DNA of 64,000 bases, taken from positions 1,976,370 through 2,040,369 of the forward strand of contig NZ_CP043875.1 of the NCBI RefSeq assembly GCF_032878975.1. The letters run 5' to 3'. Positions 1 through 64,000 of this stretch are shown one piece after another (the first letter of the stretch is position 1; each line of letters starts with the position of its first letter). The DNA comes from Methanoplanus sp. FWC-SCC4. GTDB taxonomy: Archaea; Halobacteriota; Methanomicrobia; Methanomicrobiales; Methanomicrobiaceae. Position numbers and translations under genes: made by a program. Under the pieces are notes generated by a model. That model ran no database searches. It was not told the DNA's origin and was given only the letters and a program-made list of their open reading frames with translations.

Positions 1-12
1 ATCAGTGAAATA

Positions 13-1998
13 ATGACAGAGAAATCACAGTTACATAAAGACCATCATGAAGACAGCTGTAAGGAGAACTGCTGTGCTCATGATCATTCACATGACAAAA
101 ACACAGGATGCGGGTGTGGATGCGGACACACCAACACCGGTAAAGACAGGTTTGTTCATGAGATAATCAGATTTACAACAGCCGGTATTTTGATAATAAC
201 AATAGTTTTGGGAGAGTTTTTCGGACTTCTCAAACCGGAAGTCATTGCATTCATCGCAATACTCTCACTTGTGTTTACAGGAATTCCTATTATATCAAAT
301 GCACTACGGGGACTTTTAAAAGGCAAAAGAAATGTATGTGAACTCGCAGCACTTGCGATTGTCGCCGCAGTCGCGGTAGGTGAATACACGATTGCGGCAG
401 AAGTCGGTTTTATAATGGCAATTGGTGAGATTGCCGAAAGCTATGCCTACAACAGATCAAAAAGGGACATTGAAAAGATTGCAAAGGGAAATCCCCGGTA
501 CGCTTTTGTAAAAAAAGAAGGACAATTTGTTGAACTGCCTGTAAACCTGATTAATGTGGGGGACACAGTACTCGTAAGACCAGGGGATATTGTTCCGGCA
601 GACGGAAAAATAGTTCTCGGAAACACCAGCATTGACGAATCATGCCTGAGCGGAGAGAGTATTCCCGTTGAAAAGCAGGAAGGAGAAGCCGTTTTTTCAG
701 GCACTGTCAACCAAAACGGTTCGGTTGAAATTACTGTCCTTAAAAAAGGCGAGGATTCAACCTATTCAAAGATTGTAAAGCTTGTAAAAGAGGCAGAACA
801 AAGGCGGCCTCCGTCCCATCCGTTCATTGACAGGTTTGCAAAAATATATACACCTCTGATACTTGTGATTGTTATTTTTGTCTGGCTGTTTACAGGCAGT
901 ATTGAGAGGGCAATTACAGTTTTAATCGTTGCATGCCCGTGTGCACTTTTAATGGCGACACCCTCGGCCATTCTTGCCGCAACCGGTGCCGGTGCAAAGA
1001 AAGGAATTTTGATTAAAAGCGGCCAGTATCTTGAATCGGCTGACAAAATTGATGAAATCCTTCTGGATAAAACAGGCACCATCACAAGCGGACAGATGAG
1101 AGTTGCCAAAATAATCACATTTAACGGTGAGTCAAAAGCCGGACTTTTAAAAACAGCGGCAGGGGCGGAAACAGGATCAGAACACCCGATAGCAAAAGCC
1201 ATTGTCAGTTATGCCACTGAAAACGGAATTGAAACTGAAAAATACTCCCAAATGAATCTTCACGCCGGCCTTGGAATAGAGGCTGAATCTGAAAGTTCAA
1301 AGGTATTTGCAGGAAACATCCACTTTATCAAAAATTCAGGAATACGGGTTTCTGAAGATGTACACCAAAAAACTGATGAGATGTCAAATTCCGGAATTAC
1401 TTCTGTAATAATCTCCAGAAATAATGAAATTATTGGAATTTTGGGCATCGAAGACACAATCAGACCTGAATCAGCAGAAACTATTGAGACTCTTGAAAAG
1501 ATGGGTATCAAAAATATTTCAATGCTCACCGGTGACAATGAGGCGGTTGCACATTCGATATCCAAAAAATGCAGAATAAAGGATGAAAATGTATATTCAG
1601 GTCTTTTACCTGCACAAAAACGTGAAATGGTTGAATCACTTCAAAAAAATGGCATGACAGTATGTTTCGTTGGTGACGGTACTAATGACGGGCCGGCACT
1701 GGCACAGGCGGATGTGGGTGTCGGTATAGGTTCACGTGAAAATACTGTTGCTCTTGAGACTTCGCATGTTGTTCTTTTAAGGAACGGGTTAAAATCACTT
1801 GCAGACTTTATCAGACTTGGAAAAAGAACTACAAAGATAATTAAGTATAATGTCATCTTTGCCATGGGGTTAAGCGGGCTGATGGTACTGCTTGCAGGCA
1901 CCGGAATCATTACCCCCTCAATTGGGGCAATAGGACATCAGGTAGCAACCCTTGCAGTGCTGATAAATTCAGCACGTTTAGGAAAATTCCTTAGCTAA
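13..1998 (+). CDS. Heavy-metal translocating P1B-type ATPase
   Basis: A membrane pump that exports a heavy-metal cation using ATP. The N-terminus (residues about 8-44) is packed with Cys and His (CKENCC, HDHSHD, GCGCGCGH), which fits metal capture. A membrane-pair region follows, then the actuator loop (SGESIPVEK), the intramembrane CPC motif (residues 308-310), the phosphorylation motif DKTGT (Asp about 352), the P1B-specific HP dipeptide (SEHPIAKAI) and the hinge GDGTNDGP (about 554). The 661-residue length is normal for the family. The last helix reads GHQVATLAVLINSARL. It lacks the Asp-Gly typical of Zn/Cd pumps, so the substrate (Zn, Cd, Co or Cu) stays open. The ATG lies 12 bases into the window, so upstream signals cannot be judged. 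No metalloregulator is seen beside it. T-rich DNA after the stop (about 2009-2035) could end transcription. Confidence 0.93.
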   Translation: MTEKSQLHKDHHEDSCKENCCAHDHSHDKNTGCGCGCGHTNTGKDRFVHEIIRFTTAGILIITIVLGEFFGLLKPEVIAFIAILSLVFTGIPIISNALRGLLKGKRNVCELAALAIVAAVAVGEYTIAAEVGFIMAIGEIAESYAYNRSKRDIEKIAKGNPRYAFVKKEGQFVELPVNLINVGDTVLVRPGDIVPADGKIVLGNTSIDESCLSGESIPVEKQEGEAVFSGTVNQNGSVEITVLKKGEDSTYSKIVKLVKEAEQRRPPSHPFIDRFAKIYTPLILVIVIFVWLFTGSIERAITVLIVACPCALLMATPSAILAATGAGAKKGILIKSGQYLESADKIDEILLDKTGTITSGQMRVAKIITFNGESKAGLLKTAAGAETGSEHPIAKAIVSYATENGIETEKYSQMNLHAGLGIEAESESSKVFAGNIHFIKNSGIRVSEDVHQKTDEMSNSGITSVIISRNNEIIGILGIEDTIRPESAETIETLEKMGIKNISMLTGDNEAVAHSISKKCRIKDENVYSGLLPAQKREMVESLQKNGMTVCFVGDGTNDGPALAQADVGVGIGSRENTVALETSHVVLLRNGLKSLADFIRLGKRTTKIIKYNVIFAMGLSGLMVLLAGTGIITPSIGAIGHQVATLAVLINSARLGKFLS

Positions 1999-2186
1999 AT
2001 CTGTTATAAATCTATATTTTTATCTTTTTTCTTTCAAATCTGATATCAACTGCTCCTTTTTCTGCTTATCATCGTTTCAACCATGATGTATTATGTGGAA
2101 CATGATGTTCAACCTGAAAATTTTAACAGATTTCACACTACAAAATTAAAAACCAAGACTAATTTTACAAAAGTTTGCACTACAAT

Positions 2187-2208
2187 TAAAAAAACTTAAC
2201 AAAAAAGA
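2187..2208 (-). terminator. Poly-T terminator of the rRNA operon
   Basis: About 20-40 bases downstream of the 5S 3' end, the transcribed (minus) strand carries two oligo-T runs of six and seven T. This is the usual intrinsic termination signal in archaea. It is placed by position and base content only. Confidence 0.5.
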
Positions 2209-2227
2209 CTCAAATCTTCTAGCAGAA

Positions 2228-2350
2228 CAATTGCAGCGTTGGACGGTTCCCGAGAACTCTCGTATCTCAGTACAACGTCCTACGTAAGTGGGCTTAACTG
2301 CCGGGTTCGAAATGAGTCCGGGTGTTGCCCCACTGCTATGGCCGCAATTG
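2228..2350 (-). rRNA. rrf: 5S ribosomal RNA
   Basis: On the minus strand the sequence shows the conserved 5S core (ACTCATTTCGAACCCGGCAG, then TTAAGCCCACTTACG). The termini GCAATTG (2344-2350) and CAATTGC (2228-2234) are complementary and close helix I. The length is about 120 nt. It is the last gene of the operon. tRNA-Cys lies between it and 23S. The ends are estimated from the terminal helix and may be off by a few bases. Confidence 0.93.
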
Positions 2351-2423
2351 AACAGGAAATTTCGCGATTCGGAAATCACAGATTTCCTGTACCTTCAAAC
2401 TTTCTTGCGAAAGTTATTCAGGA

Positions 2424-2495
2424 AGCCAAGGCCCGGACTTGAACCGGGGTGTAGTCGCTCTGCAGGCGACCGCGTGGCCGCTCCGCCACCTTGGC
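2424..2495 (-). tRNA. tRNA-Cys (GCA)
   Basis: A complete cloverleaf on the minus strand: acceptor GCCAAGG paired with CCTTGGC, anticodon stem GTCGC/GCGAC with the loop reading CTGCAGA (anticodon GCA), and T-loop GGTTCAAGTCC. Discriminator base U73 fits cysteine identity. CCA is not encoded. It sits between 23S and 5S, so it is released from the same pre-rRNA. Confidence 0.95.
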
Positions 2496-2500
2496 CATAA

Positions 2501-5513
<3,013 letters not shown>

Positions 5514-5632
5514 TATACATGACATCACAGAGTCACTTGCGTCGCCGTAAATGACTCTCAGTCCTTCCCCGGTAATTCACATTTCCGGGTGCATCGGTAA
5601 AAACCAGTTACCGAAAGTAACTCGTTTTTAAG

Positions 5633-5705
5633 TGGACCCAAGGGGATTTGAACCCCTGGCCTCGGCGTTGCAAACGCCGCGCTCTTCCAGCTGAGCTATG
5701 AGCCC
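5633..5705 (-). tRNA. tRNA-Ala (TGC)
   Basis: A 73-nt cloverleaf in the 16S-23S spacer. Acceptor GGGCTCA pairs with TGGGTCC through one G-U pair. The anticodon loop TTTGCAA gives TGC. The T-arm is GGGTTCAAATCCC and the discriminator is A. CCA is not encoded. A spacer tRNA-Ala is standard in euryarchaeal rRNA operons. Confidence 0.96.
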
Positions 5706-5729
5706 GACTTTCTCTTATATTCGTATTGA

Positions 5730-7356
<1,627 letters not shown>

Positions 7357-7740
7357 TGCCAACGTCAGAACCAACACTCCCATCCGAGTGGTTTTGGCTC
7401 TCCATTAAAGAATCGAGATAACAACATGGGATTTATTCACATATAAACCCTGTTGTTTCGTTCTCAGAGAAAGACGGGAACAAACATGCTTAGCATATTA
7501 ATCCACACATCTTTTTTCTCCGTAGATATTCCCCGCGATTTCAAATCACGCTTCGTTGCGTGGTTTGTATCCGGAATACTTCGGCCTTACAAAGTGGTCT
7601 TCCGTGACATATAAAGGTTGGCAAAAAACAGGGCTCATGGGTTCAACAAAAGGGGGGTCGCTGAAAAAATAACGTCATATTGCCGGTATTTTGATGGAGA
7701 TTGATCATACGCGCAAAACGGAGTGTCAAAAAAATATTTT

Positions 7741-9384
7741 TTATTTTGAAACAGCACCGCTGTCAGCCTGACCGACAAGCCTGGCATATCTTGCAAGAAC
7801 GCCGGAGAGCTCTTTCTCCTTTGGAATCAGTTTTTTCCTCCTCTCATCGAGTATATCCGGCTCAACATCCAGATCCAGCCGCCTCTCAAACAGGTTGATA
7901 TCTATCAGATCGCCCTCCCGAACAAGTCCTATCGGCCCTCCTTTTGCGGCCTCCGGAGCAACATGACCGATGCAGGGACCCCTTGTACCGCCTGAAAAAC
8001 GGCCGTCTGTAACGAGTGCAACTCTGGTATATCCAAGTCCCATCAGCGCTGATGTTGGAGAGAGCATTTCAGGCATCCCCGGCCCTCCCTTCGGACCTTC
8101 GTAACGGATTATAATCACATCATCCTCATTTATACTCCGGGCCATAATCGCATCCATCGCCTCTTTTTCTCCGTCAAAAACCCTTGCAGGACCTTTATGC
8201 ACCCACATCGACTCATTTACTGCCGCGGATTTAATAACCGCACCATCAGGAGCAAGAGTTCCTTTTAATATTCTCAGACCACCGCCTGCATGAAAAGGGT
8301 CCTGAGGAGATCTAATGACAGATTCATCGATACTCCTCACCGTTTTGACAATATCATAAACACTTTTTCCGGAAACCGTCCCGACATCAGACAGATATCC
8401 CTTAATCTGCGAAAATACTGCAGGAATACCTCCCGCACGATAAAGCGCCTGCATTGAATGGGGCCCGCCAGGCTGCATGGAACAGATATGAGGTACCTCG
8501 TCACTTATTTTATTGAAGTCATCAAGCGACAGAGAAACGCCCGCCTCTTTTGCAATAGCCATTAAATGAAGAACAGTATTGGTAGATCCCCCAAGAGCCA
8601 CATCGACACGGACTGCATTTTTCATGGACTCAAGTGTGATGATATCGCGGGGCCTAATATCTTCTTGCACCAACTCAACAGATCTCACTCCGCTCTCATA
8701 TGCAATACGAAGCTTTGCGGATTCAACAGCAGGGATGGCAGCACAACCGGGAAGGGACATACCCATTGCCTCTGTCATACATGCCATAGTATTTGCTGTG
8801 TAAAGACCCTGGCAGCTTCCGCAGCCCGGCATTGCACATGACTCAAGCTCTGTCAATTCCTCCTCAGTCATCTTTCCGGCTGCAACCTTACCCACACCCT
8901 CAAACACATCAATAAGGGATAATTCGCATCCGTCCTTGTAACCGGGAAGCATATTCCCGCCTGTAATGACAATTGCAGGGATATTGCATCTTGCAGCAGC
9001 CATCAGCATCCCGGGAACAATTTTGTCGCATGTGCAAAGGCAGACAAGGGCATCAAATCTGTGAGCCTGTACCATAAGCTCAACAGAATCAGCTATATTA
9101 TCTCTTGAAGGAAGAGAGTACCTCATCCCCTCATGACCCATCGCAATTCCGTCGCATATTCCAATGGTGTTAAACTCAAAAGGAACACCGCCTCCCGCAG
9201 ATATCCCTTCACGTACCCGTTCTGCCAAAACCCTCAGGTGTGTATGACCGGGAACTATAGTGTTCCATGAATTTGCAATCCCGATAAAGGGCTTTTCCAT
9301 CTCCCCCTGGGTAATTCCAAGAGAACGGATCAGAGACCTGTTGGGAGCTCTGACATATCCGGATTTTACATCGTCACTTCGCAT
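7741..9384 (-). CDS. ilvD: Dihydroxy-acid dehydratase
   Basis: A cytoplasmic iron-sulfur enzyme that dehydrates 2,3-dihydroxy-isovalerate and 2,3-dihydroxy-3-methylvalerate to the 2-keto acids of the valine/isoleucine pathway. Family motifs seen are [25 protein letters not shown] (cluster cysteines) and, near the C-terminus, [15 protein letters not shown]. The chosen ATG at 9384 gives 547 residues ([10 protein letters not shown]), the usual archaeal length. It is preceded by GTGAG. A longer upstream frame to 9453 adds 23 non-conserved residues and is not supported. It stands alone, directed towards the rRNA operon and divergent from the betaine transporter. No other ilv gene is nearby. Confidence 0.96.
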
Positions 9385-9698
9385 GATACTCACTGAAAAT
9401 TTAATGGTCACCATAATATTAAAACAAATAGCAGAATGAGAACAACCCTGCAATAATCGACCAGATAATATTAAAGCTCACATAGTGATCTTTTTACCAC
9501 ATTTTTTAAATTTCAGAATTGAAGAAAACCAAAAATTCGGCCCATTTTTAAAAAATGTCAGATTATCCGGCATATCGCATATTAACGATCCTCCTCCCCC
9601 CATAAGCAGAACAAATTGCTCTCCACCCTTAAAATAACGATTTATAGCGACACAATCCGCAAAATCTCCATAAATCAAAGGATTTTGGTTTGCCTAAC

Positions 9699-9723
9699 AT
9701 CAATAGTGTTATATTATATTGAT
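9699..9723 (+). promoter_or_regulatory. TATA box inside a palindrome before opuAA
   Basis: ATCAATA (9699-9705) and TATTGAT (9717-9723) are exact inverted repeats. The AT-rich spacer between them (TTATATTATA) is the best TATA box for the betaine transporter operon, about 45-70 bases upstream of its start. A dimeric regulator bound here would block TBP. The rest of the ilvD-opuAA gap (9385-9768) shows no gene. Confidence 0.45.
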
Positions 9724-9768
9724 AAGATAACTGTTAAATGCAGATTAAAATTAAATTTTGGTGATTAT

Positions 9769-10998
9769 TTGGAAGATCAGGATCCGGAAAAAACGGACAT
9801 TATTATTAACAGCACAATTATAAAAGTACACAATGTTTCTAAGGTTTTCGGCACAAAGCCAAAAAATGCATTAAAATTTATTGAAAAGGGATTGTCCAAA
9901 AAACAGATTTTTGAAAAAACAAATCATATTGTTGCTCTGAAAAACGTATCTTTTGAAGTATTCAAAGGTGAAACGTTCGTCATAATGGGTCTTTCAGGAT
10001 CAGGAAAATCAACAATACTAAGATGCCTGAACAGACTGATAGAGCCAACAAAAGGAACAATTGAGATTGCTGACAAGAATATTACACAACTCAGCAAAGA
10101 TGAACTAATTGAGGCAAGGAGACACCTGACAGGCATGGTTTTTCAGAATTTTGCACTCCTGCCTAACAGAAGCATAATTGACAATGTTGCATTCGGCCTT
10201 GAAATACAGGGTATGCCTGAGGAAAAAAGAAATGAACAGGCAAAAGAGGCACTAAAGCTCGTTGGTCTTGAAGGATATGAAGATAATTATCCTGGACAGC
10301 TTTCAGGCGGAATGAAACAGAGAGTGGGACTTGCAAGGGCTCTTGCAAGTTCACCAGAGATTCTCTTAATGGATGAAGCCTTCTCAGCACTTGATCCGCT
10401 TATCAGAAGGGATATGCAGGATGAACTTATTGAGATTAGAGACAGACTGGACAAAACAATAATTTTTGTAACACACGATCTTGACGAAGCCCTAAAACTC
10501 GGTGACAGAATTGCCCTGATGAAAGACGGGGAGATAATCCAGATTGGAACTCCCGAGGAGATTCTGACCAGTCCTGAGAATGAATATGTCGAGAGATTTG
10601 TCGAAGACGTCAACATATCAAGGGTTCTTACAGCAAAAGACGTCATGAAAAAACCCGAACCACTCGTCGGAATAAATGCAGGACCAAATGTTGCATTACA
10701 TCTGATGAAGGAATTTGGTATTTCGAGCACATACGTTGTCGGAAAAAACCGCCGTCTTGAGGGACTCATAATGGTGGATGACACAGTAATAGCTGCCAAA
10801 GAGAAAAAAGAACTTCATGAGATAATTATCCGCGACATACCTGTTGTCAGGCCGGATACTCCGTTAAATGAAGTCATACCAATCATTGCAGACAGCAGAT
10901 ATCCTGTTGCAGTGACTGACGAAACAGGAAAAATGAAGGGTATTATTGTAAGGGGCAGTGTTCTCGCGGCTCTTGGAGGAAAGGAGGCTGAGATATAA
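9769..10998 (+). CDS. opuAA: Glycine betaine ABC transporter, ATP-binding subunit
   Basis: The ATPase that powers uptake of glycine betaine or related compatible solutes. Seen: Walker A GLSGSGKST (about residue 74), signature LSGGMKQR (about 178), Walker B ILLMDEAFSALD (about 200) and the switch His in VTHDLDEA. A C-terminal CBS pair follows (about 290-409), including KDVMKKPEPLVG and RDIPVVRPDTP. CBS pairs in this family sense ionic strength. I choose the TTG at 9769 because GGTGAT precedes it by about five bases and matches the 16S tail. Frame upstream (to 9616) reads into the promoter. The stop overlaps the next ATG by one base, so the subunits are coupled. Confidence 0.93.
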   Translation: MEDQDPEKTDIIINSTIIKVHNVSKVFGTKPKNALKFIEKGLSKKQIFEKTNHIVALKNVSFEVFKGETFVIMGLSGSGKSTILRCLNRLIEPTKGTIEIADKNITQLSKDELIEARRHLTGMVFQNFALLPNRSIIDNVAFGLEIQGMPEEKRNEQAKEALKLVGLEGYEDNYPGQLSGGMKQRVGLARALASSPEILLMDEAFSALDPLIRRDMQDELIEIRDRLDKTIIFVTHDLDEALKLGDRIALMKDGEIIQIGTPEEILTSPENEYVERFVEDVNISRVLTAKDVMKKPEPLVGINAGPNVALHLMKEFGISSTYVVGKNRRLEGLIMVDDTVIAAKEKKELHEIIIRDIPVVRPDTPLNEVIPIIADSRYPVAVTDETGKMKGIIVRGSVLAALGGKEAEI

Positions 10999-11888
10999 TG
11001 TCAGATATTCCAAAACTTCCGGTAGGGGATGCTGTTGAGGGTATTGTTGAATGGATCCAGCAAAATCTTGGCTGGGCTCTGGATGCAATAACAGATTTTG
11101 TATCGCTTCTTATAGATACAACGTATTTATTTCTGAGTATGATACCCCCGGCTTTATTAATGATTATTATAGCCGGTCTTCTGGCTCTTCCGGGACTCAG
11201 GGGCAAAAATATTAAAAAATTAAATCAAAAGGAGATTTTCACCGTCCTCGAAATTCCGGTTATGGCTTTTTTGGGGATGCTTTTAATCTGGAATCTTGAA
11301 TTATGGGATTCGTCTGTTCAGACACTCGCACTTGTAATAGTTGCAACAGTGATTTCCCTTGTCATAGGAATCCCCTCCGGAATTCTCACGGCAAAGAAAT
11401 CTGAGTTTGAAAAGCCCGTGAAGATTATTCTGGATTTCATGCAGACAATGCCTTCCTTTGTCTACCTGATACCTGCTGTGATCTTCTTTGGTCTTGGAGA
11501 AGTTCCGGGTGTTATTGCAACTGTTATATTTTCAATGCCTCCCGCAATCAGACTTACAAGTCTTGGGATCAAGCAGATTCCAAAAGAGCTTTCTGAAGTT
11601 GCAGATGCTTTTGGTGCAACACCGCTTCAGAAACTTTCAAAAGTGGAGATTCCGGTTGCAATGCCGACTATAATGGCAGGAGTAAACCAGTGCATTATGC
11701 TTGCACTTTCAATGACAGTGATCGCATCAATGATCGGTGCACAGGGTCTTGGATATCTTGTTCTCTATGGTATCCAGAGAGTTGACATAGGAACCGGTTT
11801 CGAGGCAGGCCTTGCAATCGTGATAATTGCGATTATTCTCGACAGGCTTACACAGAGTATAGCATATTCAGAAACCCCGGCACATTAA
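10998..11888 (+). CDS. opuAB: Glycine betaine ABC transporter, permease subunit
   Basis: A polytopic inner-membrane subunit of 296 residues with about six to seven hydrophobic segments. The binding-protein-dependent permease loop (EVADAFGATPLQKLSKVEIP) matches the EAA motif that docks on the ATPase. DFMQTMPSFVYLIPAV and IMLALSMTVIASMIG are typical of the ProW/OpuAB branch. The ATG overlaps the opuAA stop (TAATG). An A/T-rich gap of about 100 bases separates it from the binding-protein gene on the same strand. Confidence 0.95.
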   Translation: MSDIPKLPVGDAVEGIVEWIQQNLGWALDAITDFVSLLIDTTYLFLSMIPPALLMIIIAGLLALPGLRGKNIKKLNQKEIFTVLEIPVMAFLGMLLIWNLELWDSSVQTLALVIVATVISLVIGIPSGILTAKKSEFEKPVKIILDFMQTMPSFVYLIPAVIFFGLGEVPGVIATVIFSMPPAIRLTSLGIKQIPKELSEVADAFGATPLQKLSKVEIPVAMPTIMAGVNQCIMLALSMTVIASMIGAQGLGYLVLYGIQRVDIGTGFEAGLAIVIIAIILDRLTQSIAYSETPAH

Positions 11889-11992
11889 ATTTTTTAGTGT
11901 GCCCCCCACCCAAAATTAAAAATTCCTTTCTCTTTTTTTATAAAAAAAGGCGGAAAGGCGTTTGATAAATTATTCAAAAACTGGTGATATTT

Positions 11993-12883
11993 ATGATTGA
12001 TAAAAAATTATTAACAGGCATAGTGCTGGTACTGGCAATTCTGGCAGTAATCAGTGCAGGATGTACACAAAGCGGAGACCAGAGCACAAAAGCAGACAAA
12101 GGTAAGATTATCGGAATCGAACCAGGTGCAGGTATAATGATCCATACCGAAGAGGCAATCGACACATACGGCCTTGATTATACACTTGTATCAAGCAGCA
12201 GTGCCGGAATGGCATCAGAGCTTACCAAGGCAATTAAAGAAGAGAAATGGATAGTCGTCACCGGATGGACACCACACTGGATGTTTGCAAGATATGATCT
12301 GAAGTATCTCGATGATCCAAAAGGTGTTTACGGTGGAGAGGAGTATATCGGAACTCTTGCAAGAAAGGATCTAAAGGCAGACAAACCGGGCCTTTACTCA
12401 ATTCTGGAAAGATTCAACTGGAAAGCTGAAGACATGGAGTCTGTCATGCTCAGCATTGAGGAGGGCAAAAAGGACACCGAAGCTGCACAGGAATGGATTG
12501 ATAATAACCAGGAAACCGTTTCCGGATGGATCGGAGACATCATCGGTGACGGGGAGAAAGTCTCTGTCGGATACGTTCTCTGGGACTCTGAAATTGCAAG
12601 CACAAATGTCCTGAAGATTGTTCTTGAAAAAGCAGGATTCAATGTGAAGATTTCCGCTGTTGACGCAGGTCCTCTTTATCAGGCAGTGGCAGACGGAGAT
12701 GTCGACTGCACAATTTCTGCATGGCTTCCGGCAACACAGGCAAGCTACTATGAAAAATATGAAGACGATCTTGTTCTTGTCCGCAAGAATCTTGAGGGTG
12801 CAAAGGTAGGCCTTGTTGTACCATCATACGTTACAATTAATTCTATTGATGAATTAAACAGCGTAAAAGACAAATTCAACTAA
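11993..12883 (+). CDS. opuAC: Glycine betaine-binding lipoprotein
   Basis: The extracellular receptor that delivers betaine to the OpuAA/AB pump, held on the membrane as a lipoprotein. A signal segment (LLTGIVLVLAILAVISAGC) ends in a lipobox with Cys about residue 22. The first lobe has IEPGAGIM and VVTGWTPHWMF. The second lobe has YVLWDSEIASTN and ISAWLPATQASYYEKY. These Trp residues form the betaine cage in the family. The half-domain order matches Bacillus OpuAC, which is circularly permuted relative to E. coli ProX. The ATG at 11993 follows GGTGATATTT. A GTG at 11984 lies inside that site and is not preferred. Confidence 0.94.
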   Translation: MIDKKLLTGIVLVLAILAVISAGCTQSGDQSTKADKGKIIGIEPGAGIMIHTEEAIDTYGLDYTLVSSSSAGMASELTKAIKEEKWIVVTGWTPHWMFARYDLKYLDDPKGVYGGEEYIGTLARKDLKADKPGLYSILERFNWKAEDMESVMLSIEEGKKDTEAAQEWIDNNQETVSGWIGDIIGDGEKVSVGYVLWDSEIASTNVLKIVLEKAGFNVKISAVDAGPLYQAVADGDVDCTISAWLPATQASYYEKYEDDLVLVRKNLEGAKVGLVVPSYVTINSIDELNSVKDKFN

Positions 12884-13277
12884 TTTTTTCTTCCAATTTT
12901 TTTCTGTTTTTTAAAAGACCAAAATGTCATTTGAAGATTTCAAAAATGATTTTATAATATACTGATTCTGATATTCATAAGAAATACATAATCAAGTATA
13001 TTTATAATTGATTTTCCATTTATTTAGATTATTGTAAAATAAGCTTAAATTTCTTACATAATAACTTTTTAAAACAGACGCACACTTAATTTTTGATTTC
13101 ACGTTCAAAAACCAGGCTTTTTTTAAAACGGGCATTTTTAATTATTCCGTTTTTATCCGAAATTATCACAAAAACTTTAATTTTTGGGCTTTATATGACC
13201 ATTCCAAATTAAAAAAGCTATTTATAGGTTTAACATTCATTTCCAAAATCCTCAAATATCAGAAATCAAAATTTTTT
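12884..13277 (+). other. AT-rich intergenic region
   Basis: 394 bases of strongly AT-rich DNA. TTTTTT runs just after opuAC (12886-12915) can terminate it. TATA-like stretches such as TATTTATAATTG (about 13000) and CTATTTATAGG (about 13220) could serve the symporter downstream. No gene or RNA fold was recognised. Confidence 0.4.
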
Positions 13278-14894
13278 ATGATCTGTTTAATGGGAATAGA
13301 AGTTTTTGTGATAGCAATTTACCTCATCTCGATGCTTGCAATAGGATTTATTGTACAGAGAAGGGGTAGTGTTGAAAGTGCTAAGGGTTACCTTATTGCA
13401 AACAGAAATGTAGGCCCCGTACTCATCGGCGGCACCCTGTTTGCAACATTCTGGGGTGGAGGAACACTCCTCGGAGGTGCAGGCGCTGCATATCAGAGTC
13501 ATTTACTTGGAACAATAGCGGACCCGTGGGCATCCGGGATTACGCTTTTATTGATGGCATTTTTCTTCGTGACGATTCTCAGGAAGATGAAGATTGCCTC
13601 ACTTGGTGAGATGTATTATCTGAGATACGGCAAAAGAGGAGCTGCTGTCGCATCAATTCTATCCCTCCCGACACTGATATTCTGGACGGCGGTTCAAATT
13701 CTTGCAATCGGGAAGATACTGAATGTGATGGTCGGACTCCCTGCTTTTGAAAGTTCACTTATTGCGGGAGCAATTGTAATAATTTATACCTATCTTGGAG
13801 GAATGCTTGCGGTTATCTGGACTGACAATATACAGATGGTTCTTATTCTCATCGGTCTTGCAATTTTAATCCCCACAGGCATTGTATATGTTGGCGGTAT
13901 GGACGTTATTGCGACACACACACCCGAGGATTTCTGGTCATTCCTTCCCTCAGATGCATCTCCGAGCGGAGTTGACTGGAGCATCACGGGATTTTTGGTG
14001 TGGTTTGCTGCCTGGTGCGGTATGGGATTTGGAAGCCTTGCATCGCTTGACATCTCACAGCGTGTATTCTGTGCGAGGGATGATAAGTCTGCAAAACAGG
14101 GTCTTGCACTTGGTGCCGGACTCTACTGGGTTGCGGGAATCGGCCCGATCTTCCTTGGGCTCCTGGGCATTGTAATGGTTCAGACCGGACTTATGGACCC
14201 TTCGGTTCTGGCATCCGATCCTGAACTTATTATTCCGTTTCTTGCAAAGGAACTTTTGAATCCCTGGCTTATGGCACTCTTTGTAGGTTCACTGATGGCG
14301 GCAATTATGTCAACTGCAAGTTCTGCAATTTTCGCATCTGCGGCGGTTATCTCAACAGATTTCGTACACGGTGCCGTTTCTGACAAATCACGGGAACAGG
14401 GCGATGTGTTAAGATTTACAAGGCGCCTTGTTGTTGCCATCGGACTGCTCTGTATCCTGATAAGTTTCATTGCACCGGGACTTTATGACCTGATGATTTT
14501 TGGATTCACCCTGCTGTTTGCATGCCTTTTCTGGACTCTTGTATGCGGCCTTTTCTGGAAGAAGGCAAATACTCCCGGGGCAGTTGCATCAATGCTGTCA
14601 GGATTTCTGACGGTTTTGGTAGGAGGAGCCATCCTTTCAATCCAGTCAGGCGAGATTACACTTGTACCTGCTGACAATGAGTGGATGATCTTCTTCACCT
14701 TCGTGCCGGTGATTATGGGCGGTATTGCAATGTTTGTCGTATCACTTTTAACACAAAAGAGCCACCCGCCGATTCCGCTCAGGGACAGTGACGGGAATAT
14801 CCTCAAATGGCCGGAACTCGAAGAGCCTCAGATTGAAAGAAAGGATGAAGGCCCAAGAGAGAACTACATATCTGCCGAAAGGGCGGATAGCTGA
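13278..14894 (+). CDS. Sodium:solute symporter family protein
   Basis: A sodium-coupled secondary transporter of the SSS (proline/pantothenate/short-chain acid permease) family, 538 residues and about 13 membrane helices. Family features are the N-terminal SAKGYLIANRNVG, the sodium-site region IYTYLGGMLAVIWTDNIQM, and the helix SLMAAIMSTASSAIFASAA. The C-terminal 50 residues are hydrophilic. The substrate cannot be assigned. Its position after the betaine transporter suggests, but does not show, compatible-solute or amino-acid uptake. Neither the ATG at 13278 nor the in-frame ATG at 13290 has a clear ribosome site, so translation may be leaderless or nearly so. Confidence 0.92.
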   Translation: MICLMGIEVFVIAIYLISMLAIGFIVQRRGSVESAKGYLIANRNVGPVLIGGTLFATFWGGGTLLGGAGAAYQSHLLGTIADPWASGITLLLMAFFFVTILRKMKIASLGEMYYLRYGKRGAAVASILSLPTLIFWTAVQILAIGKILNVMVGLPAFESSLIAGAIVIIYTYLGGMLAVIWTDNIQMVLILIGLAILIPTGIVYVGGMDVIATHTPEDFWSFLPSDASPSGVDWSITGFLVWFAAWCGMGFGSLASLDISQRVFCARDDKSAKQGLALGAGLYWVAGIGPIFLGLLGIVMVQTGLMDPSVLASDPELIIPFLAKELLNPWLMALFVGSLMAAIMSTASSAIFASAAVISTDFVHGAVSDKSREQGDVLRFTRRLVVAIGLLCILISFIAPGLYDLMIFGFTLLFACLFWTLVCGLFWKKANTPGAVASMLSGFLTVLVGGAILSIQSGEITLVPADNEWMIFFTFVPVIMGGIAMFVVSLLTQKSHPPIPLRDSDGNILKWPELEEPQIERKDEGPRENYISAERADS

Positions 14895-14924
14895 AAATAT
14901 ACCAGATGTTTTTTCTAACAAAAG

Positions 14925-14960
14925 AAAGCCTGAAGGCTTTCCAGCCTTATTTTTCAGGAA
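14925..14960 (+). terminator. Hairpin and T-run after the symporter
   Basis: AAAGCC-TGAA-GGCTTT (14925-14940) is a perfect six-pair stem with a four-base loop. It is followed about ten bases later by ATTTTTC. It sits 30 bases after the symporter stop and looks like its terminator. Confidence 0.5.
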
Positions 14961-15115
14961 AACTAAACAGGCACAGGATCACCGCTAATGAAAACCCTTA
15001 TTTTGTTAATCAGCAATAATTACATTCCGGAAAATAGTCAAATCACGATATTGGATGGCGGCTTTTTTAGAATGTGCCGGCATTTGGTCAGAGTTTGAAA
15101 TTAAAAGTGTTTTTT

Positions 15116-15199
15116 GCCGAGATTGTCTAGTCCGGAAAGGCGGGGGCCTCGAAAGCCTCTGGTGTTCGCACCGCGGGAGTTCAAATCTCCCTCTCGGCG
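15116..15199 (+). tRNA. tRNA-Ser (CGA)
   Basis: A class II tRNA of 84 nt. Acceptor GCCGAGA pairs with TCTCGGC and the discriminator is G73, as serine requires. The anticodon stem GGGGC/GCCTC encloses loop CTCGAAA, giving anticodon CGA. The long variable arm GGTG-TTCG-CACC marks serine. The T-arm is GGGAGTTCAAATCTCCC. No intron and no encoded CCA. It is flanked by T-rich DNA. Confidence 0.95.
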
Positions 15200-15345
15200 T
15201 TATTATAATTTATCAGGGAAATTTAAAATTTTTTAGCTCTAAAACACCATATATTCTATAAATAGAAATTCACCTGAAATCAGACAAAGGTCATTAAAAT
15301 ATCCGTCCTTTAAATGAATCTTTTCAAAAAATTCTTTTGAATTAA

Positions 15346-17325
15346 TCAATACCCGAAAAGTTTCAGAATTGAGTCGCCGGGAGCCTCCTCTCCGATGAGG
15401 AAAAATGGTTTTTCACCCGACATCCCGTTTAAAAGACCAAAACCAACCCATACCATGTCCTTAACAGATCCGTCCCTGCATATTACAGACCCTGAAAATA
15501 CCGGTTTTTTAGAAAACCTGTCAGATGATCTCTGCTGAAAATACAAAGCCTCGTCAAATGCCTCATCCCTGAAAAGAAGTTCTGCCCAGCTTTTCTCAAG
15601 GGCTTCATTCTCATCATAACCTAAAACACTGCTGAATATTGTGTTGATCTGCCTGATTTTGCCCTCCTGATCAACACCAGCAACAGAGAAATCCATAATC
15701 TCAAAACAGCCAAATAGAAGATCCACTCTCTCCTGAAATGCCCTCTCTGCATAAACGCGGGCCACCACTTCGGAATTTGTGACATCGTTGATCCTGATCA
15801 GGTTTTTCCTCAGATACAAAAGCTTCTTCTCAAAAACGGATTTTTCAGCCTTAAGGATTTCAACCTCTGCATTTCTCGCCGCAATTAAAGATGAAAACCT
15901 TATAAATTCAGAAATTGGGTCTCCGGGAGCAATCTCTTTGTCTCCCGGCAGGCACACCATAATTGAGCCGGAATGTGATTCACAGCAGGTAAAAACTGAG
16001 AGATAAATTCTGTACATATTTAATATTGAAAATAACTCCTCCTGGTTGCCCTCCGGAGTCTCGCTTAAAACAGTATTTCTTATTATATCATTCAGACATA
16101 CAAGGCTCCCGCACGAACTCTTGGAAGAGTAATCTGATAAATCCGGAGAATATATCCTGATTATTGAATCCAAATCCTTCTCAAAATAATCCATTGAATC
16201 CGAAAAATAAAACAGAGAACCATATTCGCCTGCCCACGGAATCCCGACAATTACGAGGGATTTCGGGATTGTTAGCGCAAGTTGACGCGATATTGTCCTG
16301 TACAGTTCACCACCATCAAAAGCGTCCGCAAACTCTGTAACAGTTGAGGTAATTTTTTTAAGCTTACCCTCATATTTTTCCTTAATATCCTCATTAAACC
16401 CGGTTTCTGTCAGATCACGGATAATGAAAAATTCCAGGTTTTGAATCCCGTTAAAAAACTGATGCAAATCAACAGACACCTTAACATCGGGGCTGTTCTT
16501 TTTCTTGATTAAACCCTCATAACTTATCACATCAGCCCCTAAAAGACAATCGCCTGAAATTTTGGCAGGTCTCAGACTATGCAGCAGATCTCCGGTATTC
16601 ATCCCGACAAGAAGATCACGTTCGAGTCCGAAAAAATTACAGGCAAAATTATTTGCATCAATAATTTTCCCTGAAGAACTCTCAACAGAGGGATCACTTA
16701 AAATAATGCAGACCTCGGCACTGTTAAAAAGCTCAAAATACTTTTTATTGATTTCATGTAAAGATGATTCAAGTTTCTTTTCCCGTGAGATATTCTCAAT
16801 TATTACGGCCGCACCTTTGTGCCCTTTTCCAAAAACAACAGGGATAAAATGAAATTTTAAATGCAAATCACCCATTATACCGTAAGAACGGACTAAATCA
16901 TCCTGTTTTTCGCCGGCAATGCATCCCCTTGCCAAAGAGTAAAGTTCAGTAGGAAAATATGGCAGATTTGCCTCATCAAGACTTAAAGATAAGAATTCAT
17001 CCTTTTTTATCTTTGCAAGATCTGCATAGGAATTATTCAGAAAATTTATCTTCTCATCACTGTCAATGAGAATTACAGAATCTGAAACATTATCCAGCAG
17101 TTTAACAACAGGAACTCTTCTTGCCACAGAATAGATTTTAGCATTCCCGATGGGATTTACGTCAAGGTGACCTAAAATCACAAGGATTTCCAGGTACTTG
17201 GAGACAGAATTACGGTTTAACCCTGACTCCCTCGAAATCCCTGATGTTGATATGCCTTTTGAATGACGGCGGATTATACCCATCAGCTTTGAAATGGTTT
17301 CTCCATCAGCACTGAAATCAGACAT
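15346..17325 (-). CDS. HTH-PAS sensory regulator
   Basis: About 659 residues, no membrane helix. The N-terminus is a winged-helix-like HTH (residues about 8-65: GISTSGISRESGLNRNSVSKYLEIL), which suggests DNA binding. PAS-like modules follow: VKLLDNVSDSVILIDSDEKI, then LFNSAEVCIILSDPSVESS, a GAF-like middle (ALTIPKSLVIVGIPWAGEYG) and a C-terminal PAS (LLFGCFEIMDFSVAGVDQEG). There is no histidine-kinase H-box or ATPase domain, so it is a one-component sensor-regulator rather than a kinase. The ATG at 17325 is preferred to the GTG at 17334, but neither has a clean ribosome site. It is convergent with tRNA-Ser and divergent from the HEAT gene. The ligand is unknown. Confidence 0.8.
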   Translation of the reverse strand: MSDFSADGETISKLMGIIRRHSKGISTSGISRESGLNRNSVSKYLEILVILGHLDVNPIGNAKIYSVARRVPVVKLLDNVSDSVILIDSDEKINFLNNSYADLAKIKKDEFLSLSLDEANLPYFPTELYSLARGCIAGEKQDDLVRSYGIMGDLHLKFHFIPVVFGKGHKGAAVIIENISREKKLESSLHEINKKYFELFNSAEVCIILSDPSVESSSGKIIDANNFACNFFGLERDLLVGMNTGDLLHSLRPAKISGDCLLGADVISYEGLIKKKNSPDVKVSVDLHQFFNGIQNLEFFIIRDLTETGFNEDIKEKYEGKLKKITSTVTEFADAFDGGELYRTISRQLALTIPKSLVIVGIPWAGEYGSLFYFSDSMDYFEKDLDSIIRIYSPDLSDYSSKSSCGSLVCLNDIIRNTVLSETPEGNQEELFSILNMYRIYLSVFTCCESHSGSIMVCLPGDKEIAPGDPISEFIRFSSLIAARNAEVEILKAEKSVFEKKLLYLRKNLIRINDVTNSEVVARVYAERAFQERVDLLFGCFEIMDFSVAGVDQEGKIRQINTIFSSVLGYDENEALEKSWAELLFRDEAFDEALYFQQRSSDRFSKKPVFSGSVICRDGSVKDMVWVGFGLLNGMSGEKPFFLIGEEAPGDSILKLFGY

Positions 17326-17667
17326 CCCCGCCACTGTTTATGCCCCCTTTCAGAAACGGGATAATAATATTATTAATTCAAAGGCCCCCCGGCACCATTG
17401 TAATACATAACAATAACTAATAAATATATTGTCTTTTCAAAAAAGCAGAACAAAAAGAGAATGTCAGAACAGCTAAAAAATATCCGGGGATATAAAAAAG
17501 ACGGATAAACTTTTTTTAAAGCAAAATTATCCTTCTGCATATCAGCGATACAAAAGTGGTATATATAGAGAGCAACCTGCAATGCAGACCTGAAAAGCAA
17601 AAATCTAATCTTTCATACCCATACTAACAGACACCCACGAATTTTAGGGGAAGACCAGGGTGATAAA
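17326..17667. other. Divergent intergenic region
   Basis: About 340 bases between the divergent HTH-PAS and HEAT genes, expected to hold both promoters. TATA-like boxes include TATATATAG (about 17560-17570, towards the HEAT gene) and AATATTATTAATTC (about 17365-17380, towards the HTH gene). No credible coding sequence. Confidence 0.4.
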
Positions 17668-18156
17668 ATGAAAGAAATAAAGGAAATGATTGAAAAGCGG
17701 GATATTTCCGGATTAATTGAAATCTTAATGGACAAAGACATCTACAAATCGACATGTGCAATGGACAGTTTGTGTTCATTTGAATCAGAGGCTGTCATAC
17801 CGCTTGCAGAAAAACTCGAAAGTGAAGATATAAACCAGAGATGGAAAGCCGCAATGGTGCTTGCAAACATAGGGAAACCTGCAGTGGAAACGCTGTTAAA
17901 TGCAGTTGAAAATAATTCCAGCGGTAAACGTCCTGCAACATGGGCACTCGGGGAAATCGGGGATACAAAAACAGTTCCACATCTTATAAAGGTATTAAAG
18001 GAAGACAAAAACGAATTTGACAGAGTAATGGCGGCCTCTGCACTTTTAAGAATAGGTCACGAGGATGGTGTCAGGGAAGTGACGGTGGCAAGAAAAAAAG
18101 AGGGCCCGGATTTCAATAACGCACTCGGAGAGGCAAGCCGCTCACAGATAATATAA
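17668..18156 (+). CDS. HEAT-repeat protein
   Basis: 162 residues made of alpha-helical HEAT/PBS-lyase-like repeats: AVIPLAEKLESEDINQRWKA, then AVETLLNAVENNSSGKRPAT, then TVPHLIKVLKEDKNEFDRVM. Each ends in the small-residue turn (ALGEIGDTK, ALLRIGHED). Such repeats bind other proteins or occur in phycobilin-lyase relatives. Methanogens have no phycobilins, so an adaptor role is more likely, but the partner is unknown. The ATG follows AGGGTGATAAA, a strong ribosome site. It stands alone. Confidence 0.8.
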   Translation: MKEIKEMIEKRDISGLIEILMDKDIYKSTCAMDSLCSFESEAVIPLAEKLESEDINQRWKAAMVLANIGKPAVETLLNAVENNSSGKRPATWALGEIGDTKTVPHLIKVLKEDKNEFDRVMAASALLRIGHEDGVREVTVARKKEGPDFNNALGEASRSQII

Positions 18157-18476
18157 AACTTTAAACCTATTTTTTTAACCAGAAATGCCCATTTCTAAAA
18201 TACAATTATTATAAGACCTCTCGTTGCCAGGAACGCACAAATTCTTATGGGGAAAGATGAAGCTATCCAAAAAAATCCCCATCACACAAAGCATATATAT
18301 TCAAATAACCTGTAATGAATCTAATCTTGAGGGAAGGAACACCACACAGAAATACAGGCATTAAGACATAATAAGAATAATTAGATTGCAAATCATCACT
18401 TTTGATGACTATCAAATATACAGATTTCAGTTAGCAGAAATGACCAGTTCCGAACCTTAAGATGGGGGAAAAATAT
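18157..18476 (+). other. Intergenic region before Cys-rich paralogue 1
   Basis: 320 bases with no recognised gene. It contains AT-rich promoter-like DNA (CATATATATTC near 18290) and a T-rich stretch after the HEAT gene (18170-18177). Confidence 0.35.
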
Positions 18477-18977
18477 ATGGAAAAATTAAACCAGATCCCG
18501 GCAGAAATCCGCTGGGACATCGCAACACGCTGTGCAGACAAACTTCCGTTTGCATATGAAAATGCAATATACAAGATTGCTGCTGACAAAGCGGAACAAT
18601 TTGAACAGGCAGAAAGAGAGATCTGGAACGAATTCGGAAAAAAACAGGGAATACTTGCAAAAGAACTCGGATGTAAAACGAACAATGCAGAACAGGTCGC
18701 AAATACAATTAGTGCACTTTCATCAGCAATATTCGGACCACAGCTGGAAGGAGAGGTCAGAGCAGGCGGAGGTGACAGTGCAACTGTAATTACAACAAGC
18801 TGCCCGTTTAAAGAAAATTCGCAAAAATACAGCCAGGATCCGAAGAATGCATGCAGGATGTGCTCAGAATACTGGGCAGGTGCTGCGGACAGCCTCAATT
18901 CAGACTATGAGGTAAGTTTTAGTAAGCACATGTGTGTAGGGGACAACTTTTGCGAAACAACAATTGGTAAAAGATGA
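18477..18977 (+). CDS. Cys-rich methanogen protein, paralogue 1 (ATC-hydrolase-like)
   Basis: 166 residues, soluble. The start is moved from an ATG at 18462 to the ATG at 18477 because GGGGG lies 8 bases before it and because the protein then aligns end to end with the paralogue at 20600 (MEK..IPAEIRW against MER..IPAEIRW). The C-terminal half holds conserved cysteines: TTSCPF, CRMCSEYWAGAADSLN and HMCVGDNFCE. This Cys/Asp pattern resembles the L-2-amino-thiazoline-4-carboxylate hydrolase family (PF14196), recalled from the family and not tested. No function is known to me in methanogens. A metal or small-molecule binding role is a guess. Confidence 0.7.
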   Translation: MEKLNQIPAEIRWDIATRCADKLPFAYENAIYKIAADKAEQFEQAEREIWNEFGKKQGILAKELGCKTNNAEQVANTISALSSAIFGPQLEGEVRAGGGDSATVITTSCPFKENSQKYSQDPKNACRMCSEYWAGAADSLNSDYEVSFSKHMCVGDNFCETTIGKR

Positions 18978-19115
18978 ACTGAAAACCAGTTAATATTCAG
19001 ATTATACCATTTATTCCAAATTAAATTTTTTTAAACCGTATCACCACATAATATTCTAAAAATCCGTAAACAATAAATATTAACCGGATACTCTATTCAT
19101 TTAAAGAGGCAGGTT

Positions 19116-19394
19116 ATGAAGGTTACAATAAAATCCTTTGCAACACTGAGGAAATTGATGGATAAAGAGCTTATTCTTGAAATAAAAGAAGGAGCAACAG
19201 TAGGGGATACCATAAAAGAACTCACACAAAAATATGATGGTCTTTTCAATGAACTATTTGAATCATCCGGAGTAATCAGACCTTATGTAAATATACTGGT
19301 AAACGGAAAAAACATCCATTTCATAGATAAACTTGAAACAAAATTAAAGGATGAGGATATAATATCATTATTTCCCCCGATTGCAGGGGGATAA
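19116..19394 (+). CDS. Ubiquitin-like MoaD/ThiS/SAMP family protein
   Basis: 92 residues with a beta-grasp fold signature and the C-terminal tail FPPIAGG. The terminal Gly-Gly is what E1-like enzymes adenylate, either for sulfur transfer (molybdopterin, thiamine, tRNA thiolation) or for archaeal protein tagging (SAMP). VKITIKSFATLRKLM-type start, DTIKELTQKY, and LVNGKNIHF fit MoaD. The ATG follows GAGGCAGGTT. No moaE, thiF or MoeB-like gene is nearby, so sulfur carrier and protein modifier cannot be told apart. Confidence 0.87.
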   Translation: MKVTIKSFATLRKLMDKELILEIKEGATVGDTIKELTQKYDGLFNELFESSGVIRPYVNILVNGKNIHFIDKLETKLKDEDIISLFPPIAGG

Positions 19395-19407
19395 AAAATA
19401 TATTTTT

Positions 19408-20229
19408 TCAGATAATCCTTCTTATATTCAATGAACGCATAGCTTTCCGGTCACCTTTTGCCTCAATAATACCGGAATCAAGAAGGAAAAGCAGTCTGCT
19501 GTAAATAAAGGTGTCTCCGCAGTTTGCGTACTCCTCTGATAAGAGGCCAAGTGCCTCGCCAACAACCCTTGCCGCATTTATCCATACCGGCGGCACAATT
19601 TTTAAAATAAAATCATCATAAACAAAATCACATGCCGAGTACAGCTGACCACGGGATATGATCCTCAGGCTGCTATTTTCATTCTTTAACTTATCCCATA
19701 CAGAAAAGTAATATTCCGTTTCACGCTCACTCAGTTTCCGTGAGAGTTTTACTGCCCCCCTAAGCCACTCAGGTCTCAGCTCCGCTATACTGTTAGGAAC
19801 ATATCTATATGGAGAAATAGTTCTCCCATACCTGTCATTCAGGCCCTCAGAAGCAATACCTTCTGTAAGATCAACGACTTCCACATCGAAAAGATCATCC
19901 GCACGCGAGAGATATTCAAGAAAACCTGAATATTCAGAGGATGATCTCCTTGAAAACCAGAGAATTCTCTTATCACAGCACTTTTCCGACTCTGACCAGA
20001 ATTTTTCAGTCTCCCCCTTCACAACCTCTATATATTTTCCAGATTCTTCTTCCGGCAGGATTGAGAGGAAAAAATCCATTCTTTTATCAACATCATAAGG
20101 ATTTATGGGGCCAAGACTCATATCATCATTAAGAGAGTCAAACAGATAGTCAGGGATATCTCTAAATGCAAAACGGAGACTTCCGTTTGCTGAAGGGGAA
20201 AATGACACATGCCTCACAACAGGACTCAT
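19408..20229 (-). CDS. DUF1835-type protein
   Basis: About 273 residues, soluble. The N-terminal part has HVSFSPSANGSLRFAFRD and DDMSLGPINPYD, the hallmark of DUF1835. The C-terminal part (YDDFILKIVPPVWINAARVV ... FIYSRLLFLLDSGIIEAKGD) matches the DUF3658 helical region that accompanies it. No enzymatic role is established to my knowledge. The ATG at 20229 is used because GGTGTGATAAAA precedes it. The GTG at 20238 lies inside that site. The gene is convergent with the MoaD-like gene, the two ends being 13 bases apart. Confidence 0.75.
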   Translation of the reverse strand: MSPVVRHVSFSPSANGSLRFAFRDIPDYLFDSLNDDMSLGPINPYDVDKRMDFFLSILPEEESGKYIEVVKGETEKFWSESEKCCDKRILWFSRRSSSEYSGFLEYLSRADDLFDVEVVDLTEGIASEGLNDRYGRTISPYRYVPNSIAELRPEWLRGAVKLSRKLSERETEYYFSVWDKLKNENSSLRIISRGQLYSACDFVYDDFILKIVPPVWINAARVVGEALGLLSEEYANCGDTFIYSRLLFLLDSGIIEAKGDRKAMRSLNIRRII

Positions 20230-20599
20230 TTTTATCACACCAATAAGAAGGTAATTTAGGGATATTCAAAAAAATCTTCAATAAATGCCCTTCTCTTTAC
20301 GGGTTCTCCTTTATGCTTTGAATTATTTATATCCATATGATACAATCAATACAGCTCTTTACTTAAGGGCTCAATTAAAAATATTCTTCAATATTATCAT
20401 AAGGCATAGCTTTAATTATCCAAAAGATCATCTACCCTTCTTATCCGCCGGGGGGCATTCAAGGGTTAAGAAGAGCAGAAAACTTCTGATGCTTTAAATA
20501 ATAATTGCCTTTAAAACGGGCAAAAACAAAGATTCAGCAGTCATCAGCCCGAAAAACCAGAAAATGAAAAGACAAAACCCCCTGAGGGTGGTGGTATTG
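20230..20599. other. Intergenic region between DUF1835 gene and Cys-rich paralogue 2
   Basis: 370 bases that serve two divergent genes. TATA-like runs lie near 20325-20335 (ATTTATATCC). An imperfect inverted repeat ACCCTT (about 20432) / AAGGGT (about 20461) flanks a G-rich core (CCGCCGGGGGGC). No credible gene. Confidence 0.35.
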
Positions 20600-21106
20600 A
20601 TGGAGAGAACATATGAAAAAATACCGGCAGAAATCCGCTGGAAAATAGCTGCACAGGCCGCAGATTATTTTCCTTATGAATATGATGAAAAATTCAGGGT
20701 TATTTCTGCCGGAAGATGTGACGGGGAGATTAACGAAGCTGAGAGTGAAATATGGAAAGAGGCAGGAAAAAAACAGCGTATAATTGCAGATGAACTTAAT
20801 TTCAGACTTGAGGATTCATATGATGTTGCAATGGCATATACAGCAATTGCTTCGTCAATATTAGGTCCGGAAACAGAAATTGAGTTAATAAAAGAGTCAG
20901 GGGACTGTACCCGGATAACAACAAATTCCTGTCCCATGCTGAGAATAGCCATCGAAAAGGGTACAGACACGCAGAGAACAGAAAAACTCTGCATGGATTA
21001 TTCAAAAGCTGCAGTAAATAGTCTGAATCCTGATTACAGGATTGACTTTAACCGCAACATGTGTAATGGAGACATCTCATGTGAGATTGTCATAAGAAAA
21101 CGCTGA
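20600..21106 (+). CDS. Cys-rich methanogen protein, paralogue 2 (ATC-hydrolase-like)
   Basis: 168 residues, paralogous along its whole length to the protein at 18477. Shared blocks are IPAEIRWKIAAQAAD, ESEIWKEAGKKQRIIADEL, TTNSCPM, LCMDYSKAAVNSLNPDYRI and NMCNGDISCEIVIRKR. It keeps Cys in SCP, in LCMD and in the MCNGDISCE pair, but the CxxC of paralogue 1 (CRMC) is reduced to one Cys (LCMD). The ATG at 20600 follows GGTGGTATTG. An upstream ATG at 20564 would add 12 residues absent from the paralogue. Function unknown. Confidence 0.7.
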   Translation: MERTYEKIPAEIRWKIAAQAADYFPYEYDEKFRVISAGRCDGEINEAESEIWKEAGKKQRIIADELNFRLEDSYDVAMAYTAIASSILGPETEIELIKESGDCTRITTNSCPMLRIAIEKGTDTQRTEKLCMDYSKAAVNSLNPDYRIDFNRNMCNGDISCEIVIRKR

Positions 21107-21207
21107 TAACAAATCAATTCATGACTAATATTACTCCGAACGAAAAATAATAATGCACGATAACCTTGGGGGGTTCTGGAAATACCAATCCAATATAAAA
21201 ATAATAT

Positions 21208-22053
21208 TTATTTCTTATGCCAAAGATCATTTTTCATAATCTCTTTTTTGCAGTGTGGACATAAATAGACCTCATCTTCATCCTTTTTTTTGTCAAACTC
21301 TTCCTGATGCCTTGAAAATCCCGAGGCTAAAATACCGGCAGGGAGGGCAAAAATACCGATTCCGATCAATGCAATAATAGCCCCAAAAAATCTTCCCCCG
21401 ATAGTTACCGGATATATATCACCGTATCCAACTGTTGTAAGAGTTATAACTCCCCACCACATAGCATCAGGAATATTGGAAAAAACCTCGGGCTGAGCGG
21501 CATTTTCAAACTGGTACATCATTGTTGCAGCCACAATCAAAACTATAAAAAGAACAAAGTATGTTGTGATCAGTGTGTCCTTCTCTGCTTTTACAACCCT
21601 GATTATCGTATTTATCGACTCTGAATATCTTATAATCTTAAAAAGCCTAAAAACCCTCAAAATAACAAGCCCTGTAAGATCCACACCAAAGAATACAAGA
21701 AGATAAAACGGCAGTATTACAATCAGATCAATTAACGCATAGGGAGTTAATGCCCATTTTAGTCTTCCAAAAACAGGATTTTTATATGAAGGGTTGACCG
21801 TGCAGGACCATAACCTTAACAGATACTCTATACTGAAAACAAAAAGACTGAATACTGAAAATAGTGCCAGAAATATAAGATGCTGTTCTGCAAATGTCTC
21901 AATACTTTCAAGTATTAATAATAGGACATTAAGAAATATCAAAAATACAATAAACAATTCAAATAACCGGGATGTCCGATCATCCTCCTTTAATGACTCC
22001 AGAATCTCATATGTTCTCTCTTTGAGAGAATTTATTTTCATAGAAAAAATCAT
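21208..22053 (-). CDS. Voltage-gated-type potassium channel
   Basis: 281 residues with six membrane segments. The S4-like helix carries regularly spaced Arg/Lys (VILRVFRLFKIIRYSES). The pore loop has the K+ selectivity filter TVGYGD. S6 is FGAIIALIGIGIFALPAGIL. The C-terminus ends in CPHCKKEIMKNDLWHKK, a CxxC that could bind zinc, with no large RCK domain. It would pass K+ down its gradient in response to voltage. The start at 22053 (or ATG 22041) lacks a clear ribosome site. It follows the large kinase gene on the same strand with a gap of 38 bases. Confidence 0.9.
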   Translation of the reverse strand: MIFSMKINSLKERTYEILESLKEDDRTSRLFELFIVFLIFLNVLLLILESIETFAEQHLIFLALFSVFSLFVFSIEYLLRLWSCTVNPSYKNPVFGRLKWALTPYALIDLIVILPFYLLVFFGVDLTGLVILRVFRLFKIIRYSESINTIIRVVKAEKDTLITTYFVLFIVLIVAATMMYQFENAAQPEVFSNIPDAMWWGVITLTTVGYGDIYPVTIGGRFFGAIIALIGIGIFALPAGILASGFSRHQEEFDKKKDEDEVYLCPHCKKEIMKNDLWHKK

Positions 22054-22091
22054 GTTATTAATGTAATTTATATTTTTATCTCAGTTTAACC

Positions 22092-25000
22092 TTAATTAAT
22101 TAATTTTTTTGAATTACGGTGATGAGGATACGTAATTACCCATTTTGTCCCCTCGCCCCTTATCAGACTAATATCCCCCTCAAGCTGCATCTCGACAATG
22201 TTTCTAACAAGGCTCATCCCAAGAGAAGATGATTTATGAATATCAAAATCTTTGGGGATACCCACACCGTCATCCGAGATAACCATCCTCGTTCTTTCTC
22301 CCCGGCAGTCCATATAAATTGAAATTTTACCCTTATATCTGCCTTCAAAAGCATATTTGATGGAATTTGTGAGAAGTTCATTCACAACAAGGCTGACAGG
22401 AATCGCAATGGATAAACCAAGACCGCATTCTCCAGCATTGACATCAAGGGATATCTCCCCTTTGGGGTTATAGTTGCTTACAATCTCACCTGCAAGCATT
22501 GCAAAGTGATTCTGTGCGGATATTGTGGATATCGAATCCGATTTATACAATCCCTCATGTACAACCGCAATTGAAAATATCCTTGACTCGGCCTCACGAA
22601 GTGAATTTATGACATCCTTATTTTCTGCACTTCTCTCCTGCATTGAGAGAAGTGAATTTATCATTGCAAGATTGTTCTTGACCCTGTGATGCACTTCCTG
22701 CAACAGAACGGTCTTTTCCTTTAAAGATCTTTCAAGCTGCTTTTTAGCCTCGATCTGATCAGTTATGTCCAAAAGGAAATTCAGAGTTGCAGGTTTTCCT
22801 TTCCAGTGAATAACCGTCGTACTAAAGTCAAGTGTTCTGACAGCTCCGCTGTGATCATAAGCACGTACCTTATAATCGTATGGCAGAACTGTATTCCCGT
22901 CTAAAAGCCTCTGTTTGTGATAAGAGAGCACTTTTTCCCTGTCTTCCTCATAAATGAAATCAATAAAATTTCTTCCTTTAATTTCATTTTCAGAGAGACC
23001 CGTAAATTGTTCTGAAACAGGGTTGGCATAAAGAATTTTTTCATCCTGTGTTATCAGAATAATACCCTTTGAGTTTTCAACAACACTCCTGTAACGCTCC
23101 TCACTCTCTTTAAGAGCCATTGCAGCCTTTTCTTTCTCGGTTATGTCGGTTAAAAAGTTCAGGGTTGCGGGCCTGTTATTCCAGTCAATAAGTGCAACAT
23201 GGACTTCAATTATTCTGCCTTTGGACAAAAGGGGGTTGACCCTGACATTATAACTGTCGGGAACTCTCTCCAAAAGGAGTCTTTTTTTATTTATTTCAGA
23301 CACCACCCGTGCATCATCAGGGTGCAGAAGTTCGTCAAGGCTCATTGTCAGGATTTCATCACCGCTCAGCCCGAACATTTTTGAAACATTGGGGCTTGCA
23401 TAACAGATCATGCCGTCCTGAAAAACTTCTATCCCGATAGGTGCGTTGTCAACAACACTCCTGTACCTCTTTTCACTTTCCAGGAGTGCTTCCTTTGATC
23501 TTTTCTCTTCTGTAATGTCACGGGCAATTACAAAATAATTCAGTTTATTGTCAATATAAGCTGAATTCATGCTGATTTCAACATCAAGTGATCCCCCTTT
23601 GGAATTTATAATCTGCCATTCAAAATTTTCCACTCTCTTTCCTTCTTTTGCATAAGAGAGAAGTTCAGCCTTTTTCTCTGAAGAGAGTCTTCCGTCAGGC
23701 TGATATTCTGGTGAAAAATCAAGAACATTCTTTCCAAGAATGGCGGATTTTTCCAGCCCCAAAAGCTCACAAAGCCTCGGATTACAGTCAATGCATCTGT
23801 CCCCCTCGCTTACGTATATGGAATCACTTGCATTCTCAAACAAAAGCCTGTATTTGCTTTCAGATTCAAGACGCTTTTTTTCTGCAAGTCTGCCGGCTGT
23901 AACATCAACCCCAATCACACCAATCGCGGTTACATGCCCTTGGGCAGATATTGGAAACATTAAAAGATTGAACGTATGGAGGGTCCCGTCACTTAATTTA
24001 TAACTCTCCTCTTCTTCAAAAGCACCACCCTCAGTTACTTTTCTGACTCTCTCTCTAATCAGGTGGGACATTTCATCACCGGTACCCTCAAAAGCCGTAA
24101 TATTTTCATCCATAAACCGGTTGGAGTATATGATAGTGCCGGATGTGTCTGCAATATAGGCAAACGCAGGCAGCTGGTCCATAAAAGTGGTGAACCTGAT
24201 ATTTAGTTCACGAAGGTTGGCCTCAATCGCCTTTTCCTTTGTAACATCCCTGGCACAGCCGACAGTGCCCATAAGATTTCCGGAGTTGTCATAAAAAGGA
24301 GCCTTGAATACATCAAGGACAGTATATTTCCCTTTTAAATATCCTTTCTGAATGAAATTGCAGGAATTTCCGGATTTTAAAATCAGATCATCCGTTTTGT
24401 TTATGCTATTATCAAGAGTGTACCACATAGGATCTTCAGGATGCCTTTTTCTCTCTCTTTCCGCAAAGAAACGGGTATTTTTACCTATAGGCTCTTTTCC
24501 ATATTCAGCATTCAGAATTACTTCAGAAAGAGCTCTGTTTGCAAATGTAAAACAATTGTTCAGATCTTTTGACCAGATCATATCCGGAACATTGTCACAC
24601 ATATCTGTTAAAAGATTAAAGAGAGAACGATATTTTTCCTCATTTTTAATAATGTTATTACACATTCTCTTGTGCAGAAGTGCCGAGCCTATCATTTTTG
24701 CGGCAGCACCAAGACCTTCAATCTCACCTGAAGACCATTCACGATTATTATGACAGTCCTCAAAACTTATGAACCCCCACCAGTATTCGCCGGCAAATAC
24801 AGGTATTGCAACAAAAGAACAAAATTCCGGATTTTCAAACAGACCGGATTTTTCTCTCAGATAGTCTCCGGACCCACCTAAAAATGTCAGGCCTGACGAA
24901 AGATTCTGATAAAATTTTTCTGAAATACACTCATAGTCTATTTCAAAACTACAGGCGTCAACAGTTCCCTCTTTATTGCCATCCTTTCTCCATACATGAC

Positions 25001-25574
25001 TGATAAATGCCGATCTTTTATTTCCATCCCCCCCTTCGTTATTCTGAAATATGGAAATTTTATCGAATTTTGTTGCATTACCAATAAATTCAAGAGTTTT
25101 TTCAAGGGAATCCTCAAAAAACGGATTTGAAAGGAACTGGTTTGCAGCAAAACCAACTGCCTGAAGGATGGATTCCTTCTTTTCGATATCATTGCGGGCA
25201 CGGATTGCCTCGTGTTTTGACAGGGCAATTTCAATTGCGGCTTTAATCTCAGGAGGAGAAGCAGGTTTTGCCAGAAAACCATATGAACCGGAATTAACAC
25301 ATCTCCGGATAAGGTTTTCATCATTGTAGGCTGACAAAAAAACGACAGGTACACTCATCTGACGGTTAATCTCCTCTGATGCATCGATTCCGTCCATATC
25401 GCCACCGAGGTTTATATCCATTAGTATTATGTCAGGCTTCTTCTCAAGTGCAACATCCACCGCTTCGTGTGCATCCACGGCAACCTCAAGAGGCTGATAA
25501 CCCATTTTTTCAACAATTCTCTTAAGATTAAGACCTATTACTGCCTCATCTTCAACAATTAAAACGGATACCAT
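22092..25574 (-). CDS. Receiver-GAF-multi-PAS sensor histidine kinase
   Basis: About 1160 residues, soluble. Order: an N-terminal receiver (VLIVEDEAVIGLNLKRIV; phospho-Asp in IILMDINLGG; Lys in FLAKPASPPE), a GAF domain (about 150-300), five PAS/PAC modules (about 330-960), and a C-terminal HisKA_2-type kinase with H-box VHHRVKNNLAMINSL, N-box NELLTNSIKYAF, G1 DDGVGIP and G2 SLGMSLVRN. A receiver at the front suggests it is driven by another kinase, then retransmits after PAS input. The ATG at 25574 (MVSVLIVEDE) is chosen over TTG 25589 because receiver homology starts there. No cognate regulator lies beside it. Confidence 0.9.
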   Translation of the reverse strand: MVSVLIVEDEAVIGLNLKRIVEKMGYQPLEVAVDAHEAVDVALEKKPDIILMDINLGGDMDGIDASEEINRQMSVPVVFLSAYNDENLIRRCVNSGSYGFLAKPASPPEIKAAIEIALSKHEAIRARNDIEKKESILQAVGFAANQFLSNPFFEDSLEKTLEFIGNATKFDKISIFQNNEGGDGNKRSAFISHVWRKDGNKEGTVDACSFEIDYECISEKFYQNLSSGLTFLGGSGDYLREKSGLFENPEFCSFVAIPVFAGEYWWGFISFEDCHNNREWSSGEIEGLGAAAKMIGSALLHKRMCNNIIKNEEKYRSLFNLLTDMCDNVPDMIWSKDLNNCFTFANRALSEVILNAEYGKEPIGKNTRFFAERERKRHPEDPMWYTLDNSINKTDDLILKSGNSCNFIQKGYLKGKYTVLDVFKAPFYDNSGNLMGTVGCARDVTKEKAIEANLRELNIRFTTFMDQLPAFAYIADTSGTIIYSNRFMDENITAFEGTGDEMSHLIRERVRKVTEGGAFEEEESYKLSDGTLHTFNLLMFPISAQGHVTAIGVIGVDVTAGRLAEKKRLESESKYRLLFENASDSIYVSEGDRCIDCNPRLCELLGLEKSAILGKNVLDFSPEYQPDGRLSSEKKAELLSYAKEGKRVENFEWQIINSKGGSLDVEISMNSAYIDNKLNYFVIARDITEEKRSKEALLESEKRYRSVVDNAPIGIEVFQDGMICYASPNVSKMFGLSGDEILTMSLDELLHPDDARVVSEINKKRLLLERVPDSYNVRVNPLLSKGRIIEVHVALIDWNNRPATLNFLTDITEKEKAAMALKESEERYRSVVENSKGIILITQDEKILYANPVSEQFTGLSENEIKGRNFIDFIYEEDREKVLSYHKQRLLDGNTVLPYDYKVRAYDHSGAVRTLDFSTTVIHWKGKPATLNFLLDITDQIEAKKQLERSLKEKTVLLQEVHHRVKNNLAMINSLLSMQERSAENKDVINSLREAESRIFSIAVVHEGLYKSDSISTISAQNHFAMLAGEIVSNYNPKGEISLDVNAGECGLGLSIAIPVSLVVNELLTNSIKYAFEGRYKGKISIYMDCRGERTRMVISDDGVGIPKDFDIHKSSSLGMSLVRNIVEMQLEGDISLIRGEGTKWVITYPHHRNSKKLIN

Positions 25575-25893
25575 ATCAGCAACTCTCAATTTTTTTCTGT
25601 ATTTTTTTGTATATCAGCAATGTCTTAGACCTGAATGCAATTCATACTTTACTCAGAATTTGAGTCTTTACTGTTAATGAAAATATTGATCGAATGCTGT
25701 ATTTTCCAATGAAGCACCTCCTGATAAAAGTCGGCAGCTAAACGAAAAAAATGCAAATAGTTTCCTACAGGGGTATTCGTATTAAAAATAGGAGAGAACA
25801 AATGAATATTTTCAGGGCAGGATTGTCAAAAAGCCCCGTATTTTCAAAAGTCCTCTGAATTAGTTTTTTATTTTTTTACGATTAAGTATCGTT
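25575..25893. other. Intergenic region upstream of the large kinase
   Basis: 319 bases between the kinase start and the stop of the NEW3 gene, both on the minus strand. It should hold the kinase promoter and the NEW3-operon terminator (T/A-rich run near 25860-25880). No gene or RNA fold recognised. Confidence 0.35.
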
Positions 25894-27324
25894 TTAACGA
25901 CGTTCGTATTTCCTGAACATATAATATACTCCGCCGCCCACACCGATTAAAAGCAGTATCCCGAGTATTCCAATAATCGAACTTTCGTTAACAACAATCC
26001 TAAGATCATCAGACTTCTCACCCTGATCTGATTTGACCTTTAGGGTGATCTTATACTCAGACGCTGCAACACCTGACGGAGGTACAACTTTAAGTGTCAC
26101 TGTCTTCTTTTCTCCCGGCATTATACTCGGGATTGTTTTTGGCGACACTCCTACCTGCCATCCTTCAGGAGTCGAGACTTCGACTGCGATATTTGTTATG
26201 GCAACACCGGTTCCCTTGTTATAAATAGTAACCGGAACATCCACAGAGCCGCCCTTTGTAACTTCATAGCGGTACTTTTCAGAGAAAACCTGAAGTTCGC
26301 TCTTTCCCTTTACGCTTGCCCTGAAGTCCCCGGTATAGCTTTCGCCTGATGATGATATGATTTCAGATTTGAATTCATAATCGCCCGTATCAACAGAATA
26401 CGGAGGAATTACCTCATAAAATACTGTTTTTTCCTCACCGGCCCTTATGAATATCTCGGATATCTCCTCTTTTGATTCAGCCGTTTCGCGGTACCTTGAA
26501 TACCAGCCGTCAGGAAGATCGGCTGATGAGAGAGTGTATGTATCATCACTCTTACCGACGTTTGAGAGTTTCATCTCATAAAGAGGCTTTTCTCCGACTG
26601 CAACAGTAAGTGTCGGGGATTTTACATCAATATCGAGACCGTAGTTCTTTCTCTCAAGCATGAGAGTCCCGGAATCGGTTGTGTAACCGCTTTTAATTGA
26701 TATATCATCCTTCTCTCTTGGGAGGTAACCGTCCTTTTCAATCTTTAATACATATTCTCCCTGAGGGACTTCAGTTCTCACAGCACCGTCAGCTGTTGAA
26801 TATACAATTGTTACAGGAACATCGGTCTTTTCATTGAATACCGTGACCTTTGCACCCTTTATTTTTTCTCCCTGCTCGTTTACAACCGACATTTTAAGAA
26901 CGCCGCTTTCACCTGCATGTGTCTTTTTTACATTAATATAGAGCCACAGCCGTCCGTCATCAATACGGACTCTCAGGGGATAACTGTCAACCTTAGTGTC
27001 TCCGGCAGTATCAACCTCAAGTTTTATCGAGGCTTCTCCGCCGGTATTCAGGGCTATCCTGTCTATCTCGGTCTCACCTGCGAGGAAACGGTACTTCCAG
27101 CCCTCTTCACCGTCAAAAGTGTCGACATAGAGCTTTTTAGGATTGGAATCACCGTTGTTTTTGATGCTCAGATCGAAAGTGACCTTTTCTCCTGCCTCAA
27201 CTATTTTCCCGGGATATGTGCAGGTAATCTCAACATTGTTAGAAGTATATCCTGCCAGAACAGGTGAGCAGACAAAAAGGCCTGCCAGAAGCAGTGCCAA
27301 AAATGTATTGATATATTTTTTCAA
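25894..27324 (-). CDS. Secreted NEW3-domain membrane-anchored protein
   Basis: 476 residues. A signal peptide (INTFLALLLAGLFVCSPVLA) leads an extracellular region of beta-sandwich modules: an N-terminal NEW3-like domain (about 28-135), a carboxypeptidase-regulatory/PEGA-like segment (GAKVTVFNEKTD ... GEYVLKIEKDGYLPRE, about 150-225), and two further NEW3 (alpha-galactosidase-associated) domains. A membrane helix (IIGILGILLLIGVGGGVYYMF) and a basic tail RKYERR close it. The start is TTG with AGGTGA six bases upstream. It is the last gene after an ABC-2 ATPase and permease, the gap to the permease being 5 bases, so it is probably a surface partner or client of that exporter. Substrate unknown. 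Confidence 0.82.
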   Translation of the reverse strand: MKKYINTFLALLLAGLFVCSPVLAGYTSNNVEITCTYPGKIVEAGEKVTFDLSIKNNGDSNPKKLYVDTFDGEEGWKYRFLAGETEIDRIALNTGGEASIKLEVDTAGDTKVDSYPLRVRIDDGRLWLYINVKKTHAGESGVLKMSVVNEQGEKIKGAKVTVFNEKTDVPVTIVYSTADGAVRTEVPQGEYVLKIEKDGYLPREKDDISIKSGYTTDSGTLMLERKNYGLDIDVKSPTLTVAVGEKPLYEMKLSNVGKSDDTYTLSSADLPDGWYSRYRETAESKEEISEIFIRAGEEKTVFYEVIPPYSVDTGDYEFKSEIISSSGESYTGDFRASVKGKSELQVFSEKYRYEVTKGGSVDVPVTIYNKGTGVAITNIAVEVSTPEGWQVGVSPKTIPSIMPGEKKTVTLKVVPPSGVAASEYKITLKVKSDQGEKSDDLRIVVNESSIIGILGILLLIGVGGGVYYMFRKYERR

Positions 27325-27329
27325 TTAAT

Positions 27330-28445
27330 TCACCTCACATCAAGTCTCATGAAGCGGACATAAGCCATTCCAAAGAAGACTGCCGGAATTGCAATTAGAG
27401 CAATTATGTTCTTGAATATATCCCCTAATATTTCAAGAAGGCCGGGTTTTTCCCGACTCATGTCTCCAAAATTCATACCTTCACCGGAGTACATGATCTC
27501 GTTCTTATTCTGATACCATTCAGGATGTGTGATATAGTTTGATATATACTGGAAATTGTTAGTCGGTGAGAGCAGATTAATAAAGTCCATCACACCCTGT
27601 CTTTTATTCCAGTAATCATTGATCTCCTGTTCGTATCTCTTCCACTCGTCGCTTTCAAAAGGACTTTCATATGATGCATCCTTTGAGTCACCACTTACGC
27701 TCACACTTGTGCTCCCACTTGAACTCATCATCGGCATCATGATGTTGTCCGGATATTCAGGAGGTTTTCCGATAATTAAGTCCATTGTAGGTCCCATTAC
27801 CAGCATTGGAAGAAGTCCCGATAAAAGAATGAAGACAATCAGGGTATATACGAGTGCATTCCCGCTGTCATTTGCAACCGTTGACATGAAGAGAGATATC
27901 GAGAAGTATGAAAATATCATCAGGAATACTGCCGCACCGAATATGAGAATATACATAAACTCATCTGCATTCGGGAGAATTCCAAATATCAAAAGAAGGG
28001 CCATCGATATTACAAATGTTATCAAAAGTGCAAGAACAAGAGCCGCAAGACCTCCAAGTGCCTTGCCGTTTATGACTTCATCACGATAAATCGGATGCGA
28101 GAGAAGAATTTTCAGCGATTTGCTTTCTTTTTCCTTGGTGATCAGATCAAAACCCATCGCAATACCAAGTATCGCGCCAAGCGTTACAATCAGCATCCCG
28201 ACATTGCTAAATATCGTCATCACTGTCGGACTGAACATGCCATAATATCCAGAATACTGTTTGTCACCTGCAACAGCCTGGTGCTCATTATACTCTTTTA
28301 TTTCCTCGTTATAACTTACAGCTCCGCCTGCCATGCCGATTATGGTTATGATCAAAATTATACCGAATATCATCAGGAATTTCCGGCTCATTAAATGATC
28401 CCTGAATTCTTTTCTTGAAATTACAAAAAGACCGTTAGATTTCAT
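27330..28445 (-). CDS. ABC-2 type permease
   Basis: 371 residues from the ATG at 28445, preceded by GAGGAAAATATA. The membrane subunit of an ABC-2 exporter: one N-terminal helix (FLMIFGIILIITIIGMAG), a large extracellular loop, then a bundle of about four to five helices. The KESKSLKILLSHPIYRDEV stretch is the NosY/Nat-type permease motif. A second hydrophilic external loop rich in Ser, Met and Asp (about residues 225-320) precedes the last helix. The 45 bases of open frame upstream overlap the ATPase gene and are not used. Co-transcribed with the ATPase and the NEW3 protein. Confidence 0.87.
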   Translation of the reverse strand: MKSNGLFVISRKEFRDHLMSRKFLMIFGIILIITIIGMAGGAVSYNEEIKEYNEHQAVAGDKQYSGYYGMFSPTVMTIFSNVGMLIVTLGAILGIAMGFDLITKEKESKSLKILLSHPIYRDEVINGKALGGLAALVLALLITFVISMALLLIFGILPNADEFMYILIFGAAVFLMIFSYFSISLFMSTVANDSGNALVYTLIVFILLSGLLPMLVMGPTMDLIIGKPPEYPDNIMMPMMSSSGSTSVSVSGDSKDASYESPFESDEWKRYEQEINDYWNKRQGVMDFINLLSPTNNFQYISNYITHPEWYQNKNEIMYSGEGMNFGDMSREKPGLLEILGDIFKNIIALIAIPAVFFGMAYVRFMRLDVR

Positions 28446-28455
28446 TATATTTTCC

Positions 28456-29367
28456 TCATTCGTTGTAATATGACAGTATTGCATCCTCAAGCGTTATCGA
28501 ATCAAGACCGATCTGGCGTGGTGCTATATTGTTTTTATACAAAACATCCGCAAGCTGATCCCTGATGTCGCTTTTTGCAACTATATGTGCGACAGTGCCG
28601 TCCTTTCTGTAATCGGCTGATACTATATCCGGGTGTGAAAACTCAGGCATTTTTGATCTGGTCTCGATATTTATCCTGATTTCCGGGAGGTTAAGATCGC
28701 CGATTGCATTGGCAAGCTCTTCCCAGGTACCCTCACGAATGAGCCTTCCTCTCTGAAGAATCCCTATTTTCGTTGATACCTTGCTAACTTCCGCAAGAAT
28801 ATGGGATGAGACAAGAATCGTTTTTCCTTCCTTTGCAACATCACGAAGAATGCTTCTGTAGTCAGAAACCCCCTGGGGATCAAGGTTTGCCGTTGGTTCA
28901 TCCAGGACAACGACAGAAGGATTGTTGATAAGAGCTTTTGCAACACCAAGGCGCTGACGCATACCTTTTGAGTATCCTCCGACTTTTTTTGTAACACCCT
29001 TTAGCCCGACAAGCCCGAGGAGATATTCAATTCTCTCATCGGCCTCCTCTCCTGAAAGGCCATAAAAGCTTGCCGAATACTCCAGATTCTGCCATGCATC
29101 AAGATTGGTGTAAAAACCAACATCTTCGGGCATATAGCCTATCTGTTTCTTTACTTCAATCGGATTTTTCGAAACCTCAACCCCGTTTACAAGGCACTCT
29201 CCGCTCGTAGGCTGGATAAGGCCTATGAGCATAAGGATTGTGGTACTTTTTCCGGCACCATTCGGACCCAAAAGTCCGTAAATCTCCCCGTCCCCGATAG
29301 TCAGGCAGAGATCGTCAACGGCTCTTACACCGTTGTATTCTTTGACAAGATGTCTGAATTCAATCAT
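28456..29367 (-). CDS. ABC-2 exporter ATP-binding protein
   Basis: 303 residues, cytoplasmic ATPase. Walker A GPNGAGKST (about 34-42), Q-loop region IGYMPEDVGFYTNL, signature YSKGMRQRLGVAKAL, Walker B SVVVLDEPTANLD and switch His LVSSHILAEV. The C-terminal 80 residues are the extra domain common in NatA/CcmA-type exporters. It is the first gene of a three-gene minus-strand unit with a permease and a NEW3 surface protein. Export of a polypeptide, lipid or drug is possible, and the context favours a cell-surface substrate. Confidence 0.92.
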   Translation of the reverse strand: MIEFRHLVKEYNGVRAVDDLCLTIGDGEIYGLLGPNGAGKSTTILMLIGLIQPTSGECLVNGVEVSKNPIEVKKQIGYMPEDVGFYTNLDAWQNLEYSASFYGLSGEEADERIEYLLGLVGLKGVTKKVGGYSKGMRQRLGVAKALINNPSVVVLDEPTANLDPQGVSDYRSILRDVAKEGKTILVSSHILAEVSKVSTKIGILQRGRLIREGTWEELANAIGDLNLPEIRINIETRSKMPEFSHPDIVSADYRKDGTVAHIVAKSDIRDQLADVLYKNNIAPRQIGLDSITLEDAILSYYNE

Positions 29368-29596
29368 ATTTTTTCATCCGGTTTGTTATATGATATTATT
29401 TTCATTAATTGTTGTGAATTTTTTAAAAAGCAATAACTTATGCTTTTTTATCGACAGAATATCCGGAAATTTAATTTTCCGGCTATCATTAAAAATATGG
29501 GGGATATCCCGTTATATATGAAGCAATTTGACTCGTATAAACCATATAACCAACAGGTTATAATCATCAGAAAAAAATTGGTTTTTTTTGGGGAAC

Positions 29597-30043
29597 CTAT
29601 CTCACAACCATCGTTGTGATACTACTGTGTACAACGACATAGGTACTGACACTTCCAAGAATGATCCTTTCACCAAAACCCTTTCCGGTTGAGCCGAGGA
29701 CAATAATATCTGCACCAATCTCCTCTGCAACATCAATGATAACATTCCGGGGATCACCACTTCGTACGTGGAATGTATATTTTATTCCGTTTTTGCCGCA
29801 GGTTTTTTCAAGGCATCCTGAAACTTCCTCTTTGTCTTTTTCAAGGAGGTTCCGGCAGATTTCATGTGGGGATTCGACACCCCCGTAGCAGGCCTCTCCC
29901 TCAATTGCACCGTATACCAGTTTGTTTTTTACATGTATGACATGCAGGTCACTATCCTTTGAAAGCAGGTCACTGATCGCAGTCAGAAGTGCTTTTTCAG
30001 ACTGCTTTGAACCATCTATTGCCACAAGTACTCTGTTAAACAT
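29597..30043 (-). CDS. Universal stress protein UspA family
   Basis: 148 residues, single Usp domain. N-terminal RVLVAIDGSKQSEKAL and C-terminal nucleotide loop GSTGKGFGERIILGSVSTYV give the ATP-binding type signature (GxxGxG, then GS(V/T)). The ATG at 30043 follows GGTGAAACCA. A GTG at 30052 overlaps that site and is not preferred. It is monocistronic. The insert CGKNGIKYTFHVRSGDP is normal for the family. The role in stress survival is inferred from family only. Confidence 0.92.
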   Translation of the reverse strand: MFNRVLVAIDGSKQSEKALLTAISDLLSKDSDLHVIHVKNKLVYGAIEGEACYGGVESPHEICRNLLEKDKEEVSGCLEKTCGKNGIKYTFHVRSGDPRNVIIDVAEEIGADIIVLGSTGKGFGERIILGSVSTYVVVHSSITTMVVR

Positions 30044-30268
30044 TGGTTTCACCGATTTCCTGTAATTTTATCTTCTGCAAATCCCCGATATATCTGAATG
30101 GTGATGTCAACATTATATTTTATTTTTGGTAAGGTAATTTCCAATACAAAAATAGATATGAAAATTGAAATTCCTTTTTCATTATCAGTTCAGGAAACAA
30201 AAAAAATTTAAACAAAAAAGGTTACTTAAAACGCATTTGGAATAGCAAAATGTGGAAGGTGGAATAGA

Positions 30269-30457
30269 ATGCTTGTGATGTTAAAAAATGAAAACGGGAG
30301 AGAGGAAGAGGTGGAAATGCCTGATGACAGTTATCTTGAAGTCGGGGACATCCTTGAAAACGGTTCTGTCATTATGAGTATCAGATACCCTGACGATATT
30401 GAAGATGACCTGATTGCAATGGGATTTGTTGAACCGGATGACGAAGATTATATTTAG
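30269..30457 (+). CDS. Small acidic protein of unknown function
   Basis: 62 residues, strongly acidic (VEMPDDSYLEVGDIL, DDIEDDLIAMGF, EPDDEDYI), no Cys, no membrane helix. It is coding-like because AAGGTGG lies at good spacing before the ATG, a TATA-like run lies upstream (about 30190-30220), and composition matches flanking genes. A second in-frame ATG is at 30278. I do not recognise the family. Confidence 0.6.
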   Translation: MLVMLKNENGREEEVEMPDDSYLEVGDILENGSVIMSIRYPDDIEDDLIAMGFVEPDDEDYI

Positions 30458-30914
30458 GTGAATCCGGAACAATATTGATTTAAAAATGATTTTAAGAGAT
30501 TAAGAGATGATTCCTCTCAGGAGGATTTAATCAATTATTCATCTTACCCATGCGACCACAGACATAAAGGCAAAAAAAATAATAGCTTTTTTTAGCCGGA
30601 ATAAACTGATTTTTATCCCTAAAAAATCTTTTGCATGAAGACCGGATTTTTACCGGCAGCCGCCGGGATTTAACATCAGGGGTTAACGGAATTTGTCTTT
30701 GTTTAAAAAAACCTGACTTTAGCTATTTAAAATCCTGATTATCCAAAAAAATTTATAGATTATATATTAATTATAGACAAATGACAGGATGTATGTCTGC
30801 AAAACTAATACAGTTCAGATACAAAATTCCGGCACCAAAAGCCCGATAACCAGAAAAATACATTAAAAAAATCCCGCAGATTTCTAAAAATGAGAGTATA
30901 TTCAGGGTTGATAT
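30458..30914 (+). other. Long intergenic region before the second ABC operon
   Basis: 457 bases. Contents seen: hairpin TCCTC-TCAG-GAGGA (about 30513-30526), possibly a terminator for the acidic protein; hairpin CCGGC-AGCC-GCCGG (30653-30666); a strong TATA-like stretch TTTATAGATTATATATT (30752-30768) that probably drives the ABC operon; and a 22-codon open frame at 30781-30849, listed separately. Confidence 0.4.
30781..30849 (+). CDS. Possible leaderless 22-residue upstream peptide
   Basis: ATG at 30781 begins about 29 bases after the start of the TATA-like box at 30752, where an archaeal transcript would start, so it could be translated without a leader. It encodes 22 residues (MTGCMSAKLIQFRYKIPAPK, then AR). 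It ends 65 bases before the ABC ATPase gene. Without comparative data this is only a candidate leader peptide. Confidence 0.2.
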   Translation: MTGCMSAKLIQFRYKIPAPKAR

Positions 30915-31901
30915 GTGAGCATGACTGAAGAAAAAATGATTGAAATTTCAAACCTTTATCATAGTTATGGCGATTTTGAGGCAGTTAAGGGCATATCATT
31001 TGATGTCAGAAAAGGGGAGATATTCTCATTTTTAGGTCCAAACGGAGCCGGAAAAAGCACTGCAATCAATGTTTTGATAACCCTTTTAAAACTTCAGAAG
31101 GGAGAGGTTAAAATTGCAGGATATGATCTTACAAAAGAGCCCTCAAAAGTCAGGGAATCGATAGGAATCGTATTTCAGGAGATTACCCTTGACAGAGACA
31201 TGACTGTGGAAGAGACACTTCAGTTTCACGGAAGACTATATTCTATGCCGGGGGGACTTCGAAAACAAAGAACTGACGAACTGCTTGAACTGGTGGAATT
31301 AAAAGATAAGCGAAAAGCGCTTATAAAAGAGCTTTCAGGCGGAATGAAAAGAAGACTCGAGATTGCAAGAGGGCTTATGACAAGGCCCAAAGTCCTCTTC
31401 CTCGATGAACCGACGATAGGCCTTGATCCACAGACCAGAATGAAGATGTGGGAGTATCTCAGAGCGGTTAACAAACAGGGGACAACGATATTCCTTACAA
31501 CCCACTACATGGATGAGGCGGACACCCTTTCCGACAGGATAGGAATAATCGATCACGGAAAAATTATTGCCATGGGAACACCCGAATCATTAAAAAACGG
31601 TCTTGGAGAAGATGTAATCTATATTACAACTTCAGACAATGAAAAGGCAATCCTGTCCATAAAGGGTTTTCCCGGCATTAAAGAGTCTAAAAAAAAGGAC
31701 AGGGAAATATTTGTTATTGCAAAGGAAGACGGCACAAAACTTCTCCCTCACCTCATTCACAGACTTGAAGAAGAAAATATTGATGTATTGTCAGTAAACC
31801 TCAAAAAACCCTCAATGGATGATGTATTCATGCACTACACAGGCAGGGAGCTGAGGGATGAAGACGCCTCTCCACAGCCATTTAGCCCACGGAGAAAATA
31901 A
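30915..31901 (+). CDS. DrrA-type ABC exporter ATP-binding protein
   Basis: 328 residues. Walker A GPNGAGKST, signature ELSGGMKRRLEIARGLM, Walker B KVLFLDEPTIGLDP, switch LTTHYMDEAD. The C-terminal domain (MDDVFMHYTGRELRDED) is the DrrA/daunorubicin-type extension that contacts the permease. Start is either GTG 30915 or ATG 30921 (MTEEKMIEI). Upstream GGGTTGAT favours the former by spacing. It is coupled to the permease gene, which starts one base after its stop. Substrate unknown. Homologues are often named multidrug or nodulation-type exporters. Confidence 0.92.
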   Translation: MSMTEEKMIEISNLYHSYGDFEAVKGISFDVRKGEIFSFLGPNGAGKSTAINVLITLLKLQKGEVKIAGYDLTKEPSKVRESIGIVFQEITLDRDMTVEETLQFHGRLYSMPGGLRKQRTDELLELVELKDKRKALIKELSGGMKRRLEIARGLMTRPKVLFLDEPTIGLDPQTRMKMWEYLRAVNKQGTTIFLTTHYMDEADTLSDRIGIIDHGKIIAMGTPESLKNGLGEDVIYITTSDNEKAILSIKGFPGIKESKKKDREIFVIAKEDGTKLLPHLIHRLEEENIDVLSVNLKKPSMDDVFMHYTGRELRDEDASPQPFSPRRK

Positions 31902-31902
31902 A

Positions 31903-32742
31903 ATGGCTGATCTTAGATTTCTCTATGTCTATAAAAGAGATATGACAAGGTATTTCCGGTTTAAAACGCAGCTTTTGTCATCTCTCCTCCAGCCAATTCT
32001 CTGGCTCACATTCTTCGGGATGGCAATGGCAGGAAACTTTGACAGAATCCTGCCGGCTTCCCCGGTGATCTCAGGAGTACTGAATGTTGACTACCTTACA
32101 TTCATGTGTGCGGGAATTATCGCTGTTACAATTCTTTTCACAAACATATTCGGCGGATTTATTCTTTTGTTTGACAAAAACTGGGGCCTTTTGCGTGAGG
32201 TTGTCGCAAGTCCCATGCCGAGAAGAAACCTGATTATCGGAATTGCATTGTCAGGTGTCACAAAATCTCTGATACAGGCCACAATTATCCTGGTCTACGG
32301 ACTGGCACTCGGCGTAACCTTCTTTGAGGGCAAATCCTTCCTGAATATTCTTCTCTCGTTAGGAGGGATATTACTCTTCATATCAGTGTTTGCAGTCTCC
32401 TTTCTCTGCATATCCTCATCAATTGCTCTCAGGATGGACTCCCCTGAAGGTTTTCAGGGCATTACAACACTTCTGACAATGCCTTTGTTTTTTGTCTCAA
32501 ATGCTCTTTACCCGACAGAAAGTTTTCCCCCGTTTCTTCATGACCTGAGCGGGATAAATCCACTGACACATTTGATAAACGGGATCAGGTATTTTGCAAT
32601 CGGAGACAATTTCTCTGCAATAGGGCTTGATTTTGCATATACAACAAATGATATTCTCTTTTCATTTGGATTTCTGGTTGTCTTTGCAATGATCACATTC
32701 ACTATTGCACTAAAGACTGTTGAAAGAGTTGTCGTGACATAG
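31903..32742 (+). CDS. DrrB-type ABC-2 permease
   Basis: 279 residues from the ATG at 31903 (MADLRFLYVYKRDMTRYF), with GGAGA upstream inside the ATPase 3' end. About six membrane helices. The motif EVVASPMPRRNLIIG after the second helix and FVSNALYPTESFPP in the last loop are typical of the ABC-2 (PF01061) family. Fifteen residues of open frame upstream overlap the ATPase in another frame and are not used. Works with the preceding ATPase as a dimeric exporter. Confidence 0.92.
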   Translation: MADLRFLYVYKRDMTRYFRFKTQLLSSLLQPILWLTFFGMAMAGNFDRILPASPVISGVLNVDYLTFMCAGIIAVTILFTNIFGGFILLFDKNWGLLREVVASPMPRRNLIIGIALSGVTKSLIQATIILVYGLALGVTFFEGKSFLNILLSLGGILLFISVFAVSFLCISSSIALRMDSPEGFQGITTLLTMPLFFVSNALYPTESFPPFLHDLSGINPLTHLINGIRYFAIGDNFSAIGLDFAYTTNDILFSFGFLVVFAMITFTIALKTVERVVVT

Positions 32743-32822
32743 ATTCAGAAATAATAAAACAATCTTTTTTTTAGCCATTAAAGCCATAAGATGCGAATAT
32801 AGCGAACAGGGATGTGAATTAA

Positions 32823-33932
32823 ATGACCAGCAAAGTATATTTTGCAAATCTTCAGGAAAAAAAACCGTTTGAAAATACTATTGAACTCATAGACAGGCTT
32901 TTTGATGAATCTGATGCAGGGAATATTATAGAAAAAGGCGATCTTGCCGGGATAAAGGTTCATTTCGGTGAAAGGGGATGTGACACCTATACAAATCCCG
33001 TTTTTGTAAGAAGGATTGTTGATAAAATAAAGGCAAAGGGGGGAAAGCCCTTCCTTACAGATACTGATACACTGTATTCAGGTTCAAGGTTCAATTCGGT
33101 TGACCATATGAATGTCGCAATTGAACACGGTTTTGACTATGCAGTGACAGGTGCCCCCATAATTATAAGCGGCGGGCTTAAAACCGACACAGAGGCGCTG
33201 GTTGAGATCAACAAAAAGCACTTTAAGACTGTGAGGATTGCACCTGAGATTATTGATTCAGACTGCATGTTTGTCATATCACATTTCAAAGGCCATGTTG
33301 TGGCAGGATTCGGAGGAGCTATTAAAAATCTCGGCATGGGATGTGCGACAAGAGAAGGTAAAAGGGATCAGCACAATGTCCTTCAGCCGCATGTTGATGA
33401 AAACAGCTGCAACGGCTGTAAAAAATGTGCAAGGATCTGCCCTGTCAGTGCACCTGAGATTAGTGAGGGCGTTTGTGTCATTAATGAGAAAGTATGTGTT
33501 TCATGCGGCCAGTGTGTCCCAAACTGTCCTGAAAATGCGATTTCATTCAACTGGGATACAGACATTGTCCCGTTCACAGAAAGACTTTCTGAATATGCAC
33601 TTGGTGCTGTCCTTGGAAAAGAGAAAAAAATCTATTACATCAATTTCGTGATCAACGTGACTCCCCACTGTGACTGTGCATCATGGAGTGATCCTGTAAT
33701 AGTGCCTGACATCGGCATACTTGCATCAGATGATCCGGTGGCAATCGATGCCGCATCACGCGACCTTGTAAACGCCCAGAGAGGAATTATGCATACACAT
33801 CTTCATTCAAACTTTGAGGAAGGGGAAGACAAATTCAAAGGTACCTGGGAATATACAAACGGAGACCGCCAGCTTGAATACGGGCAGGAGATCGGTCTTG
33901 GAAGCATGGATTATGAACTTATCAGGATCTAA
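32823..33932 (+). CDS. DUF362 protein with two [4Fe-4S] ferredoxin clusters
   Basis: 369 residues, cytoplasmic. The DUF362 part (IKVHFGERGCDTYTNP, ISHFKGHVVAGFGGAIKNLG, GIMHTH) is interrupted by two ferredoxin motifs, CNGCKKCARICP and CVSCGQCVPNCP (about residues 197-245). The family is abundant in methanogens. The reaction is not established; electron transfer to an unknown partner is likely. The ATG follows GGGATGTGAATTAA. The next gene is an iron-sulfur flavoprotein 140 bases away, so the two may form a redox neighbourhood. Confidence 0.9.
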   Translation: MTSKVYFANLQEKKPFENTIELIDRLFDESDAGNIIEKGDLAGIKVHFGERGCDTYTNPVFVRRIVDKIKAKGGKPFLTDTDTLYSGSRFNSVDHMNVAIEHGFDYAVTGAPIIISGGLKTDTEALVEINKKHFKTVRIAPEIIDSDCMFVISHFKGHVVAGFGGAIKNLGMGCATREGKRDQHNVLQPHVDENSCNGCKKCARICPVSAPEISEGVCVINEKVCVSCGQCVPNCPENAISFNWDTDIVPFTERLSEYALGAVLGKEKKIYYINFVINVTPHCDCASWSDPVIVPDIGILASDDPVAIDAASRDLVNAQRGIMHTHLHSNFEEGEDKFKGTWEYTNGDRQLEYGQEIGLGSMDYELIRI

Positions 33933-34072
33933 AATCAGGGTATATTTAAACTGCTGATAAAATCACAATTGTAATTGGGAATCAAGACAGTGACTGAAAA
34001 AAAAAAATTTTTCTTACACTGTTTTCAAAAATTTCTTTAAACCAAAAACCCGAATAAAAACAGGATTTTCAC

Positions 34073-34648
34073 ATGACAAAGGTAATTATTCTTAATTCAA
34101 GTCCGAGAGCTAACGGGAATACCGAAATACTCTGCAGGGAATGCGCTGATGCAATAGAGAAAAGCGGTCTTGAGGCTGAAATCATTTCTTTCAGGGGTAA
34201 AAACATAAGATCATGTATTGCATGCAATTCCTGCAAGAAAAACCCGGGCAAATGTGCAATAGATGACGATGGTCTTAATGAAATTATTGAAAAAATCAAA
34301 GAGGCAAAGGGCCTGATTGTTGCATCACCGGTATATTTCGGAACCGCAAGAGGAGATCTGATGTCAGCAATACAGAGGATTTCAATGGTCTCATACGGAG
34401 GCGACAGATTCCTGTCAAAAATGGCAGGGGGACCGATTGCCGTTGGAAGACGTGGCGGGCATACATCAACAATACAGGAACTTCTGATGTTTTATTTCAT
34501 AAATGACATGATTGTCGCAGGTTCTGACTACTGGAATATTGCATTCGGAAAGGCCAGAGAAGAAGTAACGGAAGATGAAGAGGGCATCAAAACAATAAGA
34601 AAATTCGGGGAAAATGTTGCGATGATAATTAATTCATTGTCACACTAA
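34073..34648 (+). CDS. Iron-sulfur flavoprotein (NADPH-dependent FMN reductase family)
   Basis: 191 residues with a flavodoxin-like fold. FMN-binding loop SSPRANGNTE, compact cluster motif CIACNSCKKNPGKC (about 44-57), then IVASPVYFGTARGDLMSAIQR for the second FMN contact. These Isf proteins of methanogens carry FMN and one [4Fe-4S] cluster and pass electrons from ferredoxin, in part to reduce oxygen or peroxide. The ATG has only weak GGATTTTCAC upstream. It is followed by a T/A-rich terminator-like run. Confidence 0.92.
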   Translation: MTKVIILNSSPRANGNTEILCRECADAIEKSGLEAEIISFRGKNIRSCIACNSCKKNPGKCAIDDDGLNEIIEKIKEAKGLIVASPVYFGTARGDLMSAIQRISMVSYGGDRFLSKMAGGPIAVGRRGGHTSTIQELLMFYFINDMIVAGSDYWNIAFGKAREEVTEDEEGIKTIRKFGENVAMIINSLSH

Positions 34649-34925
34649 AAATACAATTTTTTTCAGATAAACCGCATAGAGGTTTATATCAGACAATTTC
34701 ATTATTTGAACAGACATGTTCTGCCCACAGCACTTTTAGTTTAGGAACAAGGGGGTATATCTTTGGGATTAATAGTAATCACTGCAAAATTCGTAATATT
34801 CAGATCCCGTAGAAAAATCAGGGGGTTTTTGGGGGTTCCCCTTTAACAGACCGTTTTCACCCAAAACAGCTTTTCAAAGGTATTTAATGTCGGATACCAG
34901 ACAAAATCAGATCAGGTTCCTGCCC

Positions 34926-35114
34926 TTAATCTGCTTCGTCACGTTCGGAGACCATCATGCGAAGTGATTCGCCGCCACACTTCATGCATGTTGAATAATT
35001 CAGATTTGTTGAGGTATAGTAACCGGACTGGCAGTCCTCATCCCTCTCCATAAGATCTTCATTATCCATAGCTCTCAGAATCCCTGAATTTTCGAACAAA
35101 CCCAGATATGCCAT
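34926..35114 (-). CDS. Small CxxC protein, hypothetical
   Basis: 62 residues. It has one CxxC (STCMKCGGESLRMMV) and one extra Cys (DEDCQSGYY). The promoter looks real: TATA-like ATTATATATA on the minus strand (about 35148-35157) lies about 35-40 bases before the ATG. No ribosome site is present, so it would be translated from a short leader or none. No family recognised. A single CxxC is not enough to call a zinc ribbon. Confidence 0.4.
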   Translation of the reverse strand: MAYLGLFENSGILRAMDNEDLMERDEDCQSGYYTSTNLNYSTCMKCGGESLRMMVSERDEAD

Positions 35115-35576
35115 AGTTCTACAAAACAGATATTTTTAAAACCCGGTATATATAATTATGGGTTATTTCAAAAATGACCGGAAACTTTCTAATTTTAAAA
35201 TATGATGAAATATTCCCCTGATTTCCCCTGTCAGAGATTAATACTAACACAGATTAAATTGGCAATAAATATATACCTTTTTTTCGTCAGAATGAATCTT
35301 TTAAGCAGATAGTAAACCCTTTTCAAATAAAACCCGATAATCAGCGTTTTTTTAGGATTTAAAAGTCCAGATTCCAGTTCTGGCGCGCACCAACATATGC
35401 TGTCAAAAAGAAAATTACCAATTATTCCAATTATTTTTTCCTGACCCGCCCGCTGTCACCAGTCATGTCTCTGCCAGAAAATAGAATCCATATATTTATA
35501 AAAAAATAATTGCTCTATTTAATTAGTACCTTTGTGCAAAAAAAGCCCGCCAAATACATCATGGGAAGAGTCCGGA
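35115..35576. other. Intergenic region before the frameshifted kinase
   Basis: About 460 bases with no recognised gene. AT-rich, with TATA-like runs at 35490-35500 (ATATATTTATAAA) placed to drive the kinase gene and at 35148-35157 for the small gene on the other strand. No stable fold or repeat noted. Confidence 0.4.
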
Positions 35577-36323
35577 ATGTCTGTTTCAAAACCAAATGAA
35601 AATAGAACAAAAATTCATTATTTCAGACCAAAATTCCTCTTCTTAATAATTCTGATACTATTCATCCTGACTACGCCGTCAGGTGCATCAGAAAACAAAT
35701 CCGTTGAAATACTGTATGTAAACTCCTATCACGAGGGGCTGGACTGGAGTGACGATATCACATCAGGCATACATGATTACTTTGCAGATTATAACGAGAT
35801 CTCAATCTCAACCGAATATCTTGACACAAAGCATTACAACTCTGATTCGTACTATGAATTACTGCAAAGACTCTTTGTTGAAAAATACAGTTCTAAAAGT
35901 TTTGATCTGATTATAACATCAGATGACAGCTCACTGAATTTTATAATGAAAAACAGGGATGAAATATTCCCAAAAACCCCTGTTGTATTCTGTGGTGTAA
36001 ACGGATTATCACATGTATTTCAAAATGAAACAAATATTACAGGAATTCTTGAAAATCTCTACATAACAGAGACAGTCAACGCTGCCACCGGTATAAATCC
36101 TGATTTAAAAGAATTTCTGGTTGTTACAGACAATACGCTGACAGGAGAATCCTACAGACGTATTTTTGAAGAGAAGAGAACAGGATCCAATAGTATTCTC
36201 AAATTTACCCATGTATATGATGTAAGCATAAATGAACTCATAAACAAAGTGGAGGATCTTCCGGCGAATTCCGCTGTATTATATATTGTCTTTAACAGGG
36301 ACAAAGAAGGACGTTTTTTTTAA
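35577..36323 (+). CDS. Sensor kinase 5' part: ABC_sub_bind sensory domain (frameshifted)
   Basis: 248 residues that form the front of a sensor kinase. A membrane-crossing or signal segment (FLFLIILILFILTT, about 18-31) leads a periplasmic-binding-like domain: VEILYVNSYHEGLDWSDDI, DLIITSDDSSLNFIM, TPVVFCGVNGLS, the pattern of PF04392. It ends at a TAA made by an eight-T run (36314-36321), in the middle of the domain. A -1 shift there (or one extra T) continues as RFFLNSEAAA into the next open frame. The ATG at 35577 is preferred to GTG 35532, which adds non-conserved residues. Sequencing error, pseudogene, phase variation or programmed shift are all possible. Confidence 0.7.
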   Translation: MSVSKPNENRTKIHYFRPKFLFLIILILFILTTPSGASENKSVEILYVNSYHEGLDWSDDITSGIHDYFADYNEISISTEYLDTKHYNSDSYYELLQRLFVEKYSSKSFDLIITSDDSSLNFIMKNRDEIFPKTPVVFCGVNGLSHVFQNETNITGILENLYITETVNAATGINPDLKEFLVVTDNTLTGESYRRIFEEKRTGSNSILKFTHVYDVSINELINKVEDLPANSAVLYIVFNRDKEGRFF

Positions 36324-36367
36324 ACAGTGAGGCAGCCGCCATTATTGCAGAAAAAAGTTCTGTTCCT

Positions 36368-37786
36368 GTGTATGTCATGATTGAAAATGCAATGAATACG
36401 GGAGCACTCGGAGGGGCCGTTATTTCACCATACCAGTATGGAAGAAATACTGCAGAGATTGGTTATGAAATAATCAGCGGAAAAAACCCGGGAGAGATTC
36501 CTGTCAATACTGATACCGGATACAAAATTGTTTTTGACATGAACGCAATTGAGAGATTCGGCATATCAGAAGATCTTCTCCCTCAAAATGCAACAATCAT
36601 AAACAGTCCTGATAAATTTGTATTAATCCCGGCGTCGGTTTTTGTCATTGTAATCCTCTCGGCCCTCGGACTTGTCGTAATATCAGTTATGCTAAGTCTT
36701 TCAAACAGGAAAATCAAAATTACAAGAGACCTGCTTGTCACAAGCGAAAACAGACTTGCAATGGCAATGGAAGCGACCAAAGACGGATTATGGGATTTTA
36801 ATTTTAACACAAACGATTACTATCTGAGTCCTGCCGGATATGAGATGTTAGGATATAAACCCGGCGAAGTCACTTTTTCACCGGAAACATGGAACAAAAA
36901 TATTCATCCTGACGATCACAAAAGAGTGCTCACAGAATACACAGATGCTCTCAAAAAACACGGTAAACTCATATCTGAATACAGACTTAAAACCAAAGAG
37001 GACGGATGGAAGTGGATCAGGGCAAGAGGGGAAGTCGTTTGGGTCTCAGATGAAAAATCATCAAGGTTTACAGGAACTTTCTCCGATGTAGATGAAAAAA
37101 TAAAATACAAAAATGCTTTAATGGAGATAAACAACAAACTCAATATCCTCTCCACAGTAACAAGGCATGATATACTCAACCAGGTGGCTGCCCTTTTGGG
37201 GTACACAGAGATTATGAAGGACAGCCCTGCTCTTGATGATGAGCTGAATTCATACATAAACAAACTTGAAAAATCAGCGGAAACCATACAAAAGCAGATC
37301 AATTTTACAAAGGATTATCAAAAACTCGGATTGGTTCAGCCCGAATGGCAAAGTCTCGAAACAGTTGTAAGAAGAGCCGCCGGTTTTGCACACTGGAATG
37401 ATATTGAGATTAACATCAATACAGGCAGTGTTGAAATTTTTGCCGACCTTATGCTTGAAAAGGTCTTTTACAACCTTTTTGACAATGCAAACAGGCACGG
37501 GGGCTCTGTTTCTGAGATTAATACAACCTTCAGGGTGGATGAGGCAGGAAGAGGCATAATTACTGTTGAAGATAACGGCAGGGGTATAAAGACTGATAAA
37601 AAACCGATAATATTTGAGAAGGGTTATGGTCAGAATTCAGGTTACGGACTCTTCCTTATAAAAAATATCCTGGAGATTACCAGTATATCAATAACGGAAA
37701 CAGGAACATATGATAAAGGAGCAAAATTTGAGATATTTGTTCCAAAAGACTGCTGGAATATCCCGGCAGAACCAAAAGATATATAA
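36368..37786 (+). CDS. Sensor histidine kinase 3' part (continuation after T8 frameshift)
   Basis: Together with the preceding frame this makes about 736 residues. The frame is open from 36320; GTG 36368 is only its first possible internal start. Order: the end of the ABC_sub_bind domain (GGAVISPYQYGRNTAEIGYE), a membrane helix (VFVIVILSALGLVVISVMLS), a PAS_3 domain (DGLWDFNFNTNDYYLSPAGY ... EDGWKWIRARGEVVWV), then a kinase core with H-box VTRHDILNQVAALLGY, N-box FDNANRHGG, G1 VEDNGRGI and G2 GYGLFLIKNI. The H-box style is one frequent in methanogens. It senses an extracellular solute and phosphorylates an unknown regulator. The response-regulator gene next door is on the opposite strand. Confidence 0.8.
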   Translation: MYVMIENAMNTGALGGAVISPYQYGRNTAEIGYEIISGKNPGEIPVNTDTGYKIVFDMNAIERFGISEDLLPQNATIINSPDKFVLIPASVFVIVILSALGLVVISVMLSLSNRKIKITRDLLVTSENRLAMAMEATKDGLWDFNFNTNDYYLSPAGYEMLGYKPGEVTFSPETWNKNIHPDDHKRVLTEYTDALKKHGKLISEYRLKTKEDGWKWIRARGEVVWVSDEKSSRFTGTFSDVDEKIKYKNALMEINNKLNILSTVTRHDILNQVAALLGYTEIMKDSPALDDELNSYINKLEKSAETIQKQINFTKDYQKLGLVQPEWQSLETVVRRAAGFAHWNDIEININTGSVEIFADLMLEKVFYNLFDNANRHGGSVSEINTTFRVDEAGRGIITVEDNGRGIKTDKKPIIFEKGYGQNSGYGLFLIKNILEITSISITETGTYDKGAKFEIFVPKDCWNIPAEPKDI

Positions 37787-37808
37787 ACTGATATTTTAAT
37801 TTTATTTT

Positions 37809-39218
37809 TCAGTCACTGTTATCCTTATCTTCGCTAAGGCTGTTTTGAATATCAAAGAAATTCCTCATCTTCTCATATTTCAGCCACTTCATATCAATTT
37901 CATATAATACATCGGATATTTCCGAGAGAGATTCACGTATCTTTCTCATTTCATACGTGTCCCCTGATGAAGCAGTCTTTCGTGCCCGGCTGAGCGGTTC
38001 TTTCAACAGACCACAAAGATCAGCAATCTCTTCCACATTTTTGCTGTGAGCCCTGAAATTCATCGCAACCATTTCATCACGGTCTTCTATCTCTTTCTCC
38101 CGGGTCAGATCACGGACAATAACGGCGGCATGAGTAACTTTTCTCCCATCGGTCAGCGGAATGGTTTCTATACTCAGATAACGCAAAATCCCGCCTTCTT
38201 TATATGTACGCTCCTTTTCAAATGCCGAGCCGCTCTTGAAGATGTCAGTATAATCCCATTTGTTCCCGAATATCGCAGAAGGAAGAACTTCATAAGCCGG
38301 TTTATCGAGATGATTGAGATTTACCCCAAGACTTACACAGAGATCAGAAAATGCCTGATTGTAAATTACAATATCCATCTCTGAATCGATGAGATAAACA
38401 GGCACATCAATGGCATCCATTATTATCCTGTAATATCTCTCAAGACTATTCTCTTTCATATCTCCATCACTGCCCTTTGGAATCAGGACAAAAAAGAACT
38501 CATCAGGGATTCTCCTGTTGCCCCGCACATATCCGATATTCATTGAGATGTCAAGTATCTCTCCGGATTTTTTCTTAAGCGTCAGATTGTCAACCCATGA
38601 CAAAAGTGATCTCTTCTCGAATGCATCCCTGGAAACTGCTTCCATCATATCTGAGACAACATTTTTGTCAACCTCAAAGAGCTCAAAGAAGTCCATTCCA
38701 AAGGCCTCTTCACGTGTCCACCCGGTTACGGATTCTGCAGCAGGATTTATTCTTTTAATTATGTGGTCATGTCCGGTTGTAACAACTGCATCCGATACGA
38801 AAGTCAGAGTCGTATCAATCTCCTCTGCCGGTTCGACCTTCTTCATTATCCTGTGCTTGTGGATTGTCATCTCAATATTGCTGTAAAGTTCCCTCTCGTT
38901 GAAAGGCTTTACCAGATAGCCGAAAGCATTGGTTTTCAGAGCACGCTTAAGTGTTGACTCATCCGAATGCGAGGTGAGATAAATTACCGGGATGTCATAT
39001 AATGAATAGATCCTGTCTGCCGCCTCTATTCCGTCAATTTCTCCGTGGAGTTTGATATCCATGAGTATGAGATCCGGCATGAACTCTTTTGCAAGATCCA
39101 TCGCCTCAATACCTGTGCGGGCTTCACCGACTACCCGGTAGCCGAGGTTTTCAAGCGTTTCCCTTATATCAAGAGAGACAATCCCTTCGTCCTCCACTAT
39201 AAGGATTCTGCTGTTCAT
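37809..39218 (-). CDS. Response regulator with PAS domains
   Basis: 469 residues, soluble. Receiver domain first: RILIVEDEGIVSLDIRETL, phospho-Asp in LILMDIKLHG, Lys in GYLVKPFNERE. Then two PAS modules (FVSDAVVTTGHDHIIKRINP; AIDVPVYLIDSEMDIVIYNQ ending in VIVRDLTREKEI) and a helical tail (ENDEM-like coiled coil to the end). No DNA-binding or kinase domain, so its output is by protein contact or an unknown route. ATG 39218 (MNSRILIV) starts the receiver. TTG 39239 adds seven residues. It lies 33 bases after the kinase gene on the same strand and is almost certainly its partner. Confidence 0.87.
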   Translation of the reverse strand: MNSRILIVEDEGIVSLDIRETLENLGYRVVGEARTGIEAMDLAKEFMPDLILMDIKLHGEIDGIEAADRIYSLYDIPVIYLTSHSDESTLKRALKTNAFGYLVKPFNERELYSNIEMTIHKHRIMKKVEPAEEIDTTLTFVSDAVVTTGHDHIIKRINPAAESVTGWTREEAFGMDFFELFEVDKNVVSDMMEAVSRDAFEKRSLLSWVDNLTLKKKSGEILDISMNIGYVRGNRRIPDEFFFVLIPKGSDGDMKENSLERYYRIIMDAIDVPVYLIDSEMDIVIYNQAFSDLCVSLGVNLNHLDKPAYEVLPSAIFGNKWDYTDIFKSGSAFEKERTYKEGGILRYLSIETIPLTDGRKVTHAAVIVRDLTREKEIEDRDEMVAMNFRAHSKNVEEIADLCGLLKEPLSRARKTASSGDTYEMRKIRESLSEISDVLYEIDMKWLKYEKMRNFFDIQNSLSEDKDNSD

Positions 39219-39251
39219 CTCTGTAATTTCCCCTTGCAAAATTTTTTTAAT

Positions 39252-40598
39252 TTATCTTTGGACCGGGAATCTGATTATTATTTCTGTTCCAAGGTTTTTC
39301 TGAATATTTATCTCCCCGTTCAGCTGCCTTACGAGAGTCTTTACAATTTTCATCCCAAGTGTCTGCGATTCATCAATATCAAACCCGTCCGGCATTCCGA
39401 TCCCGTCATCCCTGAATCTGTATGAAAACATGCTGTCTGTTTTCAGGACTTCTATTGAGATGGTGCCTTCCTCTTTACCGGGAAAGGCATACTTTAAGGA
39501 GTTTGAAATGAGTTCGTTTGTAATAAGGGCGACAGGCACCACGGTGTCAAGATCAAAGTGGATATACTCATCACACCTTACAAGAACACTGACCCTTCCC
39601 AGCAACTCGGAATACTCCAAAAGAAGCATTTTGGAGAGGCTTTGGAGATATTCACGGATATCAATGTCTGCAAGGCTGTCTGAGAGGTATATCTTTTCAT
39701 GCACCATTGCCATTGAATACACACGGTTCTGGCAGTCAGTTAAAGTACTACGGATTTGGGGATCATCTGTCCTTTTTGACTGAAGCTTGAGCATACTGAC
39801 AATTACCTGAAGATTGTTTTTGACACGGTGATGAACTTCACGGAGAAGAGTCTCCTTTTCACAAAGAGATGCCCTTATCTTCTCTTCTGCAACCACATTG
39901 TCTGTGACGTCCATAATTACCGCCACTTTGACATCAGTTTCACCGTCATCATCGTAAAGCGTATTTGTAATTACCCGGCAGTTGTGAATCTCACCCTTTT
40001 CACCGGTCAAATCGATATCCATGGATTCTTTAAAAGACCGGGCCTCTTTTTTATTTTCCAGATAATTTTCAAGTACAGCCCTGCTCTCCTCAGTTAAAAC
40101 AGGCAACTCCCCCATCCTCTTTCCTAAAATTAACTCAGGAGGATAACCAAAAACCCTGAAAAAACTTTCATTGGCATCAAGAACCCTGTTCTCCGGAGAG
40201 ATGACAATAACCGGTGCAGGAGATGTTTCAAACAAAAGCCGGTACTTCTTTTCACTTTTATGGAGTGCCAGGCTGAGAAGGGTAATTATCAGGGCAATCC
40301 CGACCATTATAATTGCATGTTCGCCTGCATTCACCAAGGCAGGAATGCCGGGCTGAAGAAACATGACCATAATCAGATACATGCCCATTACAAATACAGA
40401 ATAAACCAGACCTCTCTTCTGAAACAGGAATGTTGCAATGATTATCGGTATCAAAAATATGTTTGCAGTAGTATCAGTTATCTCAAAAACATAAGAGAAA
40501 TAATTTGCAAAGAAAGCAAGTGCTGTCAGTAAGAGGGTAATTATTACCCATTGCTCATCAGATCCTCCTTTTTGCCCGACACCGTTCTCTTTGAACAT
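39252..40598 (-). CDS. Membrane sensor histidine kinase (HisKA_2)
   Basis: 448 residues. An N-terminal membrane region of four helices (about 18-110: WVIITLLLTALAFFANYF, IFLIPIIIATFLF, VYSVFVMGMYLIMVMFL, AIIMVGIALIITLLSLAL), one PAS domain (LFETSPAPVIVISPENRVLD, about 125-240), then HisKA_2 (VHHRVKNNLQVIVSMLKL) and HATPase_c (NELISNSLKYAF, DDGIGMP, TLGMKIVKTL). It should autophosphorylate and feed the receiver encoded just downstream. The kinase core is similar to that of the 22-25 kb kinase, so the two may be ancient duplicates. Signal unknown. Confidence 0.92.
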   Translation of the reverse strand: MFKENGVGQKGGSDEQWVIITLLLTALAFFANYFSYVFEITDTTANIFLIPIIIATFLFQKRGLVYSVFVMGMYLIMVMFLQPGIPALVNAGEHAIIMVGIALIITLLSLALHKSEKKYRLLFETSPAPVIVISPENRVLDANESFFRVFGYPPELILGKRMGELPVLTEESRAVLENYLENKKEARSFKESMDIDLTGEKGEIHNCRVITNTLYDDDGETDVKVAVIMDVTDNVVAEEKIRASLCEKETLLREVHHRVKNNLQVIVSMLKLQSKRTDDPQIRSTLTDCQNRVYSMAMVHEKIYLSDSLADIDIREYLQSLSKMLLLEYSELLGRVSVLVRCDEYIHFDLDTVVPVALITNELISNSLKYAFPGKEEGTISIEVLKTDSMFSYRFRDDGIGMPDGFDIDESQTLGMKIVKTLVRQLNGEINIQKNLGTEIIIRFPVQR

Positions 40599-40706
40599 AA
40601 ACTTCAGAATTACCAGTTGTAATGAAAAGCGGATAAATGTTTTTAATAAATCAAAAATCCGGTCTGTATTTTATTAAAAGTGCAGGAAAAAGAAGTATAT
40701 CATATT

Positions 40707-41540
40707 TTAAAACGGTGATTTTAAAATCCCGGGAATGTCTTCAGCACAAAAAACCGTTTTTGATGACATCTCAAGCATCAGGTTTACAAGCTCATTTTCC
40801 CCGACCTTCCTAAAATCAGTCCTCAGGGATATGATTTTCTTTCCGGATGCATAGGCATACCCCATCTCCCATGCAGTGCCTGAATCGGCATCGGCACCGT
40901 CAATTACACCCACAACAATATCCGCTTTTTTAAGAGCCTCAAGATTCTTTTCAAATATCATCCTGTGCCTTTCATCCTCCCTTGCATCAATGCTGTCATC
41001 GAGTTCCTGCGGAAGATGAACAGAAAACATATTCTTTTCAAGAATGTCACGTAACTTCAGGTTGAAATCCCTTTCAGCCTCTGAAAACAAAGGTGCAGCC
41101 AGATAAATCCTGTAATCAGCAAATTCCTTTACATCAACTGCGGGTATATCATTAAATCTCGAAAGAAAAGCACCTCTGCCTTCCCTTTTCTCATCAGAAT
41201 AATATGTCAGGTCCACACCGCATGACGGGGAAGAGTCAACCCCGACAATCAAAAGTGGCCTGCCGTTCTCTGATATGAAATCCCTGACCTGTTCTTCAAG
41301 ACTGTCAAGAAGGGATGAAAATTCACTGTTGTTCATGCTTTTTAAGAAATTGGTGGGCTCCCTGTTTTTGCCGAGATATATCGTTTCAGGACACGGGAGA
41401 GTATGTATTTTTATCCCGAATGTTTTGCATCTCTCAATACTCCGGTTGAAATAATCAATATCGGAGCCGGTTGTGATCCCTTTTGCACGCAGTGAGGGAT
41501 CTGTTATGCACGGGCACATAAGTACATACATTGATAGCAT
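40707..41540 (-). CDS. DUF523-like domain fused to nucleoside 2-deoxyribosyltransferase-like domain
   Basis: About 277 residues in two parts. The N-terminal part (about 1-150) has PCITDPSLRAKGI, SLEEQVRDFI and VGVDSSPSCGVDL; SSPSCG is the DUF523 signature. The C-terminal part (about 160-277) has YRIYLAAPLFSEAERDFN, KADIVVGVIDGADADSGTAW and EMGYAYASGKKII, the PF05014 deoxyribosyltransferase fold with its Asp/Glu nucleophile region (GTAWEMGYA). A base- or nucleotide-trimming enzyme is plausible. The fused partner has no known reaction. Start ATG 41540 (GGTTAGTAAA upstream) or 41531. It is divergent from tsr3 with only 18 bases between starts. Confidence 0.8.
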   Translation of the reverse strand: MLSMYVLMCPCITDPSLRAKGITTGSDIDYFNRSIERCKTFGIKIHTLPCPETIYLGKNREPTNFLKSMNNSEFSSLLDSLEEQVRDFISENGRPLLIVGVDSSPSCGVDLTYYSDEKREGRGAFLSRFNDIPAVDVKEFADYRIYLAAPLFSEAERDFNLKLRDILEKNMFSVHLPQELDDSIDAREDERHRMIFEKNLEALKKADIVVGVIDGADADSGTAWEMGYAYASGKKIISLRTDFRKVGENELVNLMLEMSSKTVFCAEDIPGILKSPF

Positions 41541-41558
41541 TTTACTAACCAAAAGATA

Positions 41559-42053
41559 ATGATGATACCGCTTCTCGCCTGGCGGGATAACACCTGCAAC
41601 CCGAAAGTGTGCTCGGTCAAAAAACTCGAAAAGTTCCGGCTTGTTAAAATATATCCGAAGATTCAGCAGATTCCTAAGAATACTCTCCTGCTTGACCCGA
41701 CAGCAACACAGGCACTCTCCCCCGCAGATAAAATTGCACCTTCAATTACTGTACTTGACTGTTCATGGGAGAAACTCAATACAGGTATCGTGGAAGGATG
41801 GCACAGGAGAAGGGCTCTGCCTTTCCTTGTCGCCGCAAACCCGGGCCATTTCGGGAGGGCTTTTATGCTGAACTCAGTAGAGGCATATGCGGCGGCTTTG
41901 TACATCCTTGGAGAAAAAGAGCAGGCAGAACTTGTGCTTTCCAAATTCAACTGGGGCCTGAGATTTCTTGAAGTGAATAAGGAACCGCTTGAAGAATATG
42001 CAGAGGCAAAGGATTCTTCCGATATTGTAAGGATTCAGTCATATTATATTTGA
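41559..42053 (+). CDS. tsr3: 16S rRNA aminocarboxypropyltransferase Tsr3
   Basis: 164 residues, DUF367/Tsr3 family. It transfers the aminocarboxypropyl group of SAM to an N1-methylpseudouridine near the decoding site of small-subunit rRNA (acp3 modification). Seen: DNTCNPKVCSVKKLEKF near the start, LLLDPTATQALSPAD, VLDCSWEKL, RRRALPFLVAANPGHFGR and the tail FNWGLRFLEVNKEPLEEYAE, all typical. Start ATG 41559 or 41562. It shares a very short divergent promoter region with the deoxyribosyltransferase fusion. Confidence 0.93.
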   Translation: MMIPLLAWRDNTCNPKVCSVKKLEKFRLVKIYPKIQQIPKNTLLLDPTATQALSPADKIAPSITVLDCSWEKLNTGIVEGWHRRRALPFLVAANPGHFGRAFMLNSVEAYAAALYILGEKEQAELVLSKFNWGLRFLEVNKEPLEEYAEAKDSSDIVRIQSYYI

Positions 42054-42109
42054 GCCCGGCAGAAACTGCCGGCAAAAGAATCTCTGGTGACAAACAGGCA
42101 ACAAGGGCC

Positions 42110-42131
42110 ACGGAGGACTGCCTCCGTTTTG
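42110..42131 (+). terminator. Hairpin with T-run after tsr3
   Basis: ACGGAGG-ACT-GCCTCCGT pairs seven to eight bases and is followed by TTTTG. It lies about 55 bases after the tsr3 stop and 100 bases before the methyltransferase. It reads as a terminator. The surrounding 180-base gap holds no gene that I can support. Confidence 0.45.
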
Positions 42132-42231
42132 AAGGCCGCCATGCTCTCATTTCCTTAACAGTATAACCCAAAAACGATTTAAATGCCCTCTTACAAAAAA
42201 AGGGATGCAGAATTAAAAGAGGAGAATTTTT

Positions 42232-43062
42232 TTGAAGATCAGGACTTCTTACAGCAATATCTGGAAAGAACGGATGCTTAAGGTTTTTGAGTATGATGAA
42301 AAATACGGAAACCGGACTAAATGGGAATCCACAGAGCATGCAAGAGAATACTGGGATAAGACAAAGAAGGATCAGAAGAGGATAACGGATCAGATAGCGC
42401 TTATCAGCCCGAAAAAAACCGACAGGATACTTGACATTGGTTCAGGCCCCGGAACAATTGCGATTCCGGCGGCAAAGATTGCAAAGAGTGTTGTTGCAGT
42501 AGAACCCTCAAAAGGCATGTGCACTGTTTTAAAGGAGAGGGCAGAAGAGGAGGGGCTGTCAAACATAACCGTTATTCAGAAGAGGTGGGAGGATGTCTTA
42601 TCAGACGAACTTCCCGAAGATAAGTTTGACATTGTTGTTGCGTCATACTCGATCTCGATTGCGGACTTAAAAACCGAGATACTCAGGATGAATTCAATAT
42701 GCTCCGGAAAGGTCTTTCTCTTCTGGTTTGCAGGCGATTTCACATGGGATGACAAAGACTTTGCAGAGTTCTGGAAGACCATTAAATCAAAGGATTTCTA
42801 CCCCGGGCCAAAGGCTGATATCCTGTATGGAGTCCTCTATGAAGTTCAGATTTACCCCGAAGTGACCACATTTCCAATAAGGGTTAAAGATGTATATGAT
42901 TCACCAGAAACGGCATCTGAAAAGATATGCCAGAGGCATTCTGTCACAGACGATAACGACAGAAAAAAAGTCCTTGATTACCTGACAAAAAAATACACAG
43001 GCAGAACTGAAATCTCAGGCTTTTCTACCCGCGTCTGCATGTGGTGGGATGTAAAAAACTGA
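42232..43062 (+). CDS. Class I SAM-dependent methyltransferase
   Basis: 276 residues. SAM motif I is ILDIGSGPGTIAIPAAKIAK (about 66-85), motif II VVAVEPSKGM, and the post-I region FDIVVASYSISI. An N-terminal helical part (IWKERMLKVFEYDEKYGNR) and a long C-terminal part (GDFTWDDKDFAEFWKTIK) are characteristic of a methanogen group of unknown substrate. The start is TTG 42232 with GGAGAA eight bases upstream. ATG 42274 is the alternative. It stands alone. Confidence 0.82.
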   Translation: MKIRTSYSNIWKERMLKVFEYDEKYGNRTKWESTEHAREYWDKTKKDQKRITDQIALISPKKTDRILDIGSGPGTIAIPAAKIAKSVVAVEPSKGMCTVLKERAEEEGLSNITVIQKRWEDVLSDELPEDKFDIVVASYSISIADLKTEILRMNSICSGKVFLFWFAGDFTWDDKDFAEFWKTIKSKDFYPGPKADILYGVLYEVQIYPEVTTFPIRVKDVYDSPETASEKICQRHSVTDDNDRKKVLDYLTKKYTGRTEISGFSTRVCMWWDVKN

Positions 43063-43117
43063 TGTTTTGACGCCTGTTATGCTGAAATTAAAAACGGGCC
43101 TGATTGATTAAAATCCC

Positions 43118-44812
43118 TTATCTCCTTCTTTTTACGTACAAACCGATGAATATTGCAATTACAAAAACAGCCAGGAGATTTTTCAAACCATAATCCCCAT
43201 CTTCTAAAAAAACATCAGAAATCCAGGGGTTGACACCTTCCCCTCCTTCCCAGTCATAATCAAATACTCTTCCAAAGTATTCGCCAACACCCTGATGCTC
43301 TATTATTACCCCTGCTTCACGGTTGAACTGCGGCGAATTCTCATTCCAGTTGACTGAGCTTACCAAAACCCTGCTGCCGTCAACTATGACGCCCTTGTTG
43401 TGTATCTTCTCAAACCCTGTTTTGCTTAAGGATACAGTTCTTGCCTCAAGGGGCAGGTTTTCGGCTTCTGCACGGGAATTTATGTAATCCGCCATCTCAT
43501 CATTGTCATTTTCCCCGTTTACATTGTACCAGTACGAATCAAGAAGAACTCTTACGCGAACACCCCTTTCTGCCGCAGATATGGCGGCTTCAAGATACGG
43601 ATTATCTCCGCTGCTCCAGTTCTTTATGTATGCCTGCTCAATGTCGACCGATACTCTGGCACTCTCTATAAGCTCTCTTATCAGGCAGCTTGTATCCGGC
43701 GAGATTACGGGGGTAACAGATGCACCCTCAAATGTTTGCGCCTCAAAAACAGGATCGTAATCCGGAAGGGAAGACTTATCAGGAGTCCCAATTTTCTGTT
43801 TAAATTCTGAAACAAACGGTGATGAAACATCGGTTTCAAAAACAGACTCAAAATACCCGGCAACACCCTCATCGCGTATATACACACCAAAACCCCGGTT
43901 GCCGGCACTCCCTCTTTTGGGAAAACCTGTAACGCCGAAATTCTCACTTGCAAGAAGAACGGACTCACCGTCAAAAACAACATACTTGGCATGGTCATAT
44001 CTGTAAGGAGAATGGTGAATGCCGTTCTCAGTCTCCATCGAATACACAGGCACCCCGCTTTCGTTAAGGACTGATGCAACATAATATTCAGAGGAAGGAA
44101 TACCTCCGACAGGCCCTCCTTCAAGCAGCATACTGACTTTTACTCCGGATTTTGCTTTGCTCCCAACAATCCCTGCAATCTTCGGGTTTGAAAATTCATA
44201 GACATTTATCAGGATATACTCAGAGGCATCTCTAAAAGCACTGCTCAAAACATCATACGAACAGTCAGGCGAAACAAAAACGGTGAGATTTACGTTTTCA
44301 TATGTTTGCGCCTTAAAATCCGACTGACCAATAAATACAGGCCTTTTGTCCCATACGCCATCAGAGAATACATGCACCTGACCCTCACGTTTGCAGACAT
44401 CATACGGCCACGACACCTCAAAAATAACAGTCTCCCCTTTTTTCAGGATCAGTTCATCCCCGGAATTTCCCATCTGGAATCTTCCAAAACGCATCATGTC
44501 GGGAACATTACTTTCTGTCCCGTAGATCTCATAATCTGGGAATTCTCCATGCACCGCCCGGTATGCAGAACCTTCCCTTGCAACAACCAGAGAACCTTTT
44601 ATCGCCGAACCCTCAGGAAACCTGACACTCCCTTCGCCGTCAGATATACTGATTCCAAAAAGGCTTCCCTCTCCGGTGATTTCAAAGAATTCATCCCCCT
44701 CTCCTTTCATCCATGTGTCAGGACAAAAAGAGGTGATTTCAAGCGCACAACCAAAACCTGAAAGACTGAAGAATAAAACAAACAGTAAAATCGTAATCCG
44801 GAGGATTTTCAT
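43118..44812 (-). CDS. Secreted phospholipase D-like protein
   Basis: 564 residues. A signal peptide (ILRITILLFVLFFSLSGFGC) is followed by an N-terminal lamin-tail-like beta domain (EITSFCPDTWMKGEGDEFFE ... IFEVSWPYDVCKREG, about 24-160). Two PLD halves follow with HKD-type motifs DHAKYVVFDGESVLLASENF and IHNKGVIVDGSRVLVSSVNW. A C-terminal membrane helix and YVKRRR anchor it. The first motif is H-x-K but its downstream Asp is replaced (FDG kept), and the second is a canonical HxK(x)4D. It may cut phospholipids or nucleic acids outside the cell. Divergent from mfnE with a 41-base gap. Confidence 0.85.
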   Translation of the reverse strand: MKILRITILLFVLFFSLSGFGCALEITSFCPDTWMKGEGDEFFEITGEGSLFGISISDGEGSVRFPEGSAIKGSLVVAREGSAYRAVHGEFPDYEIYGTESNVPDMMRFGRFQMGNSGDELILKKGETVIFEVSWPYDVCKREGQVHVFSDGVWDKRPVFIGQSDFKAQTYENVNLTVFVSPDCSYDVLSSAFRDASEYILINVYEFSNPKIAGIVGSKAKSGVKVSMLLEGGPVGGIPSSEYYVASVLNESGVPVYSMETENGIHHSPYRYDHAKYVVFDGESVLLASENFGVTGFPKRGSAGNRGFGVYIRDEGVAGYFESVFETDVSSPFVSEFKQKIGTPDKSSLPDYDPVFEAQTFEGASVTPVISPDTSCLIRELIESARVSVDIEQAYIKNWSSGDNPYLEAAISAAERGVRVRVLLDSYWYNVNGENDNDEMADYINSRAEAENLPLEARTVSLSKTGFEKIHNKGVIVDGSRVLVSSVNWNENSPQFNREAGVIIEHQGVGEYFGRVFDYDWEGGEGVNPWISDVFLEDGDYGLKNLLAVFVIAIFIGLYVKRRR

Positions 44813-44853
44813 TTAGAAGGTGTTATGATCTATCAGGTAATATATCTGGCGAA

Positions 44854-45480
44854 ATGAAAAGCGATTCAAAACCTCTTGTCGTCAAACTGGGAGGAAGCCT
44901 GATTGATGCTCTCGGGGAAATTGTTCCGCTGCTTATGTCAGCTGAAAGGAATATGCTCATTATTCCGGGAGGAGGAGTTTTTGCGGACAATATCAGGGAG
45001 ATAAATCCCGATCCCGACACTGCACACTGGATGGCAATACTTGCAATGGAGCAGTACGGATACCTTATATCATCATCAGGGGAGGAGGATGTGTGGGAGG
45101 AGATGGAAGTCCCCGACAAACCAAAAGTCATGCTTCCATACAGAATTTTAAAGGAAAGAGACCCCCTTCCTCATTCATGGGATATTACATCTGACACAAT
45201 CGCCGCATGGTTTGCATCAGAACTTGATGCCGACCTTCTTTTGTTAAAGTCGGTTGACGGCCTTACAAGAAATAAGGAAATTGTCAGCGACGTCTGCGTA
45301 GATGAAAAATTTCAGGAAGTCGATCCATGCCTGATCTCTTTTGTTTTGGACAATAATATCGACACATGGGTAATTAATGCAAGAAATGCGCCTAATTTAA
45401 AAGCATTTTTTGAAGGAAGAAACTTTTTGGGAACACACATCCATAGGAAGTTTTTAAGTTTAAAGAAACCGAATTTATAA
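44854..45480 (+). CDS. mfnE: [5-(aminomethyl)furan-3-yl]methyl phosphate kinase
   Basis: 208 residues, amino acid kinase fold. In methanofuran synthesis MfnE phosphorylates 5-(aminomethyl)-3-furanmethanol phosphate to the diphosphate. Motifs: VVKLGGSLID at the phosphate-binding loop, IIPGGGVFADNIRE, HWMAILAMEQYGYL and PHSWDITSDTIAAWFASELD, the last highly characteristic of MfnE. The C-terminus binds nucleotide (LLLKSVDGLTR). The ATG is preceded by GGCGAA. The next gene, a tiny zinc ribbon, follows after 22 bases, then aEF-1beta. Confidence 0.9.
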   Translation: MKSDSKPLVVKLGGSLIDALGEIVPLLMSAERNMLIIPGGGVFADNIREINPDPDTAHWMAILAMEQYGYLISSSGEEDVWEEMEVPDKPKVMLPYRILKERDPLPHSWDITSDTIAAWFASELDADLLLLKSVDGLTRNKEIVSDVCVDEKFQEVDPCLISFVLDNNIDTWVINARNAPNLKAFFEGRNFLGTHIHRKFLSLKKPNL

Positions 45481-45502
45481 GATAACTTCAGGAGATAAGA
45501 TT

Positions 45503-45664
45503 ATGGCTACAGAAAAATGTACTTCGTGTCAGGCTCCACTTTCAGAGCCAGGCTGGACAAAATTCGAGTGTCCAAAGTGTCGTGAGGTCATCTACAGGTG
45601 CCACAGATGCAGGCACCAGAGCATTCCGTACGTTTGCAAATCATGCGGATATCAGGGGCCGTGA
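45503..45664 (+). CDS. Small zinc-ribbon protein
   Basis: 53 residues with four CxxC pairs: CTSC, CPKC, CHRC and CKSC, enough for two zinc sites. Encoded between mfnE and aEF-1beta with GGAGATAAG before the ATG and a stop three bases before the aEF-1beta ATG. This pairing with aEF-1beta occurs in many euryarchaea (haloarchaeal HVO_2753-type). A nucleic-acid or ribosome contact is likely but not shown. Confidence 0.88.
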   Translation: MATEKCTSCQAPLSEPGWTKFECPKCREVIYRCHRCRHQSIPYVCKSCGYQGP

Positions 45665-45667
45665 ACC

Positions 45668-45928
45668 ATGGGTGACGTCGTAATTATCCTCAGGGTAATG
45701 CCGGAATCACCGGAAGTTGATATTGAAGGCCTCAAAAGTGCTATTGTAGAGAAATATCCGGGAACAAAGGATGTTCAGGAAGATCCTATCGGATTCGGTC
45801 TCGTTGCACTCAAGGTTGCAATAGTAATTCCGGACGGGGAAGCTGGAGCTTCAGAGGAAGCAGAGAAAGCAATTCAGGAAATCGAAGGCGTAGAGAGCGC
45901 TGAAATTGTCTCACTCACCCTTACCTGA
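45668..45928 (+). CDS. ef1b: Elongation factor 1-beta (aEF-1beta)
   Basis: 86 residues, the GDP-GTP exchange factor for archaeal EF-1alpha. Typical text is GDVVIILRVMPESPEVD, EDPIGFGLVALKVAIVIPD and the C-terminal EKAIQEIEGVESAEIVSLT, a ferredoxin-like fold. It starts three bases after the zinc-ribbon stop (GGGGCCGTGAACC upstream), so it is co-translated. T/A-rich DNA follows for about 200 bases. Confidence 0.96.
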   Translation: MGDVVIILRVMPESPEVDIEGLKSAIVEKYPGTKDVQEDPIGFGLVALKVAIVIPDGEAGASEEAEKAIQEIEGVESAEIVSLTLT

Positions 45929-46146
45929 ATTCAAAGATTATTGGGAATAATCAAAACAATTCCAAATAATTTTTAAAATTCCAAAAAACAAAATTTGCAT
46001 TTCTTAAGCGCTTTTATTCATTATTTATTATACTTTGGTTTTTACCATAAAGGATAACGAAGGATCCAGAGATAACCTTTGCTAAAGGCTCGTTGTATAA
46101 GCTTATATTTTGGAAAACAGATGAATAAAATAATTAAAAATGCCTC

Positions 46147-47106
46147 TTAAAGCGGCATGCTTTGATCCAAATCCGCCATGATTTCAGACGTTACATTACG
46201 GATTTTTTCAACAGACTGCTGAAAGCCCGTAACCTCGGATTCATCAATTCTAATCGGTACAGGAAATGCCCCTTCACGGTTAAGGCGTGCAGGAACTCCG
46301 ATACACACATCACCAATATTATGAACCTCACTTTTGATGTATGCCGAAACCGAAAGAATTCTGTTTTCATTTCCGAGAACTGTTCTTACCAGGGTTGAAA
46401 TTGCCGCAGCAGGGCCGTAGATTGTCGCACCACTTTTTTCGATGATATGCAGTCCCGCAGTTCTCACACGGTCAACCATCTCATCCTTTGGAAGGCTTGA
46501 GAACGCCGGAAGGTTCTGTATCTGAATACCCCCGATAGTAGTCGCAGACCACAAAGGCACCATACTCTCGCCGTGTTCACCAACGATACGGGTATGAACC
46601 TCACTTACATGAACATTAAAATGGTCGGCAACAAAGGACTTCAGCCTCATTGAGTCAAGATGCGTTCCAAGGCCGAACACTCTGTTGGGGGGAAATCCCG
46701 AATATTTCAGAGCAACGGCAGTCATCACATCAACCGGATTGGATACAACAAGTATAATTGAATCCGGCGAATATGCAGCGATCATTTTAGCATAATTCGC
46801 AACAATTTTAGCATTCTTTTTTGCAAGGTCGATTCTGTCCTGTCCTTTGTGTCGCGGAACCCCGGAATTTATAATAACAATATCAGAATCCCGAAGATCT
46901 TCTGGATTTATGCTCCACTCAAGATCAAGGTTTCGCCCAAGTGCTGCAAAAGAGTCTATAAAATCGCATTTTGTTCCTTCAAGAACATCTTCGTTACCTT
47001 CTCTCCCAAAGAGAACAATATTTGTTACGAAAGGAATTCTTGAAACAGAATAAGCGGCAAACTGCCCTACCTTCCCGGTTGCACCGATGACGGTTACTTT
47101 TGCCAT
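46147..47106 (-). CDS. mdh: Malate dehydrogenase
   Basis: 319 residues, lactate/malate dehydrogenase family of the MJ0490-like type. NAD(P)-binding loop VIGATGKVGQFAAYS (GxxGxxG), catalytic base in RIVGEHGESMVPLWS (His), substrate Arg in INSGVPRHKGQDR and VFGLGTHLDSMRL. It interconverts malate and oxaloacetate in the partial TCA cycle. Start ATG 47106 has GGTGCAATT upstream. An in-frame start at 47127 would read into the SRP RNA terminator. The coding region begins about 12 bases after the SRP RNA 3' end on the same strand. Confidence 0.94.
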   Translation of the reverse strand: MAKVTVIGATGKVGQFAAYSVSRIPFVTNIVLFGREGNEDVLEGTKCDFIDSFAALGRNLDLEWSINPEDLRDSDIVIINSGVPRHKGQDRIDLAKKNAKIVANYAKMIAAYSPDSIILVVSNPVDVMTAVALKYSGFPPNRVFGLGTHLDSMRLKSFVADHFNVHVSEVHTRIVGEHGESMVPLWSATTIGGIQIQNLPAFSSLPKDEMVDRVRTAGLHIIEKSGATIYGPAAAISTLVRTVLGNENRILSVSAYIKSEVHNIGDVCIGVPARLNREGAFPVPIRIDESEVTGFQQSVEKIRNVTSEIMADLDQSMPL

Positions 47107-47118
47107 AATTGCACCAAA

Positions 47119-47429
47119 AAGGGACACGTAAAGAGGTGGGAATCACGTTTCCAGTCTCCACGTAGTACCCCTCCTCCACCCTGCAACCCTATGGGCACCA
47201 GACGTTCACGGTAAGTCTGCTCCCTTCCGGGCCTGGACCGGTCCCCGCGATAAAAGGCCTCCATTCCCTCCGGAATTTTGGTATCTCTCCGCTGATCTCA
47301 CAGGACAAGGCTTCGCAGTCGGGGAAAATACGCTTTGAAAAGATCGCCAAAGCCGCCCTCTAAACTTCGTCCCCTGCATAACGGCGGTTTCAGGTTATAG
47401 GTGACGCCTAACCACCCGGACTAGTCCCC
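47119..47429 (-). ncRNA. ffs: Signal recognition particle 7S RNA
   Basis: This is a non-coding gene of about 310 nt on the minus strand. The universal domain IV tetraloop region reads GGTCCAGGCCCGGAAGGGAG (near 47225-47245 in reverse), flanked by GGTGCCCATAGGGTTGCAGG and GGTGGAGGAGG of the Alu/S-domain helices. The 5' part GGGGACTAGTCCGGGTGG and the 3' part CCCACC ... GTCCC can close helix 1. Ends are estimated from that closure and from the T5 run at 47116-47120. Confidence 0.92.
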
Positions 47430-47444
47430 AGTATAATTTAAACC

Positions 47445-48500
47445 TTAAGGGATAAAAGCATGACCACCGGTATTTGTTTTCCACTTTGAAATTGCACCAG
47501 AGATAAATTCAGTATTTTTTTTCTCAAAGAAATCAAGTGCAGTCAGGGTTTCACCTTTGGGGATGTATGGTGCAAGATTTTTCAAATCGCCCTGATAGAC
47601 CTTAAATTCTCCATAAGGGGACTTTGCGCATGCCACTGTAATTATTTTTTCACCTGCCGGATTTTCTTTAAGAGATGAATAATCAGACAGGAGTCTGAAT
47701 TCTGAAATACCAAGAAGTGTCCTGTTGGAAAAGAGGTTTACAGAACTCCAGAATGCCGCAGCATACCACAAATCATTGAAAACAACAGAATTTACGCCAA
47801 AAAGGGCTGCTGAAATTCCAAGAGTCCCTGCGCCGGAACAGGCATCCACAAAAATATCCGGGAGATATTTGTGAATATTCGAGCGAACCGACATTATTTT
47901 CGGATCAAATCCTCTCGGAAACTCAATATGCATTGCAGACTGCTCTTTGTATATCAAAAATGGCTGTCTTCCGGCATGGAATACATCACACCTTACATCA
48001 CAGCCGGCAAGAAGCCTGTTTTTATGAAAAGAGAAACCCTCCTCACCACAGGAGATGCCGGGAACCATATTTTCATCCTTTAGTACCCCGCCAACTTCAG
48101 GCACTTCATCAACAATGCGTTTTGCAGACTTCAAAGAGACATACTTTGAGAGTAAAACCAGGCTTTTTGCGGGAAGGTGCGGCGGTCTCCTCATTGCAAA
48201 TCCGGGATTTACAAGGGGCATCCCGACAGACATCAGAGGCATATCAGGACTTATGTCACGTTCTTCTGCCATTATGAAGTAGCAGTGACACAAAACGTCA
48301 TCGATGAATCTTTTTCCGCACGAAGGACAGGGCATGGAAAAATCTTCTGAAGGCGGCTTTCTTTTGTCCCTTATTTTTTCACCACAACTTTTGCAGGGCA
48401 AAAATATGGTTTCAAGGGAGTTTATTATTTCAGCAGAATCTTTTATGCAGTTTCCACCGCATACAGGACAGGTCATGCCTTTTGATAACAGATCAGACAA
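47445..48500 (-). CDS. Zinc-ribbon and methyltransferase-like protein
   Basis: 351 residues. The N-terminus has four CxxC-like knuckles (CPVCGGNC, CKSCGEK, CPSCGKR, then CHC), a zinc-binding region. The middle and end hold a Rossmann-type fold with VDACSGAGTLGISAALFGVN (SAM-binding loop) and VVFNDLWYAAAFWS. The catalytic motif is unclear (no NPPY), so nucleic-acid methylation is only likely. The start is TTG 48500 with GGTGAAAAAA upstream. ATG 48476 is the alternative. The 3' end overlaps the SRP RNA promoter. Substrate unknown. Confidence 0.78.
   Translation of the reverse strand: MSDLLSKGMTCPVCGGNCIKDSAEIINSLETIFLPCKSCGEKIRDKRKPPSEDFSMPCPSCGKRFIDDVLCHCYFIMAEERDISPDMPLMSVGMPLVNPGFAMRRPPHLPAKSLVLLSKYVSLKSAKRIVDEVPEVGGVLKDENMVPGISCGEEGFSFHKNRLLAGCDVRCDVFHAGRQPFLIYKEQSAMHIEFPRGFDPKIMSVRSNIHKYLPDIFVDACSGAGTLGISAALFGVNSVVFNDLWYAAAFWSSVNLFSNRTLLGISEFRLLSDYSSLKENPAGEKIITVACAKSPYGEFKVYQGDLKNLAPYIPKGETLTALDFFEKKNTEFISGAISKWKTNTGGHAFIP
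47450..47459 (-). promoter_or_regulatory. Candidate TATA box of the SRP RNA gene
   Basis: On the minus strand GCTTTTATCCC lies about 25 bases before the 5' end of the 7S RNA, the right distance for archaeal initiation. It overlaps the last codons of the preceding gene. TTTAAATTATAC at 47431-47442 is a second candidate but is too close to the estimated 5' end. Confidence 0.45.
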
Positions 48501-48546
48501 TTTTTTTCACCGTAAAAATCAGGTTTTCCAAGGATTTCCGGAAAAA

Positions 48547-49167
48547 TTACTGTATGTTTGAAAGCCTGCCCATAACATCAGATATTTCGCATTTTTTTAT
48601 ATCCATTACAGCCCCTATGACTGCATCTGAAAATATCATTGCGGATGTTTCAAAAAGGGTACCGATAGGAGACAGCGGTAATGCAAGTGATTTATAGCCG
48701 CCTGTAAGCTGCCGGACCTCAAAAGTGTTGGGCCATTCACTATCAGACGGAGGAACGGAAGGCAGCACAACAACGCAGTCGGCGAGTTCGGATATTCTCG
48801 ACTCTTTATGGGATGTTATCAGACACAGACACCCTCCAAGTGACTTTGACGTTTCTGCGATGTCAACAACAGAATTTGTCTCACCGGAGCCTGAGAAGAT
48901 TACGACAAGATCGTCTTTTCTCATTGCAGGGGTTACAGTCTCCCCGACAACATAGCTGTCAAGACCTATGTGCATGAGTCTCATTGCAAAAGCACGCCCG
49001 ATAAGACCTGATCTGCCCGCTCCGGCAACATAAATTCTCCTCTCTTTTATGAGTTCGCCAACCATGCAGTCAATCCTCTCCTGCGATATCGCATCAATTA
49101 CAGAAGAGATCTCACTCACCATAACCCTCATATTGTCCTTTACGTCTCTGTTCCTGCACCCTGTCAT
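48547..49167 (-). CDS. hxlB: 6-phospho-3-hexuloisomerase
   Basis: 206 residues, single SIS domain. It converts 3-hexulose 6-phosphate to fructose 6-phosphate in the ribulose monophosphate pathway, which archaea use to make or recycle pentoses. Seen: GAGRSGLIGRAFAMRLMHIG, then VIFSGSGETNSVVDIAE (SIS sugar-phosphate loop), and SEWPNTFEVRQLTGGYKSLA, which is close to PHI. The first ATG is at 49167. No hexulose-phosphate synthase partner lies nearby. The next gene in the same direction is the zinc-ribbon methyltransferase, 46 bases on. Confidence 0.92.
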   Translation of the reverse strand: MTGCRNRDVKDNMRVMVSEISSVIDAISQERIDCMVGELIKERRIYVAGAGRSGLIGRAFAMRLMHIGLDSYVVGETVTPAMRKDDLVVIFSGSGETNSVVDIAETSKSLGGCLCLITSHKESRISELADCVVVLPSVPPSDSEWPNTFEVRQLTGGYKSLALPLSPIGTLFETSAMIFSDAVIGAVMDIKKCEISDVMGRLSNIQ

Positions 49168-49317
49168 TACAAAATATTATAGTTCAGGTAGTACTTAAAT
49201 CCTGAAGGAATTCAGACCAATAGATAATGGGAAAATTCAAATTAGCGCTTTGAGATCACTAAAAAGAAAATATTACAATTTATCATTATATATACCCGAA
49301 ATCCTGAGCAGAGATTT

Positions 49318-49350
49318 ACTTTCACACCGCACGGCCTTTGTTCATATACA
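49318..49350 (+). promoter_or_regulatory. 17-bp conserved element and TATA box before orphan gene
   Basis: ACTTTCACACCGCACGG (49318-49334) is identical, base for base, to 57258-57274 upstream of the RPA gene. In both places a TATA-like box follows within about 7-9 bases (here TTCATATACA, 49341-49350), and a start codon about 50-65 bases after the element end. GC-rich in an AT-rich gap. Likely a shared activator or repressor site. Confidence 0.5.
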
Positions 49351-49398
49351 TCTGCACTAATCTCTCTTTTAAAAATATACGGGAGAGTGATTATAAAA

Positions 49399-49800
49399 AT
49401 GCAAAAAGCCGGGTATATAAAAAAGAGCGGCTATCATGCGGATGACCAGGAGGGATCTGCCCACCAGATACTTGAAATCCGGATATCAGGCAGACTTTTC
49501 GGAGTTAAAATCCACGATGCCAGACGTGCCATATATACAGGCCTTTCATGCCCTGTCTGGAAGTTAAAACACAGCAGAGGCCAGCATATTACATGGATAG
49601 AAGGCAGCATGACACTTTCAAACTCCAAAAAAGCTGTAAATATCAGATTAAATAACGGTGGTCTTTACACGGCATCGGCAGCATCTTTAAAAAGCATTAT
49701 TTCAGGATACACAGGTTACCTGATTGTCTCAAAAATCAGACAACCTGCAAAAAATCCGGTTCAGCATCAGTCTTTGATAACCCCGTGGATAACTGCCTGA
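49399..49800 (+). CDS. Hypothetical protein (shared-promoter orphan)
   Basis: 133 residues from the ATG at 49399, which follows GGGAGAGTGATTATAAAA. GTG 49387 lies inside that site. Predicted mixed alpha/beta, basic, soluble; no Cys motif or membrane helix. Segments such as ILEIRISGRLFGVKIHDARR and INNGG-like NIRLNNGGLYTASAASLKS have no family that I recognise. Its promoter shares a 17-bp element with the RPA operon, so a DNA-replication or repair link is a testable idea only. Confidence 0.6.
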   Translation: MQKAGYIKKSGYHADDQEGSAHQILEIRISGRLFGVKIHDARRAIYTGLSCPVWKLKHSRGQHITWIEGSMTLSNSKKAVNIRLNNGGLYTASAASLKSIISGYTGYLIVSKIRQPAKNPVQHQSLITPWITA

Positions 49801-49862
49801 CAACCAAAAAAACCGCCGGTTCCTAAAATTAAATCCGCACGTAATACCAAAATATCATAACA

Positions 49863-50483
49863 ATGAGCAACTACTCAACTGCCTGGGACGAACAATATAA
49901 AAAAGCAGGGGCATTATGGGCAGGTGCGGCAAGAGAACTTCCAAAAGTGCCTGAGGACTCAAAGGTTCTTGAACTCGGATGCGGAAACGGGAAAACAGCA
50001 CATGAACTTGAAAAAAAAGGCTGTTTTACTTATGCAGTTGACTTTTCCGGCAACGCCGCATTACTTTGCAGAAATAAATCGTCCATGCCCGGGAGAACGG
50101 AGGCCTTTGTCGCTGATGCATCAGTACTCCCGTTTAAGAATGAAACATTTGATACCATTATTGCCTTTCATATCACAGGCCACTCCGAGAGGGAAAACAG
50201 ATACAAAATATCCAAAGAAATCCAAAGGGTTCTCAAAAAAAACGGAACGATTCATATTGCCGAATTCAGCACTGAGGACATGAGATTCGGCGGGGGCATT
50301 ACAACCGAAGAAAATTCTTTTGTAAAGGGAAACGGAATAATGACTCACTTTTTTTTGGAAGAAGAAATAAAAAACCTGTTCTCGTGGGGTAAAGCTGTGT
50401 CAGTACGGACAGACAGGTGGGAAATCAAAGTGAGGGGAGTTGTTCATAAAAGAGCAGAAATTTTGGCATCTTTTATAAAATAA
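49863..50483 (+). CDS. Class I SAM-dependent methyltransferase (UbiE-like)
   Basis: 206 residues. The SAM loop is VLELGCGNGKTAHELEKKG (about 37-55), motif II YAVDFSGNA, then AFVADASVLPFKNETFDTII, and IAEFST near the end. The N-terminus STAWDEQYKKAGALWAGAAR is common in small methyltransferases annotated as methyltransferase type 11. Substrate unknown. No ribosome site before the ATG at 49863, so probably leaderless or a weak start. Confidence 0.87.
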   Translation: MSNYSTAWDEQYKKAGALWAGAARELPKVPEDSKVLELGCGNGKTAHELEKKGCFTYAVDFSGNAALLCRNKSSMPGRTEAFVADASVLPFKNETFDTIIAFHITGHSERENRYKISKEIQRVLKKNGTIHIAEFSTEDMRFGGGITTEENSFVKGNGIMTHFFLEEEIKNLFSWGKAVSVRTDRWEIKVRGVVHKRAEILASFIK

Positions 50484-50513
50484 AGACACTTTTTGGATAT
50501 TCAATATAATATT

Positions 50514-50894
50514 CTATTTCAGGGTCTCCTGATAATATTTTATCGCCGCGTCTCCGGAATCCCGAAATGCCCTTGTCACTCCTGAAGGCCCAAGTTTTAT
50601 ACCCCCAAAGACTCTTGAAACAATAATTGCATGACTTTCAAGACCATTGGTCACCAGAAGATTATGAAGTGTCCGCCCCGGATGACCTACCTCCCCGTCG
50701 TTTTTGTACTCCTCAAATAATTTTCCATCAGCCATCCTCAGATTCATCGCAGCGCAGTGATGGGCGGCTTTTTTGTATTTTTTCTGATGAAGCGATATTA
50801 TTTCATGAAATTCGTCAGGATATTCAATAAGGTATAAATGAACAAAAAATCGTGATTTTTTCAACTCATATTTTACGGCCGCAAGTTCCTGCAT
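50514..50894 (-). CDS. IMPACT/YigZ (UPF0029) family protein
   Basis: 126 residues, the N-terminal-type UPF0029 domain only. DDGEVGHPGRTLHNLL-like text (NDGEVGHPGRTLHNLLVTNG) and SRVFGGIKLGPSGVTRAFRD match the conserved loops of YigZ/IMPACT. Bacterial members bind nucleic acid or act on ribosome-linked regulators; the archaeal role is unknown. ATG 50894 is chosen because GGAGAATTT precedes it. GTG 50918 would extend it by eight residues. Confidence 0.9.
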   Translation of the reverse strand: MQELAAVKYELKKSRFFVHLYLIEYPDEFHEIISLHQKKYKKAAHHCAAMNLRMADGKLFEEYKNDGEVGHPGRTLHNLLVTNGLESHAIIVSRVFGGIKLGPSGVTRAFRDSGDAAIKYYQETLK

Positions 50895-51056
50895 AAATTC
50901 TCCAGAAAGTGTCTGCACATAAACAAAAAAGTGTTATTGGCTTATCCGGGTCAAAGAACTCTGACGGATACTCGCAGAAAAGTATATCTAATCTGGCAAT
51001 TATGAAGGGATGAACAGATAATCATTCCAAATGAGGTAACAGGTGCTGAGAAAATT

Positions 51057-51671
51057 ATGAGATTCAAGCCGGGAGTCATTCTGACATATTTTTTCCAGTT
51101 TCTTATATTTCTGATAGTGCTCTCAAGCATACTTACAGGATTTTATGAATTTGCAATCGGCGGAATATTTGCACTTTTTCTCTCATTCGCACCTATGATT
51201 GCCAAAAGAAGAATAAATATTACACTTCCCTGGGGGCTCACATTCCTAATAGCCCTCTCGCTTTACATTCATCTGGCAGGGGAATACTTCGGATATTACC
51301 TTATGTTCTCCCCATATTATGACAAAACAGCACATTTCATTTCCGGTGCAACCATCGGACTTCTTGGATTTACTCTCGTATTAATCCTCGACCGCTACAC
51401 TGAGATAAATCTTAACCGGCATCTGATTGTCCTCATGATTGTGATGTTTACACTTGGGTTTGGCGCAATCTGGGAAATTCTTGAATTTTCAATGGATACA
51501 TTCTTCGGGGGTAACATGCAGCACGGGAACGCCGACACCATGCTTGACATGATCTTTGTCCTCTTTGCATCCATTGTGGTTGCGTTTATTGGAAATTTTT
51601 ATCTGCGGAAATTTCCAAAAGAAGAGGTTGCACAGATCTTTGCCGGAAATTTAAATATAAAATATCCATGA
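51057..51671 (+). CDS. DUF2238/YjdF-like membrane protein
   Basis: 204 residues with about six membrane helices. Conserved polar residues inside the helices: YYDKTAHFISGATIG, WEILEFSMDTFFG and GNADTMLDMIFVLFAS, the set seen in the YjdF/DUF2238 family. Function unknown; the buried Asp/His/Glu set suggests ion transport or an intramembrane catalyst. The ATG follows GGTGCTGAGAAAATT. Monocistronic. Confidence 0.85.
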   Translation: MRFKPGVILTYFFQFLIFLIVLSSILTGFYEFAIGGIFALFLSFAPMIAKRRINITLPWGLTFLIALSLYIHLAGEYFGYYLMFSPYYDKTAHFISGATIGLLGFTLVLILDRYTEINLNRHLIVLMIVMFTLGFGAIWEILEFSMDTFFGGNMQHGNADTMLDMIFVLFASIVVAFIGNFYLRKFPKEEVAQIFAGNLNIKYP

Positions 51672-51821
51672 ATATCAGTTTTTTTTGCAAAATATAATCT
51701 CAAAGGGTTTTATTATTTGCAAAATACAAAAAACTGACATAGTTATTCCGGCAAGTAAGACTCACAATCTTTTTTACCACCAATGGACTAATTAATTATA
51801 CACAGCCGGTGTCTGTCCGGG

Positions 51822-51863
51822 TTAACATATGAATCAAATGCCCCCCATTGTTTCATATGTTAA
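51822..51863 (+). repeat. Perfect 12-bp inverted repeat upstream of tRNA(CAU)
   Basis: TTAACATATGAA (51822-51833) and TTCATATGTTAA (51852-51863) are exact reverse complements around an 18-base loop containing CCCCCC. The core CATATG of each arm is itself palindromic. It lies 33 bases before the tRNA. It may be a terminator-like hairpin for the DUF2238 gene or a bound site for the tRNA promoter. An outer pair ACCGGT/CCGGT lies nearby. Confidence 0.5.
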
Positions 51864-51896
51864 ACGGGCTACCGGTTGCTTATTATAATTATCTGG

Positions 51897-51968
51897 GGGC
51901 CTGTAGCTTAGTGGTGGAGCGCCCGGCTCATAACCGGGCGGTCATGCGTTCGAATCGCATCAGGCCCA
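51897..51968 (+). tRNA. tRNA with CAU anticodon (Met or Ile2)
   Basis: A 72-nt cloverleaf. Acceptor GGGCCTG pairs with CAGGCCC, anticodon stem CCCGG/CCGGG with loop CTCATAA (anticodon CAU), T-arm ATGCGTTCGAATCGCAT, and discriminator A. No encoded CCA. The acceptor does not carry the initiator's A1-U72, so it is either elongator Met or Ile2 (C34 modified by TiaS). The acceptor GGGCC resembles archaeal Ile2, but I cannot decide. Confidence 0.93.
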
Positions 51969-52042
51969 TACTGTTTTTTTAATTGTTATATTTCATCAGA
52001 AATAATCAGGATTCTGAATAAAGAATAATTTTTTTACTTTTT

Positions 52043-52603
52043 TTAATCAAAACCCGGACGCTCTGCAAGATCCCCTCTTCCAAGACGTCTCACGGCATCC
52101 CTCGCTGCCATACGGACTTTTACATCATCATCCTCAAGAAGGGGAATTATGTCATCAACAACATCCCAGTAACTTAACATCCCCAAGGCCTCAACGGCAG
52201 ATACACGAACACCATTGTTCACATTACTAAGGAGGGGGACAATCCGGTCAACACAGGATCTCTCACCAAGCATTCCGATAGAGCGTGCAGCACCTCTCCT
52301 GACCCACTTATCCTCATATTTCATCATTGAGAGGAGGGGTTCAACCGCCCTTTTGTCTTTAAGCTTCCCCAGAGAACAGACCAGCAAATACAATATTTCA
52401 GGTTCACTCTCACCCTCAAGACACCTGATCAGAGGTTCAACAGCTCTTAAATCCCCGGAATTTCCCAGAGATTCCACAGCTTTGGCCCTGAAGGGAAGGC
52501 TTTTATGCTCAAGCTGCCCGATTAAAATCTGAAAATTTTCTTCTTTTCTCCTCTGCATCTCAAAATAATGTCTGGCCTTTGGGTCATCCCTCTCATTCCT
52601 CAT
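52043..52603 (-). CDS. HEAT-repeat (PBS lyase-like) protein
   Basis: 186 residues of repeated helical units: RAKAVESLGNSGDLRAVEPL, ILYLLVCSLGKLKDKRAVEP, VRRGAARSIGMLGERSCVDR, VRVSAVEALGMLSYWDVVDD and VRMAARDAVRRLGRGDLAE, five clear repeats. No lyase catalysis is expected without phycobilins; a scaffold role is likely. It is independent of the HEAT gene at 17.7 kb. Promoter TATA-like TTTATAAAT sits about 25 bases upstream, so translation is probably near-leaderless. Function unknown. Confidence 0.85.
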   Translation of the reverse strand: MRNERDDPKARHYFEMQRRKEENFQILIGQLEHKSLPFRAKAVESLGNSGDLRAVEPLIRCLEGESEPEILYLLVCSLGKLKDKRAVEPLLSMMKYEDKWVRRGAARSIGMLGERSCVDRIVPLLSNVNNGVRVSAVEALGMLSYWDVVDDIIPLLEDDDVKVRMAARDAVRRLGRGDLAERPGFD

Positions 52604-52648
52604 ACCTGAAGGGTATTTATAATCCCACCAAATTTAACGGTTATTGTA

Positions 52649-53491
52649 TCATATTGCAAAGGAAGTCAGAACCGGTATGCCGGTGAGCAGCAATATCAAA
52701 ATAATATTTGATACCTTATGCCTGATATCTCCATAAATCAGCATTGATGCAACAACCGGAGGAATCAGCCAGCCGTATGAAAACCCGGCAAGATGCGCAA
52801 AAGGATTGACATTCGAATTTATATCAAAAATTATGATGTAAACGGGAATAAAGATCAAAAATGCGACAAAAAAAAGAAACGGGAAATACTCCATGTTCAC
52901 ACTTTTCTCGGAATGGCTTGTCCTGCATATTTTTCTGGTAATCAGTCTTGCAAACATAAAAGAACTCAAAAACATCAAAAAGCCCATAAACTCCCAGACT
53001 ATCCCTGAAAATCCAAGGGAATATTTAACCTCATCTGCAAACCCGCCCGTATTCCTGAATATTACCGATATTCCCGAAACAGAAAAAGGAACCAGGAAAA
53101 AAAAGATGAAATAAATTATCGGGACGGTCTTTTTTGGCATATGCAAATCAAGAGCTGGAAAAACCAGGAAAAACTCCCCGTATATCACCACTGAGATTAG
53201 TATGAAAGTCCTCAGATTGTCCTCTATATGACCGGGATTTAAAGGATTATGAATATAATTTGAAAGGAAATAAGAAACAAAATTTGGATCATCATAATCC
53301 AGAATAAAGTATTTTATCACAATCTCATCAGGGATTGAGCCGTTGATCACAAAAGACTGAAGGAGATAAAGGATGGCAGGTACACAAATTACCATCAAAA
53401 GAAACAAAATTCCATGGATCAGATTAATTTTCCTGATATCGCCGGCTGACCTTTCGTCATCAAAATTCTGATCCTCCTGTTTATTGTCCAA
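52649..53491 (-). CDS. Rhomboid-like membrane protein
   Basis: 280 residues, about seven membrane helices. The pieces of a rhomboid serine protease are visible: NYIHNPLNPGHIEDNL (L1-loop/HxxxN-like), the nucleophile motif GFSGIVWEFMG (GxSG) and the catalytic-His helix NPFAHLAGFSYGWLIPP. Sequence is highly divergent, so catalysis should be tested. It has no usual GxxxA membrane motif that I can fix. It would cleave or bind other membrane proteins. Faces its own AT-rich promoter region and is convergent with no gene. Confidence 0.65.
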   Translation of the reverse strand: MDNKQEDQNFDDERSAGDIRKINLIHGILFLLMVICVPAILYLLQSFVINGSIPDEIVIKYFILDYDDPNFVSYFLSNYIHNPLNPGHIEDNLRTFILISVVIYGEFFLVFPALDLHMPKKTVPIIYFIFFFLVPFSVSGISVIFRNTGGFADEVKYSLGFSGIVWEFMGFLMFLSSFMFARLITRKICRTSHSEKSVNMEYFPFLFFVAFLIFIPVYIIIFDINSNVNPFAHLAGFSYGWLIPPVVASMLIYGDIRHKVSNIILILLLTGIPVLTSFAI

Positions 53492-53691
53492 AAATTACCC
53501 CCCCTAAATAATGAACATCAGGTAATACTGGAGAGATTTATAATTTGTATATATATCAAAACTTCTCCCCTTCTCCAAAAAGATCTCACATTACGGCCTG
53601 AACAAAAGACCTTCTCTCCGCAACTGTAGAACACTTAATCAATTTTAGCAATAAATATATAACAAATATTTGTGAGGCTTGTTTTCAAACT

Positions 53692-54636
53692 ATGAATTTT
53701 GAGGATATATGCGGCACTCCGGTAATACAGGCAAGAGTAAGAGCCGGAATGACTGTCGGAGAATTAGTTGAAGAGTATGGTAAATCGCGTGCTTACAATG
53801 CAGGATCACTCTGGCATGCTGTGAACATCTATGAAAAGATGTTAAAAGACGAAGAGGCAACCAAATTTTTCGGGCTTTCAGGAGCGATGGTGCCCGGAGG
53901 AATGGGCGGAGTAGTCACGGACTTAATAGATGCAGGACATATCGATGTCCTTGTATCAACAGGTGCAAACCTGACACATGATACAATAGAGGCAATAGGA
54001 TGCAGACACTACCACGGAACAGAGGTATGTGATGATGTACTCCTGCGCGAAGAGGAAATTAACAGAATATATGATGTCTTCCTTCCAAACGACGCTTTCG
54101 TAAAATTCGAAGAGTTTCTCCAGGACGTCTTCGGACAGATGGAAAGGGGCTCAAAGGTTTCAATACAGGAGGTTACCCGCCTCATAGGAGATAACCTGGA
54201 CACAGGCATTCTTGCAACCGCCGCAAAGAAAAATATCCCGGTATACTGCCCTGCCATTCAGGATTCCATGATAGGACTTCAGTACTGGATGTTCAACCAG
54301 ACAGGGGGCGTTACAGTCGATGCCTTTAAGGATGTTTCCGGACTCATGGACATCTGCTTTAACGCAAAGCGCTCAGGCGCCATGCTTATCGGAGGAGGAG
54401 TTCCCAAAAACTACATCTTCCAGAGCATGCTGATGACTCCAAAAGGATTTGACTATGCCGTACAGCTTACAGGCGACAGGCCGGATCTCGGAGGCCTTTC
54501 AGGAGCAACACTTGAGGAAGCAAAGTCATGGGGAAAAATCACTGAAGAGGCCTCATCACAGACAGTCTACGGCGATGCATCAATAAATTTCCCGCTTCTT
54601 GTAGCAGCCACACTTGAAAGGATTGAAAGAGGATGA
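53692..54636 (+). CDS. dys: Deoxyhypusine synthase family protein
   Basis: 314 residues. Deoxyhypusine synthase moves the aminobutyl part of spermidine onto a lysine of aIF5A. The NAD-binding core [36 protein letters not shown] and the catalytic-Lys region EAKSWGKI (human Lys329) are present. However, the aligned human KHHIANANL (His288) is KNYIFQSML here, and the Asp316 stretch is LSGAT, so spermidine contacts are altered. Archaeal relatives may use another amine, such as agmatine. The stop overlaps the pyrF ATG by four bases (ATGA), a coupled pair. Confidence 0.88.
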
Positions 54637-55268
54637 CAGATCTGATTCTTGCACTTGATGTGCTTACCAGAGAAGAGGCAATAGAAATAGCCGAAAAGAC
54701 TGCTCCCTGTCTTGATTCAATTAAAATTGGCTACCCGCTTGTTTTGGGAGCAGGACTCTCAATTGCAGGAGAACTTGCAGAATTCGGACTTCCCCTTATT
54801 GCAGACTTCAAGGTTGCCGATATCCCGAATACAAACAGGCTCATCGCCGAACACGTATTTGAGGCAGGATTTTCTGCCATAATCACTCAGGGATTTACAG
54901 GTTCAGATTCAGTTACTTCATGTGTTGAAGCTGCACATGATGCAGGCGGGGAATGCTACGTGGTTGCAGAGATGAGCCACCCCGGAGCACTTGAATTCCT
55001 TAGCGGAGAAAATGCAGAAAAGATTGCAGGAATGGCTGTCAAATGCAATGCGGACGGAATCATTGCACCTGCAACAAGACCTGACAGGGTCAGGAAACTT
55101 AGGGAAATTATCGGCAGCAAAAAAATTCTTTCACCCGGAATAGGAGCACAGGGCGGAAGCGCAAAGGATATTGCAAATATGATTGACGGCATGATAGTCG
55201 GGCGCTCCATATATCAGGCTGAAGACCCGGCAAAAGCCGCCAGGGAATATTCAGAATTCCGCCGATGA
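54633..55268 (+). CDS. pyrF: Orotidine 5'-phosphate decarboxylase
   Basis: 211 residues, beta/alpha barrel. Last step of UMP synthesis. Catalytic motif [15 protein letters not shown] (DxKxxDI), phosphate-binding loop [14 protein letters not shown] and [15 protein letters not shown]. The short archaeal form. Its ATG overlaps the deoxyhypusine synthase stop (ATGA), so the two are translated together, which is odd since the pathways differ. Confidence 0.95.
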
Positions 55269-55655
55269 TGAGTTGACCGTTCTGAAAAATATTTCAAAAA
55301 TCAGTGATGCCAATAAAACATCACACAGGCTGACCGTGAAAACAGGAATAAAGATCAGAGATTTTTTTGCCTGCTTCATGGAAGGCATTAATTTTTGAGA
55401 TACAGTGATGAACCCTATGAGTCACCTGAGGCGATCTTAAATAATTACAATAAAAATGTCCATCACTTTTTATTTAAAAAATAAATTAGAAAATAGCTTC
55501 TTTTTAAAAATCGGACTGTAAATACAGGCATAGAATAACTCTATTTTAAAAAATAGTGCTTCAAGAGTTAATGGAATGGAAGTAACTTCCTGCATTCCTG
55601 TTTCAAATCCGGCCATATCAAAAATCTTTATTTGTAAGCTGGGAGATTTTAATGC
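55269..55655 (+). other. Intergenic region after pyrF
   Basis: 387 bases without a clear gene. GATGATGA directly at the pyrF stop, CTGA, GTGATG and CTGA in order (55264-55345) mimic a C/D-box RNA, but the spacings are poor. A T/A-rich run near 55465-55490 could be a terminator, and ATCTTTATTTGTAAG (about 55625) may hold the promoter of the next gene. Confidence 0.35.
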
Positions 55656-56018
55656 ATGATCTGGACAGAAGAGCAAATGAAAATCGCTAAAAAATATAAG
55701 TCGCTTGAAGAAATACCGGTGGAAGAGCGCCGGTACAAGTGCCACACCTGCAATCACATTGTAGATGAGACCCCGTGCCCTGCCTGCGGCGAGACAAATC
55801 TTGAGATTATGTGTCCTCTTGATCACTGTCACTGTCAGCACAATATCATCGAAAAAATCGAATACTGCCCTCTCTGCGGACAGCCGGTCTGCCCCGAATG
55901 CGGATGCCATGACGTATCACAGGTTTCACGCGTTACAGGATACCTTGCGGATGTTGCAGGCTGGAACCAGGGCAAACAGCAGGAATTAAAAGATCGTGCA
56001 CACTATAACGTAGCATGA
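55656..56018 (+). CDS. Standalone NrdD-type zinc-ribbon/glycyl-radical-loop protein
   Basis: 120 residues, no catalytic barrel. It has cysteine pairs CHTC (29/32), CPAC (41/44), CPLC (71/74) and CPEC (79/82), and further Cys at 53, 58, 60 and 84. The C-terminal stretch VSRVTGYL ... WNQGKQQELKDRAH closely matches the end of class III ribonucleotide reductase (NrdD), where the Gly in the RxCGYL motif becomes the radical; Gly95 is the equivalent. The full NrdD is about 600-700 residues, so this is only the tail. It may be a spare glycyl-radical donor, a zinc-ribbon regulator, or a fragment of a split enzyme. GGGAG upstream; overlaps cbiZ by four bases (ATGA). Confidence 0.75.
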   Translation: MIWTEEQMKIAKKYKSLEEIPVEERRYKCHTCNHIVDETPCPACGETNLEIMCPLDHCHCQHNIIEKIEYCPLCGQPVCPECGCHDVSQVSRVTGYLADVAGWNQGKQQELKDRAHYNVA

Positions 56019-56941
56019 GATATTTTACCCGCAATAATACTCTTTTTCTAAGGGGTAAATTCAGAGCAGCAAGTACAGGGGTCGGGGGAGGAATTTCCGA
56101 TGTCACAACAATATTCAACCATACCGTGCCATCAGGATTCTGCCACGAATCCCCAATAGAATATATTAAACAAATCCTTGCCGACAACCAATTCACCGCG
56201 GAAGAACAGGGGAATGAACAATTTTTCGGGATGCTCACGGCTGTCCCGATTAAAAATCTCTGCGTCTTTTCTTACGGATTTATTACGGTTTTTATAACAG
56301 CAGGAGTGACCAACCCGAATCCAAAAGGGCCGAACACAATAAACATAATTGTACACTCAAGAGAAGGTCTCCTGGAAGGTGCTCTCCTTGAAATGATAAT
56401 AACGGCCACCGAAGCAAAAGCCCACGCACTTTTTGAGATGGGATATAATTTCACCGGCACTACAACGGATGAGGTTGTTGTGGCATATAACAGCGATTCA
56501 GAAATTGTTCATGAATACGCAGGTACATTCACAGAGGCCGGTAAAAGAGTCTATGAATGTGTCAGTTTTGGCGTTCCGCACGCGATCAGGAGATACGAAA
56601 ATCTCGAAGAAGGGATGACATCCTTTTTTGTGTACAGCACCCTGAGAGGAAACGAGTGGGTTGAATGGGACAAAGAAAACTGCCCGTATTATCCCTGTCA
56701 TTTCAACGGCCAGAAATGTGATCTCTGCTACTGCCCGTTTTATCCGTGCTCTGACGAGTCACTCGGGGACTGGGTGGATTCATCGGACGGTAAAAAAGTC
56801 TGGGGATGCACACGGTGCCATTTAAATCACCATCCTGAAGTAATCACTTTCCTTTCAAAAAACCCAGAAGCAACACTCAGGGAAACAATTGAATTTGCCA
56901 GAGAAAAAGGGCTTAAGCTCGCTCCAAATTCAACAGAATAA
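56015..56941 (+). CDS. cbiZ: Adenosylcobinamide amidohydrolase with Cys-rich C-terminal domain
   Basis: 308 residues. The CbiZ domain (about 10-210) cuts the aminopropanol side chain of adenosylcobinamide so that methanogens can salvage corrinoids. Characteristic text: AASTGVGGGISDVTTIFNHT, FITAGVTNPN, GALLEMIITATEAKAHALF and FTGTTTDEVVVAYN. A second domain (about 225-290: CPYYPCHFNGQKCDLCYCPF ... WGCTRCHLNHHPEVI) is the cysteine-rich small domain (PF04071), often fused to CbiZ. Coupled to the NrdD-like gene by an ATGA overlap. Confidence 0.92.
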   Translation: MRYFTRNNTLFLRGKFRAASTGVGGGISDVTTIFNHTVPSGFCHESPIEYIKQILADNQFTAEEQGNEQFFGMLTAVPIKNLCVFSYGFITVFITAGVTNPNPKGPNTINIIVHSREGLLEGALLEMIITATEAKAHALFEMGYNFTGTTTDEVVVAYNSDSEIVHEYAGTFTEAGKRVYECVSFGVPHAIRRYENLEEGMTSFFVYSTLRGNEWVEWDKENCPYYPCHFNGQKCDLCYCPFYPCSDESLGDWVDSSDGKKVWGCTRCHLNHHPEVITFLSKNPEATLRETIEFAREKGLKLAPNSTE

Positions 56942-56995
56942 AGAGAAATAAAATCCGGAAAGTGAAATCAGAATAAAATATAAATTTGGATTTTT

Positions 56996-57196
56996 TTACT
57001 GTTCGATTCCAAGTGCATCAAGAAGTTCTGCAAGAGGAATTCCGTGTCCTTCTGCTGCCTGCCTGATGGTTTCACCGCTTGCAAGTGCGCAACCGACACA
57101 TCCCATACCAAAGCGCATGAGAATCTGTGCTGCTTCAGGTTTTTCCTGCAATAAATCTGTTAATGGACTGTCTGCTGTTAATGCCATGTAATCCAT
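56996..57196 (-). CDS. DUF1858-domain protein
   Basis: 66 residues, one DUF1858 domain: SPLTDLLQEKPEAAQILMRF, then GMGCVGCALASGETIRQAAE with the CxxC. The family often precedes hybrid-cluster or iron-sulfur repair proteins (ScdA-like), and is also found alone. Start ATG 57196 or 57187. It is divergent from the RPA operon. No neighbour with an iron-sulfur repair role is seen. Confidence 0.87.
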   Translation of the reverse strand: MDYMALTADSPLTDLLQEKPEAAQILMRFGMGCVGCALASGETIRQAAEGHGIPLAELLDALGIEQ

Positions 57197-57257
57197 GTTG
57201 GTATCTAATATACTTAATTAATTCTAAAAGGCGCAAAGACACCCCTGTGAATGCTTC

Positions 57258-57290
57258 ACTTTCACACCGCACGGGAACAGAATATATACC
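57258..57290 (+). promoter_or_regulatory. 17-bp conserved element and TATA box before RPA
   Basis: ACTTTCACACCGCACGG (57258-57274) followed seven bases later by AATATATACC (57281-57290). The element is the same as that at 49318-49334. It lies about 50 bases before the RPA ATG and about 60 bases before the divergent DUF1858 start. Confidence 0.6.
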
Positions 57291-57326
57291 GGATCAGATG
57301 TGATAATTAACTGGAGATGTGTAAAA

Positions 57327-58574
57327 ATGGATATCAATCCAGAGATAATAGAAAGAATCTCCCGGAATATTGAGGAAAAAGGCGGTTCTGCAGATAAAAA
57401 CAGAATCATTTCTAAAATGAACCTTCTTGTATCGGAGTTTTCAATTCCGGCAGAAGAGGCTGAGAGAACAGTTACAAATGAGATTATTCGTGAACAAAAT
57501 CTCAACTTTTCAGGTTCATCATCCGGTTCCGGAGAAACAGTACCGATAGCAGACGCAAACCCGGGAGACTGGGTTACAGTCGAGGGAAAGATCGTTTCGG
57601 TTTCAACTCCGCCATCCCCCTCAATGGCTCAGACAGGAATTATTTCGGATGAGTCGGGAGCCATCAGATTTGTTGTCTGGGCAAAGGCAAACGCGCCTTT
57701 GATGGAGGAGCTGAAATGGTACAGAATCGAGTCGGCAACAGTTGATGAATATCGTGGTGCGTCAAGCATGAAAATCCATTCAGGCACTACGATTACGGAG
57801 ATTGAAGAGGACAGGCCGCTTATGCCCGAACCGGTACCGATTTCAGATCTTAAGCCGGGCGTTGGAACAATCAGGGCCAAGGTTATTCAGAACTGGGAAC
57901 CGCGCCATGAAAGAATGTTTCAGTCCGGAATGCTGGGGGATGAAACAGCCACTATCTCATTCATATCCTGGAAAAGCGAAAACAACCAGAAGCTTGAGGA
58001 AGGAAAGGTTTACAACATTTACTACGCAGGAGTGGATGAATATCAGGGCAGGCTTTCCCTGAATATCACCGATGCAATGCCTCTTGAGGATGAAAATGCC
58101 GATATTGATGTCGCATCAGGCAATGTAACACTCTCCGGTGCTTTTGTACACATGGGAAGCAATTCAGGACTTATTAAAAGATGCCCGGTCGAAGGGTGCA
58201 ACAGGGCCTTAAACCGCCAGAACTTCTGCCCTGTTCATGAAATCCAAAACGACTTCAGATACGATTTAAGGATTACAGGCTTCCTGGACGACGGAAATAA
58301 AGCAACAAGTGTTCTTATAAAAAGAGAAGAAGTTGAAACGATTACAGGAACAACTCTTGAAAAGGCAATAGAGATGGCAGAGAACAATCCTCTCGGATTT
58401 GATGATGTTCTCTTAAACATGCAGAAAGTGCTTGTCGGAAAATACCTAACCTGCCAGGGCAACGATATGGACGGAACCCTCCTTGTTAAGAAGTGTAATA
58501 TTCAGGAATATGATACAACCGGTCATACAAATCTGATAAACAGGGCGGCAGAAAAAACAGGGGGCAAAGAATAA
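57327..58574 (+). CDS. rpa: Replication protein A, OB-fold and zinc finger
   Basis: 415 residues. Archaeal single-strand DNA-binding protein: an N-terminal helical part (about 1-60), two clear OB folds (GDWVTVEGKIVSVSTPPSPS ... IRFVVWAK; GVGTIRAKVIQNWEPRHERM ... ISFISWKS), a further OB-like part, and a C-terminal zinc site CPVEGCNRALNRQNFCPVH. It protects single-stranded DNA in replication and repair. ATG 57327 follows GGAGATGTG. An earlier in-frame start at 57300 lies too close to the promoter. The stop overlaps the next start by one base (TAATG). Confidence 0.93.
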   Translation: MDINPEIIERISRNIEEKGGSADKNRIISKMNLLVSEFSIPAEEAERTVTNEIIREQNLNFSGSSSGSGETVPIADANPGDWVTVEGKIVSVSTPPSPSMAQTGIISDESGAIRFVVWAKANAPLMEELKWYRIESATVDEYRGASSMKIHSGTTITEIEEDRPLMPEPVPISDLKPGVGTIRAKVIQNWEPRHERMFQSGMLGDETATISFISWKSENNQKLEEGKVYNIYYAGVDEYQGRLSLNITDAMPLEDENADIDVASGNVTLSGAFVHMGSNSGLIKRCPVEGCNRALNRQNFCPVHEIQNDFRYDLRITGFLDDGNKATSVLIKREEVETITGTTLEKAIEMAENNPLGFDDVLLNMQKVLVGKYLTCQGNDMDGTLLVKKCNIQEYDTTGHTNLINRAAEKTGGKE

Positions 58575-59161
58575 TGCCGGAAAACCAGAAAAACCAAAGA
58601 CAGACGGTCAGTTATGTAAGAGAGCCTGCAAAGCGTGTCTTTGCTTCAGAACTTCGCGAGTCAAGACTTCAGTTTAAGGACGGAAGTGATGAAAAAAGCC
58701 CTGCATATGTGATGCTCCCGACAGGCGAGAGATGCAACAGAATCTTCTTCTGCGGCCAGATGACACAAAAAGAGAGACGCGGAGATCAGAACATGTTTTA
58801 CTCTGTCCGTGTTACTGACCCCACAGGTATCTTTTTCATAAACGCGGGAAGTTACCAGCAGGATGCAATGCAGCAGATCTCACAGATTGAACCTGGTGCC
58901 TATGTTGCAGTCATAGGAAAACCGTCAATAAGGGAAACGGATGACGGTTCGGTATTCATCACCATAAGAGCAGAAAGTGTCTCGGAAATCGACCTTGAAA
59001 CATGCAGAATCTGGGTTGATGACACCGCAAGGCTGACCCTCGACCGCCTCGATCAGTTTGGAAACACTGATGATTCAAAGAAGGCAGACCAATTTTACAA
59101 CACAAATATACAGGGCTTAAGAGAGATGGTGTACAACGCACTAATTAGAGCCGATATCTAA
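58574..59161 (+). CDS. RPA-associated protein (COG3390)
   Basis: 195 residues. It carries an OB-like middle (CNRIFFCGQMTQKERRGD ... VRVTDPTGIFFINAGSYQQD) and acidic/helical ends, the pattern of the archaeal RPA-associated proteins (Rpap) that sit next to rpa and bind RPA. Translationally coupled to rpa (TAATG). It probably works with RPA in repair and replication. Confidence 0.85.
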   Translation: MPENQKNQRQTVSYVREPAKRVFASELRESRLQFKDGSDEKSPAYVMLPTGERCNRIFFCGQMTQKERRGDQNMFYSVRVTDPTGIFFINAGSYQQDAMQQISQIEPGAYVAVIGKPSIRETDDGSVFITIRAESVSEIDLETCRIWVDDTARLTLDRLDQFGNTDDSKKADQFYNTNIQGLREMVYNALIRADI

Positions 59162-59455
59162 AAATTAACCAGAATTTAAAAGAGATAATATCATAAGAAA
59201 ATGTAAATTCCGGTTTCAGATGGAAATGATACTCACATTTTCATCAGAGAGTGCCTGGAAAAAATATTTCCATGCATTTTTTTCTTTTACAGGAGTTTTC
59301 ATTAATTTAAAATTCATAAAGACCTCACAGGATCGCAACTTATCCTGATAATCAAATAAAAATTGTTTTAATCATTAAAGGATTCAATAATTTGTTAAAG
59401 TTCACCGGATAACCAATTTATTACAATAATCCTTTTTAATCGCAGGTAAAACAAA

Positions 59456-59905
59456 ATGTCGGCAAATCGTGATCTGGAGAATAAAAGACGTGCACTTGCA
59501 GGTTACCTCGGGGTCGGTCCGGACAAAATCACAGATTCAAAAGGAACAATATACTCATTTAAGGCATTTTACCACGGGCCTAACAGGGCATATCTCGTAC
59601 TTAATGAAATAGAAGCAAATGTAGCTGCAAGAAGGGCAATAAAATCAAGATTATGGCTGATTGCTCTCGAATCAATATATTCGTACTTTGATATTGATTC
59701 ATATCCTGCCGATGCACTCGACAAAATCCCGCATGATCAGATTCGAAAGATCAATGCAGAAATTGTAACGCTTGTCGAGAAAAGCTGCGGAACAGAAATT
59801 CTTGCTGAAAAAATGCTTAAGCTTGGAAACCGGTCCAATATACTCGCAGACTACGACCAAAAAGAGATCAGATTCGAAGACTACTATATCTACAGACTTT
59901 TTTGA
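59456..59905 (+). CDS. Hypothetical methanogen protein
   Basis: 149 residues, soluble, no membrane helix, no Cys-rich motif. AGGTAAAACAA precedes the ATG at 59456. Conserved-looking segments: LAGYLGVGPDKITDS, ANVAARRAIKSRLWLIA and EIRFEDYYIYRLF. I do not recognise the family. About 300 bases of AT-rich DNA (59162-59455) upstream hold no gene that I can support. Confidence 0.65.
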   Translation: MSANRDLENKRRALAGYLGVGPDKITDSKGTIYSFKAFYHGPNRAYLVLNEIEANVAARRAIKSRLWLIALESIYSYFDIDSYPADALDKIPHDQIRKINAEIVTLVEKSCGTEILAEKMLKLGNRSNILADYDQKEIRFEDYYIYRLF

Positions 59906-60131
59906 AAAATCCCTAATAATTCAAAAAGGCGAATTGTCCAGGGTTTTACCGGATAATATTCCCCTAAACTATGATTTTCATCCGCTATGCACAAAAGGCA
60001 TGCAAAAAAGATATGCCCATAATTAATAAAAGACCATATTTATTAAGGAGATATATCAAGAAGTTAATTTAAAACTTCATTTTATTTATTTAGATATTTG
60101 GAATTATAAACACCAGGAAGGTGAGGGGAAA

Positions 60132-62141
60132 ATGACACTTGAAGAGATTACGACTGCTCTGAAATCAGCAATAAACGGAGATTACGGTATAAGGATAAAC
60201 ACAGAAGGATTAAACAAAGAATATCTCGAGCTCGCAGAAACAATAAACAAGGCAGTAGAATCCCTAACAGAGGCAAAAAAAAACGGGGAAAGCATGTCCC
60301 TGATGTTTTACCAAAATCCGTTACCGATGGTTCTCATAGACAGGGATTTCAAACCGGTCGATATGAATCTGTCATATGAAAAAATGATGGGAAAATCCAA
60401 AGCCGAGCTTTTTAATACCTCTGTGAATGACTACAGCGTCAGGCTGATTAAAGGGGATACAACCGACAAATTGTTTTCATCAGGCAGGGATACAAAATGT
60501 GAACTTGAATTTACATATAAAGACGGCAGGGCCTTAATTGCTGAACAATACGGGGTGCCTCTTAAAGATAATTCAGGAAACATCCAAAATGCTCTCTTCA
60601 TATTCAACGATATAACCAAAGAACGAAAAGAGGAAGAAAATAACAAAAAGCAGCTTTTAAAAATTAAGGATCTCCAGAAAAGATCCGAGGTCATCGTACA
60701 GCAAAATCCGATGCCAATCATTCTTGCAGACAAAAAATTCAATATAAAGGTCGTAAATGAAGCATACATAAACCTCAGCGGAATTGAACGCGAAAAGCTT
60801 CTTTCAATGAGCCTGAGGGATTTTGAACTTCTTGATACAAAAGGACAGGGGCTCAAATATGTCTTTGAAACCAAAAAAAGAAGCTATGCGGAAGTAACAG
60901 TTCGGTTTTCAAAGGGAGATGCCATTTTAGAGCAGTACGGAATACCTGTACTGGACCACAATAATGAAATCTCCGACATACTCATCGTCTACAATGACAT
61001 TACAGAGACCAGAAAACAGCATGAAGAGATTGAAAATCTAATGAATGATGCCAGAGCAAGAGCACTGGCCTTAGAAGAAAGCATAGATGAGGTAGCGGAG
61101 GGTATGACTGAATTAAGGGCAGGAAACTTCACATACGAAATACCCGTAAAAGATAATGATCCCCTCATTTTGTTAAAAGAAAATTACAATGCCGCAGTCG
61201 TTGAAAACAGAAAGCTCTTCAGGGGTGCCCTTACAGCTGTGACGGAGATCGAAAACAGCATGGAGGATGCTCTAAACGGAACTACGGATATTGCAAAAGC
61301 TTCAGAGCAGGTTGCAGTCAACAGCCAGTCAGCCGCTGAAGTTTCAAACAGACTCTTTCTGGAGATTGACGGAATCACGCATGCAATTTCAGACCTCTCC
61401 GCATCAAACGAAGAGATTGCAAGTACATCCCAGGAAATTCTGGATCAGTCAAACAGCGTAAGCAAAAAAGGAAATGAGGCCCGGGACATTGGCCATGAAG
61501 CAACTGAAAAAATGAATTCCGTTGCAAAAATAACAAAAGAAAGCGTTCTGGAAATAGAGGAGCTAAACACACAGCTTCATGAAATAAACACTGTCGTAAA
61601 GATGATTACCGAAATCACAAACCAGATTAACATGCTTGCCCTCAACGCTGCAATTGAAGCAGCACGTGCAGGCGAACACGGAAGAGGTTTTGCGGTTGTC
61701 GCAGGAGAGGTAAAAAATCTTGCAGGCGAGGCAAGAAGCGCTACAGAAAAAATTGATTATGTAATTGATTCAATACAAAAGAGAAGTGAAGAGACCGTAA
61801 GTTCGATCAAATCCGCCAATGCAGAAGTAATATCCGGAGTAAGCAGCGTAAATCTGACAATAGAATCGCTTAACGGCATAGTTGAGGGATCTAATCAGGT
61901 CTCATTAAACATGAGTGAGATTGTAAAGGCAATTGAGGATCAGGCAAATATCACAACCAGAATTGTAGCCGACGCCGAAAAAGGCAACAACCTGACACAA
62001 AAATCCCAGACTGAAATTGAAGAACTTGCAGCACTTTCTGAAGAGACAAATGCCTCTGTGGAAGAGATAAACAGTGCAATAAATGAAGTTACAGACCTTG
62101 CACAGGAACTAGAAAAGTCGTTATCACATCTTAAGGTGTAG
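60132..62141 (+). CDS. Cytoplasmic methyl-accepting chemotaxis protein with PAS domains
   Basis: 669 residues with no membrane helix, so a soluble receptor. Two PAS modules ([40 protein letters not shown]), a helical HAMP-like linker ([19 protein letters not shown]), then the signalling domain with hairpin tip [20 protein letters not shown] and [18 protein letters not shown]. It passes an internal signal to CheA through CheW, whose gene is next. GAAGGTGAGGGGAAA is a strong ribosome site. No cheA or cheB lies in this window. Confidence 0.94.
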
Positions 62142-62170
62142 GTTAGATTAACAAAGGAATCTGAAGCCAT

Positions 62171-62653
62171 ATGACAATAATTGACATCGTAGAATTTGAG
62201 ATTGGAAATGAGCATTACGCACTGGACATTAATCTTGCAAGGGAAATCGTGGAGATGGTGGAGATCACCCCGGTTCCAAGAGCCCCTGATATTATTGCAG
62301 GTATTATCAATCTGAGGGGAGAGATTACAAATATTATTAATCTGAGTCATATTCTCAATCTTAAAGAAAAAAATGAGCGCAAAGAACAGAAAATAATTGT
62401 CCTTGTACCGGAAGCCGCAGAAGGATCAAATGTGGGAATAATTGTCGATGATGTACAATCTGTCCTCCAGGTTTCAGGAGAAGATATTGAAGCCATAAAA
62501 GGAGACCTTGCAGGTGATGCCTATGTCAGGGGAGTTATCAAAGTTCCCGATTCATCCGCCACAGATGACAGTGACAAGTCAAAAAAACTGATTATCTGGC
62601 TGGATATAGGCGAACTTTTACACGACATGCTTGAATCTGCAAAAAGAAGATAA
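62171..62653 (+). CDS. cheW: CheW chemotaxis coupling protein
   Basis: 160 residues, CheW SH3-like domain: VEFEIGNEHYALDINLAREI, IAGIINLRGEITNIINL, VGIIVDDVQSVLQVS, all typical. It links the MCP above to the CheA kinase. It has AAGGA upstream and a 29-base gap after the MCP, so the two form one unit. A C-terminal Ser/Asp-rich insert (DSSATDDSDKSKK) is unusual but short. It is convergent with the antiporter gene, 5 bases between stops. Confidence 0.95.
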   Translation: MTIIDIVEFEIGNEHYALDINLAREIVEMVEITPVPRAPDIIAGIINLRGEITNIINLSHILNLKEKNERKEQKIIVLVPEAAEGSNVGIIVDDVQSVLQVSGEDIEAIKGDLAGDAYVRGVIKVPDSSATDDSDKSKKLIIWLDIGELLHDMLESAKRR

Positions 62654-62658
62654 TTTTT

Positions 62659-63786
62659 TCATGCGGGGTTCTTCTTCCCTGCAATTATTTTTTTAAAATA
62701 TTTTTTCAGATGTTTTGAATATTTACCGGTAAGGCCGCCTATGATTGAAGTCACGAGAACCATCACGGCAACGGTGCCGGAAATTAAGGGTGATCCATAA
62801 TATCCTGCAATTGCAAGTGAGAATTCACCCCTTGATGTAGTCTCTGACCATATGTCAATGCCTGACCAGTAACTCCCGTGAATTTTTTTGCCTATGAGAA
62901 TTCCGGAGATCAGTTTACTTAATATCGCAAGGATTGAAAGGCCGAGGACCGGCACTATTGGAATGCCATTTGAAAGATCAACGGAAATTCCAAAAAATAC
63001 AAAGAATATTATCAGAAATATATCCCTAAACGGCATTGCATGCTTCTCAAGCAGTTCGGGACTTGTAACCGAAAGTGCTGTTCCAAGGGCAATTGCAGTC
63101 AGGGTTTCAGGGATACCGACAATATCCGAAATTCCTGCCACTGTTAATACAAGCGTAAACGTAAACAAAAGCGGAAGTTCATCATCACGCGACAGAAGTG
63201 CGGATATCTTTGATTTAAAGCCATATACAAGAACAAAGAATGCTGCAATCACCATAAATGCCATTCCCAGAGTTTCTAAAGGATTTTCTCCGGATGCTGA
63301 GAAGAAAACAATGATGAAGAGCAGAATTATGTCCTCAAAGACCATAAGCCACAATATAGTCTCGGATTCAGGTGCCGCCAGTTTTCTGTTTTCAATAAGT
63401 GAAGCAACCGCCATTGCAGAGCTGCTTATGTAAAAGGCACATGCAATAACCACTGCCTCTTCAACCGGAAAACCAAGGAGAACAGAACCAAAAAATCCTA
63501 ACATTATGTTTATTCCAAGATCAATCGTTCCCGAAGAGACAAAGGAGCCCTTCCTTCCTATCAGTTCGGAAGGCTTGAGCTCAAGACCCATTGTGAACAA
63601 CAGAAATATCAGACCCAGACTTGTAAGAAAGTCTGAGATTTCACTTGTCTGAACAATACCAAGACCGCTTGCACCAAGAATCAGTCCGGCAAGCATATAG
63701 AGAGGTATTGGCGGGAAGTTGAACTTCTTTGATATGATTGCAAAGCACAGGCAAAAAAACAGAGCAAGAGCTATGCCTTCCATCAT
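62659..63786 (-). CDS. KefB/CPA2-type monovalent cation:proton antiporter
   Basis: 375 residues with about 11-12 membrane helices. CPA2 motifs: PPIPLYMLAGLILGASG near the N-terminus, LLFTMGLELKPSELIGRKGS, a potential ion-site SSSAMAVASLIENRKL, LMVFEDIILLFIIVF (ED motif) and GEFSLAIAGY in the last part. No RCK domain on this chain; the separate RCK subunit is encoded just upstream with an ATGA overlap. It likely exchanges K+ or Na+ for H+. Confidence 0.92.
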   Translation of the reverse strand: MMEGIALALFFCLCFAIISKKFNFPPIPLYMLAGLILGASGLGIVQTSEISDFLTSLGLIFLLFTMGLELKPSELIGRKGSFVSSGTIDLGINIMLGFFGSVLLGFPVEEAVVIACAFYISSSAMAVASLIENRKLAAPESETILWLMVFEDIILLFIIVFFSASGENPLETLGMAFMVIAAFFVLVYGFKSKISALLSRDDELPLLFTFTLVLTVAGISDIVGIPETLTAIALGTALSVTSPELLEKHAMPFRDIFLIIFFVFFGISVDLSNGIPIVPVLGLSILAILSKLISGILIGKKIHGSYWSGIDIWSETTSRGEFSLAIAGYYGSPLISGTVAVMVLVTSIIGGLTGKYSKHLKKYFKKIIAGKKNPA

Positions 63787-64000
63787 GGCTTTATAAATTC
63801 CTCCTCAAATCTTTTCAGCTGTTCAGACTCTCCAATGACAAGCACGGAATCACCTTTTAAAAAGACGAAATCAGCCGGAGGATTGACCTGACTTTCCCCC
63901 CTGCGACTCACTGCAACAACCGTTGCGCCGGTCTTTGAACGTATCTGAAGATCCAAAAGCCGTTTCCCGTCAACCCTTTCATTAAGGTGATATGTATGAA
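63783..64000 (-). CDS. RCK/TrkA-C subunit of the antiporter, 3' part
   Basis: Only the last 72 or so codons are in the window; the gene enters from beyond 64000. The sequence is a TrkA-C domain: RLLDLQIRSKTGATVVAVSR, then NPPADFVFLKGDSVLVIGES and QLKRFEEEFIKP before TGA. The stop TGA (63785-63783) overlaps the antiporter ATG, so the regulatory subunit is made first and couples with the pump. The N-terminal part, with any NAD-binding TrkA-N, is not visible. Confidence 0.85.
   Translation of the reverse strand, partial: HTYHLNERVDGKRLLDLQIRSKTGATVVAVSRRGESQVNPPADFVFLKGDSVLVIGESEQLKRFEEEFIKP

What the first reader, a model, noticed from the sequence alone, without database searches (positions are those of the whole stretch)
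55656..56941. Standalone NrdD tail with a glycyl-radical loop, coupled to the corrinoid-salvage gene cbiZ
Seen: a 120-residue protein holding only the zinc-ribbon and the VTGYL...GKQQE...RAH tail of class III ribonucleotide reductase, translationally coupled by ATGA to cbiZ, which itself carries a Cys-rich small domain. Known: NrdD uses the Gly in this loop as its radical, and class II RNR uses adenosylcobalamin. Inference: the pair could link corrinoid supply to deoxynucleotide synthesis, or the small protein could be a spare radical donor (YfiD-like) or a zinc regulator of RNR.
Basis: partly seen in the sequence, partly recalled or inferred. Interest (0 to 1): 0.65.

Follow-up and report, generated by a model that had tools for sequence, protein, structure and literature searches.

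The report
Split RNR with a detached radical domain
In methanogens of the order Methanomicrobiales the oxygen-independent enzyme that makes DNA building blocks is cut in two genes: the big catalytic piece lacks its radical-storing tail, and that tail is the small protein found here, encoded almost a million bases away next to a vitamin-B12 salvage-type gene.

Summary
In detail: window 55656-56018 encodes a 120-aa protein that matches only the last 57 of 562 positions of Pfam NRDD, overlaps cbiZ by ATGA, and carries an invariant Gly95. The missing fact lies elsewhere in the genome. The only other NrdD gene (734 aa, 961 kb away) stops exactly before the zinc/glycyl-radical domain (profile 1-510). 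The two pieces together make one class III ribonucleotide reductase. Across 119 genomes of the class, 108 of 109 with the truncated core carry the small protein; the exception is an incomplete assembly. All ten genomes of one genus lack both pieces yet keep CbiZ and (as do all 22 genomes tested) class II NrdJ, so the small protein follows NrdD, not B12. Elsewhere in the phylum NrdD is full length. Split cores form one clade and keep all catalytic residues. Best reading: an obligate trans-acting glycyl-radical subunit of a type-3 NrdD, not a spare part here. Relatives occur as extras beside intact NrdD in some other genomes, and alone on viral contigs, which suggests a spare-part protein that took over. 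I found no published description, but key papers were not readable. No biochemistry exists; complex formation and radical transfer in trans are inferred.

The parts
55656..56018 (+). Stand-alone glycyl-radical domain (GRD) protein, 120 aa; proposed trans-acting radical subunit of class III RNR
55740..55787 (+). N-terminal zinc ribbon C29-x2-C32-x8-C41-x2-C44, absent from the cis GRDs of full-length NrdDs; possible docking module
   Evidence: weak DZR match; invariant Cys; absence in cis GRDs
55812..55901 (+). C53 and C60 motif followed by compact zinc knuckle C71-x2-C74-x4-C79-x2-C82
   Evidence: invariant in 54 host and viral sequences; differs from cis NrdD spacing
55926..55997 (+). Glycyl-radical loop and tail SRVTGYLADVAGWNQGKQQELKDR (S91-R114); radical Gly95 at 55938-55940
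   Evidence: invariant Gly95; match to NRDD C-terminus
56015..56941 (+). CbiZ-like protein (PF01955) with C-terminal Cys-rich small domain (PF04071), overlapping the GRD gene by ATGA; linked gene, not part of the RNR

Best explanation
The small protein is the detached, obligate glycyl-radical subunit of a split class III ribonucleotide reductase (NrdD3 type). The catalytic core (NrdD without its C-terminal domain, genome C1 1070878-1073082, directly behind a NrdH-like gene) supplies the barrel, the NxN flap, the active-site cysteines and the allosteric parts. The small protein docks to it, probably through its extra zinc ribbon, and inserts the Gly95 loop into the barrel next to the thiyl cysteine (C417, or its neighbour C416). 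NrdG (C1 947069) would put the radical on Gly95 with SAM, either on the free small protein or in the complex. Shown: the split, exactly at the domain border; co-occurrence; co-loss; retained catalytic residues; a single clade. Inferred: physical complex, activation by NrdG, radical transfer in trans, exchangeability after oxygen damage. Operon linkage with the CbiZ-like gene is a real, old gene arrangement, but it is not what defines the function.
For: The only two NRDD matches in the genome are complementary: core 1-510, small protein 506-562. Core ORF ends ...GYFAFTRDLTVSLKQF + about 25 variable residues, no GRD downstream; full-length NrdDs continue at that very point with the zinc/glycyl domain. 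This border matches the core/GRD border (671/676) in the P. copri structure paper (PMC11226230). 108 of 109 core-bearing genomes have the small protein, 0 of 10 without core have it; the exception G110 also lacks the neighbouring cbiZ, so probably an assembly gap. Among sampled phylum genomes the listed NrdD matches outside the class reach profile 560-562 apart from incomplete frames. N133, N135, C187, C416, C417 kept in 20 of 20 split cores. Core tree: split clade support 100; GRD tree: stand-alone proteins one side, 99/99. NrdG present; no PFL-type glycyl-radical enzyme that could be another client. Eight viral contigs carry the small protein; PF13597 over five of them found no core.
Against: No biochemistry. 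The complex could not be modelled here; AlphaFold of the small protein alone gives a low-confidence radical loop (pLDDT 57) and no fold match. Co-loss is one phylogenetic event (one genus). Core and GRD genes are far apart, so co-regulation is not evident. Class II NrdJ is also present, so the class III enzyme need not be essential.
Confidence: 0.9

Rival explanations
1. YfiD/GrcA-like spare part: the small protein only rescues oxygen-cleaved NrdD.
For: GrcA precedent (PMC12338860); relatives occur as extras beside full-length NrdD in eight sampled genomes outside the class.
Against: In this genome and the other split genomes there is no intact NrdD to be spare for: the core has no GRD (one genome, G005, has a separate extra full-length NrdD). 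The role may be true for the extras and for the ancestor.
Confidence: 0.06
2. Zinc-ribbon regulator of RNR genes or of RNR activity, without radical chemistry.
For: Two zinc-binding Cys clusters and weak zinc-ribbon matches.
Against: Radical glycine and the SRVTGY...WN..K..ELKDR tail are invariant, and NrdD lacks just this domain.
Confidence: 0.02
3. The split NrdD is a dead relic and the small protein works with the CbiZ-like protein in corrinoid metabolism.
For: Near-universal adjacency to the CbiZ-like gene and presence of NrdJ.
Against: Core is conserved with catalytic residues intact and dN/dS about 0.05; one genus keeps CbiZ but lost the small protein with NrdD.
Confidence: 0.02

Closest known systems
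Class III anaerobic ribonucleotide reductase NrdD (NrdD3 subtype, Methanosarcina barkeri type)
   Same: Core fold by profile, NxN flap, catalytic cysteines, QCC-A finger-loop motif like NrdD3 (QCCR/A, PMC9669993), NrdH-like gene in front, NrdG in the genome.
   Different: The C-terminal zinc/glycyl-radical domain is a separate protein encoded up to about 1 Mb away, with an extra N-terminal zinc ribbon and different Cys spacing.
GrcA/YfiD autonomous glycyl-radical cofactor of pyruvate formate-lyase
   Same: Small stand-alone glycyl-radical domain that acts in trans on a large enzyme.
   Different: Belongs to the NrdD and not the PFL family, and is obligate because the large enzyme has no own domain.
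Split class II RNR NrdJa/NrdJb (Pseudomonas aeruginosa; cited in PMC9669993)
   Same: An RNR divided into barrel chain and C-terminal zinc-domain chain.
   Different: Class II, B12-dependent, no glycyl radical.
Split nrdD genes in phages (PMC3653736)
   Same: nrdD in two coding pieces.
   Different: Those are neighbouring fragments separated by introns, homing endonucleases or recent breaks; here the pieces are at distant loci and the split is fixed in a whole order.

Membership tests
Class III RNR (NrdD + NrdG) | NRDD catalytic barrel with NxN flap and radical/active-site Cys | tested here: met
   In the separate core gene:
Class III RNR (NrdD + NrdG) | C-terminal GRD with radical glycine in RVxGY motif | tested here: met
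   Only in the small protein, not in the core:
Class III RNR (NrdD + NrdG) | GRD in the same polypeptide as the barrel | tested here: not met
   hence a variant
Class III RNR (NrdD + NrdG) | Radical SAM activase NrdG in genome | tested here: met
   TIGR02495 above cut-off
Class III RNR (NrdD + NrdG) | Stable glycyl radical and NTP reduction | not testable with these tools
   Needs EPR and activity assay
NrdD3 subtype | QCCR/A finger loop without Met | tested here: met
   SCYQCCAYQF in the window genome's core, its three Cys in 20 of 20 cores; motif. The second criterion, no active-site Glu, was not tested
GrcA/YfiD spare part | Full-length client enzyme with own GRD in the same genome | tested here: not met
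   No full-length NrdD, no PFL-type enzyme
GrcA/YfiD spare part | PFL-type Gly_radical domain PF01228 | tested here: not met
Split intein / trans-spliced NrdD | Intein halves at the break | tested here: inconclusive
   By eye only: short variable tail on cores, none on the small protein; some cores have very long frames with gaps at other sites, as inteins give

The most novel reading that the evidence does not exclude
A trans-acting spare glycyl-radical domain, still present as an extra beside intact NrdD in some other archaea of the phylum and carried alone by viruses, took over in the ancestor of Methanomicrobiales; NrdD then lost its own domain, giving a glycyl-radical enzyme whose radical sits on an exchangeable small subunit that can be replaced after damage, titrated to switch the enzyme, and supplied by viruses.
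Probability: 0.45. Interest if true: 0.88.

Novelty: new variant of a known kind. Interest (0 to 1): 0.78.

Why it matters
In the glycyl-radical enzymes I know of, the radical is stored in the same chain as the active site; GrcA is the one known backup in trans. An entire order of methanogens that depends on a detached radical domain would be a natural two-part system to study activation, radical transfer and oxygen damage separately, and would correct annotation: the small ORF is likely to be read as an NrdD fragment. It would also explain why viral contigs carry only this piece of an RNR.

Tried and rejected
No B12 riboswitch or other Rfam family upstream of the gene. AlphaFold of the small protein alone and Foldseek against PDB were uninformative. 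I first read as showing no CbiZ next to the GRD gene in G004, G017 and G066; direct tblastn found divergent CbiZ-like genes with the Cys-rich domain adjacent in all three, so that claim is withdrawn. Whether all stand-alone GRDs form one clade is unresolved with 43 columns (one clade not rejected, p-AU 0.47). No virus in the INPHARED phage records carries a close match. Literature: searches found no report of a split archaeal NrdD; Wei et al. 2015 (M. barkeri NrdD) and Wei et al. 2014 are not held, so prior mention cannot be excluded.

Full report
What was seen is real. The 120-aa ORF at 55656-56018 matches only the C-terminus of class III RNR (PF13597 positions 506-562, E 4e-13; P. copri NrdD GRD), overlaps cbiZ by ATGA, and the CbiZ-like protein ends in the PF04071 Cys-rich domain.

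The key is elsewhere in the genome. A whole-genome search with PF13597 gives exactly two places: a 734-aa core matching positions 1-510 at C1 1071271-1072995, and the window ORF matching 506-562. The core gene follows a NrdH-like glutaredoxin gene and is followed by an unrelated gene; no zinc/glycyl domain lies downstream. The genome also has NrdG, class II NrdJ, and no PFL-type glycyl-radical enzyme.

The pattern is general. In 119 genomes of the class, 109 have NRDD matches and 108 of these have the 118-120-aa protein. The listed cores end at profile position 510-516; one genome, G005, has an extra 569-aa full-length NrdD. The single genome with a core but no small protein, G110, is 93% complete and lacks the adjacent cbiZ as well. 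Ten genomes of one genus lack core and small protein but keep CbiZ and NrdJ. In 217 genomes of the phylum the listed full NrdD matches outside the class run to 560-562; incomplete matches there come from fragmented or very long, intein-like frames and were not followed one by one.

The break is at the domain border. Full-length archaeal NrdDs read GYFAFTKDMTVC...C..C...RVTGY...; split cores read GYFAFTRDLTV[SCAPT]L.. and stop after about 25-40 variable residues. In the P. copri enzyme the core ends at 671 and the GRD is 676-739, and the GRD becomes mobile when dATP binds (PMC11226230), so this is a natural hinge. All 20 split cores examined keep N133, N135, C187, C416 and C417. The finger loop SCYQCCAYQF fits the QCCR/A motif of NrdD3 (PMC9669993). 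Split cores form one clade (SH-aLRT 100); the stand-alone GRDs separate from cis GRDs (99/99).

The small protein is not just a cut-off tail. It has an extra N-terminal zinc ribbon (C29, C32, C41, C44), a C53/C60 motif, and a compact C71-x2-C74-x4-C79-x2-C82 knuckle; all these Cys are invariant in 54 host and viral sequences, whereas cis GRDs use a different spacing. Searching the phylum with this profile finds intact stand-alone relatives in eight genomes that also have full-length NrdD (six of family f8, two of f23), plus a damaged copy in G179. They share the compact knuckle. This suggests, but does not prove, that a trans-acting spare domain existed first and replaced the cis domain; the tree cannot decide.

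Viruses carry it too. Eight IMG/VR contigs encode stand-alone proteins of this type; PF13597 finds no core on the five searched, and several of these contigs carry terminase, portal, baseplate or replication genes. The contigs may be fragments, and hosts were not tested beyond the GRD similarity. Such genes make sense if the radical subunit is limiting or damaged during infection (inference).

The CbiZ link. In 80 named loci, mostly labelled Methanomicrobiales genera, the gene order is DHS - pyrF - GRD - CbiZ-like - DUF1858 (reverse) - RPA1 - RPA2; a CbiZ-like gene follows in 79, usually overlapping, and one contig ends too early. It also follows in the 19 further GRD loci checked and in G066, in a few as a divergent protein. 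In one genus the CbiZ-like gene persists without NrdD or the small protein. The linkage is old and probably reflects co-expression; the thought that corrinoid supply for NrdJ and the radical subunit for NrdD are balanced against each other is untested.

Verdict. An obligate trans glycyl-radical subunit of a split class III RNR, confidence 0.9; a new variant of a known enzyme. I know of no description, but the two most relevant papers could not be read; I put the chance of an earlier notice at about one in four.

Noticed in passing
L167:3694-4074, L168:4989-5306, L169:2404-2730, L170:4977-5387, L171:4932-5336, L215:4698-5027, L217 and L218 about 9956-10312: Viral contigs with a stand-alone zinc-ribbon GRD protein; no NrdD core on the five that were searched.
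   Followed up: partly
L220, L246, L248, L252, L255, L256 near the match: Viral contigs with short stand-alone NrdD radical tails (58-109 aa) without a typical zinc ribbon (RRITGYL...WN.GK.AELKDR); possible NrdD spare parts of other viruses.
   Followed up: no
L258-L265: Stand-alone GRD proteins beside full-length NrdD in genomes of families f8 and f23: candidate NrdD spare parts, not next to cbiZ in the loci read.
   Followed up: partly
L266:4834-5163: Stand-alone GRD gene with a damaged C-terminus directly in front of a 799-aa gene that looks like class II nrdJ.
   Followed up: no
L075, L076, L268: CbiZ-like protein next to the GRD gene has diverged (31-34% identity to the window CbiZ) but keeps the Cys-rich domain; two of these genomes (G004, G017) have another bona fide CbiZ elsewhere. 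Its function may no longer be corrinoid hydrolysis.
   Followed up: partly
window 55404-55440: Conserved C/D-box-like element (TGATGAACCCTATGAGTCACCTGAGGCGA) between pyrF and the GRD gene, with similar sequence in L097, L099, L101, L102, L140; below Rfam thresholds.
   Followed up: no
G005 C1:590703-592373 (L187): Additional 569-aa NrdD with its own GRD in the same genome as the split pair.
   Followed up: no
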